64,000 nt of DNA from Bryopsis sp. KO-2023 (lineage: Eukaryota > Chlorophyta > Ulvophyceae > Bryopsidales > Bryopsidaceae). Within the stretch, counting starts at the first letter, position 1, and every line of letters begins with the position of its first letter. The translations under genes were made by a program, and so were the position numbers. Of the stretch, positions 1 through 64,000 are shown piece after piece. The stretch spans positions 1,513,001 to 1,577,000 of the forward strand of contig BSYQ01000006.1 in the NCBI GenBank assembly GCA_030272585.1, in the 5' to 3' direction. Under the pieces are notes generated by a model. That model saw only the letters and a list, made by a program, of their open reading frames with translations, was not told the DNA's origin and did not search any database.

Positions 1-578
1 GAAGTTTTCCATCCACTGAGTTTATTCGATCATAACAGTGGTGTTTTTTTTTTTAAACTTTTACGAGCATATATAATTGATTCAATTCACAAAGAGAGGA
101 AGGGTGTCCACAATCTGCATCTGTTTTTTGACGCATCGGGCTGACAATATTCACCATCCACTTGGCTGAGCCTTGGCTTTCCTCTCTAGATACACCACCT
201 TTTTTTCCTGGAAACGATGAGCTCTGTGATGATGATTAGAATTCATATGTGGTCAAGGACATCTGACAGTCATGATGCATAACCTATATGATCTGAACAG
301 AAAAGCTCACAAAGTTGGGTTCCCAATTATTTTTTGAAACACCGAGTCTTTCGTTTCGCGGTGCTGGGTTTCGACCGTATTTGTATGGCAATGATGCATT
401 ATTTTCATAGAAGATTGCATCGATGAGATGTGCCATGCTGACAACATTCACCATTCACAGTCTGAGCCATACATGACAGCATCTCTTCACTTACTCTGTT
501 TTTTCGACGAATAAACTATTCTGCGCTGCTTGTTTGTTTACGCCTTCCTGAACGTTATCCTGTTTTATTCTACTGTAG
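1..578. other. No gene recognised; leader or intron of the next exon
   Basis: AT-rich sequence with short tracts of T and no convincing coding exon on either strand. It ends at a plausible 3' splice site (ACTGTAG just before 579), so it is probably the intron upstream of the exon at 579-880. It has no counterpart in the right arm and therefore lies outside the inverted repeat. Confidence 0.5.
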
Positions 579-880
579 GTCACTCGTTCCTGCAATGCCT
601 GGAGCTGGCCCTGTGCTTGCCGACCAAAGGCAATGTCCAGAAAGGGGCATTGGTGGAGGAAAACAGGGAAAAGGGGGACCTCCAGAAAGCTTACTACAGT
701 CTGTTGCATGTCACGGTGTCCTCCAAGCTGGATGGGGTGGTGCTGAAACTTCCTGAGGCGACATTGAAGGTCATTCTGTCGGCAGATGGTTTGCAAAGAA
801 TTGCTGCCTCCATGATACAAGGTGCTGAGAGAAGCACCTTGGGAGTGCAAGGCGTTCATAAGAGAATCTGCATTGAGGAG
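579..880 (+). CDS. Internal exon, possibly exportin-T-like helical repeat
   Basis: An exon bounded by ACTGTAG before 579 and GAG|GTAGGA after 880. It enters in phase 1, leaves in phase 0 and is open throughout (about 100 residues). The product is amphipathic-helical, with a stretch reading AYYSLLHVTVSSKL followed by ASMIQGAE and VHKRICIEE. That pattern recalls C-terminal HEAT-type repeats of tRNA exporters (exportin-T/LOS1), but this is from memory of the family and is weak. The phase fits splicing to the next exon at 1058. There is no homologue in the right arm, where the equivalent exon has a different upstream partner, so this exon marks sequence unique to the left flank. Alternative: a helical domain of unknown function. 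Confidence 0.35.
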
Positions 881-1057
881 GTAGGATTGAGAGTGGTTCC
901 ATAGTACAGAAAGTGGGGAGGGGGAACGGGTTTTTTTTTTCCAGTGGGGGGGTTTCTCATGAATAACCTCTGAAAAAAACCTACTGCAATCAAATGAGAC
1001 ATCAATCTATAACTGGCAAGGAACAAATCTGATAGATAATGGAAACGCTGTGGTTAG

Positions 1058-4000
1058 ATCGAGCTCAATGAGGAACCAGTACACCTCGAGATGGAAGGCG
1101 TTTGGCAGATGATCAAAAAAGCAACACAAACTAAATCAGGCAGCCTGACTCAAATCTGGTCCCTGAAAATTCCACGTGGCGTAATTCGGGATGTGCTGGA
1201 GGGAATGTTGATGTGGATGGATCAGAAGGATTTCCCCAGGCAGACCATGATGAAGTTTCTGTCCAGCAAGAGCGGGGAAAATCAAATCATACTCAACTAC
1301 AATACCCGTGATCTACAATTCAAGGTAGCTTGCTCTCTCAAAATAAAGCACCTAGATGAACCCCCCCTCCCCTTTCATGGACTTCTATTTCAACTGGAAC
1401 TTCTGTTGTTTTTGGGTTCTTTTCTTCTTTTCCCTCAAAAAATGGAGATACTTCTGTCAGGCGATCGCATACGAAACTCAAATGGTGAGTGAGGTGACTC
1501 CTGGAGAAGGAGACAAGAGCCATTTGGGCCTCCCAATTCTCAACATTGTGCAAAAAAACAAGGCAGGCACCAGTTTCGACGTGTCCATTGTCTACGATTC
1601 ACCCTCCTTTGCAGCAAAAGCTGTTTTGGAGGCGGTCGGATCTGAAATAGACTTGGTTGCGTACATCACTGAAGGAACTTCACAGCACAGCATGGTGGGT
1701 GAACTAATTGGACAAATGATATATTTCCCCACTCCTTAGTGAAGAAATATGGGGGTTTCCTTGTATGCTTTGCCCGGATTTCCTGAATGGATCGATGGGA
1801 TTTTGTCTGATCAGTTTGTTTGTGATTCGATGTGGCAGGTCAGAGTCAAGAATGCGATGGCTGGTCCAATCAACACCAAGTTGATTGTCCCCAACTGCCC
1901 CGAAACAGTCAAACCTGGCGAATGCAGAATCAGAATCATGCCGGTACAGAATTCCAAGCCATTGTTGAATGAGTTCTGAACCTCGTATTTCTGTCCAGAA
2001 AACGATACTGCCAAGAGAACCGGAATTCGATGCTGGGTTGCTGAGAATGCACAACTTGTTTTGCCCAGGGCTACATCCACCAACCGGATAAAATTGGAAT
2101 CGTGTCCCAATCTGGAACCCTCTCCTACAAGGTAACATCCTTCACTGCAAAAATGCGCTTCGAATCACACAAAGTTTTTCTGTTTTTTGGATGGGTATTT
2201 CAAGCCACTGATCTGGAGCAAGAGAATCATGTTTGGTTAGAGAGTCTATCCGATCATGAAGTCAATGCCCTTTTCTTGGTAGGTGGTTTTCCAAACGGGC
2301 CCCAGACAATCCACGGTCGTCGGCATCGATGGCGATCCATTCCATGGAACAAACTTTATCGATGCAGTATTGAAGAAATTTGAGAAGGACCCACAGGTGG
2401 GTTTGATTGTTGCAAACCCTCTTATTAAAGGTTCGGGGGTTGTAACCTTTACGAACTCTGAACAACGAATCTATTCAAAAAATATCTCTTTTAAGAAAAG
2501 ACTAAATGTGCGAATAATGAATCTCTTAGCCAGCCAGGATCTCTGTCTTTTGAAAAAGATCTGTCCTCACAGGAACTCAATGCTACATATGTAAAATACA
2601 TTTTTTGGGAAAATGAAAATGCTTGGCTTGAAATCTGTGGGGCGTTGCTGAAAAAAATGTTATATTTTTGTGTGTTTTTATGTTTTCTCTTTTGGCTAGA
2701 CTGTGGGAAGAATGATGATCGAAGATATTGCCAGATCTGCTGAAAAACATGCCATCCAGTTCATCAAGGCCAGCGGAACCAATAAACCTGTAGTGTCATC
2801 GATCGAAGGTAGCTCATACATTTTCACATTTTCATCCAAGTTCATCATCAGAAAAAGAGAAAAATAAAAGTTTTCAAATAAGTGATTTTGAGAAATATGT
2901 TTATAGCACCTCGGTTATTTCCCCTTGCACCAGGACAACTCCTGGTCCTCCAAAAAAACTTCACACAAGAAATCTGTTTTAATGAATTTCACCAGCCCAA
3001 GGAAGAGAAGAATGCATTACAATCTTTGAACTACTCAAGCCCCCAGTAGAATAATTTCTAATTTTTATCAAGTTTTTTTTTCTAATTTTCCTCACTGTGG
3101 ATTTAATCCAAGTAGGGTTCGTCTTGTTTTTGTGTTTGTGATGATGTCTCAATGTTCTTTCTTCCTCCAGGTCTGACTGCTCCTCCAGGTCTGACCATGA
3201 AGAAGCCCTCTGTCCAAATCCAGGATTGCAACATTGTTGGCCTTCTCAAGGACTGCTTGTCCTTTGAGAACGGTAGCACCGGTGCCAACGGTACCATTGT
3301 GTCGAAAGCTAGCCGATGGCCAACAATGAGGGTTACAGACAAGGAGCAAATCCAGATCGAGACTGATGACAATTTAATTCCCAACGAACATTCTGAACGA
3401 GAGAAAGAAGTTTCAGTGGTGGTGGAGGAACCCATGGACAACGAAGGGAGCAATTCACAAGGGCAGGTATGTGCAGAAAAATTTCCCCTCCAGAAAGTTT
3501 GTTTTTTTGGTGTGAACCCACTTGGTGGGATATTTCAAAGGATGCCAGTTTGTATGGTATTATGACCCTGTTCCCAACAATCATCGACCCCTTGAAAAAA
3601 AACATATTTTCAATTTTCTTAAAATTTGTTTATGTAATTGTTTTGGTTGCTGAGTTTTCGTAAGGATTGTTGATCTTTTATTGGGTGCTTCGACATCCGC
3701 GGTACTTGTTCACTATCACTTGAAATAATTTCAGTCTTTTTTAGTCTTACGAGGTGGTCCTCAATGTTTTGGCTTTTCTGAATGATCCTTTGATAATAGT
3801 TTTTCAAATTTATGTAATAGAGAACCCTAATTTCTGGTTATCATGACATTGTTTTGGAAGATGTGTTTGCATTGTTTTTGATCTCAAGAATAATGGGACC
3901 CAGAGTTGTTTAGTGACAGCCATTTATTTATTTATTTATTTATTTATTTATTTGCTAGTTAGTTGCCAGCTAGTTGCTTGGATTATTGGTGGGGATGTCG

Positions 4001-4819
4001 AGATTGTTATGACATTGTTTTGGAGGATTTTCTTTGCGTTCTTTTTGATCTCAAGAATAATGGGAGCTGGAGGTGTGGGGCGGAAACTATTCGGTTTGGG
4101 TGGTTTTGTTGAACTTCGTTTTCTGTTATGTTTTTTCCCTGTCGTGCAAAATTGTGTTTAATTATTAATCGACTTTTTTTGGTTCTGTATTTGTATCGTT
4201 CGCCAAAACGACCACAGCGTCTACCAAGTCTGTCTGGGACTGTTTATGTACTACTAGTACTCGACTTTGACTACCTGGCCTTAAAAGTTCCAGTTCCTTT
4301 TACTAAGATATTTGTTGTAGATCACATCATCACATCACGCACAACCTTACAAAGTTAATTTACACAGCGAAGTTCAAGTTTCTCCATTCATGTTGTCCTT
4401 TTTTAAATCTGTTCATCCATCTATCAAAAAATAATGGTATCAATCAAAGCGATTTGTCATTAAAGACGTCAAAGACGTCAAAACCTCTAACAATCCAACA
4501 AACAACCCAAAAAAAAACTTAAAATCAATCTCTTGAAATGCAATTGACAAACGAACGGTGCATTGTCTAGGCACGAAGTCCTCTTCGTCACGAAATTCTC
4601 AAAGAAACGAAGCCATACCAATTCTTCACGAGTTTACGACGGGCTAACATTTGGGATGACGAAATAATGAAACATCATTTCTGCATGATTGAAGAAGAAT
4701 TGCCAAACTGCCGAAATTTACGAGAATTTGTGTTGAAAAAAGATTTGCTTCTTCGTATTCAAGACGCTTTGATTGAAAACGACAATTTCTATTTTACAAT
4801 TGAACACAGAATGTATTAG
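1058..4819 (+). CDS. Succinyl-CoA ligase alpha-like mosaic gene, left-arm copy
   Basis: Exons I read: 1058-1324, 1461-1694, 1839-1943, 2069-2131, 2283-2396, 2700-2808, 3171-3466 and 4571-4819. Introns are GT-AG and phase 0, except the phase-1 intron after 2808. The joined frame has no stop until 4817. Exons two to seven match the alpha subunit of succinyl-CoA ligase (substrate: CoA, nucleotide, succinate): LGLPILN, YITEG, PNCPE (usually PNCPG), [38 protein letters not shown]. The usual N-terminal CoA-binding GxTGxxG exon is absent, replaced by a helical exon (1058-1324) of unknown origin. The segment that should follow TAPPGR, with the phosphorylated histidine (GHAGAI), is also missing, so enzyme activity is unlikely. 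The last exon (82 codons) is unrecognised. The long intron before it (3467-4570) may hide another exon. Exon sizes match the right-arm gene closely, yet residues differ freely. Confidence 0.55.
3922..3953. repeat. (ATTT)n microsatellite in the last intron
   Basis: Eight near-perfect ATTT units inside the 1.1 kb intron between 3466 and 4571. The mirrored right-arm site (about 40217-40250) has a shorter AAAT tract interrupted by other bases. The rest of this intron shows no exon I can support. Confidence 0.9.
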
Positions 4820-4834
4820 AACACAGAATGTAAA

Positions 4835-5036
4835 ATGGATGCTTCTTTCGCCGTGTCTGACACTGAATTATCGAGAATGAAATGGGAATGGGGATTGGCA
4901 GCGCGATTTTGCTTGTCTATTATTTGCTTGTGTATTCTGGAAAGCGCAGCTTCTTCTTCTTTTTGGAGGACCTATCGCAACGCTGATGATGGGAACTTGG
5001 AGAAGGCCGATTCTTTCGCCAGGAGGTGAGGGACAG
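4835..5036 (+). pseudogene. Membrane-segment exon, left copy, frameshifted
   Basis: Starts MDASFAVSDTELSRM sixteen bases after the stop of the previous ORF. It encodes a hydrophobic stretch (RFCLSIICLCIL) and ends at a consensus donor (GGACAG|GTAAGA). It is 202 nt long against 201 nt in the right arm. The extra base in the CTTCTTCTTCTTTTT tract shifts the frame, so the glycine-rich tail seen on the right is lost. The exon is in frame with the upstream exon, separated by one TAG. A second conserved open stretch (about 5075-5200, containing VVKFLNNTGGVLIVSKDLF) follows in both arms but its splice phase does not fit simply. Function is not recognised; a signal-anchor or first transmembrane exon of a lost gene is my inference. 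Confidence 0.45.
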
Positions 5037-5209
5037 GTAAGAAAACAGCCCACAGTGGAATTTCACTTTCACGTTTTGCCATCGAAGTTGTAAAGTTCCT
5101 GAACAATACTGGTGGCGTCCTGATAGTATCGAAGGATCTTTTCCCTGTGGCCGGTTTGTGGGTAGCGATTCGCAGGTGCATGAATCCATTTTATTCACTG
5201 CGATAGTGT

Positions 5210-5967
5210 GAGAGGATTAAATATGTTGATCAACAATTACATTAAAGAAAAATTCGTGCCCTGTGGCAAAAAAAAAGTAAACGAACAGCACACCCGCAGC
5301 AAAAAAGTGGATGCACAGCACCCCTATAGTCCCTAGAAACATCCAACAGAAAGGCATGGAATTATCTACTTCAAGGAAAAAAATTTCTTCCACCAATAAT
5401 AATGCAAAAAAAAAAAGACTTGCGACACTAGGAGGTTATGAGTACACTACCAAAAATACCCCCACCCCCACCCCAAGTTGTAAGTCGCACTAAAACCTAA
5501 ACCTCACCCCAGGAGGAGAACATCAACAGCATGTTTCAAGTCCAGCGTGCACGAATGACTGCAGCAGATCCAATCACTTGGGAAAAAAATCAAAAAGAAT
5601 CTAGAAGACAGCACAGAGCCACGTAAATAAGTGACTATTCCTTTTTTTTGCCTTGGTGGTGGGACTTTCTGCCGCTTGGCCTCTCACCTCGAAAATATCA
5701 GAGGTCCTTGATTTTTATTGCTGGAAATTATGATAAGCATTTTGACATGCTCTGGCATCTCTCCGAGGATAGAGGCTGGCAGGTTGAACCCACGATTCAA
5801 TTGAATCTTTGCAACGATTTGGGGTCGATCGCTTACTTTTCAGTCGGTTTAAGAAAATAAAAATAAAAAAAGGCTTTTCCTATTTTGGGACCAAAAAGTC
5901 TTTCACAAAAAAATCCATCTTTTTCTATATCTTGTTATTGACCTCTCCAACAACCGGAAGGGTGACT
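5210..5967. other. Non-genic stretch inside the left arm
   Basis: Homology to the right arm continues to about 5280 and resumes near 6265. The stretch between is A-rich, with short runs of A and CCCCA. I see no open exon with credible splice sites on either strand. The equivalent right-arm interval (about 38105-38830) is different sequence of similar size. Confidence 0.5.
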
Positions 5968-6068
5968 GCGCTGGCGGTATGCTTAACACATGCAAGTTGA
6001 ACGAATTTAACTTTTTTTCGAAAAAGAAAAATTAGTAGCAAACGAGTGAGTGATGGAAGAATCGAGGA
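5968..6068 (+). rRNA. Fragment of plastid-type 16S rRNA 5' end
   Basis: The run GCTGGCGGTATGCTTAACAC, then ATGCAAGTTGAACGAAT, and after a short A/T-rich variable segment GCAAACGAGTGAGTGATGG, matches the beginning of bacterial/plastid small-subunit rRNA (E. coli counterpart: GCTGGCGGCAGGCCTAACAC, ATGCAAGTCGAACG). The TATGCTTAACACATGCAAGTTGAACG wording is typical of plastids. Only about 100 bases are recognisable; the rest is missing or decayed. It is a nuclear insertion of organelle DNA, not a functional rRNA gene, and is absent from the right arm. Confidence 0.75.
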
Positions 6069-6130
6069 TTCTTGAAAATCCTCTACAATTTAAAACAGAA
6101 TTAAAAAACCACCATTGTTTTATATTATTA

Positions 6131-6213
6131 GGCGGACGATGGGAATTGAACCCACGACTAGAGCTGCAATCTTGTAAGTAAAAATCTAATGATAAAATAT
6201 CTTAACCTTGAAA
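6131..6213 (-). tRNA. 3' part of an organelle-type tRNA (fragment)
   Basis: On the minus strand the sequence ends with a good T-arm (GTGGG-TTCAATT-CCCAT) followed by an acceptor strand CGTCCGCC. The TTCAATTCCC wording is typical of organellar tRNAs. The matching 5' acceptor strand (GGCGGACG) is not found at the right distance and I cannot fold an anticodon arm, so identity is undetermined; trnH has a similar acceptor. It lies about 60 bases from the 16S fragment and was probably brought in with it. Confidence 0.45.
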
Positions 6214-6229
6214 CTCTACATTAAAACGT

Positions 6230-6956
6230 ATTTGACAAAAACTAGAAATACAAACCTTTGGGACCCCGATGGAATAGCACCACTTGCACTTACAACATCC
6301 GATTGTTCTGCAAGCAATCCTTGGGGTATCTTGCTGCACTTTTCACTTAGATCAGGGACAGCACTGTCAATGTCAGCATAACCAGTGGTTACTAACCACC
6401 CCAAATCCCATCTCGGCAGGCACCCCTCCCTGACAATTTCGGAAGGTCCAGCTGCAAGGCTGCGCCTTGGGACACACAGTCCAATATGTGCTAGAGGCCA
6501 TCATTCAAAGGGAATGTATCGGCATTCAGCAGCATGGAATCCGTGGAACTCGAGATCTTTCGCAATTGCTGGCGTTGTGGAGCCGCCGCCGCAACGCACC
6601 ATCTGAATCGAAACGTGCCTACATCAGGTTAGTCTTCAACTCAACTGCATGCGCAGAATCAAAACGACCCTTCCCCTCTTCCCAAGCGCAACGTTAAAGC
6701 CGTAAAAGTTTCTTTTTTTTTCACCGGAATTCATTTGGGCCTCGGTGCCAGTGATCTGAGTGGCGGCAAGTAGCACGAGCATCACAAACCAACTCCATGT
6801 TGGAGCGCGAAAGGCTGCGGTGTGAAGCGTAGGTGCATTTGCTGCCACGGGGGTGAACACAGTTCCCAACAAAGGGGAAACAAGGGGACAAGGAAGGGAG
6901 CTTGATTTGTGATCGGTTTCTGTAGCGAAAGCCCCAACTGAAGGTGACTCTGGCAT
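6230..6956 (-). pseudogene. Decayed exons with a signal-peptide-like segment, left copy
   Basis: On the minus strand an open stretch (6956 to about 6720) holds FRAPTWSWFVMLVLLAATQI followed by TGTEAQ, i.e. a hydrophobic core with an AxA-like cleavage site. Further along (about 6600-6230) are conserved residues LQLDLPKLSGRGACRDG and KCSKIPQGLLAEQSD, interrupted by stops here but more open on the right arm. The position is odd: the secretory-type segment lies 3' of the beta-helix N-terminal piece on the same strand, so exon order looks scrambled. Probably a remnant of the same secreted beta-helix family; not certain. Confidence 0.4.
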
Positions 6957-6999
6957 CGCAGGTCCTACGTTAAGTATCAGAGGAGGTTGCGATGTGGCG

Positions 7000-7485
7000 A
7001 ACCACCGTATTGCTGAGGCAAGTTGCTCACTTGAACAACGTTGGAGAGTGTTGACAAAGAGAAAACGAAGACCCAGTGTTGTTCCTGGCTGTCACATTCC
7101 ACAGCCTGAATCCAGACCTGGCAGTCCTCCACCAACGTTTTCGCTTCCCTCGAGTTTTGCACATGAGTCCAGGCACCTTATCTTGAAAGCTCCTTTTCGT
7201 TGGTCTTCGGGACACTGAACTGTTGCTCCGTTTCCTTCTATGGTGGTGGGACTCCCGAATTTCACGGAATCGTCCAGCACCAGCTCTGCCAGATCGAATT
7301 CCAGGACCCCACCAACAGGCAGGAAATTTGCCAACGTCTCAACGTCGTTGTTCAGCTTCTTCAGCGTGGAGGTGTCCAAAATCACTCGCGCAGAAACTCC
7401 GACTACCGCGCGCACGGCCTCGCACCCCGACCCACCTATAGGTGATAGCTATCACCCAGCCGCACAAGACGTTGAATTCCCGTTC
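7000..7485 (-). pseudogene. Inverted N-terminal piece of a beta-helix surface protein, left
   Basis: Minus-strand frame with RAVVGVSARVILD, LNNDVETLANFLPVGGVLEF and IEGNGATVQCPEDQRKGAF, then RLWNVTARNNTGSS. The third copy (47502 onward) carries the same residues followed directly by GGVIAALNNSEATI on the same strand. Here the continuation (GPVIAALDNSEAVI) starts at about 7486 on the opposite strand. The N-terminal portion was therefore inverted in place, splitting the gene. Parallel beta-helix proteins of this type are usually secreted or cell-surface; no enzyme motif is visible. Confidence 0.6.
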
Positions 7486-7764
7486 ATCCGAAATTTTTTG
7501 GGGGGACCAGTCATCGCCGCTCTGGATAATTCAGAAGCAGTAATAGTGGATTCCATTTTCACCACAAATGTAGCCTTGTTAAGTGGAGGTGCCATTTTTT
7601 TTTTGCAAGAGACCAATGTGACAATTAGGGAAAGCACCTTTGAATGGAACAAGGCCAGTGGGCAGGGAAGTGCAGTTTTTGCTGAGTTGATTTAGTTAAA
7701 ATTTGAGCTCCCATATTAAAATGGGAGGATACACCGTGCCGGTATTGTTTGGCAAACATATATA

Positions 7765-7796
7765 TGCATCAATAATCTATATAGATTATTGATGCA
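7765..7796. repeat. Perfect 32-bp palindrome, left arm only
   Basis: Arms GCATCAATAATCT and AGATTATTGATGC around ATAT, plus one outer T/A pair, with no mismatch. The mirrored right-arm site (about 36597-36625) has only one half. It is within former intron or flanking DNA, so it disrupts no exon. Confidence 0.9.
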
Positions 7797-8060
7797 AACA
7801 AACTATGAATATTTTGACTTCATTGCATTTTGAAATTCCAAGTTTGGGAGTAAAACAATACCATGAAGTTTACATGCCGTAGTTGGGCGATACCCTCAAA
7901 ACGTTTGCTGGTCCGTTTCTTTTTGGGATTGCCTTTTCTTCAATATCGAAGCTTGCTTTTTTAAAACTCCATCTTGGTAGGACAGTGAAAATGGTACATA
8001 TCTTCAGTGTTTTTTTTTCCCTCCAACTGATGTATGTTCTTTCTCAAGCAAGACATATCG

Positions 8061-8082
8061 TGTGTGTGTGTGTGTGTGTGTG
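8061..8082. repeat. (TG)n microsatellite at an intron 3' end
   Basis: Eleven TG units immediately before the second beta-helix exon, where a pyrimidine tract would be expected. The mirror site at about 36272-36290 is a shorter (CA)n; the third copy has only a few TG units (about 48548-48556). Confidence 0.9.
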
Positions 8083-9990
8083 AGACCAGAGTCTGGACTT
8101 TGAGAAGAACTCTCAGGTCCACATTGTTGGTTCCGCATTTAAAGACAATAAATCTATCTTGGGTGGAATTCTTGATCCCGGTCGAGAGGGGGATGCACTG
8201 TATTTTTCTGGCCAGAATTTGATAGTATCAATCAAAAGTTCCAACTTTGAACATGACTGAGGTCTCATTCGTGGAGCCACCTATGCCACGAAATTGTCCC
8301 AACTGGAAATGCTATTTTTTTTGTTGATAACAAAGCGACAGGGGGGGGTATTGGGGGTGGGTTTTCTTTTTTGCCTCTGAAGCAACTCATGCAACTCATG
8401 CAGTCTTGGATGTGTCCAAGAGCCTCTTTCTCAGAAACGATGCTTTTAGACGTGGAGCTGTAGCCACAAAGGTGTGAAATGTCTTGTAAAAAAAGTTCAT
8501 TTGCGTTATCTTTGGTAAAAAGTTGATGACCTGTCCAACCATTCAGAAAAAAATATTCACAATTGTTGAGGCTTTCAATCGTGATTTGAGTTTCCCAATC
8601 GTGGGATTGCAACTGTTACTGATTGAAGGGGCAACTCTTGTTTGTCTTTAGTCCAAGACGGTTGTGAGAATGATCGATGTGATATCTGACAGCAATCAGG
8701 GGAATATCAATGGAGGGGCTGTATATGCTTTCGCCACAAAAATCAATGATTTGGATGTTGGTTTGAGACTGGAAATCCAAGGATGTCTTTTTCAAAACTT
8801 TTTGGCGAATAGGAAAGGAGGTGGTATTATGTCTTTCCAAGATGAGGTGGGAAACTGTTGCCGTGTGCAAGCTTTAAAGAAAAAACATATCAGTCATTTA
8901 TCTCATTTATTTTTGAATGTCCTTTTCGGGATACTTATTTAAGTTCGACCATCAAATCCGTTATTGTTCTTCCAGATCGAGGTAAAAAGGGTGGAGCTAT
9001 ATTTCTGTTTGGAGGGGATAAGGGCAATGGGAATGGGGTGGAGCCTTGTATGCCACAGTAAGCGCCCTCGCAGTGTCCTCACCATTTTTGGTTTCTTTTT
9101 CTTACAGCAGAACATGCAACAGGTAGTTCAACTGAAAAATGGAGTGTGGAGCGTCTGAACGAAATATCTATCCACCTGTGATAAACAGGAACCAACCTCA
9201 CAAACTCATGAGAGTCGATTTTTATCCAACCTCTTTCATGAATTAGGACTGCCCCTCCGTTCTCGTTTTTTTTTGTTGCGATGTTGCCATAGGCAGGGAA
9301 GCTCACCCAGATTCATTCCCTTCTCGCACATCGATCCTATTCATTTCCAGGACGAAAAGGAGTGTTTGTTTCAGAATGGAAGGCCACAATAACTCTTCAT
9401 TCTTGGGTTTTATTGAAAACAAGGCTAGTGAAAAATCAGGTGGAATGGTGGGGGGAATGGTGATGGTGGTTCAAAGGGTGGTTTCAGAAATGGGAAACTG
9501 TTCTTTTTTCAAAAACGAGGCAGGAAGTGGAGGAGCTCTGTCCATTGAAGATGTGTGGCAACTGACAGTGCAGGAGTCCAATTTTTCGCTGGGATAGACC
9601 CTCACAGGAGGGGAACTGACAGTTGTTGCACGACCGTTTCTTGAATTATCATTAAATAATACAGTATTTACTAAATACAAAGCAAGGTGGGGAGGTGCTG
9701 CCTCATTCACTTGCTCCGGGGAAATTGATGGATTGGGGATTTTGTGGTCATTCAAGCACACTTTTCAGAAAACCTTGCGACAGATGGAGATGGGGCCATC
9801 GATCTGAAAGGTATTTCTTTTCGTTGTCGATCCTGCTATTTTGATCCTGCTATTTTTATTTTGTGCTGGCGATAATAGACATGCAATTGGGGTGGGAGAT
9901 GCAATAAGAACCCAATTATGAGGCCCGTGCATCGAGGCATACTTGGAAATGCAAGTCCCGTTTGTTTAGTGGAAACAACAAGGCTGCAAC

Positions 9991-11211
9991 AGGAGGTATG
10001 TCTTTTTTTGCTAGAGACTAATTTCTATATAGCTGAAATTCCAAGTAAAAGCATCCAACGCTTTAGAAAGAAGATCTTGCTAAAATTATTGATGCAGGAA
10101 AAAAGGTAGGAAGAAAAAGAGTGGTCCTTGAAACTAATGCACTTTGTTTTCAATCACACGCTCTGATGTGGGGATGTTGGTTATTGTTGAAACTGCCGTC
10201 ATTGGACATGCATTTTATGAAAAGGGCCTGCATTTTCTGGGACGACTGGTGGTGAATTCTCCATGACAGACTCACATGCTCAGTCCCATGGCGAATGAAT
10301 GTCTTAACCTAAAGAAGTAAAAAAAATCATTGATGTAGATTTTTTTGCCATTGCAATCCTTATAGCAGTTCTGACAGGTAATTGACGGTTCCTTTTGGAA
10401 GATGCATGAATTTTGTAAAAACAATTCAGGGGAATTCAGGAGATGTTACGAGGTCGTCTGCAACCCGAATTCGTCCAGCGACAACTCGGGCAATGGGGTG
10501 GATCGCCAACATGCGTGCCGGGATTCATCACTGACACTTTTCCATGTAGCTACCCTGACAACCTGCACCCTCCAACAAGCGATGGTAACCATCAGTTCTT
10601 TTTTTAGGTTTTGATGCTCGTAACAAGGCATTGTGATATGGATCACTTTGGTATTTCTGTGTGGACTTTTCAAAAGTTAGCCAAGTTCTTCGAATATAAA
10701 CAGCAGTTTCCTCGAGTTCTTTCCTTTCAATTCAGCACATATATTTTCTCTGCAAGAAAATCTTTCCTGATGTAATTCCTGGAGTGCAGTTGGCTCCTTT
10801 GCACTGGGGCGTCATGGCCTTGAGGTACCGTCGTGTTCTTGCAATCACGCCCCTGAGAACAAGGCCCTAGAACCCTTTTTCCCGGGGGAAAAAAAAATTC
10901 CTCCTCCTGAAGGAGGGAAGAGGCCATCTATCGAGTAATCATCCCAGAAGCAGTTGATGTCAGCTATTGACTTTTAAAAGCACTGGCCCTGCTCCAAAAA
11001 AAAACCCACTCAATTGATTTTGGTTTGCTTTGTGTGTATTGAAGCTCTACCCTTCCCTGAAACCACACAGAAGGGCGAGGTCTCGATTGTTCAAGGAGGC
11101 TTGTTTGCTGGTGGCTGGAGCCAGAGATTGTGGAATGCCGAAGGTGTCGATGGAGGCAACAGTAGATGTGCAAGAAGCTGCGATTCGATGGTGATTTTTA
11201 CATGGAGATAG
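9991..11211 (+). pseudogene. Decayed multi-exon gene of unknown function, left copy
   Basis: Conserved coding-like stretches in the same order in both arms: about 10420-10590 (frame with PTCVPGFITDTFPCSYPDN), 10613-10760 (MLVTRHCDMDHFGISVWTFQ then KLAKFFEYKQQFPRVLSF), about 10755-10860 (IFPDVIPGVQLAPLHWGVMA), and 11014-11211 (ALPFPETTQKGEVSI then QGGLFAGGWSQRLWNAEGVD). Frames differ between neighbours and indels in A and G runs break them. Given its place just 3' of the beta-helix body it may be the C-terminal part of that gene, but no family is recognised. Confidence 0.4.
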
Positions 11212-11262
11212 AGAGATTGAGAGATCCGGGTTCTTCCCCTTCGGGAGTCTCCCGTATAAAAA

Positions 11263-11309
11263 GGACAACTCGTGAGGACGAGTTTAGGGGTTCGAATCCT
11301 CTAGTTGCC
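11263..11309 (+). ncRNA. 47-nt tRNA-like element with consensus B box
   Basis: GGACAACT at the 5' side can pair with AGTTGCC at the 3' side (one bulged A), enclosing a 6-bp hairpin (ACTCGT-GAGG-ACGAGT) and a T-arm-like AGGGG-TTCGAAT-CCTCT. GGTTCGAATCC is a perfect Pol III B box. There is no D-arm or anticodon arm, so it is not a normal tRNA: either a degenerate tRNA remnant or a mini tRNA-like structure. It is preserved at 32986-33032 in the right arm. Confidence 0.4.
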
Positions 11310-11633
11310 TTTACTTTTTTCACTTTTAAACCTCCCCTCCTTTCCTCTCTTTTTTGCGTTCATCACTCTTTTCTCACTTTTTTCTCACTTTTTCTCGAAC
11401 TTGTTACACTCTTCCTCTTGCTCTTTGTACGTACATACGTGAATCAAATCATTCATTGGTCAGCACCTTTGTTCGAAAATACACTGGCACCATTCGGATC
11501 TGTTTCCGTTTCAGCGCGTACACATACTTCGGTTCTATCTTCCTCTTGCGCGTGTAAGTGCCGGAAAGATCCCGCCCCAGAGGATCATTCTTCGCAAGGC
11601 CAGACGTGTTGGTTCGATCGGGAGACGGCAGCC

Positions 11634-11837
11634 ATGGGGAACGTCCTAAACGAAACTTTCGAAAGGGCTAAAGGTGCGTTGCGCCGTCGAGCGCGGATGG
11701 TCGATAAAGCTCAGAGTCGTGTTGAATTCATGTCGATTGGATCAAACTTGAAAAGCTTCAAGACCAGTTGCTACGCGATCAGCGACAAGATATCCAGTAG
11801 TGTCTCCAATCAAGCAACAAGTCAAAGTGAAGAATAG
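11634..11837 (+). CDS. Small ORF of 67 residues, left copy
   Basis: ATG to TAG, beginning MGNVLNETFERAKGALRRR and ending ISDKISSSVSNQATSQSEE. It is basic and helical, and the MGN start would suit N-myristoylation. The right arm encodes the same 67 residues with only two changes (N to K, T to A), closer than surrounding non-coding DNA appears to be, which hints at constraint. No family recognised, and it could also be an exon, since the frame is open upstream for about 150 codons. Confidence 0.35.
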   Translation: MGNVLNETFERAKGALRRRARMVDKAQSRVEFMSIGSNLKSFKTSCYAISDKISSSVSNQATSQSEE

Positions 11838-12673
11838 AGCTCTGCGCTTCAACTTGGACTTCTAGAGTTGTTAAGGAGCGGACAGACACGCGACGCAGTT
11901 GTTTGCACTTGAAGTGAAAGAGAGAAAAATGCAAGTGAAGACAGAAGAGAGCGGATGTGTTCGCCAGTCCAGAAAGGCTGCTAGTGGCGAAACCAACTTG
12001 CCCATTCTTCTTTGTGATGCATGAAATCCCGGATTGTTTTCCTCAAGAGACTGCCGATTTTTCCACGACCGAATCTCTACATTTTGCCTCCCTTCAATCC
12101 ATGTCCACACACTTTAGCTAGATATCAGGAAAGGTAGCCAACACGCACTTGACAAGCAGTGTCGGTTTGAGAAAAGAAAACCATACTGGAATGAACGAAG
12201 ATTTTTTTTTTTTAAACAAAGACCATATGTGTGGCCATCCAGCAAAAACATTATTCATTCAGAATTTCAAGTATTTTCTCTGTGCATGTGATCTATTTTA
12301 TGTTTCTTTACTGTGATGTCAGGTGCCTAGGGCGAACAACAGAACCGTCCAAATTGAAAGTATCAACTTTATCTTCTTTGGATGAGGGACCATCATCGCT
12401 GGAGTCATTGATGGGCAAACAGAGGGACCTCTTGCAATGTATTCAACATGCAAAAATGATCAATATTAATCCATTCTGCTCGCTGAGCAGGTTCCACAAT
12501 ATCCACACCGCATAGGTCATGCTATTCCTGTTCAATAATTTGCCTCGATCGAGTTTGTGGATTTCAAGGTTTCAGAGACCACAACCGGTCCCCACACAGA
12601 CCTGCGCCAGTTTCGTGATATATTTGTCCGACATGAGGCTGGTCGGCGCACAGTTCCAGCAATTGAGACTGGT
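11838..12673 (+). repeat. Older duplicated block flanking the unit (left)
   Basis: From GCTCTGCGCTTC onward this block is a diverged paralogue of the sequence starting at about 16446. Shared landmarks include GGAAAGAGAGAAAAATG-type wording, CAGGTGCCTRGGGCGAAC, a TGGAGTCATTGATGG stretch and the CTATTCCTGTTCAAT...CGATCGAGTTTGTGG stretch (12521-12570 against 18414-18455). Open segments exist but are interrupted; no gene is supported. Confidence 0.6.
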
Positions 12674-15600
12674 AGGCTCCAAGAAGAGCTCCATCCCACT
12701 CGACAGCACCACCCTCAGTTGACAACAAAACATCAAGATTTCCCCTTTCCTAATTCCTCCCCACTCTCAATTATAAGATCCACATCTTCCCCTTCCCAAA
12801 ACGAAAACCACGCTCGTTGGAGTCAACGTCTCGCTATCCGTTTTGTTCCACACCATTGATTGACACCGTTTGGGGGCATGGGGCAAGAGGTGTTTGCACC
12901 TCTCTGGGCTGTAACCTTCAACAAAGAGAAGTTCCAGGCAGGAATAGGAAAGTTGCGTCACAGAAAACAAGTTTCCACACTGGTGGCGGCGTGCAGACTG
13001 TGGGAAGTGGATGTTTTTCGGAGGCGCAGGTGTGTGCGCACAGCAAACTGAAAAACCATCCTTCTACCGGATTGGTTGCGTTGTGGTTCACCGATGATCT
13101 CTTCTTGTTTATGATAAAAGAATGCTGGAAATTGTCCCAAAGTCAGGTGGCGGCGCTTTGTTTCAACACAAACACATTTGAAGCGGACAAAAAGCCAAAC
13201 GAAAACAAAAACTCGAGACACGCCCACCCTCTGCCTCGCTTCCCCCCACGCGTGGGCCGGTGCCCACTGTCGACACCCTTGGTGTACACTCTCAGCAGTC
13301 GTGAGACACCTCCAGGGAGGGCCCTTTTTGTGCTCACGAGTGCGTCATCAAGTGTACACTATTAAATGGGGTATCCAACCAAGTCGTGTGAATGGGTTGA
13401 GCCAAAATGTCGACAGAGACGACACAAGCGTTTGTCACTTCTTATTTCGCTTGCGTGGCACGTTCTGTGGCTGCAAATCGCCCCACGTGATACGACCCCT
13501 TGAGCTCCAACGTTGAGCGCGATCACTTCCAAGAGCCGAGAACCTTGAATCTAGTGATCAAGTCCGACACGATGTGCCTCGGTGGTGCCTCCTTGGGCGG
13601 GGTTTGGAAGGAACGCCAGTCTGACGTGGATCCCTTGATTTTAAACAACTTCCAGCCCTCTTCCAATCAACCCCTCCATAAACATCTCATACAAAAAATA
13701 AGAGCAAAAAACAAAAGAAAACAGGGGGTTACATCAGAATCAAAGCCATTCACACATCCCTGATCTAGACGATTCCATCAATTTCTTAATGTTGGCATCG
13801 TCAGACTCCAGAAAAAATATATATATGGGGGGGTTCATTGTTGTTGTTGTTGTTGTTTGCTTTAAAAAGAAGAAACGTGTAAAAATCACAAAATCATAGG
13901 CCGTGTTTTCTGGAGGGCTCCTGAGCAAAAGACTTGATCAGGTATGGCCCAAAACACAGGTTTGTTTCAAAACTTCATCGACAGGTGGGCCACATTCGAT
14001 TCCAAAACATTTCAAACAGTCGTTTTCGACGAAAGACTCAGATTCATTACCACCTCCCCCAACCCACAAAAAATAAGACCAAGAAAAGAACATTATTCCC
14101 CCTCAATATTTCATGTTGAGAAACATCTTGCGAGGGTCTCCATGCCACGCTGGAAAGCACCTCTTCCTTACTTTTTTTTTAATAATCAAAAACTCATATC
14201 GATTTGTTGAAAACAGGCTCGAAATTCCTCGAAATTCGAGCGTCAATTCGCAGGGGTTTCTTCTGCAACATGGTTCATGACTGTGTTCATCCTTTAACCC
14301 CACTCCATTCTACCAGGATAAAATTCTTCATTCTTTTTTTTCTAACAATACTCTTAGGAAAAGAAAAAGAATACAAATGATAGAGTGTCACAGTTTTTTT
14401 CAGCCCGTTTTAGCTGAATAGGATTCGGGAGCGATCAATGCTGATTCTGTGCAATATAATTTCATCAATAAACAATCAGAAAGCGTCATTCTTTCTTGCA
14501 AAGCATGCGACAATCGAAAATCTACGAATCAGAAATAATATGAATTGCAAGAGCATAAATTTGCTTTTGAGTGCTTTTTTCCTTTCACAGTGTAAGAAAA
14601 AACAGAAAGTCTGCTACAAGACGATTATTTCTCACAACTTCTCCCTCCTCATATCTCTCCTCAGTTTCTGCCAGATAAAACCCATCTAACCCCTTCTCCC
14701 AAAAAAAGGTGGCATGAAGTAGCGGCGGCGTGGTCACGTGTGCAACCCATTTTTGTCGATGTTTTTCAATTTTCGGGACAAACCCAACGTTGATTGCAAT
14801 CGATTCGCAACCCCACCATTATCTCTTTCAACGTGCCTGGACGACGACAGACAGAGGCTGGGGAGAACGCAAAGTTTGTAACCATTGATTGAGTTCTGTC
14901 ACCTGGAGGCAAAAGTTTTACTGAAATTTTACTGGAGGCCAGGTATTGATCTTTGCAGTATTCTTCTTAAGCACACGGGCCACACATTCGGTACTGGGAA
15001 TACATTCCACTACATCCTATCTGTATCAAGTTCATTTGTTGTGGGAGGTGGGTGGGATGGATTACCTGGATGCATGTCACTTGTCTTGAGTCTGACAAGG
15101 CGGCACTTTTGTTGGATCCTTGTCATTCAGTTATGAACACTCAGAAAGATGCAGCAACTCGAGTAAAACATTGAGGGATTTTTTTATGAATCGTTCTGTG
15201 GGTGATAATCTGAGGGACCCCAGAAGCGACGAGCTTTTTTTCGTCCAAACGAAGGTAATTGCGGCTGTCATGACAGGATAAAAAAAAAAAGAGAGGAAGT
15301 GGCAACATAGTGATGCAGTGGTTGTTCACCAAAATTCCACTTAAAGGTGCATGCACTCGAAATCGCATTCGACTTGAAGCAAACGAGGTTACTTGTTGGA
15401 TTCACAAGTGGAACGTTGTGGAGGGGGATGCTGTCGATGTTGGTGCACAGAGATGTGGCTGCCACAATTTTGTGATCAGCCCATTCATCCTCCTGAGTCT
15501 GTTTCACCCTGAAATATGTTGTCCACCCATTGCCAATCATGACTGGTTTCCAGAAGGAAACCACTGGGTCGTTTTTCTGCACACAGACTAATAGATAGAA

Positions 15601-16374
15601 GCCACAGTTTTTTCCTCGAAGAAAAAAAAAAGAAAAGAAAAAGGCAACACCCATGTTGTTTCAACGATCGCAGAAAAGCTGTGATAACCGAACTGGAGGA
15701 GCTGAAACCACAAGCTTTCATAAATCTGTCGGGCGATGGTTTTGATGCTCGTCTCAAAATCGAAAGCTCTCTCACCAAACCCAAATCCTCCAGCTCTGCC
15801 CTGAAGTTCGTCTCACGTTCTCTGCACTCCTCATGCTTCAACTTCTTTCTCGACGTTTCGACAAAGATATCTGCGTGCGAATCAAACACGCCATTGTTTT
15901 CACTTCGACACACCCTGCGCGTGTTGCTTCTGTGAGGAGTTTCTGGGGGTGCTGAGACAACGATGAGTCATCAAATGAAGCGGGTATTTGAGTGTCAGCT
16001 CGCCGTAGGTCATCGCTCGTGTCCCCCTTCGCTTGGTTCACAGGTTTAACGTGAATCTCTGTTAATCAAGTGGCGGGGGTTCGAGCCGACCTCTGAACCA
16101 TGACGTCTGAAGACGTTGATAGAAGCGCCAAGGCGTGGACGAAAGTGCCCAGAGGCCGGGTCTCAGGCGGTGGGGGGACGCTCCCACCCGGGAAGACGGG
16201 TTATGCTAAATTTTTGTTTTTTTTGCTTGCATGCTTGTAGGCTGGTTCGTTGGTCTGTTGGTTGCTTGTGTGTGTTTTTGTGTATTTCGGGGCCCCTGAA
16301 TTGGTGGTTGACTGCATCTTTGGATACAGTGCATGCATATTTTTGTGGTCGGAACGTACGTGATTGCAATGAAC
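12674..16374 (-). repeat. 3.7 kb unit, single reverse-oriented copy
   Basis: Reverse complement of the arrayed unit (best paired with 27889-31589). Because different sequence flanks it on both sides, this copy fixes the true unit ends: AGGCTCC at 12674 and GCAATGAACA ending at 16374. It contains an (GTT)n tract near 13840, the 65-nt tRNA-like hairpin at 16035, and overlapping short ORFs on both strands. Compared with array members, changes alter residues in both candidate frames, so I treat it as non-coding. No transposase, reverse transcriptase or terminal repeats are visible. Confidence 0.75.
16035..16099 (+). ncRNA. 65-nt tRNA-like hairpin, left copy
   Basis: GGTTCACAGG...CCTCTGAACC: the outer stem has one mismatch here (the other five copies are perfect 10-bp stems). 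It contains GGTTCGAGCCG, a near-consensus Pol III B box. Same orientation relative to its unit as all other copies. Confidence 0.4.
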
Positions 16375-18762
16375 ACACATGGATCGTTTTGAGAACAACG
16401 AAATTCGTTGTTGAACGACAACGATTGAGCAAAAGTGCCTTCTTGCTCTGCGCTTCGACTTGGACTCCTAGAGCTGTTAGGGATCGGACAGACGCGCGAC
16501 GGAGTTGTTTGCGCTTGAAGTGAAAGAGAGAAAAATGAAAGTGAAGACTTTTTGGACACAAGTTTTTGTTGAAGCTTCTGTATTATCTTCTTTGTGAAAG
16601 TACTGCCCTGCCGACTGCATGCATGTGACTCGAGTCTCTCTGTTTGATTGATTTTTTCCTCAAGAAGATACTGATTTTTCCACCAGTGAGTGCAATATTG
16701 AGCCTCCCTTCAGCCCATATCCGCACACTCTTGCTAAATATCAGGAAAGGTGGTAGCCAACATGCACTTAACAAGCAGTGTCGATTTGAGGAAAGAAATG
16801 CATCCACTGGAATGAACGAAGATTTTTAAGAAACCAAGACCATGATGTTGGGCCACCGGCAAAAAAAGGATGCATTCTGATCAGAATGAATATCGAGAAT
16901 CTTCTCTGTGCGTGCGATGTATTTTATTTATGTTATCTTTCCTTTGATGCCAGGTGCCTGGGGCGAACCAACACAACCTTGCAAATCATCCTGAGAATCA
17001 TTAGCTTTTTCTGCTTTGGAAAGGAAAAATAAAACATCGCTGGAGTCATTGATGGACAAACACAAGGACCTGTATCATCAACATGCAAAAATGGTCAATA
17101 TTGAGCAGAAAGGATCTGTCAAATTCATTCTGCTCGTTTTACTGACAGTACTCGACCAACACAGCGGCAACATAAAAATTGAAACGTTTCAACGTAAAGG
17201 TAAACCGACAGCTGTAATGAGAAAAAAAGAAAAAAAGAAACGACGAAAACAAGAGCAAAAGAACTCTGAAAAGGAGTGGGGTTGAAAGCTAATAATAATA
17301 ATAACAACAACAAAACTCGGCAAAAGAAGATCACCATCAAGCGGGATCTGCCCGGAGTAATCGTGGACTCTTGTCTTGATATTTGTTTTTTTTAACACCA
17401 GCAGCTCGGGCTGCTCCAATTCGTTATTCCTTTCGCAGGCTGGATTTAGAGCATCGTGTGTGGGGTTTTCATGGTTGGCGGGGAAAGACTGAAGCGAAAA
17501 TGCCTTCGTCCACGGCACTGAACTATTTTTTTAAATATTCCAATCAGGATGTCAGTAAACAGTTTCCTTCCCCGTATTTCCTCAACAAAAAGAAAATGGA
17601 TGAAATGCCAAGTTTCTAAGTTTTGTGGAAGAGCGTAGAACTGTGATAATTTGACTTCGATAATTGATCAGAAAAAACCAAGAAGAAGAGGTTCATGAAC
17701 AGACCTTGCCGCCCTGCTTAAAATTGTGTGGTTAGTGGAACCTGTGTCAGGAAATGGCGGCATGGATGCTGATGTGGGTGGAAGATCATCCATGGAGAAG
17801 AAAGAGGGATTTGTTTATTTCTGTTGGGTTGAAGAACTTTTTAAATCAAAATATACGATAAATTGTTATACCTGGGAGTCCTAATTATTTTCTGTTTTGT
17901 TTTAATGAAAATGGATTGCAATGATTTCTTTACAGAATTATGGGTAGGAGTCCGACGAGAAATTAGCTGGAGCGAATCGACGACACAAGAAAAAGTTCAA
18001 GACGGTGTGACGATAGGGGGACCTTTAATAATAATATCTGTTTTCTTGGAGGGAGGGGGCGTATTTTTTCTTATCTTCTTGTGGCCCTTTTGTCGTCCCA
18101 CTTTGTCCGAAAGAATGTGGCCCGTACTAATTGCAAGGTTCTGAACGCAAGATCGGTTTCCCAGCTGGGGAGTTTTGTGGAATCATCGATGTTTTTTCAT
18201 GGATGCGTGCGTGTGCGTGTGCGTGTGCGTGTGGCCCTTTTGTGGTCCGAAAAAATTTTCGGTAAACTTTTTTCGAGGCCTAAATGGGCAAAAAAATAAT
18301 AACGGGGGGGGGGGGATTTCCCCATCGAACCTGAGCAGTTGCTCAGTTGAGATTTGTTGTGGACCTTACAAACAAATCTTTTTGTAAGGCCCACAACATT
18401 CATACCGCAGGAATGCTATTCCTGTTCAATGATTTGCCTCGATCGAGTTTGTGGATTTCTGGTAGCAAGGTTTCAGAGAAATCGTGTTGCCATCAGTCCA
18501 GTCCAGTCCCCACACAAACCAGTTTTGTTTTGTCAGACAGGAAGCTGGTCGACACAAAGGTCCAGAAATTGGAACTGCGAAGCTCCAATAAGAACTCCCA
18601 ACCCACTCTGTTTCTAGTTAACAGTAGAACATCAAAACTTCCCATCCTAATTCTTCCTCCCCACTCTTCCACATCCCTCAACCCCCAACAGAAATTTCAA
18701 AAACAATATGCCTGGCGTATAGGACAAGCCTAACGCACCCTACTGGAAGTTGTGCAATTTTT
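16375..18762 (+). repeat. Spacer block between the opposed unit copies
   Basis: Directly repeated at 51217-53542 and distantly related to 11838-12673. It contains a (GTGCGT)n tract (about 18203-18232), a G run (about 18304-18316) and a 15-base inverted pair around 18360-18390 (ACAAACAAATC...). Open segments (for example 17016-17285, lysine-rich) are broken by small indels in the second copy. No gene supported. Confidence 0.6.
16394..16412. repeat. 19-bp near-perfect palindrome
   Basis: AACAACGAA-A-TTCGTTGTT, followed by a further ACGACAACG. The paralogous site at about 51230-51245 has only GAGAACAACGATTGAGC, so about 23 bases were added here to create it. Confidence 0.85.
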
Positions 18763-20255
18763 CCCACCTGTCGATGAAGTTTTGAAGCAAACCTATTTTT
18801 GTATGGGCCATACCCGATCCAGTCTTTTGCTCAGGAGCCTTTCAGAATCCACAGCCTACGACTTTGTGATTTTTACAGGGGTTTTTTTTTCACAGGTTTA
18901 AACAAACAAACAAACAATGAACCCCCTAATACTCTTTCCAGGTTTTGGAGTCCTACGATGCCGACATTAAGGAATTGCAATTGGTGGAATTGTCTAGATC
19001 AGGGGTGTACCAATGGCTTTTATTCTGATTGAACCCCCTGTCTTTCTTTCGTGTTTCCTTTTGAAAAGGCATGTAGAGACCTGTATTTTAATTGCTTGGA
19101 TTACTCCTGGTATTTTCGTTTCAGTGGGAAATTTTTGGCTTAAGGGCGATGAGATCTTGATGGAGGGGGAGTTGATTGCCCGAATCTCACTGAGTCTCAT
19201 GATGTGCTCATGTTCTTTAATGTTGCCCCTGTTTTTCGACGTTTGTTTGTTTTTGCTTTCCTTTTCTGAACGAGCGTTTTCGAAACTTTAGCAGTGAATT
19301 GGGATCCACGTCAGATTGGCGTTCCTTCCAAACCCTGCCCAAGGAGGCACCCTGTGTGTCGGACTTGATCACTAGATTCAAGGTTCTCGGCTCTTGGAAG
19401 TGATCGCGCTCAACGTTGGAGCTCAAGGGGTCGCATCACGTGGGGCGATTTGCAGCCACAGAACGCGCCACGCAAGCGAAGTAAGAAGTGACAAACGCTT
19501 GTGTCGTCTCTGTCGACTTTTTGGCCAACCCATTCACACGACTTGGTTGGATACCCCATTTAATAGTGTACACTTGATGACGCACTCGTGAGCACAAAAA
19601 GGGCCCTCCCTGGAGGTGTCTCACGACTGCTGAGAGTGTACACCAAGGGTGTCGACAGTGGGCACCGGCCCATGCGTGGGGGGAAGCGAGGCAGAGGGTG
19701 GGCGTGTCTCGAGTTTTTGTTTTCGTTTGGCTTTCTGTCCGCTTCAAATGTGTTTGTGTTGAAACAAAGCGCGCCGCCACCTGACTTTGGGACCTTTTTC
19801 CAACATTCTTTTATCATAAAAAAGAAGAGATAATCGATGAACCACAACGCAACCAGCTGGTGGAAGGATGGTTTTTCAGTTTGCTGTGCGCACACACCTG
19901 CGCCTCCGAAAAACATCCACTTGTCCCACAGTCCGTACGCCGCCACCAGTGTGGAAACTTGTTGTCTGTGACGCAACTTTCCTATTCCTGCCTGGAACTT
20001 CTCTTTGTTGAAGGTTACAGCCCAGAGAGGTGCAAACACCTCTTGCCCCATGCCCCCAAACGGTGTCAATCAATGGTGTGGAACAAAACGGATAGCGAGA
20101 CGTTGACTCCAACGAGCGTGGTTTTCGTTTTGGGAAGGGGAAGATGTGGATCGTATAATTGAGAGTGGGGAGGAATTAGGAAAGGGGAAATCTTGATGTT
20201 TTGTTGTCAACTGAGGGTGGTGCTGTCGAGTGGGATGGAGCTCTTCTTGGAGCCT
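18763..20255 (+). repeat. Array: partial first unit
   Basis: Homology to the unit starts at CCCACCTGTCGATGAAG (unit equivalent 22712) and runs to GGAGCCT. Its first 550 bases (to about 19308) are the most diverged part of the array; the rest differs from the later copies at scattered sites (for example CCCATGCGTGG for CCCACGCGTGG, and extra GT near 19921). A once-coding look is suggested by an in-frame stretch near 18942-19010 (SYDADIKELQLVELSRSGVY, with a related DDANIKKL version in each unit), but nothing complete remains. Confidence 0.8.
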
Positions 20256-20320
20256 CACAGTTCCAGTGATCGATTGATTGATTGACTGTGAGAATGGTTT
20301 CATCACCCCACTGGAAGTTA
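20256..20320 (+). repeat. 65-bp junction between units (first)
   Basis: Present between adjacent units but absent from both flanks of the single copy at 12674-16374. Contains inverted pairs TTCCAGTG (20261) with CACTGGAA (20309) and CTCACAGT (20254) with ACTGTGAG (20285), around an (ATTG)n run. Confidence 0.75.
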
Positions 20321-22855
20321 TGTTCATTGCAATCACGTACGTTCCGACCACAAAAATATGCATGCACTGTATCCAAAGATGCAGTCAACCACCAATTCAG
20401 GGGCCCCAAAATACACAAAAACACACACAAGCAACCAACAGACCAACAAACCAGCCTGCAAGCATGCAAGCAAAAAAAACAAAAATTTAGCATAACCCGT
20501 CTTCCCGGGTGGGAGCGTCCCCCCACCGCCTGAGACCCGGCCTCTGGGCACTTCCGTCCACGCCTTGGCGCTTCTATCAACGTCTTCAGACGTCATGGTT
20601 CAGAGGTCGGCTCGAACCCCCGCCACTTGATTAACAGAGATTCACGTTAAACCTCTGAACCAAGCGAAGGGGGACACGAGCGATGACCTACGGCGAGCTG
20701 ACACTCAAATACCCGCTTCATTTGATGACTCATCGTTGTCTCAGCACCCCCAGAAACTCCTCACAGAAGCAACACGCGCAGGGTGTGTCGAAGTGAAAAC
20801 AATGGCGTGTTTGATTCGCACGCAGATATCTTTGTCGAAACGTCGAGAAAGAAGTTGAAGCATGAGGAGTGCAGAGAACGTGAGACGAACTTCAGGGCAG
20901 AGCTGGAGGATTTGGGTTTGGTGAGAGAGCTTTCGATTTTGAGACGAGCATCAAAACCATCGCCCGACAGATTTATGAAAGCTTGTGGTTTCAGCTCCTC
21001 CAGTTCGGTGATCACAGCTTTTCTGCGATCGTTGAAACAAACATGGGTGTTTTCTTTTTTTTTTCTTCGAGGAAAAAACTGTGGCTTCTATCTATTAGTC
21101 TGTGTGCAGAAAAACGACCCAGTGGTTTCCTTCTGGAAACCAGTCATGATTGGCAATGGGTGGACAACATATTTCAGGGTGAAACAGACTCAGGAGGATG
21201 AATGGGCTGATCACAAAATTGTGGCAGCCACATCTCTGTGCACCAACATCGACAGCATCCCCCTCCACAACGTTCCACTTGTGAACCCAACAAGTAACCT
21301 CGTTTGCTTCAAGTCGAATGCGATTTCGAGCGCATGCACCTTTAAGTGGAATTTTGGTGAACAACCACTGCATCACTATGTTGCCACTTCCTCTCTTTTT
21401 ATTTTTGATCCTGTCAGCCACAATTTCCTCCGTTTGGATGAAAAAAAGCTCGTCGCTTCTGGGGTCCCTCAGATTATCACCCACAGAACGATTCATAAAA
21501 AAATCCCTCAATGTTTTACTCGAGTTGCTGCATCTTTCTGAGTGTTCATAACTGAATGACAAGGATCCAACAAAAGTGCCGCCTTGTCAGACTCAAGACA
21601 AGTGACATGCATCCAGGTAATCCATCCCACCCACCTCCCACAACAAATGAACTTGATACAGATGACATATGACAGGATGTAGTGGAATGTATTCCCAGTA
21701 CCGAATGTGTGGCCCGTGTGCTTAAGAAGAATACTGCAAAGATCAATACCTGGCCTCCAGTAAAATTTCAGTAAAAATTTTGCCTCCAGGTGACAGAACT
21801 CAATCAATGATTACAAACTTTGCGTTCTCCCCAGCCTCTGTCTGTCGTCGTCCAGGCACGTTGAAAGAGATAATGGTGGGGTTGCGAATCGATTGCAATC
21901 AACGTTGGGTTTGTCCCGAAAATTGAAAAACATCGACAAAAATGGGTTGCACACGTGACCACGCCGCCGCTACTACCTTTTTTTGGGAGAAGGGTTCTAT
22001 CTGGCAGAAACTGAGGAGGGATGTGAGGAGGGAGAAGTTGTGAGAAATAATCGTCTTGTAGCAGACTTTCTGTTTTTTCTTACACTGTGAAAGGAAGAAA
22101 GCACTCAAAAGAAAAATTATGCTCTTGCGATTCATATTATTTCTGATTCGTACATTTTCGGTTGTCGCATGCTTTGCAAGAAAGAATGAGGCTTTCTGAG
22201 TGTTTATCGATGAAATTATATTGCACAGAATCAGCATTGATCAGTCCCGAATCCTATTCAGCTAAAACGGGTTGAAAAAAAACTGTGACACTCTATCATT
22301 TGTATTCTTTTTCTTTTCCTAAGAGTATTGTTAAAAAAAAGGGAATGAAGAATTTTATCCTGGTAGAATGGAGTGGGGTTGAAAGCATGAACACAGTCAG
22401 GCAAAAAAAAAACAAAAAAAGGGATGAACCATCTTGCAGAAGAAACCCCTGCGAATTGACGCTCGACTTTCGAGGAATTTCGAGCCTGTTTTCAACAAAT
22501 CGATATGAGTTTTTGATTATTAAAAAAAAAGTAAGGAAGAGGTGCTTTCCAGCGTGGTATGGAGACCCTCGCAAGATGTTTCTCAACATGAAATATTGAG
22601 GGGGAATAATGTTTTTCTCTTGGTCTTATTTTGTGTGGGTTGGGGGAGGTGGTAATGAATCTGAGTCTTTCGTCCAAAACGACTGTTTGAAATGTTTTGG
22701 AATCGAATGTGGCCCACCTGTCGATGAAGTTTTGAAACAAACCTGTGTTTTGGGCCATACCTGATCCAGTCTTTTGCTCAGGAGCCCTCCAGAAAACACG
22801 GCCTATGATTTTGTGATTTTTACACGTTTCTTCTCCAGTTTTCCTGTTTAAAGCA

Positions 22856-22886
<31 letters not shown>

Positions 22887-24039
22887 AACCCCCTGATATG
22901 TATATATTTTTTTTCTGGAGTCTGACGATGCCAACATTAAGAAATTGATCAGATCTAGATCAGGGATGTGTGAATGGCTTTGATTCTGATGTAACCCCCT
23001 GTTTTTTTTTGTTTTTTGCTCTTATTTTTTGTATGAGATGTTTATGGAGGGGTTGATTGGAAGAGGAATTGAATTTGTTTAAAATCAAGGGATCCACGTC
23101 AGACTGGCGTTCCTTCCAAACCCCGCCCAAGGAGGCACCCTGTGTGTCGGACTTGATCACTAGATTCAAGGTTCTCGGCTCTTGGAAGTGATCGCGCTCA
23201 ACGTTGGAGCTCAAGGGGTCGCATCACGTGGGGCGATTTGCAGCCACAGAACGCGCCACGCAAGCGAAGTAAGAAGTGACAAACGCTTGTGTCGTCTCTG
23301 TCGACTTTTTGGCCAACCACTTTACACGACTTGGTTGAATACCCCATTTAATAGTGTACACTTGATGACGCACTCGTGAGCACAAAAAGGGCCCTCCCTG
23401 GAGGTGTCTCACGACTGCTGAGAGTGTACACCAAGGGTGTCGACAGTGGGCACCGGCCCACGCGTGGGGGGAAGCGAGGCAGAGGGTGGGCGTGTCTCGA
23501 GTTTTTGTTTTCGTTTGGCTTTTTGTCCGCTTCAAATGTGTTTGTGTTGAAACAAAGCGCGCCGCCACCTGACTTTGGGACGTTTTTCCAACATTGTTTT
23601 ATCATAAAAAAGAAGAGATAATCGATGAACCACAACGCAACCAGCTGGTGGAAGGATGGTTTTTCAGTTTGCTGTGCGCACACACCTGCGCCTCCGAAAA
23701 ACATCCACTTCCCACAGTCTGCACGCCGCCACCAGTGTGGAAACTTGTTGTCTGTGACGCAACTTTCCTATTCCTGCCTGGAACTTCTCTTTGTTGAAGG
23801 TCCCAGGCCAGAGGTGCAAGCACCTCTTGCCCCATGCCCCCAAACGGTGTCAATCAATGGTGTGGAACAAAACGGATAGCGAGACGTTGACTCCAACGAG
23901 CGTGGTTTTCGTTTTGGGAAGGGGAAGATGTGGATCGTATAATTGAGAGTGGGGAGGAATTAGGAAAGGGGAAATCTTGATGTTTTGTTGTCAACTGAGG
24001 GTGGTGCTGTCGAGTGGGATGGAGCTCTTCTTGGAGCCT
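20321..24039 (+). repeat. Array: full unit 1
   Basis: 3719 bases, from TGTTCATTGCAATCACG to GGAGCCT. Essentially identical to units 2 and 3 by eye. It contains the tRNA-like hairpin (20597-20661), a plus-strand ORF of 252 codons (20783-21541) overlapped by a minus-strand ORF of 155 codons, an (AAC)n tract (about 22857-22884) and many homopolymers. The 252-codon frame lacks its upstream start (a 2-base difference from the copy at 55315, where it begins MTYGELTLKYP). I do not accept either ORF as a gene because copies elsewhere change residues freely in both. Confidence 0.85.
20597..20661 (-). ncRNA. 65-nt tRNA-like hairpin, unit 1
   Basis: Minus strand: GGTTCAGAGG at the 5' end pairs perfectly with CCTCTGAACC at the 3' end (10 bp). 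Contains GGGGGTTCGAGCCG (near B box). Too short and lacking a clear anticodon arm for a normal tRNA. Confidence 0.45.
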
Positions 24040-24104
24040 CACAGTTCCAGTGATCGATTGATTGATTGACTGTGAGAATGGTTTCATCACCCCACTGGAA
24101 GTTA
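24040..24104 (+). repeat. 65-bp junction between units (second)
   Basis: Same sequence as 20256-20320, including the TTCCAGTG/CACTGGAA inverted pair. Confidence 0.8.
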
Positions 24105-26639
24105 TGTTCATTGCAATCACGTACGTTCCGACCACAAAAATATGCATGCACTGTATCCAAAGATGCAGTCAACCACCAATTCAGGGGCCCCAAAATACAC
24201 AAAAACACACACAAGCAACCAACAGACCAACAAACCAGCCTGCAAGCATGCAAGCAAAAAAAACAAAAATTTAGCATAACCCGTCTTCCCGGGTGGGAGC
24301 GTCCCCCCACCGCCTGAGACCCGGCCTCTGGGCACTTCCGTCCACGCCTTGGCGCTTCTATCAACGTCTTCAGACGTCATGGTTCAGAGGTCGGCTCGAA
24401 CCCCCGCCACTTGATTAACAGAGATTCACGTTAAACCTCTGAACCAAGCGAAGGGGGACACGAGCGATGACCTACGGCGAGCTGACACTCAAATACCCGC
24501 TTCATTTGATGACTCATCGTTGTCTCAGCACCCCCAGAAACTCCTCACAGAAGCAACACGCGCAGGGTGTGTCGAAGTGAAAACAATGGCGTGTTTGATT
24601 CGCACGCAGATATCTTTGTCGAAACGTCGAGAAAGAAGTTGAAGCATGAGGAGTGCAGAGAACGTGAGACGAACTTCAGGGCAGAGCTGGAGGATTTGGG
24701 TTTGGTGAGAGAGCTTTCGATTTTGAGACGAGCATCAAAACCATCGCCCGACAGATTTATGAAAGCTTGTGGTTTCAGCTCCTCCAGTTCGGTGATCACA
24801 GCTTTTCTGCGATCGTTGAAACAAACATGGGTGTTTTCTTTTTTTTTTCTTCGAGGAAAAAACTGTGGCTTCTATCTATTAGTCTGTGTGCAGAAAAACG
24901 ACCCAGTGGTTTCCTTCTGGAAACCAGTCATGATTGGCAATGGGTGGACAACATATTTCAGGGTGAAACAGACTCAGGAGGATGAATGGGCTGATCACAA
25001 AATTGTGGCAGCCACATCTCTGTGCACCAACATCGACAGCATCCCCCTCCACAACGTTCCACTTGTGAACCCAACAAGTAACCTCGTTTGCTTCAAGTCG
25101 AATGCGATTTCGAGCGCATGCACCTTTAAGTGGAATTTTGGTGAACAACCACTGCATCACTATGTTGCCACTTCCTCTCTTTTTATTTTTGATCCTGTCA
25201 GCCACAATTTCCTCCGTTTGGATGAAAAAAAGCTCGTCGCTTCTGGGGTCCCTCAGATTATCACCCACAGAACGATTCATAAAAAAATCCCTCAATGTTT
25301 TACTCGAGTTGCTGCATCTTTCTGAGTGTTCATAACTGAATGACAAGGATCCAACAAAAGTGCCGCCTTGTCAGACTCAAGACAAGTGACATGCATCCAG
25401 GTAATCCATCCCACCCACCTCCCACAACAAATGAACTTGATACAGATGACATATGACAGGATGTAGTGGAATGTATTCCCAGTACCGAATGTGTGGCCCG
25501 TGTGCTTAAGAAGAATACTGCAAAGATCAATACCTGGCCTCCAGTAAAATTTCAGTAAAAATTTTGCCTCCAGGTGACAGAACTCAATCAATGATTACAA
25601 ACTTTGCGTTCTCCCCAGCCTCTGTCTGTCGTCGTCCAGGCACGTTGAAAGAGATAATGGTGGGGTTGCGAATCGATTGCAATCAACGTTGGGTTTGTCC
25701 CGAAAATTGAAAAACATCGACAAAAATGGGTTGCACACGTGACCACGCCGCCGCTACTACCTTTTTTTGGGAGAAGGGTTCTATCTGGCAGAAACTGAGG
25801 AGGGATGTGAGGAGGGAGAAGTTGTGAGAAATAATCGTCTTGTAGCAGACTTTCTGTTTTTTCTTACACTGTGAAAGGAAGAAAGCACTCAAAAGAAAAA
25901 TTATGCTCTTGCGATTCATATTATTTCTGATTCGTACATTTTCGGTTGTCGCATGCTTTGCAAGAAAGAATGAGGCTTTCTGAGTGTTTATCGATGAAAT
26001 TATATTGCACAGAATCAGCATTGATCAGTCCCGAATCCTATTCAGCTAAAACGGGTTGAAAAAAAACTGTGACACTCTATCATTTGTATTCTTTTTCTTT
26101 TCCTAAGAGTATTGTTAAAAAAAAGGGAATGAAGAATTTTATCCTGGTAGAATGGAGTGGGGTTGAAAGCATGAACACAGTCAGGCAAAAAAAAAACAAA
26201 AAAAGGGATGAACCATCTTGCAGAAGAAACCCCTGCGAATTGACGCTCGACTTTCGAGGAATTTCGAGCCTGTTTTCAACAAATCGATATGAGTTTTTGA
26301 TTATTAAAAAAAAAGTAAGGAAGAGGTGCTTTCCAGCGTGGTATGGAGACCCTCGCAAGATGTTTCTCAACATGAAATATTGAGGGGGAATAATGTTTTT
26401 CTCTTGGTCTTATTTTGTGTGGGTTGGGGGAGGTGGTAATGAATCTGAGTCTTTCGTCCAAAACGACTGTTTGAAATGTTTTGGAATCGAATGTGGCCCA
26501 CCTGTCGATGAAGTTTTGAAACAAACCTGTGTTTTGGGCCATACCTGATCCAGTCTTTTGCTCAGGAGCCCTCCAGAAAACACGGCCTATGATTTTGTGA
26601 TTTTTACACGTTTCTTCTCCAGTTTTCCTGTTTAAAGCA

Positions 26640-26670
<31 letters not shown>

Positions 26671-27823
26671 AACCCCCTGATATGTATATATTTTTTTTCT
26701 GGAGTCTGACGATGCCAACATTAAGAAATTGATCAGATCTAGATCAGGGATGTGTGAATGGCTTTGATTCTGATGTAACCCCCTGTTTTTTTTTGTTTTT
26801 TGCTCTTATTTTTTGTATGAGATGTTTATGGAGGGGTTGATTGGAAGAGGAATTGAATTTGTTTAAAATCAAGGGATCCACGTCAGACTGGCGTTCCTTC
26901 CAAACCCCGCCCAAGGAGGCACCCTGTGTGTCGGACTTGATCACTAGATTCAAGGTTCTCGGCTCTTGGAAGTGATCGCGCTCAACGTTGGAGCTCAAGG
27001 GGTCGCATCACGTGGGGCGATTTGCAGCCACAGAACGCGCCACGCAAGCGAAGTAAGAAGTGACAAACGCTTGTGTCGTCTCTGTCGACTTTTTGGCCAA
27101 CCACTTTACACGACTTGGTTGAATACCCCATTTAATAGTGTACACTTGATGACGCACTCGTGAGCACAAAAAGGGCCCTCCCTGGAGGTGTCTCACGACT
27201 GCTGAGAGTGTGCACCAAGGGTGTCGACAGTGGGCACCGGCCCACGCGTGGGGGGAAGCGAGGCAGAGGGTGGGCGTGTCTCGAGTTTTTGTTTTCGTTT
27301 GGCTTTTTGTCCGCTTCAAATGTGTTTGTGTTGAAACAAAGCGCGCCGCCACCTGACTTTGGGACGTTTTTCCAACATTGTTTTATCATAAAAAAGAAGA
27401 GATAATCGATGAACCACAACGCAACCAGCTGGTGGAAGGATGGTTTTTCAGTTTGCTGTGCGCACACACCTGCGCCTCCGAAAAACATCCACTTCCCACA
27501 GTCTGCACGCCGCCACCAGTGTGGAAACTTGTTGTCTGTGACGCAACTTTCCTATTCCTGCCTGGAACTTCTCTTTGTTGAAGGTCCCAGGCCAGAGGTG
27601 CAAGCACCTCTTGCCCCATGCCCCCAAACGGTGTCAATCAATGGTGTGGAACAAAACGGATAGCGAGACGTTGACTCCAACGAGCGTGGTTTTCGTTTTG
27701 GGAAGGGGAAGATGTGGATCGTATAATTGAGAGTGGGGAGGAATTAGGAAAGGGGAAATCTTGATGTTTTGTTGTCAACTGAGGGTGGTGCTGTCGAGTG
27801 GGATGGAGCTCTTCTTGGAGCCT
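24105..27823 (+). repeat. Array: full unit 2
   Basis: 3719 bases, period 3784 with its neighbours. It carries GAGTGTGCACC at about 27207, a derived base shared only with unit 3; unit 1, the reverse copy, the first partial unit and the copy near 54.3 kb have GTGTACACC. Confidence 0.85.
24381..24445 (-). ncRNA. 65-nt tRNA-like hairpin, unit 2
   Basis: Identical to the copy at 20597-20661, including the perfect 10-bp outer stem. Confidence 0.45.
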
Positions 27824-27888
27824 CACAGTTCCAGTGATCGATTGATTGATTGACTGTGAGAATGGTTTCATCACCCCACTGGAAGTTA
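27824..27888 (+). repeat. 65-bp junction between units (third)
   Basis: Same sequence as the two preceding junctions. Confidence 0.8.
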
Positions 27889-30423
27889 TGTTCATTGCAA
27901 TCACGTACGTTCCGACCACAAAAATATGCATGCACTGTATCCAAAGATGCAGTCAACCACCAATTCAGGGGCCCCAAAATACACAAAAACACACACAAGC
28001 AACCAACAGACCAACAAACCAGCCTGCAAGCATGCAAGCAAAAAAAACAAAAATTTAGCATAACCCGTCTTCCCGGGTGGGAGCGTCCCCCCACCGCCTG
28101 AGACCCGGCCTCTGGGCACTTCCGTCCACGCCTTGGCGCTTCTATCAACGTCTTCAGACGTCATGGTTCAGAGGTCGGCTCGAACCCCCGCCACTTGATT
28201 AACAGAGATTCACGTTAAACCTCTGAACCAAGCGAAGGGGGACACGAGCGATGACCTACGGCGAGCTGACACTCAAATACCCGCTTCATTTGATGACTCA
28301 TCGTTGTCTCAGCACCCCCAGAAACTCCTCACAGAAGCAACACGCGCAGGGTGTGTCGAAGTGAAAACAATGGCGTGTTTGATTCGCACGCAGATATCTT
28401 TGTCGAAACGTCGAGAAAGAAGTTGAAGCATGAGGAGTGCAGAGAACGTGAGACGAACTTCAGGGCAGAGCTGGAGGATTTGGGTTTGGTGAGAGAGCTT
28501 TCGATTTTGAGACGAGCATCAAAACCATCGCCCGACAGATTTATGAAAGCTTGTGGTTTCAGCTCCTCCAGTTCGGTGATCACAGCTTTTCTGCGATCGT
28601 TGAAACAAACATGGGTGTTTTCTTTTTTTTTTCTTCGAGGAAAAAACTGTGGCTTCTATCTATTAGTCTGTGTGCAGAAAAACGACCCAGTGGTTTCCTT
28701 CTGGAAACCAGTCATGATTGGCAATGGGTGGACAACATATTTCAGGGTGAAACAGACTCAGGAGGATGAATGGGCTGATCACAAAATTGTGGCAGCCACA
28801 TCTCTGTGCACCAACATCGACAGCATCCCCCTCCACAACGTTCCACTTGTGAACCCAACAAGTAACCTCGTTTGCTTCAAGTCGAATGCGATTTCGAGCG
28901 CATGCACCTTTAAGTGGAATTTTGGTGAACAACCACTGCATCACTATGTTGCCACTTCCTCTCTTTTTATTTTTGATCCTGTCAGCCACAATTTCCTCCG
29001 TTTGGATGAAAAAAAGCTCGTCGCTTCTGGGGTCCCTCAGATTATCACCCACAGAACGATTCATAAAAAAATCCCTCAATGTTTTACTCGAGTTGCTGCA
29101 TCTTTCTGAGTGTTCATAACTGAATGACAAGGATCCAACAAAAGTGCCGCCTTGTCAGACTCAAGACAAGTGACATGCATCCAGGTAATCCATCCCACCC
29201 ACCTCCCACAACAAATGAACTTGATACAGATGACATATGACAGGATGTAGTGGAATGTATTCCCAGTACCGAATGTGTGGCCCGTGTGCTTAAGAAGAAT
29301 ACTGCAAAGATCAATACCTGGCCTCCAGTAAAATTTCAGTAAAAATTTTGCCTCCAGGTGACAGAACTCAATCAATGATTACAAACTTTGCGTTCTCCCC
29401 AGCCTCTGTCTGTCGTCGTCCAGGCACGTTGAAAGAGATAATGGTGGGGTTGCGAATCGATTGCAATCAACGTTGGGTTTGTCCCGAAAATTGAAAAACA
29501 TCGACAAAAATGGGTTGCACACGTGACCACGCCGCCGCTACTACCTTTTTTTGGGAGAAGGGTTCTATCTGGCAGAAACTGAGGAGGGATGTGAGGAGGG
29601 AGAAGTTGTGAGAAATAATCGTCTTGTAGCAGACTTTCTGTTTTTTCTTACACTGTGAAAGGAAGAAAGCACTCAAAAGAAAAATTATGCTCTTGCGATT
29701 CATATTATTTCTGATTCGTACATTTTCGGTTGTCGCATGCTTTGCAAGAAAGAATGAGGCTTTCTGAGTGTTTATCGATGAAATTATATTGCACAGAATC
29801 AGCATTGATCAGTCCCGAATCCTATTCAGCTAAAACGGGTTGAAAAAAAACTGTGACACTCTATCATTTGTATTCTTTTTCTTTTCCTAAGAGTATTGTT
29901 AAAAAAAAGGGAATGAAGAATTTTATCCTGGTAGAATGGAGTGGGGTTGAAAGCATGAACACAGTCAGGCAAAAAAAAAACAAAAAAAGGGATGAACCAT
30001 CTTGCAGAAGAAACCCCTGCGAATTGACGCTCGACTTTCGAGGAATTTCGAGCCTGTTTTCAACAAATCGATATGAGTTTTTGATTATTAAAAAAAAAGT
30101 AAGGAAGAGGTGCTTTCCAGCGTGGTATGGAGACCCTCGCAAGATGTTTCTCAACATGAAATATTGAGGGGGAATAATGTTTTTCTCTTGGTCTTATTTT
30201 GTGTGGGTTGGGGGAGGTGGTAATGAATCTGAGTCTTTCGTCCAAAACGACTGTTTGAAATGTTTTGGAATCGAATGTGGCCCACCTGTCGATGAAGTTT
30301 TGAAACAAACCTGTGTTTTGGGCCATACCTGATCCAGTCTTTTGCTCAGGAGCCCTCCAGAAAACACGGCCTATGATTTTGTGATTTTTACACGTTTCTT
30401 CTCCAGTTTTCCTGTTTAAAGCA

Positions 30424-30454
<31 letters not shown>

Positions 30455-31589
30455 AACCCCCTGATATGTATATATTTTTTTTCTGGAGTCTGACGATGCC
30501 AACATTAAGAAATTGATCAGATCTAGATCAGGGATGTGTGAATGGCTTTGATTCTGATGTAACCCCCTGTTTTTTTTTGTTTTTTGCTCTTATTTTTTGT
30601 ATGAGATGTTTATGGAGGGGTTGATTGGAAGAGGAATTGAATTTGTTTAAAATCAAGGGATCCACGTCAGACTGGCGTTCCTTCCAAACCCCGCCCAAGG
30701 AGGCACCCTGTGTGTCGGACTTGATCACTAGATTCAAGGTTCTCGGCTCTTGGAAGTGATCGCGCTCAACGTTGGAGCTCAAGGGGTCGCATCACGTGGG
30801 GCGATTTGCAGCCACAGAACGCGCCACGCAAGCGAAGTAAGAAGTGACAAACGCTTGTGTCGTCTCTGTCGACTTTTTGGCCAACCACTTTACACGACTT
30901 GGTTGAATACCCCATTTAATAGTGTACACTTGATGACGCACTCGTGAGCACAAAAAGGGCCCTCCCTGGAGGTGTCTCACGACTGCTGAGAGTGTGCACC
31001 AAGGGTGTCGACAGTGGGCACCGGCCCACGCGTGGGGGGAAGCGAGGCAGAGGGTGGGCGTGTCTCGAGTTTTTGTTTTCGTTTGGCTTTTTGTCCGCTT
31101 CAAATGTGTTTGTGTTGAAACAAAGCGCGCCGCCACCTGACTTTGGGACGTTTTTCCAACATTGTTTTATCATAAAAAAGAAGAGATAATCGATGAACCA
31201 CAACGCAACCAGCTGGTGGAAGGATGGTTTTTCAGTTTGCTGTGCGCACACACCTGCGCCTCCGAAAAACATCCACTTCCCACAGTCTGCACGCCGCCAC
31301 CAGTGTGGAAACTTGTTGTCTGTGACGCAACTTTCCTATTCCTGCCTGGAACTTCTCTTTGTTGAAGGTCCCAGGCCAGAGGTGCAAGCACCTCTTGCCC
31401 CATGCCCCCAAACGGTGTCAATCAATGGTGTGGAACAAAACGGATAGCGAGACGTTGACTCCAACGAGCGTGGTTTTCGTTTTGGGAAGGGGAAGATGTG
31501 GATCGTATAATTGAGAGTGGGAAGTCTTGATGTTTTGTTGTCAGCTGAGGGTGGTGCTGTTGAGTGGGTTAGAGCTCTTACAGGAGCCT
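27889..31589 (+). repeat. Array: full unit 3, joins the right arm
   Basis: As units 1 and 2 but with about 18 bases missing near 31520-31540 (GAGAGTGG then GAAGTC, where others have an extra GGAGGAATTAGG segment) and several changes in the last 70 bases. After GGAGCCT it runs into flank sequence shared with the left arm (CAGTCTCAATTGCTGGAACT). It is the mirror partner of 12674-16374. Confidence 0.85.
28165..28229 (-). ncRNA. 65-nt tRNA-like hairpin, unit 3
   Basis: Identical to the copies in units 1 and 2. Confidence 0.45.
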
Positions 31590-32423
31590 CACAGTCTCAA
31601 TTGCTGGAACTGTGCGCCGACCAGCCTCATGTCCGACAAATATATCACGAAACTGGCGCAGGTCTGTGTGGGGACCGGTTGTGGTCTCTGAAACCTTGAA
31701 ATCCACAAACTCGATCGAGGCAAATTATTGAACAGGAATAGCATGACCTATGCGGTGTGGATATTGTGGAACCTGCTCAGCGAGCAGAATGGATTAATAT
31801 TGATCATTTTTGCATGTTGAATACATTGCAAGAGGTCCCTCTGTTTGCCCATCAATGACTCCAGCGATGATGGTCCCTCATCCAAAGAAGATAAAGTTGA
31901 TACTTTCAATTTGGACGGTTCTGTTGTTCGCCCTAGGCACCTGACATCACAGTAAAGAAAAATAAAATAGATCACATGCACAGAGAAAATACTTGAAATT
32001 CTGAATGAATAATGTTTTTGCTGGATGGCAACACATATGGTCTTTGTTTAAAAAAAAAATCTTCGTTCATTCCAGTATGGTTTTCTTTTCTCAAACCGAC
32101 ACTGCTTGTCAAGTGCGTGTCGGCTACCTTTCCTGATATCTAGCTAAAGTGTGTGGACATGGGTTGAAGGGAGGCAAAATGTAGACATTCGGTCGTGGAA
32201 AAATCAGCAGTCTCTTGAGGAAAACAATCCGGGATTTCATGCATCACAAAGAAGAATGGGCAAGTCGGTTTCGCCACTAGCAGCCTTTCTGGACTGGCGA
32301 ACACATTCGCTCTCTTCTGTCTTCACTTGCATTTTTCTCTCTTTCACTTCAAGTGCAAACAACTGCGTCGCGTGTCTGTCCGCTCCTTAACAACTCTAGA
32401 AGTCCAAGTTGAAGCGCAGAGCT

Positions 32424-32627
32424 CTATTCTTCACTTTGACTTGTTGCTTGATTGGAGACACTACTGGATATCTTGTCGCTGATCGCGTAGCAACTGGCCT
32501 TGAAGCTTTTCAAGTTTGATCCAATCGACATGAATTCAACACGACTCTGAGCTTTATCGACCATCCGCGCTCGACGGCGCAACGCACCTTTAGCCCTTTC
32601 GAAAGTTTCCTTTAGGACGTTCCCCAT
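32424..32627 (-). CDS. Small ORF of 67 residues, right copy
   Basis: Mirror of 11634-11837, begins MGNVLKETFERAKGALRRR. Two residue differences over 67 codons. Upstream sequence differs (an insertion at about 32640-32710 changes the open region before the ATG), which supports this ATG as the natural start if the ORF is real. No family recognised. Confidence 0.35.
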   Translation of the reverse strand: MGNVLKETFERAKGALRRRARMVDKAQSRVEFMSIGSNLKSFKASCYAISDKISSSVSNQATSQSEE

Positions 32628-32985
32628 GGCTGGCGTCTCCCGATCGAACCAACACGTCTGGCCTTGCGAAGAATGGTCGTCCTTTTCTTGCTGTCAGACA
32701 GTTCTTCCTTTCTCTGGGGCGGGATCTTTCCGGCACTTGCACGCGCAAGAGGAAGATAGAACCGAAGTATGTGTACGCGCTGAAACGGAAACAGATCCGA
32801 ATGGTGCCAGTGTATTTTCGAACAAAGGTGTTGACCAATGAATGATTTGATTCACGTATGTACGTACAAAGAGCAAGAGGAAGAGTGTAACAAGTTCGAG
32901 AAAAAGTGAGAAAAAAGTGAGAAAAGAGTGATGAACGCAAAAAAGAGAGGAAAGGAGGGGGGGGTTTAAAAGTGAAAAAAGTAAA

Positions 32986-33032
32986 GGCAACTAGAGGATT
33001 CGAACCCCTAAACTCGTCCTCACGAGTTGTCC
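32986..33032 (-). ncRNA. 47-nt tRNA-like element, right copy
   Basis: Same bases as 11263-11309 in reverse, including the outer stem, the hairpin and the B box (32996-33006). Just beyond the neighbouring stem-loop lies an expanded GATCTCTC repeat (about 33069-33098) that is shorter on the left. Confidence 0.4.
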
Positions 33033-33082
33033 TTTTTATACGGGAGACCCCCGAAGGGGAAGAACCCGGATCTCTCGATCTC

Positions 33083-33880
33083 TCAATCTCTCGATCTCCA
33101 TGTAAAAATCACCATCGAATCGCAGCTTCTTGCACGTCTACTGTTGCCTCCATCGACACCTTCGGCATTCCACAATCTCTGGCTCCAGCCACCAGCAAAC
33201 AAGCCTCCTTGAAAAATCGAGACCTCGCCCTTCTGTGTGGTTTCAGGGAAGGGTAGAGCTTCAATACACACAAAGCAAACCAAAATCAATTGAGTGGGTT
33301 TTTTTTGGAGCAGGGCCAGTGCTTTCAAAAGTCAATAGCTGACATCAACTGCTTCTGGGATGATTACTCGATAGATGGCCTCTTCCCTCCTTCAGGAGGA
33401 GGAAGTATTTTTTTCCCCGGGAAAAAGGGTTCTAGGGCCTTGTTCTCAGGGGCATGATTGCAAGAACACGACGGTACCTCAACGCCATGACGCCCCGGTG
33501 CAACCAGGAATTACATCAGGAAAGATTTTCTTGCAGAGAAAATATGTGCTGCTGAATCGAAAGGAAAGAACTCGAGGAAACTGCTGTTTATATTCGAAGA
33601 ACTTGGCTAACTTTTGAAAAGTCCACACAGAAAGACCAAAGTGATCCATATCACAATGCCTTGTTACGAGGACCAAAACCTAAAATATGAACTGATTGGG
33701 GGGGGGGGGTTACCATCGCTTGTTGGAGTGCAGGCTGTCAGGGTAGCTGCATGGGAAAGTGTCAGTGATGATTCCCGACACGCATGTTGGCAATCCACCC
33801 CAAGTTGTCGCTGAACGAATTCGAGTCGCAGGCAACCTCGGAACATCTCCTGAATTTCGCTGAATTCTTTTTACAGATTT
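33083..33880 (-). pseudogene. Decayed multi-exon gene of unknown function, right copy
   Basis: Mirror of 9991-11211. Open stretches: 33328-33083 (81 codons; PFPETTQKGEVSIFQGGLFA), 33676-33479 (LVTRHCDMDHFGLSVWTFQK then LAKFFEYKQQFPRVLSF), and 33880-33710 (LPTCVSGIITDTFPCSYPDS). A G run at about 33698-33709 breaks continuity. No known domain. Confidence 0.4.
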
Positions 33881-34429
33881 CATGCATCTTCCAAAAGGAA
33901 CCGTCAATTACCTGTCAGAACTACCATAAGGATTGCCATGGCAAAACAACACTACATCAATGCTTTTTTTTCTTCTTTAGTTCAAGACATTCATTCGCCA
34001 TGGGACTGAGCATGTGAGTCTGTCATGGAGAATTTACCACCAGTCCCCCCAGAAAATGCATGCCCTATTCATAAAATGCATGTCCAATGACGGCAGTTTC
34101 AACAATAACCAATATCCCCACATCAGAGCGCGTGATTGAAAAAAAAGTGCATTAGTTGCAAGGACCACTCTTTTTCTTCCTACCTTTTATCCTGCATCAA
34201 TAATTTTAGCAAGATCTTCTTTCTAAAGCGATAGATGCTTTCACTTGGAATTTCAGCTATACAGAAATTACTGTCTAGCAAAAGAAGACATACCTCCTGT
34301 TACCTCCTGTTACCTCCTAAATAGAATTAAAAAATAATAATTCCAGCCTTGTTGTTTCCACTAAACAAACGGGACTTGCATTTCCAAGTATACCTCAATG
34401 CACGGGCCTCATAATTGAGGTCTTATTGC

Positions 34430-36895
34430 ATCTCCCACCCCAATTGCATGTCTTTTATCGCCAGCACTGATGGAATCAAAATAGCAGGATCGACAATAAA
34501 AAGAAATCCCTTTCAGATCGATGGCCCCACCTCCATTCGTCGCAAGGTTTTCTAAAAAGTGTGCTTGATTGACCACAAAATCCCCAATCCATCATTTCCC
34601 CTGGAGCAAGTGAATGAGGCAGCACCTCCCCACCTTGCTTTGTATTTAGTAAATACTGTATTCTTTAATGATAATTCAATAAACGGTCGTGCGACAACTG
34701 TCAGTTCCCCTCCTATGAGGGCCTATCCCAGCGAAAAATTGGAGTCCTGCACTGTCAGTTGCCACACGTCTTCAATATACAGAGCTCCTCCACTTCCTGC
34801 CTCGATTTTTAAGAAAAAACAGTTCCCTATTTCTGAAACCACCCTTTGGACCACCATCATCATATCCCCACCCTTCCCCCAAAGGAATATCAGTCGAATG
34901 TCACCTGATCTCACTAGCCTTGTTTTCAATAAAACCCTAATATATATATGAAGAGTGATTGTGGACTTTCATTCTGAAACAAACACTTCTTTTCGTCCTG
35001 GGAAATGTACAGATCAATGTTTGAGAAGGAAATGAATCTGATTGAGCTCCTCTGGCGATGGCAACATCGCCAAAAAAACAACGAGAACTCTGGAAATGGG
35101 AAAACGGAAAGAAAAAAAATCCAAAGACCAAGGTGGTAAAATAATGTACAGGTTTCAAAAAAATCAGTTATCATTCAGAATCCCTCACAACAACTCTAAC
35201 ACAGCTCTCCTTTGTTCTGTTGTGAGAACATGATCCAAAAATGGTGAGGACACTGCGAGGGTGCTTACTGTTGCATACAAGGCTCCACCCCAGTCCCAAG
35301 CTACGTTCCCCTTGAAGTAGCAATCATCAACATGAAGATCCCCTCCAAACAGAAATATAGCTCCACCCTTTTTACCTCGATCTAAAAAAACAATAACGGA
35401 TTTGATGATCGAACTCAAATAAGTACCCTAAAAAAGACATTAAAAAATAAATTACTGATAAGTTCTTTCTTTGAAGCTTGCACACGATAGCAGTTTCCTA
35501 CCTCATCTTGGGAAAGCATAAGACCACCTTCTTTCCCATTTGCCAAATAGTTTTGAAAAAGGCATCCTTGGATTTCCAGCCTCAAACCAACATCCAAATC
35601 ATCGATCTTTCTGGCAGAAGCATATACAGCCCTCCATTGTTCTTCCCCCGATTGCTGTCAAATATTACATCGGTCATTCTCACAACCGTCTTAGACTAAA
35701 GACACACAAGAGTTACCCCTTCAATCAGTAACAGTTGCAATCCCACCATTGGGAAACTCAAATCACGATTGAAAGCCTCAACAACTGTAAATGTTTTTTT
35801 TTCTGAAATGTTGAACAGGTCATCAACTTTTAACCAAAGATAACACAAACGAATTTTTTTTACAGGACATTTCACACCTCTGTGGCTACAGCTCCACCTT
35901 AAAAAGCATAGTTTCTGAGAAAGAGGCTCTTGGACACATCCAAGACTGCATGAGTTGCTTCAGAGGCGATATATATATATATTGCCCCCCCCCCAATACT
36001 TCTCCTTGTCGCTTTGTTATCAACAAATAAAGATAACAATAATTGAACATTTCGAGTTGGGGCAATTTCGTGGCATTGGTGGCTCCACGAATGAGACCCC
36101 AGTCATCTTCAAATTTGGAATTTTTGATTGATACTATCAAATTCTGGCCAGAAAAATACATTGCACCCTCCTCTTGACCGGGATCACGAATTCCACCCAA
36201 GACAGATTTAATGTCTTCAAATGTGGAACCAACAATGTGGATCTGAGAGTTCTTCTCAATCCAGACTGTGGACACACACACACACACACAATATATGTCT
36301 TGCTTGAAAAAGAACACACATGAGCTAGAGAAAAAAATCAATGAAGATAAGTGCCATTTTCACTGTCCTACCAAGATTGAGTTTTAAAAAATTAAGCTTC
36401 GATATTGAAGAAGAGGCAATCCCCAAAAAACGGGGAGCAGTAAAGTTTTTGAGGGGAACGTCCCTCTATAACATGTAAAAATTGTAGTTTTCTATTACTT
36501 CCAAACTCGGACTTTCACAATGCAATGATATTTCACATGCTGGAAAAAAAAAATGTTTTTCACTTCCAGACCACGTCAGTCAAAACATCCATAGTTTGTT
36601 TGCATCAATAATCTATGTGGCCAAACAATACTGGCACGGTGTATCTTCCCATTTTAATATGGGAGCTCAAATTTTAACTAAAATTACTCAGCAGAAACTG
36701 CAATTCCTCACTGGCCTCCTTCCATTCAAAAGTGCTTTCCTTAATTGTCACATTGATCTCTTGTCAAAAAATGGCACCCCCCCCCCCCCACTTAACAAGG
36801 CTACATTTGTGGTGAAAATGGAATCCACCATTATTGCTTCTGAATTATCCAGAGCAGCGATGACTGCTCCCCCCAAAAAAATTTCGGATGAACGG
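34430..36895 (-). pseudogene. Body of beta-helix surface-protein gene, right copy
   Basis: Mirror of 7486-9990. Exon remnants: about 36895-36690 (ALDNSEAIMVDSIFTTNVAL), 36250-35886, about 35690-35510, 35418-35185 (GGDLHVDDCYFKGNVAWDWG then GALYATVS, complete here but partly deleted on the left), 34929-34723. It shares with the left arm the TAG after SNFSLG and the loss of the first-exon donor (GAGTAATTTT). C runs (36777-36790, 35986-35994) add frameshifts. Confidence 0.65.
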
Positions 36896-37345
36896 GAATT
36901 CAACGGCTCGATTGGTTGGATAGCAGGAGGGTCTGAGTGCGAGGCCGTGCGCGCGGTAGTCGGAGTTTCTGCTCGAGTGATCTTGGACGCCGCCACGCTG
37001 AAGGAGCTGGAGAACGATGTTGAGACGTTGGCAAATTTCCTGCCTGCTGGTGGGGTCCTGGAATTCGATCTGGCAGAGCTGGTGCTGGACGATTCCGTGG
37101 AGCTCGGGAGTCCCATCACCATAGAAGGAAACGGAGCAACCGTTCACTGTCCCAACGACCAACAAAAAAGAGCTTTCAAGGTGCCTGGACTGATTTTCCC
37201 TGTCGAAAGCCCTTCAGCGAATATGATGACCTGGAGGACCTGGGGGGCTGCCAAGTCTAGATTCAGGCTGTGGAATGTGACAGCCAGGAACAACATTGGG
37301 TCTTCCTTTTTTCTTTGTCAACACTCTCCAACGTTCCACTGAGCA
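36896..37345 (+). pseudogene. Inverted N-terminal piece of beta-helix protein, right
   Basis: Mirror of 7000-7485 and on the opposite strand to its own gene body: CEAVRAVVGVSARVILDAAT, VETLANFLPAGGVLEF, IEGNGATVHCPNDQQKRAF, RLWNVTARNNIGSS. It is open for about 130 codons, longer than on the left, but disconnected from the rest of the gene. Confidence 0.6.
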
Positions 37346-37432
37346 ACTTGCCTCACCAATACGGCGGTTCGCCACATCGCAACCGAGAAGCTCCTAGGAT
37401 CAGAGGCCTCTGATACTTACGTAGGACCTGCG

Positions 37433-38400
37433 ATGCCAGTGTCACTTTCAGTTCGGGCTTTCAGAAACCGATCACAAATGGAGCTCCCTTCCTTGTCCCT
37501 TTGTTCCCCTTTGTTGGGAGCTGTTTTCACCCCCGTGCCAGCAAATGCACCTACGCTCCACACCGCAGCCTTTCGCGCTCCAACATGGAGCTGGTTTGCG
37601 ATGCTCGTGCTACTTGCCGCCACTCAGATCACTGGCACCGAGGCCCAAAGGAATTTCGGTGATTTTTTTTTTTTGCGCTTGGGAAGAGCGAAACGGTCGT
37701 TTTGATTTTGCGCATGCACTGGGGTCGCGCTTGAGTTGAAGACCAACCTGATGTAGGCACGTTTCGATTCAGATGGTGCGGCGGCGCCTCCACAATGCCA
37801 GCATGTGCGAAAGATCTCGAGTTCCACGGATTTCATGCTGCTGAATGCCGATACACTCCGTTTGAATGATGGCTCTAGCACATAATGGACTGTGTGCCCC
37901 AAGGTGCAGCCGTGCAGCTGGACCTTCCGAAACTGTCAGGGAGGGGTGCCTGCCGAGATGGGGATTGGGGTGGTTATGCTGGCATTGACAGTGCTGTCCC
38001 TGATCTATGTGAAAAGTGCAGCAAGGTACTCCAAGGGTTGCTTGCAGAACAATCGGATGTTGTAAGTGCGAGTGGTGCTATTCCATCGGGGTCCCATGGT
38101 GGGTCCAACCTGTTATGCTTGGGGAGATGCCAGACCACGTCAAAATGCTCATCATAATTCTCAGTAAGAAGAATTAGGATCCTCCAACATTTTCAAGGTG
38201 AGAGGCCAGCGGCACAAATTCCCACCACCAACCCGACTGAGGCAACTCGACTGAGGCAGAAAAAAAAGAACTATTGACTTATTAACGTGGGGCTGTGCTA
38301 TCTTCCAGATCCTTGTGACTTTTTTCAAGCGACTGGATCTGCTCCAGCCATTTATGCGTGTTGGACTTGAAGCATGCATGCTGTTGATGTTCTCCTCCTG
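37433..38400 (+). pseudogene. Signal-peptide-like and cysteine-containing exon remnants, right
   Basis: Mirror of 6230-6956. 37433-37705 holds FRAPTWSWFAMLVLLAATQI-TGTEAQ. 37885-38100 holds CVPQGAAVQLDLPKLSGRG and GIDSAVPDLCEKCSKVLQGL without stops. A further possible exon after 38308 (ILVTFFKRLDLLQPFMRVGL) is hydrophobic and has no left counterpart. This could be the membrane or C-terminal part of a surface protein; function not recognised. Confidence 0.4.
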
Positions 38401-38404
38401 GGGT

Positions 38405-38940
38405 GAGTTTTCAGTCAGCACAACCAAAAAAGTGCTTTGCACATGCTTCCACTGTGTTTTGGTTCGTCTTACAACTTCCTCGAAACAAAGAGGTTGTTTT
38501 TCAACATGTGGTGACAAGACTTGGTTTTATTATTTCGCAGATGTCATCTCAGGAGGAGTGGCCGATTGCAGTGTTTTTTTTTCATTCAAGGGGGCACTTT
38601 CGCTGAGGGAAAACCATCTCCCCAGATCCACCCAAGCATTAATATTTCTGACATTTTTGCTGCAACATTGAATTTTGGTGTGGTCTTCCAGGAATTATGA
38701 GTGTGTTGTCAAGCCACACTATAACTTTTTTGAGATTTTGTATTGTTAGTTAGGTTTACCTGTTTTCTTAGAGATTCAAAAAATTCTTCCCTGATGTTGT
38801 GCTGTTCTGGGTTGGCTCAAGGGATTGTTGTTGTGGTGGTGGTGGTGTTGTTCGTCGACATTTTTTTGTCACAGGGCACGTATTTTTCTTTAATGTAATT
38901 TTCGATCAACATATTGAATCCTCTCTCACTATCACAGTGA
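38405..38940. other. Non-genic stretch in the right arm
   Basis: T-rich DNA with a GGTGGTGGTGTTGTT tract near 38836 and no supported exon. The corresponding left interval holds the plastid-like fragments instead. Confidence 0.4.
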
Positions 38941-39117
38941 ATAGAATGGATTCATGCATATGCGAATCGCTACCCACAAAAAATCTACTATCTACGTCGA
39001 CGGCCACAGGGAAAAGATCCTTCGATACTATTAGGACGCCACCAGTATTGTTCAGGAACTTTACAACTTCGATGTCAAAACCTGAAAGTGAAATTTCACA
39101 GTTGGCTGTTTTCTTAC

Positions 39118-39318
39118 CTGTCCCTCACCTCCTGGCGAAAGAATCGGCCCTCTCCAAGTTCCCATCATCAGCGTTGCGATAGGTCCTCCAAAAAGAAAAG
39201 AAGCTCCGCTTTTCAGAATACACAAGCAAATAATAGACAAGCAAAATCGCGCTGCCAATCCCCAGTCCCATCTCATTCTCAACAATTCAGTGTCAGACAC
39301 GGTGAAAGAAGCATCCAT
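39118..39318 (-). CDS. Membrane-segment exon, right copy, frame intact
   Basis: 67 codons from MDASFTVSDTELLRM through a hydrophobic stretch (RFCLSIICLCIL) to a glycine-rich tail (FGGPIATLMMGTWRGPILSP) and a consensus donor (GGACAG|GTAAGA on the minus strand). It lies 27 bases after the TAG of the preceding ORF and in the same frame. The next coding-like stretch (about 39075-38945, FLNNTGGVLIVSKDLFPVAV) is conserved but its splice phase is unclear. Could be a signal-anchor or first exon of a small membrane-protein gene. No family recognised. Confidence 0.45.
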
Positions 39319-39345
39319 TTTTACAGTCTGTGTTCCGATTCCTTT

Positions 39346-42300
39346 CTACATTCTGTGTTCACTCGTAAAATAGAAATTGTCGTTTTCAATCAAAGCGTCT
39401 TGAATACGAAAAAGCAAATCTTTCTTCAACACAAATTCTCGTAGATCTCGGCAGTTTGGCAATTCTTCTTCAATCATACAGAAATGATGTTTCACCATTT
39501 CGTCATCCCAATCGTAAGACCGTAAAGTCGTGAAAAATTGGTATCGCTTCGTTTCTTTGAGAATTTCGTGACGAAGAGGACTTCGTGCCTAGACAACGCA
39601 CCGTTCATTTGTTAATTGCATTTCAAGAGTTTGGTTTTTTTTGGATTGTTACAGGTTTTGACGTCTTTGACGTCTTTAATGACAAATCGCTTTGATTGAT
39701 ACCATTATTCTTTTGATAGATGGATGAACGGATTAAAAAAAAGACAACATGAGTGGAGAAACTTGAACTTCGCTGTGTAAACTAACTTTGTAAGGTTGTG
39801 CATGATGTGGTGATGTGATCTACAGCAAATGTCTTAGTAAAAGGAACTGGACTTTTTAAAGCCACGTAGTCAGAGTCGAGTACGAGTAGTACATCAACAG
39901 TCCCAGGGGATATGGCAGACTCAGTAGACGCTGTGGTCGGTGTGGTCGTTTTCGCAAATGGTACAAATATAGAAGCATTATTCGATTAATCCTTAAACAC
40001 AATTTTGCACACAAGGGAAAAAACATAACAGAAAACGAAGTTGAACAAAACAAGAACCCAAACCAACTAGTTTCCCCCACCCCTCCAGCTCCCATTATTC
40101 TTGAGATCAAAAAGGACGCAAAAAAAAATCTCCAAAACAATGTCATGACAATCTCAACATCCCCACCAATAATCCAAGCAACCAGCTGGCTGTCAATTTG
40201 ACAGTGTCAAACAACTAACTAAATAAATAAATAAATGAAAAAAATAAAAAAATGGCTGTCACCCCACAACTCTGGCTCCCATTATTCTTGAGATCAAAAA
40301 CAATGCAAACACATGTTCCGAAACAATGTCATGATAACCAGAAATTAGGGTTCTCTATTACATAAATCTGAAAAACTATCATCAAAGAATTACATCAAGG
40401 ACCACCTCGTAAGACTAAAAAAGACATAAATATTTTTAAGTGATAGTGAGCAAGTACCGTGGATGCCAGAGCACCCAATTATAGATAAACAATCCTTACG
40501 AAAACCAACCAAAACAATTACATAATCAAATTTAGAAAAGTGAAAATATATATTTTTTTCAAGGTGTGGATGATTGTTTGGAACAGGGCCATAATACCAT
40601 ACAAATGGCATCCTTTACATATATACCACCAAGTCGGTTCACACAAAAAAAAAAACTTTCTGGAGGGGAATTTTTTCTGCACATACCTGCCCCTGTGAAT
40701 TGCTCCCTTCGTTGTTCAACTCGCTGTCCACCACCACTGAAGCTTCTTTCTCTCGTTCAGAATGCTCGTTGGGAATTAAGTTGTCATCAGTCTCGATCTC
40801 GATATTCTGCTGTTCTGTAACCCTCATTGTTGGCTGTCGGCTAGCTTTCGACACAATGGTACCGTTGGCACCGGTGCTACCGTTCTCGAAGGACAAGCAG
40901 TCCTTGAGAAAGCCAACAATGTTGCAATCCTGGATTTGGATAGGGTTCTTCTTCACGGTCTGCCAGGGGATATCCTTCTGATCCATCAATAGCACAAAAA
41001 AAAAATTGGCAACAGTTCAAAAATCAGGAGCAATTTGAAAGGGGGGCGTTATTGTGTGGTCTTACAGCGACTCTTGCTGCTTCAAGGGCTTCGATCTTGT
41101 CCTGAGTCCCACATTTACCCCCAACAATAATAGACCCGGCGTGATCGATTGATCGGCCAAGGGGAGCAGTCAGACCTGGAGGAGCAGTCAGACCTGCGTG
41201 GAAGAAAGAATATCGAGTCATCATCACAAACACAAAAGCAAGACAGGCCCTAATTGTATTGGATCCACAGTGAGGAAAATTAAAAAAAACACCTGATGAA
41301 ACGTTGGTTGGGGGCTTGAGTAGTTCAAAGTTCGTCATGGATCACATTCTTTTCTTCCTTCGGCTGATGAAATTCAACAAAACAGATCTTTTGTGTGAAG
41401 TTTTTTTGGAGGACCAGGAGTTGTTCTAATTTCTTCCTTTTTATTTTTCTCTGGTGATGCCCTTGGAAAAACAATGTGGAAATGTATTAAATCTACCTGC
41501 GCTGGATGACACTTCAGGTTTCTTGGTTCCGCTGGCCTCAATGAACTTGGCGGCATGTTTTTTAGCGGACTTGCAAATATCTTCGATCATGATGCTTCCC
41601 ACAGTCTAGCCAGAAGAGAAGCCACAAGAACACAGAACGATATACCTTTTTTTTCAGAACCGTCGCACAGATTTCAACCCAAGCACTTCATTTTCCCAAA
41701 AATATCATTTACATATGTAGCATTGAGTTCCTATGAGGATAGACAAAAAACAAAAGACAGAGATCCTGGCTGGCTTAAAGATTCATTATTAGCACATATA
41801 GTCGTTTCTTAAAACAGGCATTTTTTGAATAGATTCGTTGTTCAGGGGTCGTAAAGGTTACCATCGCTGAACCTTTAAAGAGAGGGTTTGCAGCAATCAA
41901 CCCCACCTGTGGGTCCTTCACGAATTTTTCCAATAATGCATCGATAAATTTTGTTCCATGGAATGGATCGTCATCGATGCCGGCGACCGTGGATTGTCTG
42001 AGGACCGTGTTTGCCGTCTGGAAAACCGCCTATCAAAGAAAAATCAAAGGTATGGCATTAACTTTGTGATCGGATGGACTCTCTGACCAAACATGATTCT
42101 CTTGCTCCACATCAGTGGCTTGAAATACCGATCCCAAAACAGAAAAACTTTCTGCAATTTGAAGCGGATTTTTGCGGTGAAGGATGTTACCTCGTAGGTG
42201 AGGGTTCCAGATTGCGACACGATTCCAATTTTATCAGGCTGGTGGATGTAGCCCTGGGAAACAAAAGTTATGCATTCTCAGCAACCCAGCATCAAATTCA

Positions 42301-45300
42301 GATTTTCTTGGCAGTATCGTTTTCTGGACAGAAATGCGACGTTCAGAACTCATTCAACAATGGCTAGGAATTCTGTACCGGCATAATTCTGATTTTGCAT
42401 TCGTCAGGTTTGACTGTTCCAAGGCAGTTGGGACCCATCAACTTGGTGTTGATTGGACCAGCCATCGCATTCTTGACTCTGACCTGCCACATCGAATCAC
42501 AAACAAACTGATCAGACAAAATCCCATCGATCCATTCAATCCGCCACACCAAATAGTCAAGATTCCACCACCATGGGTAGCCCTGCTCGATCTTCAGAAC
42601 TTGCCTTTCCTGAACAACCTTAATGGATTTGTTCATGCACTTTCTGAATTGATTGAGGGCAATACGGCTGGTCCCCAACATTTCAACAAGGTAGGGAAAT
42701 CGGGGCAAAGCATACAAGGAAACCCCCATATTTCTTCACTAAGGAGTGGGGAAATATATCATTTCTCCAATCAGTTCACCCACCATGCTGTGCTGTGAAG
42801 TTCCTTCAGTGATGTACGCAACCAAGCCTACTTCAGCTCCGACCGCCTTCAAAACAGCTTTTGCTGCAAACGAGGGTGAATCGTAGACAATGGACACGTC
42901 GAAACTGGTGCCTGCCTTGTTTTTTTGCACAATGTTGAGAATTGGGAGGCCCAAAGGGCTCTTGTCTCCTTTTCCAGGATTCACCCAACTCATCATTTGA
43001 GTTCTGTATGCAATCGCCTAACAAAAGTATCTCCATTTATCGAGGGAAAAACAGAAAAGAAACAAGAAACAACAGAAGTTCCAGATGAAGTAGAAGTCTG
43101 TGGGCGGGGGGGTTCATCTAGGTGCTTTATTTTGAGAGAGCAAGCTACCTTGGATCGTAGATCACGGGCATTGTATTTGAGCATGATTTGATTTTCCCTG
43201 CTTTTGCTGGACAGAAACTTCATCATGGTCTGGGAATCCTTCTGATCCATCCACATCAACATTCCCTCCAGCACATCCCGAATTAGGCTTGGTGGAATTT
43301 TCAGGGACCAAGTTTGATTCAAGCTGCCTGATTTGGTTTGAGCTTGCGTTGCTTTGTCGATAATCTGCCAAACGCCTTCCATCTCGATGGATGTTTTCTT
43401 AAATAGGTCAACATTGGAGGGGTCCCCCTGCATAAAAAAAAATCACATCTTGTTCATTTTTGAGAAATAAAAATTAGTCATGTCTTAATCATTTAAGTTA
43501 TCAGTGTCATGTATTTGTTTTTTCACCAGGCACTGTAAATTTGTACGAACACTTCTCAGCAACCCAGCAGCAAATTCAGATTTTCTTGGCAACATTATTT
43601 TCTGGAATTTGTGAGCAGACATGCGAAGCAATGTTTAAGACTCATTCAACGATGGCTTGGAATTCTCTACCAGCATGAGTTTGATTTCGCATTTGCCAGG
43701 ATTGATTGTTCCGGGGCAGTTGGGGCCAATCAACTTGGTGTTGATTGGACTCTCCATTGCATTCTCGACTCTGACCTGCCACATTGAATTGAAAACAAAC
43801 TGATCAGACAAAATCCCATCGATCCATCTGATATTCCACACCCAATATTTCAACATGCAAGGTAGGACAATTCAGACAAAGCATACAAGGAAACCCCCAT
43901 ATTTCTTTGCAAGGGAGTGTTTATTGTCCCAGCGATCAGTTCACCCACCATGCCGTTCTTTGGAATTCCTTCAGTGATGCAAGCAATCAAGTCTATTTCG
44001 TCTTCGACCGCCTCCAAAACAGCTTTTGTTGCAAAGGGGGGTGGGTCAAAGACCACCAACGCGTCGGGATCGGTGCCTGCCTTCGTTTCTTGCACACTCT
44101 TGAAAATAGGGAGGCCCAACCATCGGCCAGGGGGAGCAGTCAGACCTGGACCTGTGTGGAAGAAAGAACAATGAGTCATCATCACAAACATAAAACACAT
44201 GATTTGGATCCACAGTGAGGGAAAGCAGAAAAAAATAAATAAATAGGAAATTATTTTCTGGGGGCTTGAGTAATTCAAAGACTGTCATGGGTCATATTCT
44301 TTTTTTCCTTGAGCTGGTGAAATTCAACAAAACAGTTTTGTTGTGTGAAGTTTTTTTAAAGGAACAGGAGTCGTCCTGGTGCAAGGGGAATGAACCTCTG
44401 TTCATGCCATAAACATATTTCTCACAATCAGTAGTTCGAGCATTTTTTTTTTCTCTTTTTCTGGTGATGCCCTTGGATGAAAATGCGAAAATGCATTATA
44501 GCTACCTGAGCTAAATGACACTTCAGGTGTCTCGGTTCCGCTGGCCTCAATGAACTCAGCGGCATGTTTTTCGTCGGACCCACCAATTTCTCTGGTCGTG
44601 AGTATTTTCTCAGTCTGTTGCCAGAAGAGAAACCATAAAAACACACAAAAATATAACATTATTCATTATTCAGCAACGCCCCACAGATTTCAAGCCAAGC
44701 ACTCCATTTCCCTTAAAGTATCATTTACATATGTAGCATTGAGTTCCTATGAGGCAGATCTTTTTCAAAAGACAGAGATCGGCCGGCTTAAAGATTCTTT
44801 TTTCGCACATTTAGTCGTTTTCGTTTTTTAAAAGATGTTTTTTGAAGATGTTTGTTGTTCAGGGGTCGTAAGTTACCACCCCTACACCTTGAAAAAGAGT
44901 ACATTCGGAAAAAAGCATCCAGTCGTTCTTTCGTCAAAAAATAACATGCTAACGTTTGCATGCAACTCACAACACATGAGCGTCGCAACAGGGTTCGTTT
45001 GTCGTTCGCTTTCTGAAGCTCCATCACCTCATTCGATCTCACGGTTGCTGGATCGAATTCCCCCAGCAGCTTTCTTTTTTCAGCGTCGCCAAGCGATTGT
45101 CCAACCCCTACTACGCCGGTGGTCGCCACTCCATTGCTTGTTTCAGAGCTGTCCTCAGCCCCCAGTGACTTGTTGAAGATGGGATAGGCGACGTTCTTCC
45201 CCAAAACGTTGGAGCTGGATTCGAAGCCGCCTGCACCATCCCACCCCCCATACATGGTATCGACCCATGATTTTCCCCTGACCAAGGGGATTGATGGTTT

Positions 45301-45697
45301 TTCATTGCTTGGGGTTGCTATGGACAAGCAGTTGGTGGGAAGAGCATCGGTGTTCACAGCCTGATTGAGGTTGAACGCTTTCACAGCTCCAACCTATCAC
45401 ATCAAAAGGCGTTCACCAATATAATTTTCTTACCAATCAGAAATTTTTAGAAACCTTCAATGTCAAATCAATCTTTAGAACATTTTTTTAGAAACCTTCA
45501 ATGTCAAATCAATCTTCAGAACAGACCTGTTGATACTCCATCGCCAAGTGCATGGCGAGAAGCTGCTCATCATCGACAAACGCCAAGGAGTCGATGGCTT
45601 CGAAAATTTTTTTTGGGTGGGATTGTACCCCATGGATCTGTTCTATTTTCGTCAGGATGTCTAGTAACTCTTTGTTCGATAAGAAAAGAAAAGTCAT
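39346..45697 (-). CDS. Chimeric gene with two succinyl-CoA ligase alpha modules
   Basis: Exons (minus strand): about 45697-45527, 45393-44971, 44614-44506, 44151-43949, 43775-43671, 43427-43149, 43017-42784, 42483-42379, 42253-42191, 42029-41907, 41605-41497, 41193-41066, 40977-40687, 39588-39346. All borders are GT-AG, phases match (two phase-1 introns, after 44506 and 41497; others phase 0), and no internal stop appears. The first two exons are unrecognised. Exons three to five form a partial ligase module in which TAPPGR is fused directly to LGLPIF. Exons seven to twelve form a fuller module: [65 protein letters not shown] (catalytic His in DHAG) and [11 protein letters not shown]. The CoA-binding GxTGxxG start is missing from both. 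Exons thirteen and fourteen are unrecognised. Activity is uncertain. Confidence 0.6.
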
Positions 45698-45699
45698 AT

Positions 45700-46660
45700 C
45701 TTCTTAACCGTTGACGTAAAAGCCAAAAGCGACCCGAAGATAAGCGACAACCTGAAGGGTTTTTTTTTAAGTATTGGATGAGATTTGACCGAGTTTCTGT
45801 CAAGGCACGTGATTGTAAACTTGTGTGGATGTAACTGTCAATCTCAGTTGGTGGTATTTACGACCAAGGAACAAACTTTATCTTACAATAAGTCGAGTCA
45901 TTATACTTTACAAACAAAATGAAATAAATCCCAGAGAGAGCAAAGTTTATCTTACAATAAGTTGAGTCACTATACTTCACAAACAAAAAATAATGAATCC
46001 CACTAAAACCACCCTCCACAAACAACTAATCCAGTAACAGAAACAGCCTATCCTCTACTCTATACTTTACAAACCAAAAAACACAAAATAACAAAATAAA
46101 ACAGATTCCACCAAAACATCCCTCCACAAACAACCAATCCAGTAACACAAACAGTATATCCTCTACTCTATAATTTAGAAACCAAAAAACACAAAATAAC
46201 AAAATAAAACAGATTCCACCAAAACATCCCTTCACAAACAACCAATCCTCTAACACCACACACACACACACACACACTTTCTTTGTTCAAAAAAGAATGA
46301 ACAAAAGAAACCTACTGGCTTTCCCCCCTCTGCAGAGACTTGATAAAAAATATTCAACATAAAAAACATCAACCATTCCCTCAGTCAAGCAAACCATACT
46401 GAATCAACTGCAAAAATTCAGTCAAGCAAACCATACTGAATAACCTGCAAAAATTCAGAATCCCTTGATCACTGAAAGATTTGTTGACCAACACAGGTGC
46501 CTACTTCGCAATGCTAGCCTTTGCCATTTCGGTTTTTCTCAATTTTGGTTTTTTTGTGCCAGCAACTCTGAATGCTCTTCTGCACAAAGCACTTGTGCCT
46601 GCAACGCAACTCCCCCACAAAAGCGACGAACAGGAAGAAACGTCTGAATCAGAACTAACA
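45700..46660. other. Low-complexity, A/C-rich region without a gene
   Basis: Between the minus-strand gene and the third beta-helix copy. It contains short repeated phrases (TTTATCTTACAATAAGT twice; CAGTCAAGCAAACCATACTG twice), the 108-bp tandem repeat and a (CA)n run (about 46257-46276). Minus-strand open stretches here are products of the repeat. Confidence 0.6.
46029..46250. repeat. 108-bp tandem repeat, two copies
   Basis: AATCCAGTAACA...ACATCCCTCCACAAACAACC recurs with a period of 108 bases (CCAGTAAC at 46031 and 46139), a few substitutions between copies. Confidence 0.8.
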
Positions 46661-46696
46661 AGTTGATATTCAGTTGTTGAACAATACCAACCAACC

Positions 46697-46697
46697 C

Positions 46698-46741
<44 letters not shown>
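46697..46741. repeat. (AAC)n microsatellite
   Basis: About fifteen AAC units, then AAGAAGAAC. Similar (AAC)n tracts sit inside every 3.78 kb unit. Confidence 0.9.
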
Positions 46742-47133
46742 GAAGAACAAATAGTTGAACAGCACCCCAAAGAGTCCTCTACCTGTGTCGGGTAGATCGC
46801 CAAAATAAACTGTGGGTGCTCTGCCGAATGGTTCGGAGCCAAGGTGGGGTCCAAACGTCCAGACCAGCCTCCGCGAGAATCCAGGATCTAATCTTGACCC
46901 AACAGCCTGCGGTCGTTTCCCGACGCGGCCAAACGAGCATAGATCAGCTGCAACTCGCAATTGGCGGCGAAAGTCTTGGGGTTTGCGGACACATGGGCAG
47001 AATTCCAGCCACAGTCGACACGTAACTTTCCAGCGAGATTTCTAGGGAAGGCGCCATTGCAGTAGGGCCCGAACCATATTGCGCGATCGAAACCGTGAAA
47101 ATCCACAAGGTGCAGGAAAGGCGACAGAAATGG

Positions 47134-47501
47134 CGTTCGATCGAATCGCAGACAAGCTCGAAAAAGACTTGGATCTGAAACTTTTTCTAGCCGCAGTGTC
47201 CGAGGAGGAGGGCCAGTCGAGATCATTCAAGAGCACAAGCAAAATCAAACTTACCACCGATGTGACATCGAATAAGTTTGGGGCGGCGGTTGCGCCTGTT
47301 GGCGGCCGCCCTCAATCCGACTGTGCTGGTCAGTGTTGGCTTGTTCGTCTTTGTTCTTCTACACAACGTGTATTTCCCGCGCGGGTTCCTTGACATGTGG
47401 ATCATCGATCAAGCACCTCGCAAAGAAGCCCATTCAGGCGTTACGTTTTGGATCCGTATTCATATCAGCAGCCGCAACGGTTGTATTGAATATTCAACGT
47501 C
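47134..47501 (+). other. Possible upstream exon of the third beta-helix copy
   Basis: An ATG at 47134 opens MAFDRIADKLEKDLDLKLFL and runs about 85 codons. In another frame, 47278 onward encodes a strongly hydrophobic segment (LNPTVLVSVGLFVFVLLHNV) that could be a signal anchor. Neither has a homologue in the two arms and I cannot link either to the beta-helix exon by clear splice sites. Confidence 0.2.
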
Positions 47502-50246
47502 TTGTGCGGTTGGATGGTAGGTGGGTCGGGGTGCGAGACCGTCCGCGCGGTGGTCGGAGTTTATGCGCGAGTGATCCTAGACTCCGCCATACTGAAGGAG
47601 CTGAACAACGATGTTGAGACGTTGGCAAATTGCGTGCCTCGTGGTGGGGTCCTGGAATTCGATCTGCCAGACGTGGTACTGGAGGATGCTGTGAAACTCA
47701 GGAGTCCCATCACCATCGAAGGAAATTGAGCATCATTTCAGTGTCCTGGCGACGAACGAAAAGGGGCTTTCCACATAAGATGCCTGGACTTAATTGCCCT
47801 GTTGAAAGCCCTTAAGGAAACGTGCAAATTATTGAATTGGGTGTGTTTGGTTGTGGAAAGCAGGTGTAATGATGTGACACTTTCAACCCTTGTTTTCAAG
47901 GGGTGCTTCCTTAATTCTATAGAGGGTCTGATTCATGTGCAAAACTCGACGAATGTCACTCTGGAGAATGTGGAGTTTGAGGGAAATGAAAACATTGGTG
48001 GAGGACCTGCAGGGCATCCAGCTGCCCAGTCTGGATTCAGGCTGTTGAATGTAAAAGCGATAAACAATACTGGGTCTTGGGGAGGGGTCATCGCTGCTCT
48101 GAATAATTCGGAAGCAACAATATTGGATTCCAAGGTCACCAGAAATGTAGCCTTGGAAAGTGGAGGTGCCATTTTCCAATGTCACAATTAGGGAAAGCAC
48201 TCTCGAAAAAACAGAGCAATTTTCCAATGTCACAATTAGGGAAAGCACCTTTGAAAAAAACAGAGCTGATGGGGACAGAAGTGCAATCTATGCTGAGGTA
48301 ACTTTTTTTTGCCTTATACAAATCCAAGGTTTGACAATCACTTGTAGAGGGAGGCTCAAATAAGAAGATGCTTCATTTCCTTGTTGGATTGATTTTTCTG
48401 TCCTTTTGTTTTTCGAGCTATATCTTGTAACAAAAAAATGCTTTTTTTAATCACTTCATCTTAGCGAGATACCATCTTTGCGAATCTTTGGTTGCTTTTT
48501 TTCTTACCTTCCAAATCCGACATATGTTTTCAAGCAAACGTTTTTTTTGTGTGTGTATGATTAGAGTCTGGACCTTGAGAAGAACTATGAGGTTCACGTG
48601 GCTGGATGTACATTTGAAAAAAGGGGGAAAAGACGAAGGGGGGACTGTTTTTTGTTCTGGTGAAGAGGGGGGTGCCCTGTATTTTTCTGGTCCAAATTTG
48701 AATGTGTCAATCCAGAGTTCGAACTTCATAGGTAACTGGGGTTACAGGGGTGGAGCCATCTATGCCACGGAATTGTCCAAACTCCAAATATTCAATTCTT
48801 CATTTGTTGACAACTATGCAACAGCAGGATCTGAGGGTAGAGGGGGTGATATATATTTTTTTCCCTCTGTTGAATCTCATGCAGCCTTGGATGTGTCCAA
48901 GAGCATCTTTCACAGAAACTATGCTGATGCTGGTGGAGCTGTAGCCATACAGGTGTGAAATATATTTTTGAACGTTTTTTCCTTTTCGTGACTCACAAAG
49001 GTCGACATTTCCAAAACTTCAGAGATATCTCCTAACCGTCTCTTGTGGGCATGAGGTTATTGTTTTCAAATTCACTTTATCTTGGTGCTTTTCAAAGATA
49101 GAGGTGGTGAAAGTATGAACAGGAAACAAGGGCAATTGATGTAGCTTGCGAGGACATTGTAACCGCGCTTACTGTTGCACACACGGCTCCACCCCGCTCC
49201 CAAGCTACATTCCCCTTGAAGTAACAATCATCAACATAAACATCCCCACCATCCATAGACACAGCCCACCCTGGAAACCTCGATTACCGTTGGTTGTTTT
49301 CTTATTTCCTTTGCTTACATTTGCAGAGCTAATTTGCGGTTGCAACAATAGGAAATCTGAGCAAGGTCCATTTCCTTCTAAAGAATATAGATCCTGTTTG
49401 TTTTTTCAGGTTGAGGGGTACTCCTTTTCAGAAAAAATCTCAACAATTACTCTTCGTTCTTGAGGATTGTTTGAAATTAAGGCCGTTGGAGGTGTGGAAC
49501 ACGTTAAACTTGCAAGCTTTCATGGGATGGGTGGAGCTATGATGATGAAAGGGATTGAGCTGGTTTCAGCAATCAAAAACTGTACTTTCTCAAGAAACGA
49601 GGCAAGAAGTGGAGGCAGGAAGTGGAGGAGCCCTGTATGCTAAAGATGTTTGGGAACTGACAGTACATTACTCCAATTTTTTTCTGGGGTTGACCCTCAA
49701 AAGAGGGGCACTGACAGGTGTCTGTATGCCTGATTATTAAAATGGAATAATGTCATTGAAGAAAAAAGTATTTTCAAAAAACAAAGCAAGGTGGGGAGGT
49801 GCTGCCTCATTCACTTACTTGGAAATCTGGTTCCTTTCTGTGAGGCCGCCTGTGATCAACCAAGCACACTTTTTGGAAAACCTTGCAACGGATGGAGGAG
49901 GGGCCATTGATATGAAAGAGACAGAGCTGGAGTGTCAATCCTGTCATTTTTATTCCAACAGTGCTGGGGATGATAAGCATGCAATCAGCAAAAAGAGCCC
50001 AATCAGCTGCACAAGCACTTAAGTGACCCTCAGGAATTCCAGCATCATCGGATGCACAGCAACAAAATCAGGAGGGGGGATTTATTTGGAGGATGGAACC
50101 TTCAATGGGCAAAATCTTACAGCCATGAACAACACTGCTGACATAAGTGGAGGTGGCCTTGCCATGGACTTTAAGACTCTTGCATCGTTGGCTGGCTGGG
50201 AATGCGAATCCTGTTTGTTCATTGGAATCCTGTTTGTTTTTTTTTG
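47502..50246 (+). pseudogene. Third beta-helix gene copy, direct and colinear
   Basis: Exons: 47502 to about 47830 (RAVVGVYARVILDSA, GGVLEFDLPDVVLED), about 47860-48298 (LIHVQNSTNVTLENVEFEGN, GGVIAALNNSEATILDS; donor GAG|GTAACT intact), about 48567-48951 (GGALYFSGPNLNVSIQSSNF, GGAIYATELSKLQIFNSSF, CAG|GTGTGA donor), and 49555-50225 in broken pieces (GGAIDMKETELECQSC, GGGIYLEDGTFNGQNLTAMN). This copy shows the original order that is inverted in the arms. It has its own lesions: TGA at 47728 where the arms have GGA, a duplicated GTCACAATTAGGGAAAGCAC segment near 48180/48230, a missing exon and an inverted exon. It ends abruptly where a unit fragment begins at 50249. Expected product: secreted or surface parallel beta-helix protein. 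Confidence 0.65.
49140..49290 (-). pseudogene. Beta-helix exon inverted within the third copy
   Basis: Minus-strand residues MDGGDVYVDDCYFKGNVAW and GGAVCATVSAVTMSS match the right-arm exon at 35418-35185, which is on the same strand as its gene. Here the surrounding exons are all plus strand, so about 150 bases flipped. Confidence 0.6.
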
Positions 50247-50248
50247 TA

Positions 50249-51216
50249 GCTGCCACAATTTTTTTGATCAGTCCATTCACCCTCCTGACTCTGTTTCACC
50301 CTGAAATGTGTCGTCCAACCATTTCCAGCCATGACTGGTTTCCAGAAGGAAACCACTGGGTCGTTTTCCTGCACACAGACTAATAGCTAGAAGCCACAGT
50401 TTTTTTCTCAAAAAAAAAAGAAAAGAGAAAGGCAGAACTGCAACACCCATGTTTGTTTCAACGATCGCAGAAAAGCTGTGAACACCGAAGTGGAGGAGCT
50501 GAAACCACAAGCTTTCAGAAATCTGTCGGGCGATGGTTTTGATGCTCGTCTCAAAAGCGCACTGGAAAGCTCTCTCGCCTGTTGAAAACCAACCCCCCCC
50601 ATGTCAATCCCCCGCTCGACGAATGCTGGGCAGTCGAAACAAGTCGAAAGACGGATCGATTTCCTTCAGCTCACGGAACAATACGGTGTGGTGCTACTCC
50701 AGAGATGTGTGCGCCGAACCCAAATCCTTCAGCTCTATCTACACACTTTCACGTTGTTCGACTTTCTCTGCATTCCCCATTCTCCAAAGTCGTTCTCGAC
50801 GTTTCGTCGATAAAAACTGCTTCTGAGAAGGTGAGTCTTCGCTCGTGTCCCCCTTCGCTTGGTTCAGAGGTTTAACGTGAATCTCTGTTAATCAAGTGGC
50901 GGGGGTTCGAGCCGACCTCTGAACCATGACGTCTGAAGACGTTGATAGAAGCGCCAAGGCGTGGACGGAAGTGCCCAGAGGCCGGGTCTCAGGCGGTGGG
51001 GGGACGCTCCCACCCGGGAAGACGGGTTATGCTAAATTTTTGTTTTTTTTATTTTTTATTTTTTTTGCTTGCATGCTTGTAGGCTGGTTTGTTGGTCTGT
51101 TGGTTGCTTGTGTGTGTTTTTGTGTATTTTGGGGCCCCTGAATTGGTGGTTGCCTGCATCTTTGGCTACAGTGCATGCATATTTTTGTGGTCGGAACGTA
51201 CGTGATTGCAATGAAC
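50249..51216 (-). repeat. Fragment of the 3.7 kb unit, reverse
   Basis: Matches 15460-16374. It starts at GCTGCCACAATT and ends at GCAATGAACA like the single reverse copy. The middle (about 50555-50830) contains about 270 bases not found in the other units. It truncates the third beta-helix copy. Confidence 0.75.
50861..50925 (+). ncRNA. 65-nt tRNA-like hairpin, right block
   Basis: Perfect 10-bp stem GGTTCAGAGG/CCTCTGAACC and near B box, identical core to unit copies. Confidence 0.45.
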
Positions 51217-53542
51217 ACACAGGGATCGTTGTGAGAACAACGATTGAGCAAGAGTGTCTTCTTGCTCTGCGCTTCGACTTGGACTCCTAGAGTCGTTAAG
51301 GATCGGACAGACGCGTGACGGAGCTGTTAGCGCTTCAAGTGAAGACAAAAAAAAGGATGCATTCTGAATATCGAGTATCTTCTCTGTGCATGCGATGTAT
51401 TTTATTTATGTTATCTTTCCTTTGATGCCAGGTGCCTGGGGCGAACCAACACAACCTTGCAAATCATCCTGAGAATCATTAGCTTTTTCTGCTTTGGAAA
51501 GAAAAAATAGAACATCGCTGGAGTCATCGATGGACAAACAGAGGGACCTGTATCATCAACATGCAAAAATGGTCAATATTGAGCAGAAAGAATCAGTCAA
51601 ATTCATTCTGCTCGTTTTACTGACAGTTCTCGACCAACACAGCGGCAACATAAAAATTGAAACGTTTCAACGTAAAGCTAAACCGACAGCTGTAATGAGA
51701 AAAAAAGAATAAAAGAAACGACGAAAACAAGAGCAAAAGAACTCTGAAAAGGAGTGGGGTTGAAACCTAATAATAATAATAACAACAACAAAACTCGGCA
51801 AAAAAAGATCACCATCGAGCGGGATCTGCCCGGAGTAATCGTGGATTCTTGTCTTGATATTTGTTTTTTTTTTTCAACCAGCAGCTCGGGCTGCTCCAAT
51901 TCGTTAGTCCTGGATTTAGAGCATCGTGTGTGGGGTTTTCATGGTTGGCGGGGAAAGACTGAAGCGAAAATGCCTTCGTCCACGGCACTGAACTTTTTTT
52001 TTTAATATTCCAATCAGGATGTCAGTAAACAGTTTCCTTCCCCGTATTTCCTCAAGGGAAAGAAACTGGATGAAACGCCAAGTTTCTAAGTTTTGTGGAA
52101 GAGCGTAGAACTGTGATAATTTGACTTCGATAATTGATTAGAAAAAACAAGAAGAAGAGGTTCATGAACAGACCTTGCCGCCTTGCTTAAAACTGTGTGG
52201 TTAGTGGAACCTGTGTCAGGAAATGGCGGCATGGATGCTGATGTGGGTGCAAGTCCATCATCCATGGAGAAGAAAGAGGGATTTGTTTATTTCTGTTGGG
52301 TTGAAGAACTTTTCAAATCAAAATATACGATAAATTGTTATACCCTGGAGTCCTAATTATTTTCTGTTTTGTTTTAATGAAAATGGATTGCAATGATTTC
52401 TTTACAGAATTATGGGTAGGAGTCCGACGAGAAATTAGCTGGAGCAAATCGACGACACAAGAAAAAGTTCAAGACGGTGTGACGATAGGGGGACCTTCAT
52501 TTTTAATATTAATATCTGTTTTCTTGGAGGGAGGGGGTGTAGTTTTTCTTATCTTCTTGTGGCCCTTTTGTCGTCCCACTTTGTTCGAAAGAATGTGGCC
52601 CGTACTAATTGCAAGGTTCTGAACGCAAGATCGATTTCCCAGCTGGGGAGTCTTGTGGAATCATCGATGTTTTTTCATGGATGCGAGCGTCTGCGTGTGG
52701 CTCTTTTGTGGCCCGAAAAAATACTCGGTAAACTTTTTTTAAGGCCTAAATTTGCAAAAAAAATAATAACGGGGGGGGGGGGGGGATTTTCCCATCGAAC
52801 CTGAGCAGTTGCTCAGTTGAGATTTGTTGTGGACCTTACAAACAAATCTTTTTGTAAGGCCGACAACATTCATACCGCAGGAATGCTATTCCTGTTCAAT
52901 GATTTGCCTTAATCGAGTTTGTGGATTTCCAGTGGCAATGTTTCAGAGAAATCGTGTTGCCACCAATCCAGTCCAGTCTCGACACAAACCAGTTTTGTTT
53001 TGTCAGACAGGAGGCTGGTCGACACAAAGTTCCAGAAATTGGAACTGCGCAGCTCCAATAAGAACTCCCAACCCACTCTGTTTCTAGTTAACAGTAAAAC
53101 ATCAAAACTTTCCATCCTAATTCTTCCTCCCCACTCTTCATCGCCAAACATAAGATCAACATCTTCCCATTCCCAAAACAAAATCCACACTCCACTCCTT
53201 CCGACCGGCAGCAGAATCATAACTACTCTAAAATATTACACATCCTCTTAGACGCTTCCGTCCACAGTTCTGGAATGGAGGTGCGTTGCAATACATCCAC
53301 AGGTACTCCTCCAAAGTGAACCAACGAGAACATGCCTGGCTCTCCTCCTTGCTACAATACAAAATACAGAATTCTATAGAATACAGTTCCCCAATCAACA
53401 TTTCCAACTCTTTGTACAAACAACTACCTCCACATCCCTCAGCCCCCTACAGAAATTTCAAAAACAATATCCCTGGCGTATAGGACAAGCCTAACGCACC
53501 CTACTGGAAGTTGTGCAATTTTTCCAGCGTGCATGATTTTTT
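51217..53542 (+). repeat. Second copy of the spacer block
   Basis: Direct repeat of 16375-18762, shorter at its start (the 16560-16850 part is missing). It shares the GGAAAGACTGAAGCGAAAATG region, the G run (52771-52786) and the palindromic ACAAACAAATCTTTTTGTAAG. A 250-base insertion near 53110-53440 is unique to this copy. No gene supported. Confidence 0.65.
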
Positions 53543-54888
53543 CCCACCTGTCGATGAAGTTTTGAAGCAAACCTATTTTTGTATGGGCCATACTAGATCA
53601 GGGGTGTACCAATGGCTTTTATTCTGATTGAACCCCCTGTCTTTCTTCCGTGTTTCCTTTTGAAAAGGCATATAGAGACCTGTATTTTAATTGCTTGGAT
53701 TACTCCTGGTATTTTCGTGGCAGTGGAAAATTCTTGGCTCTTATCTTCTTGGGCGATAAGATTTTGATGGAGGGGGGGGGGGGGTTGCCAATCAATGATT
53801 GGCCGAGTCTCACAGAGTCTCATGATGTGCTCATGTTCGTTGATGTTGCCTCTCTTTTTGTGTTTTCGATGTAATTTTTGGTTTGTTTTTGCTTTCCTTT
53901 TCTGAACGGGCGTTGTCGAAACTTTAGCAGTGAATTGGGATCCACGTCAGATTGGCGTTCCTTCCAAACCCTGCCCAAGGAGGCACCCTGTGTGTCGGAC
54001 TTGATCACTAGATTCAAGGTTCTCGGCTCTTGGAAGTGATCGCGCTCAACGTTGGAGCTCAAGGGGTCGCATCACGTGGGGCGATTTGCAGCCACAGAAC
54101 GCGCCACGCAAGCGAAGTAAGAAGTGACAAACGCTTGTGTCGTCTCTGTCGACTTTTTGGCCAACCACTTTACACGACTTGGTTGAATACCCCATTTAAT
54201 AGTGTACACTTGATGACGCACTCGTGAGCACAAAAAGGGCCCTCCCTGGAGGTGTCTCACGACTGCTGAGAGTGTACACCAAGGGTGTCGACAGTGGGCA
54301 CCGGCCCACGCGTGGGGGGAAGCGAGGCAGAGGGTGGGCGTGTCTCGAGTTTTTGTTTTCGTTTGGCTTTTTGTCCGCTTCAAATGTGTTTGTGTTGAAA
54401 CAAAGCGCGCCGCCACCTGACTTTGGGACGTTTTTCCAACATTCTTTTATCATAAAAAAGAAGAGATAATCGATGAACCACAACGCAACCAATCCGGTAG
54501 AAGGATGGTTTTTCAGTTTGCTGTGCGCACACACCTGCGCCTCCGAAAAACATCCACTTCCCACAGTCTGCACGCCGCCACCAGTGTGGAAACTTGTTGT
54601 CTGTGACGCAACTTTCCTATTCCTGCCTGGAACTTCTCTTTGTTGAAGGTCCCAGGCCAGAGGTGCAAGCACCTCTTGCCCCATGCCCCCAAACGGTGTC
54701 AATCAATGGTGTGGAACAAAACGGATAGCGAGACGTTGACTCCAACGAGCGTGGTTTTCGTTTTGGGAAGGGGAAGATGTGGATCGTATAATTGAGAGTG
54801 GGGAGGAATTAGGAAAGGGGAAATCTTGATGTTTTGTTGTCAACTGAGGGTGGTGCTGTCGAGTGAGTTGGAGCTCTTCTTGGAGCCT
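53543..54888 (+). repeat. Second locus: partial unit
   Basis: Counterpart of 18763-20255 with an internal deletion (about 180 bases lost near 53594). Confidence 0.75.
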
Positions 54889-54953
54889 CACAGTTCCAGT
54901 GATCGATTGATTGATTGACTGTGAGAATGGTTTCATCACCCCACTGGAAGTTA
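54889..54953 (+). repeat. 65-bp unit junction, second locus
   Basis: Same junction sequence and inverted pair as in the main array, so the head-to-tail arrangement existed before the two loci separated. Confidence 0.75.
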
Positions 54954-57089
54954 TGTTCATTGCAATCACGTACGTTCCGACCACAAATATATGCATGCAC
55001 TGTATCCAAAGATGCAGTCAACCACCAATTCAGGGGCCCCAAAACACACAAAAACACACACAAACAACCAACATACCAACAAACCAGCCTACAAGCATGC
55101 AAGCAAAAAAAATAAAAATTAACATAACCCGTCTTCCCGGGTGGGAGCGTCCCCCCACCGCCTGAGACCCGGCCTCTGGGCACTTCCGTCCACGCCTTGG
55201 CGCTTCTATCAACGTCTTCAGACGTCATGGTTCAGAGGTCGGCTCGAACCCCCGCCACTTGATTAACAGAGATTCACGTTAAACCTCTGAACCAAGCGAA
55301 GGGGGACACGAGCGATGACCTACGGCGAGCTGACACTCAAATACCCGCTTCATTTGATGACTCATCGTTGTCTCAACACCCCCAGTAACTCCTCACAGAA
55401 GCAACACGCGCGCAGGGTGTGTCGAAGTGAAAACAATGGCGTGTTTGATTCGCACGAAGATATCTTTGTCGAAACGTCGAGAAAGAAGTTGAAGCATGAG
55501 GAGTGCAGAGAACGTGAGACGAACTTCAGGGCAGAGCTGGAGGATTTGGGTTTGGTGAGAGAGCTTTCGATTTTGAGACGAGCATCAAAACCATCGCCCG
55601 ACAGATTTCTGAAAGCTTGTGGTTTCAGCTCCTCCACTTCGGTGTTCACAGCTTTTCTGCGATCGTTGAAACAAACATGGGTGTTTTCTTTTCTTTTTCT
55701 TCGAGGGAAAAACTGTGGCTTCTATCTATTAGTCTGTGTGCAGAAAAACGACCCAGTGGTTTCCTTCTGGAAACCAGTCATGATTGGCAATGGGTGGACA
55801 ACATATTTCAGGGTGAAACAGACTCAGGAGGATGAATGGGCTGATCACAAAATTGTGGCAGCCACATCTCTGTGCACCAACATCGACAGCATCCCCCTCC
55901 ACAACGTTCCACTTGTGAACGCAACAAGTAACTTTGTTTGCTTCAAGTCGAATGCGATTTCGAGTGCATGCACCTTTAAGTGGAATTTTGGTGAACAACC
56001 ACTGCATCACTGTGTTGCCACTTCCTCTCTTTTTTCTTTTATCCTGTCATGACAGCCGCAATTTCCTCCGTTTGGATGAAAAAAAGCTCGTCGCTTCTGG
56101 GGTCCCTCAGATTATCACCCACAGAACGATTAATAAAAAAAAATCCCTCAATATTTTACTCGAGTTGCTGCATCTTTCTGAGTGTTCGTAACTGAATGAC
56201 AAGGATCCAACAAAAGTGCCGCCTTGTCAGACTCAAGACAAGTGACATGCATCCAGGTAATCCATCCCACCCACCTCCCACAACAAATGAACTTGATACA
56301 GATGACATATGACGGGATGTAGTGGAATGTATTCCCAGTACCGAATGTGTGGCCCGTGTGCTTAAGAAGAATACTGCAAAGATCAATACCTGGCCTCCAG
56401 TAAAATTTCAGTAAAAATTTTGCCTCCAGGTGACAGAACTCAATCAATGGTTACAAACTTTGCGTTCTCCCCAGCCTCTGTCTGTCGTCGTCCAGGCACG
56501 TTGAAAGAGATAATGGTGGGGTTGCGAATCGATTGCAATCAACGTTGGGTTTGTCCCGAAAATTGAAAAACATCGACAAAAATGGGTTGCACACGTGACC
56601 ACGCCGCCGCTACTTCATGCCACCTTTTTTTGGGAGAAGGGGTTAGATGGGTTCTATCTGGCAGAAACTGAGGAGGGATGTGAGGAGGGAGAAGTTGTGA
56701 GAAATAATCGTCTTGTAGCAGACTTTCTGTTTTTTCTTACACTGTGAAAGGAAGAAAGCACTCAAAAGAAAAATGATGCTCTTGCCATTCATATTATTTC
56801 TGATTCGTACATTTTCGGTTGTCGCATGCTTTGCAAGAAAGAATGAGGCTTTCTGATTGTTTATCGATGAAATTATATTGCACAGAATCAGCATTGATCA
56901 GTCCCGAATCCTATTCAGCTAAAACGGGTTGAAAAAAAACTGTGACACTCCATCATTTGTATTCATTTTCTTTTCCTAAGAGTATTGTTAAAAAAAAGGG
57001 AATGAAGAATTTTATCCTGGTAGAATGGAGTGGGGTTAAAAGCACGAACACAGTCAGGCAAAAAAAAAAAGGGATGAACCATCTTGCAG
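54954..57089 (+). repeat. Truncated unit, second locus
   Basis: Follows the unit up to CATCTTGCAG and then stops; the last 1.6 kb is missing. The large plus-strand ORF here runs 55315-56052 and starts MTYGELTLKYPLHLMTHRCL thanks to a CG dinucleotide absent from the other copies, then ends early. Residue changes against the array (P to A, L to F; on the other strand E to K, W to C) argue against coding. Confidence 0.75.
55229..55293 (-). ncRNA. 65-nt tRNA-like hairpin, second locus
   Basis: Identical to the array copies, perfect 10-bp outer stem. Confidence 0.45.
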
Positions 57090-57237
57090 TGTCAGAATTG
57101 ATGGGAAGGTAGCTCGTGATTGATTAGAAGGAGTCATTTCATAGAATTAGAACATGGGATAGATCGAACATGGTTGTGGTTAAAAGAACGGAGGTACCTT
57201 GATTCGATGTAAGCAGCTGTTTACTCACGTTCTTGAT
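57090..57237 (+). other. Start of retroelement sequence (leader or LTR remnant)
   Basis: The unit breaks off at CTTGCAG and the next bases are TGTCAGAATT, a TG start as in LTRs. No LTR pair can be shown because no second copy lies in the window. An in-frame TAA at 57181 precedes the Gag-protease ORF. Confidence 0.3.
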
Positions 57238-59205
57238 ATGGTTTCGGAGCTTGGGAAAACGAAGTTTTCAACCTGGACAAGGGAAGTAGCTGAATGGGCT
57301 ATTCCGTATGCTGGGTGTGGGGGGATTTCTTTTGAGGAGAAATCGTATGCGTTACTGCGATTAGCGGTCCCAGGAAGCCCAGCATGTCGGCTGTTTGCGA
57401 ACAGAATCGAAAGGGTCCAAACGCAAGGACTGGAATTGAATTTTATTAACGGGAAATATGCGGGAGAAGATGCCACGGAGTTTACGGTGTTCGCTAGTCC
57501 TTTGAGTGCGGTTGGAGCCGCTGAAGCATGGATTATTTTGGTCGCTGAGTTACGGGCGGCGCTTCCTACAGACCTGGCGTCAGATGAGCAAAAGCTGCGC
57601 AGGGAGAAAATGCGACCTAAGGAGAAACTGGAGCATTTCACGACTCGTTTTTGTCAGGCAGCAGATCAAATGGATAAACTCGCAGAAACGGTGAAGTGCA
57701 GTATTCTATATTCGCATCTCCCGAAGTCAGCACAGGAACTCGTGCGTTCATTGCCTAAGTCTTCGACTACTCTTAAGGCAATGCTGGAGCGTTTGCATGA
57801 GAGCCTTGCGTGGGATTCTGGAGGAGGAGCTGTTGGTTCCGCCGCGGACCCAATGGAAATTGATACAGTTAATGTGCAGAGTGTTATCCAGGGCGAACGG
57901 GTCGAGTTTTCCGCTATTAAAACGATGCAGGATTTTCGTATGGCTTCACGCCATTTGGCCCGCAGGAATCAGGGCTATCGCAATTTTTTACAGGATGTGT
58001 TACGTGACGGAGCTCGTGGGACTCAGCGCCAGGGTCGTTTTCAGAATCGGCCATGGCAGAGGCCTAAGAATTATCGCCAGGGTCAACCAGAAAGGGAGAA
58101 AATTTTTAATATCGATGTTCCAGTTTTCGAAGATGCCTTGTTTGGAGGAGATGTTGAGACGAATCAGGGGGACACCGAGGAGCAAGCCCAGGGGGTTAAC
58201 ACTGTAAAAATGACCAGTTCGGGTTCGCTATTGTTTTGCCCTACCGTGGTTAACGCACAGGTCACGTGCAATGGGCTTATTGATACAGGTGCTGGAGTTT
58301 CTTTGATTTCGGCGAAGATTGCGAAGTTGGCCGGTGCTGTTCCTCAACCTACGGAGCGCGTTTTACGCTGTGCTAATCAGTCGGCGTTGACTTGTTTGGG
58401 TACTGCTCAGGTGACGCTCACTATTGGACAAACATCTCTTCAGCAATGGGTTTTTGTTTGTCCCGAGTTGGGTTACGACATGATTTTGGGGAACGACGTT
58501 CTTAGTGAGCTCAAGGCCAAGCCCAATCCCGCGCATCGGGTTTTAGAACTTCCTCGTCAACCAGCCGTTCAATGTTTGGCCGTCGCTCCTGATTCGGTTG
58601 ATGATCAAGGGGTTGTTTGGCGTTTAACGGCTGCTGAACCCTTGCCAGTGCAGCCAGTGGTTAAGGATGGTGTGTTGTTCTGTGCCTTGGGGTCCTCTCG
58701 GGTTATTGCTGCCCAATCCACCCTTACTGTGGTACTCCCTATTGTACCCTCGACCTCGGTGGCGTTTTTTGATTCTGGACGTTTGCCAGCGGGTGTATCG
58801 GCTTCTTCGGCCATTTGGATGCGTGGCCACTCTCTGCGAGTTACTCTTACTAATGCCACAGCTACGCCGGTTATGTTGGGAAGTCGGACAGCGATTGCTG
58901 GGGTTTTGTTGGCGGCAACGACAGTGGAGTTGAAGCAAGCGGATGGGATTGTTCGTACTCTCGCCACTTATTCCCCTCCCACCACTCCCGCTACTATGGT
59001 TGCTAATGTTCGGCCCTGTGCTGCGGATTTACCCTCGCAATTTCCGGCCTTGTTTGCGTCGACAGTGGGCTCGTTCAAACCTGAGGTCATCGAGGAATTG
59101 CCTTTTGTTTCGACTCCTAGCACGCTTGCACCCCCCCAACCTCCCTTGGTGGGTCAGGAGTTTCTTGCTGCTCAGCAACAGATCACCACCTGGACCAAGC
59201 AATGA
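57238..59205 (+). mobile_element. Retrotransposon Gag-protease ORF, lacks reverse transcriptase
   Basis: First in-frame ATG at 57238 (655 codons). The N-terminal 300 residues are Gag-like (helical, ending in an Arg/Gln-rich stretch near RQGRFQNRPWQRPKNYRQGQ) without a zinc knuckle. Around residue 350 lies a retropepsin: GLIDTGAGVSLISAKIAKLA, then about 65 residues on YDMILGNDVLSEL, the usual flap/second-half signature. After a 190-residue linker the frame ends at WTKQ just where a Ty3/Gypsy-type polyprotein would enter reverse transcriptase. The ORF is otherwise intact and G+C-richer than its surroundings, suggesting a fairly recent insertion. Either the element was truncated or interrupted by the next element, or the protease ORF is naturally separate. 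Confidence 0.75.
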
Positions 59206-59214
59206 TACCAGCTG

Positions 59215-59281
59215 CTGACGTCCAGGGACGTCAGACGTCAAAGGCGTCATGCATCTGACGTCTGTGAAGCGTCAGATGCAT
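59215..59281. promoter_or_regulatory. Two hairpins rich in TGACGTC motifs
   Basis: CTGACGTC-CAGG-GACGTCAG (59215-59234) and ATGCATCTGACG-9 nt-CGTCAGATGCAT (59249-59281, 12-bp perfect arms). The ACGTCA/TGACGTC repetition resembles bZIP (CREB/ATF) sites, as found in LTR promoters. Placement immediately after the Gag-protease stop is compatible with the start of an LTR. Confidence 0.4.
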
Positions 59282-60184
59282 CCCCGGTGAATGACAGCAT
59301 CCTCCCAAGGAGGTACTACTGAACTACAGCGAGGAAACCACCGTAAGAGCACAGAGTCAAGACAGTGGTTCGATCAATCAGATGAGGACTTGCGAGACTG
59401 AGGTTCTGGGTTCGAGTCTGAGTGAGAACGTGCTTTGGTCTGGGCCTGTGTGTGAGTGTGTAAGTGAGTCAGGAGTAGAACTGGCGGCTGTTAGTCAGGG
59501 TAGTGGGAGTGTTACGGGTGGTTAGTCACCCTCGGGAAAGTCGAACTGGGAGTTGAAATGATGGGACGCTTGATGTAACCTTGCTTTTCAGTGATCTGTG
59601 GTGTGACCCCGAGTCTGTGACCCGTGCGATTTTGTGTGACCGTTCCGCCGCCGCCTCACTCTTTTGCGAGATAGGAGACGTCGCTCGCGGACGTCAGTCC
59701 TCCCGAGCGATAACATTTTTGGTTTCGGAGCCCGAAGGAACCGACTGGACTGGAGCTCTCCGCTGGTTTGACCAGCAGGTTTGTTCGAGGCGCTTAACGC
59801 CAGTCGTCAGGTCGTGGGAAAACGGAAAAAGGCAAACGCAGTGAACGGGAAAAAAGGAAAACGTGTGGTAGCAACGTTGGAAAAGAAGCACACCCATAAA
59901 AAGAGAGAAAAGAGGGTGCCAACGTTCAGTCGTGTGACAGGACGTTTGGGAAAAAGGTTACCCTGTAACCTGCGTCGCTGTCAGCGAACTGTAGTACTCA
60001 GGTTCGAAGGGTTAGAGTCGGACGTGAAGGGGTATAGTAGTATTACGTATAGTAACTCTCACGGCAAGGGCACGTGGGTTATCCGTTCACAGTTCGGCAA
60101 GGACAGGTCGTGGCGCGAAAGTCAACGGTCTACAGTTGACAGTAACCGTTGCCTGGAAAGTCAACTGAAAGTCAAGCGACCAGA
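59282..60184 (+). other. Leader of the second retroelement
   Basis: No gene supported. G-rich, with a possible splice acceptor at CTTTTCAG (about 59590). A basic open stretch (59781-60230; KKGKRV, KKREKRVP) has no ATG and overlaps the Gag start in another frame. A primer-binding site could not be identified with confidence. Confidence 0.35.
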
Positions 60185-62431
60185 ATGGCTCTGGTTCCGG
60201 TCGTTACAGAAAGCGACATGGTCGCGATAAGCGACGAAGTCATGGAAGGGTCAGAAGTGCAACCAATGGTGCACCAGCAAATTCAGAATATACAGATAAA
60301 TGGTTCTGATCACACTGAAATGCAGAGACAGATTGAGGTCTGGGGTGGAACAGTAACCAACCATCTCCAGCAATCATTGACCTCCATGCAGAGTCAGGTT
60401 CAACAAGTCCAGGTTGAACTCTATACACACAGAGAGCAAGCAGAGCTACATCAGTCAACTCTAAAGGAAGAGTTGCAGTCAGCTTTAGTGCACAGTTTGG
60501 AAGAACAGAGTCGAAAACTACAGCAGACTCAGGAGCTACATGCAAAGGACTTTTATCAAAGTCTCACTACAAATACAAACACTCAACTGAAGGACCTTGG
60601 TGAACAGTTGAGAAGTACAGGAAAAGATCATGCTGCGGGCATGGCTCAGTGGAAAAATAAGAACCAAACAGAGCTGGAACTATTCCAGAAGAAGCAGTTA
60701 GCTCTTCAGGAGCAACTGATGTTGGTTCAAAAGAAACAACAGGAAGATATTAATGCCCAATTATATGAAGTGTCTCAGCACATGCAAAGAATGCAAAAAC
60801 AGCTGATGGAAGAGAGGGAGAGTATGACAAACACAATGACTAGCATACTGCAAGGAGAATTGGACTCCTATCCTGCAGTCATTCAGAAAATGGTAGCTAC
60901 AGCAGTGGATGAAACCACCACAGCTATTGAGGACAAGTATAACAATGCTGAAGGACAGAAAGCAGATCTAGAAGAGACTAGATGGGCTTTAACTGATCCA
61001 GAATATCAGAAAGCAGTTGATGGCTGGATGAAAGATGGAATCCTGAGAACACCTATTCCTCCACAAGTGATGCAAGTGCATATGATGCAAGCAACACAAA
61101 CAGTACAGAATACAGAGGAAGGAGAAACTGAGGGACAAACTCAGGATATCCCAACATCTGGTCAGCCACCAGTACAGCAAGTTATACCTGCCACAAGTAC
61201 TGGAGCAGTACCTCCAGGACCCTCTTCTTTAGGTCTCATAGACCTCACTTCAGGACAACAACTGTCCATGGGTTTACCACCCCCTATACTGCAACCACCA
61301 GCAGTAACTATAGCACCTCCAGCTACCTTTACTGTAGGCACTACCCCAGCACCATCAGGAATGGGAATTCGACCACCAAATCCCTTTGAACAGTTAACAA
61401 GTCAAAGAGCACCCAGTGGTGGTGCACCTGGAGGAAATCCAGGGGATCCAAATGGATCAAATGGACCAAATGGCCCAGACAGACCAGGCATGCCTAGAGC
61501 ATCTGGTTCTGGACATCCAGGGCCAGGGAATGGTGGTGATGGTGGTGGAGGTGATGGAGGAGGTCCCCCAGGAGGAGGACCACCTGATAGAGATCCTAGT
61601 GGTACATCAGGAGGTTCAGGACAAGGTCCTGATAGACCTTACAGCAAACAGATTAAGCTCACTCCCCCAGAGAAATTCACTGGAGATGAAAGGATATCTG
61701 CAACAGAGTGGATATTGGGAATGAAGAGATGGTTGCAGAATCAACACATCTTAGAGAGAGACTGGTTATCCTGTTTTCAGTCACATCTCCAGGGAGATGC
61801 ACTTAGCTGGTTAAACCTGATGGATATACAGATCATGAATCAGGAAAAAGCAGAGTATGCTAGCTGGCAAGAGTTCACTCAAGAGCTAAGGAATGTTTTT
61901 GAGCCAGTCTCCCTAATAGAGACTGCCAGAAAACAATTAAGAACTCTAAGGCAGACTGGAACTGCCTTAGGCTACATCAGACTCTTCAGAAAGCTGATGT
62001 TTAGACTTCCCAATCTACCTCAAGAAGAAAGATATGCAGCCTTTGTGGATGGGCTCTCAGATAGAAATATGCAAGCACAGGTTATGACCCTGTGTGATGG
62101 AGATCTGGATAAGGCCATCCTCACAGTCCAAAGACTCTCTGCAACTATAGGCAGTAGAGGTGGCACTACTAGCAGCTTTAGAGGCAGAGGTAGAGGGAGG
62201 GGAAGATTTGGACAAAGAAATACACAGATGTCAGCAATGATGTCTACTGCAACATCACAACTGCCTCCTGCAGCAAATTCAGTTAAGGCTGTGCAGCAGA
62301 GAGGTCAGATGGGATCTAGGCCCTCAAGGGGAGGATCCTTCAAGTGTTTTCTATGTGGAAGCACAGAGCATGGGGTGAGACAGTGTCCCAAACTGTCCCA
62401 AGCTCAGAAAGCCCTGAAGAAGGGAAACTAA
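60185..62431 (+). mobile_element. Retrotransposon Gag with zinc knuckle (748 codons)
   Basis: ATG at 60185 (MALVPVVTESDMVAI). Order of domains: Gln-rich coiled-coil region (residues about 30-260), Pro-rich linker (300-400), Gly/Pro/Asp low-complexity region (410-490, GGGGDGGGPPGGG), retrotransposon Gag core (about 495-650: TPPEKFTGDERISATEWILG, GDALSWL, FRKLMFRLPNLPQEERYAAF), Arg/Gly patch (RGRGRGRGRFGQR), and one CCHC zinc knuckle CFLCGSTEHGVRQC. The core matches Ty3/Gypsy Gag proteins. It is longer than most because of the coiled coil. The A-rich codon usage differs sharply from the Gag-protease ORF upstream, so the two belong to different elements. Confidence 0.85.
62422..62428 (+). promoter_or_regulatory. 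-1 ribosomal frameshift slippery site GGGAAAC
   Basis: The Gag frame reads G GGA AAC TAA, so a canonical X XXY YYZ heptamer sits directly before the stop. A -1 slip continues in the frame of the next ORF (LKEEASVGSAKPPDD). I did not identify a downstream pseudoknot. Confidence 0.6.
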
Positions 62432-62667
62432 AAGAGGAGGCTAGTGTTGGGTCAGCTAAGCCTCCAGATGATATTGAAATGAAAGAACCCACTACAAAAA
62501 CACCAGCCTCACTAAATGATGGTGTTCAAGAGACACCTGTGGTTGCAGCCCCTATTGCAACAGAACAGGAAGCATACACACTGGATGGGGTCACTCCAGG
62601 AGTGTTAATTCAAAAGAAAAAGCAGTCTCAAAAGAGAGTGGATAAACAAACTGATAAGGGGGTCTAG
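62428..62667 (+). mobile_element. Start of Pol in the -1 frame, truncated
   Basis: 80 codons from the slip site to TAG at 62665. Acidic, Pro/Thr-rich sequence ending VLIQKKKQSQKRVDKQTDKG, like the spacer between Gag and protease. No DTG/DSG protease or later Pol domain follows, so the element is cut short here. Confidence 0.5.
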
Positions 62668-62683
62668 GACCCCGAGACACAAG

Positions 62684-62685
62684 CA

Positions 62686-62720
<35 letters not shown>
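62684..62720. repeat. (CA)n-(GA)n microsatellite
   Basis: About nine CA units, then eight GA units, at the point where the retroelement coding sequence ends. Confidence 0.9.
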
Positions 62721-63106
62721 TCACTGGGAAGATTAATTTTTACAGGAGGGCCCCCTGCCCTATAAACCCTGTCGTACATCCCATTGTACTACACAATAAC
62801 CCAAAACCCGAGTTCTACTATCAATTTGTCCCCCCCCCCACGAGAGGGTGTCCACACCCGTCACAACCCAGGAAAGAAAGAAAGAAAAAGAGCGAACTAG
62901 AAGAAAAAGAAACCCCAAACAAACCCACAACAAAAACCCCAACTAAACGACAAACAAACCCCAAACAAACCCATGAAAAATCCCAAACCAAACCCATGCT
63001 CAACCCCACAGAAAAACCCCGTTCTGTCTTGAGGCTTGGTCTCTGGCTTGGACGGTAGCTTGGTCTCCGGCTTGGTCTGCTTTTCGTTGTCACTCCAGAA
63101 GCCATC
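62721..63106. other. C/A-rich stretch, no gene
   Basis: Repeated AAACCCCAAACAAACCC-type phrases (about 62910-62995) and a C run at 62830. This may be the 3' untranslated region of the minus-strand ORF that ends at 63107. Confidence 0.4.
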
Positions 63107-64000
63107 TCAGTCAGCACCCATGGCTGGTGCCTCAGCTGGGTCCTCAGCTGGTTCATCGACTGGTTCTGCCACCAAGTCGATCGGAGGCTCGTCCACATCC
63201 AAATCCAAAGGAGGGAAGTCCTCATCCAAAGGTGGAGGAAGAGGTCCCAAAGACGAGGGCTCCGAGGATGGACTCCTGCTTGACACGGAAGGACTTTTTC
63301 CTTTGTCCTGTTTTGGGTCTTGTTCTCCTTTTGTTTCTGGTTCGGGTGTCCTTTCTTTTTCCTGCCTCTCATACTCCTCTGCCCACTTTTTCACCAACGG
63401 ACCCAAGCGCTTCAGGGCAAGGCCTTTCGGAAAGCCCATGTCCCTTCTCAAGCACTGATAGCACTCGGTTAGAGTCTGGGTCGTGGGTGGAGCCTGAAGG
63501 AGTGGCTGGAAGTCTGGCTCGCGCATGTCCAAATGAAGGTCCTTCAGCTGAACCTGTGGCGGATCTATTCGCTGCTCCTGCCACACCCCGTATAAGCGCA
63601 CGAGGATTATCATGAGATTCCAGTGGGTTCGGCACACCGTGTGGCTCGTGCATGTGGTGATCACGTAGCTATCCGCCAGAGCCGGCGGCGAATAGCACCA
63701 CAAACAGATCGGCGGCTTTTCCCCACGCCTGTCCTTGAATCTCTTTGACATGTCGGCGAGCGCCTCCTCTTCCTCTCTCTCCTTCCTTTTCTTGGGCGCC
63801 GACTTTTCGTCGGTCTTTCCACCGGTCTGTCCCCCGGTCAGGTCGCGGATTCTCCTTGGTTGTGGCTCTGAGATCATATCGTCGGCGACGTCGGGAATTT
63901 CAAAGTGCCCCGGTGCACGACTTCTGATTCTCTCCAGCGTTCTGTCCACCTGCGTATAGTCATACCCGGCTAGCCGGTGGTTAACCGGAACGTTCCCTTT
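63107..64000 (-). CDS. Unidentified ORF, 5' end beyond the window
   Basis: Open on the minus strand from the window edge (VNHRLAGYDYTQVDRTLERI) to a stop at 63107, at least 297 codons, no intron needed. An N-terminal basic region (APKKRKEREEEEALADM, NLS-like) precedes a Cys/His cluster: ICLWCYSPP, then about 13 residues, TCTSHTVCRTHW, which could bind zinc (C-x2-C...C-x2-H-x2-C-x2-H). A second pair occurs in ECYQCLRRDMGF. The tail is acidic and Pro-rich (PPPLDEDFPPLDLDVDEPPI). The high G+C and intronless state resemble the neighbouring retroelements, so it may belong to a mobile element. Family not recognised. Confidence 0.5.
   Translation of the reverse strand, partial: KGNVPVNHRLAGYDYTQVDRTLERIRSRAPGHFEIPDVADDMISEPQPRRIRDLTGGQTGGKTDEKSAPKKRKEREEEEALADMSKRFKDRRGEKPPICLWCYSPPALADSYVITTCTSHTVCRTHWNLMIILVRLYGVWQEQRIDPPQVQLKDLHLDMREPDFQPLLQAPPTTQTLTECYQCLRRDMGFPKGLALKRLGPLVKKWAEEYERQEKERTPEPETKGEQDPKQDKGKSPSVSSRSPSSEPSSLGPLPPPLDEDFPPLDLDVDEPPIDLVAEPVDEPAEDPAEAPAMGAD

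Follow-up and report, generated by a model that had tools for sequence, protein, structure and literature searches.

Young chimeras of duplicated genes, such as Sdic and jingwei, carry new reading frames and sometimes exist in several copies. Drosophila yakuba has chimeric genes that arose by tandem duplication (PMC5460883), and fusion genes have been described from Oryza (PMC9199173); duplication or fusion likewise yields new genes there, with other donor genes and in other organisms. Exon shuffling in algae has been reported for the ROCO genes of brown algae (PMC11378527), which form a GTPase family, whereas pieces of housekeeping genes are combined here. No paper on a chimera of succinyl-CoA ligase (SCS) alpha and dynein was found among the literature matches listed, and a combined search gave no match. 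Here, we analyzed a stretch of 64,000 nucleotides of the Bryopsis sp. KO-2023 genome (hereafter the window, C6:1513001-1577000, GC of 0.43-0.49), with searches extended to 91 Mb of genome in 28 contigs. Counted by exon and not by gene, this genome has 107 matches to the light-harvesting family PF00504, as befits a photosynthetic eukaryote. The gene under study, termed copy A, and its relatives differ from Sdic and jingwei in that joins recur inside exons and exon order differs in most copies.

Gene structure and parentage of copy A

Copy A was modelled as 14 exons on the minus strand, running from position 45697 to 39346 of the window, with AG acceptors, GT donors and consistent phases (Table 1). 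All 13 junctions are GT-AG and in phase, the joined frame of 2586 nt (861 codons) contains no internal stop, and an in-frame TAA is found as the third codon 5' of the ATG, in good agreement with the original prediction of about 14 exons joined by phase-matched introns. The reality of this gene model, beyond chance, was confirmed by the copy lying on the left arm of an inverted repeat (copy B), whose introns are 8.8% different and which nevertheless retains a complete frame. This second copy comprises 13 exons with 12 modelled junctions, all GT-AG and in phase, and carries two in-frame fusions, one of SCS exon 3 to exon 4 (ei) and one of SCS exon 7 to exon m (lm). Neither frameshifts nor stops occur in the joined frames of A and B.

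Table 1. Positions in the window of the exons of copy A and of the part of copy B that lies inside it.
Feature	Positions	Strand	Content
Exon a	45527..45697	-	Start codon; linker fragment of a dynein heavy chain (DHC_N2 1.4e-8, residues 3-50); also matches other linker exons
Exon b	44971..45393	-	141 aa, without known family
Exon c	44506..44614	-	SCS-alpha exon 6 copy, GEIGG region here REIGG; 79% to intact gene
Exon d	43949..44151	-	SCS-alpha exon 7 (TAPPGR) fused to exon 2 (LGLPIF)
Exon e	43671..43775	-	SCS-alpha exon 3 copy
Exon f	43149..43427	-	Dynein microtubule-stalk exon, the helical linker
Exon g	42784..43017	-	SCS-alpha exon 2 copy, module 2
Exon h	42379..42483	-	SCS-alpha exon 3 copy
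Exon i	42191..42253	-	SCS-alpha exon 4 copy
Exon j	41907..42029	-	SCS-alpha exon 5 copy
Exon k	41497..41605	-	SCS-alpha exon 6 copy, GEIGG changed to EDICK
Exon l	41066..41193	-	SCS-alpha exon 7 copy; His of MGHAG retained as IDHAG
Exon m	40687..40977	-	Probable dynein stalk-to-AAA5 piece and acidic tail; weak profile matches
Exon n	39346..39588	-	80 aa and stop codon; relatives scattered, some with stops
Copy B, part inside window	1058..4819	+	Exons f to n; the remaining exons (a to ei, C6:1511048-1512961) precede the window

An intact counterpart of the enzyme-derived exons is found on the same contig (copy E, C6:855500-863500). It is apparently a complete SCS alpha gene, with nine exons, a start codon, 314 aa and the motifs TGKNGTFH, GEIGG and MGHAG. 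Exons c, d, e and g-l show 78-91% identity to its exons 2-7, and splice positions are shared across exons c-e and g-l, except at the fusion inside exon d. In contrast to copy E, copy A is devoid of exons 0, 1 and 8, the order of its module 1 is permuted, and invariant residues have been lost. The internal fusion originally read in one of the modules was recovered in exon d; at its junction (~44113-44119), the matches to its two sources have a 7-nt overlap with TGGGCC common to both, which is consistent with microhomology joining. By itself, exon d matches solved SCS alpha chains, of which the best eight are all mitochondrial. Another frame, at C7:4850835, was examined as a second SCS alpha and set aside; we take it to resemble an NDP-forming acyl-CoA synthetase.

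A Pfam search of the joined protein, as proposed with the original prediction, returned CoA_binding (4.8e-20, in two stretches, the best spanning profile positions 46-97 of 97) and Ligase_CoA (1.8e-6). The N-terminal CoA-binding exon with TGKxGTFH, already read as missing from both modules, is present in copy E but in neither of the joined proteins (A and B), and the last SCS exon is absent from both modules of copy A. The His of the GHAGA region is the phosphorylated residue of SCS alpha; module 2 of copy A reads IDHAGSI there, retaining the DHAG noted from the start, and in copy B this stretch was removed through the lm fusion. To measure enzyme constraint, residues unchanged across 15 bacterial SCS representatives and copy E were taken as invariant, and the modules were aligned without their insertions. 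Module 2 was changed at 30/92 invariant and 46/153 variable positions in copy A, and at 26/80 and 39/134, respectively, in copy B. Invariant sites of module 2 are thus altered as often as variable ones, leaving no trace of enzyme constraint. The N part of module 1 of copy A was changed at 7/32 invariant and 25/59 variable positions and its C part at 4/15 and 11/29, and some enzyme constraint may be left there. The SCS-derived parts are likely inactive as an enzyme, originally raised as one of two possibilities, considering the altered invariant sites of module 2 and the missing TGKNGTFH exon.

The exon joining the two modules had been described as an unrelated helix. This description did not hold, as exon f corresponds to a dynein stalk, matching at 55% one frame of the C3 dynein heavy-chain gene (copy H, C3:564000-568500), a frame that itself matches DYNC2H1 chains at 4e-27. 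Adjoining frames of this C3 gene score above the Pfam cut-off for AAA_8 and AAA_9, and once above and once below it for MT. While exon f of copy A alone gave no Pfam dynein match, its left-arm version matches DYNC2H1 chains at 0.0011. A four-sequence profile of exon m weakly matched a chain named DHC2 (0.012) and, in the same entry, a 4309-residue "AAA+ ATPase domain-containing" chain (0.1) that we took as a dynein; exon m is probably a dynein AAA5 piece, as far as these weak matches indicate. His-Me finger and DUF4488 labels for exons m and f scored below Pfam cut-offs and were set aside, the dynein evidence being preferred. The terminal domains, both of which had been called unknown, are in part a dynein linker (DHC_N2) in exon a and probably AAA5 in exon m, and the earlier description stands for exons b and n. 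For exon n, a comparison with solved structures gave four matches (best E=0.13), none usable.

Exons b and n are the two exons of copy A without an identified parent gene; in the copy D version of exon b, a coiled-coil-like end resembles a frame downstream of a linker-like exon on C5 (L056) at 5e-10. Copy A contains dynein linker and stalk sequence as fragments, and its exons a (linker), f (stalk) and, weakly, m (AAA5) keep the order of a dynein heavy chain. Unlike such a chain, the joined protein has no AAA ATPase module by Pfam: no AAA+ ring was found, and DHC_N2 was the sole dynein family in the whole protein. Elsewhere, the linker exons at C7:2599765 and C7:2851522 encode, where they match exon a, one and the same peptide of 35 residues; duplicated dynein fragments may therefore exist at other places too.

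A family of rearranged copies

DNA and exon searches established that copy A is not a lone gene, being one of seven related loci (A, A2, B, C, D, F and G), besides the intact SCS gene (E) and the dynein gene (H). Copy A2 is 98% identical to copy A and has the same exon order, while the orders of B, C, D, F and G differ. Copies A and B occupy the arms of an imperfect inverted repeat, in which stretches of 1-16.4 kb of the window match stretches of 27.9-43.4 kb, and have in common the d join and the exon orders a-d and f-k.

Eleven exon-internal junctions were found and counted as eight distinct ones, six of which are in frame (P=0.02); this count excludes the lm fusion of copy B, which was found by eye. 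The two junctions scored out of frame are those from S3 to the dynein exon x in G and F, and the one in G reads through in one open frame. Exon m is joined to SCS exon 2 in D and G, where 57 and 29 nt, respectively, separate the matches, and in G dynein exon x is also joined to SCS exon 2. In copy C, a stop lies inside the exon-7 copy. Copy G further contains, at C6 ~752117-752380, a cysteine-rich 4Fe-4S-like frame (Fer4_20, 8e-4, below the cut-off) that continues in the same reading frame into SCS exon 4; a third donor gene may therefore have contributed.

The window also holds other repeated sequences. Tandem, near-identical units of ~3784 bp occupy 19.3-31.5 kb, with more copies at ~54-57 kb and inverted ones at 12.7-16.4 kb; the one frame of this unit that was searched had no Pfam match. 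Plus-strand frames with aspartyl protease and Retrotrans_gag matches (57184-59205 and 60146-62431) represent parts of LTR-type retroelements. Frames at 7.2-7.7 and 47.7-48.2 kb match a Chlam_PMP-like repeat and Beta_helix, both below the Pfam cut-off, and related DNA is also present at 36.9-37.2 kb. The frame at 48431-48955 had no Pfam match.

Reading frame and amino-acid constraint

The preservation of the reading frame was examined through stops and indels. Between A and B, no stop was found in the compared codons while 5.6 were expected (P=0.002; 161 substitutions over 755 codons), exons e/ei and l, the beginning of f and gapped codons being excluded from this comparison. Aligned codons of C, D, F, G and E compared with A were also free of stops, against 4.0, 4.9, 4.5, 7.9 and 3.9 expected; in these counts C, D, F and G share the A branch and codons touching indels were skipped, the stop of copy C falling in such a stretch.

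Indels with lengths in multiples of three (3n) accounted for 3/3 exonic and 1/10 intronic indels between A and A2, and for 4/6 and 8/47 between A and B (one-sided P=0.019), where the other two exonic indels form a +2/-2 pair separated by about five bases. The corresponding exonic and intronic counts against A were 1/4 and 1/15 for C, 7/7 and 6/29 for D, 4/4 and 1/2 for F, 4/7 and 2/18 for G, 1/1 and 6/31 for E, and 4/6 and 0/0 for H. When B, C, D, F and G were pooled, 20/28 exonic versus 18/111 intronic indels were 3n (one-sided P=4e-8), although these comparisons are non-independent, as a change on the A branch enters more than one of them. For A2, B, D and F, the fractions were 14/16 for exonic indels, deduplicated by hand, versus 16/88 for intronic ones, which were not deduplicated. 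Indels between A and B were also sparser in exons (6 per 2342 bp) than in introns (47 per 3117 bp; P=9e-7), a contrast that may be inflated by intron instability at homopolymers. Taken together, the indels and stops suggest selection against frame loss in A, B and D, and perhaps in F.

Amino-acid constraint was far less uniform. The dN/dS between A and B was 0.63 (bootstrap 0.45-0.89; 0.62 with other alignments), with values of 0.29 (0.16-0.50) for exons a-d, 0.22 (0.04-0.73) for exon b alone, 0.88 (0.49-1.81) for SCS module 2, 0.81 (0.44-1.76) for exons a, f and m together, and 0.49 (0.14-2.99) for exon n. Against the other copies, A gave 0.83 (C), 0.98 (D), 1.18 (F), 0.66 (G) and 0.52 (E), and exon b reached 1.01 over 68 codons between A and D. 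Single-exon values ranged from 0.07, where dS is saturated, to 1.67 in 28 comparisons, one of 29 having no match. Substitutions between A and B were less frequent in exons (167/2342) than in introns (275/3117; P=0.024), and divergence between A and A2 was 0.0104 in exons and 0.0088 in introns. The original prediction had named dN/dS near 1 along with frameshifts in relatives as evidence that would refute it, and this pattern was seen in part: dN/dS was 0.62-0.63 with copy B and 0.66-1.18 with the more distant copies C, D, F and G, and indels other than 3n occur in C and G and are absent from the compared exons of D and F. These comparisons point to a frame that is kept, with clear amino-acid constraint in exons a-d only. 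Relaxed constraint and a mixture with positive selection are inseparable in these data, and the ages of the segments may differ through gene conversion.

Origin and possible role of the family

The reading that we favor, and consider rather probable, is that copy A belongs to a chimeric, probably translated, non-enzymatic family produced by segmental duplication and illegitimate joining. It builds on what was observed of the gene structure, the parents of most exons, the related copies, the preserved frame and the enzyme constraint lost from module 2. The exon shuffling originally proposed for the two SCS alpha modules is thereby upheld, with SCS alpha and dynein heavy chain as parents and an intact joined frame, and neofunctionalization of copy A is possible. 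Repeated segmental duplication would have set mitochondrial-type SCS alpha and dynein exons side by side, as their parentage indicates, and illegitimate recombination, partly inside exons, along with exon loss would have generated the new orders, as the junctions indicate; microhomology may have assisted at d, the one junction examined closely. Joins that keep the frame would then survive, with selection on the protein maintaining it. Copy A would be expressed, and its product would be a non-catalytic protein whose constrained part corresponds to exons a-d, a scaffold or pseudoenzyme being our most likely guess for its role.

Alternatively, the copies could be young, decaying pseudogenes whose pieces were scattered by segmental duplication and whose open frames are left over from functional parents. 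The dN/dS near 1 of several copies, the loss of enzyme-invariant sites in module 2 as fast as variable ones, and the disruption of C, G and A2 agree with such decay. However, the codons compared between A and B are free of stops, their indels nearly all keep the frame, and exons a-d show a dN/dS of 0.29; because the d join and the orders a-d and f-k are common to both copies, most of their differences should be later than these joins. We therefore regard general decay as unlikely. A diversifying, recombination-driven family resembling recognition or antigen genes, in which pieces of housekeeping-gene exons would be rejoined recurrently, also within exons, and the frame selected even though amino acids are replaced at the neutral rate or faster, appears somewhat more doubtful still.

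The 14-exon model could also merge at least two separate transcripts, some exons belonging to shorter genes. In copy B, the open frame of dynein exon x needs entry phase 1, as does that of D, while the preceding exon ends in phase 0; x was skipped in the copy B model because of this mismatch. Yet the 13/13 junctions of A and 12/12 modelled junctions of B that are GT-AG and in phase make such a merger improbable.

Capture and spread of the pieces by a DNA transposon (Helitron or Pack-type) would fit the several donor genes found per locus and their retained introns, as well as an insertion inside A2. This insertion (C6:1711754-1720025), which we presume to be CACTA-like, splits exon a into parts ~8 kb apart, and its ends CACTATGGGAAA / TTTCCCATAGTG adjoin a repeated GTA (two ends read). 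Capture was nonetheless set aside as very improbable, since A and B lie in the arms of a longer inverted duplication (1-16.4 kb versus 27.9-43.4 kb). Finally, the His retained in module 2 and the Glu of REIGG in module 1 could speak for an SCS alpha-like subunit that is working or regulatory, a reading dismissed as hardly credible, as neither module has the TGKNGTFH exon or the last exon and invariant sites have been lost (30/92 in module 2).

The chimeric, frame-keeping family that we favor offers a still readable example of how an enzyme and a motor protein supplied the parts of new genes; different joined products are seen at several loci, beside a donor-type gene that is still intact. The combination of a kept frame with nearly free amino-acid change makes frame-only selection in newborn genes testable.
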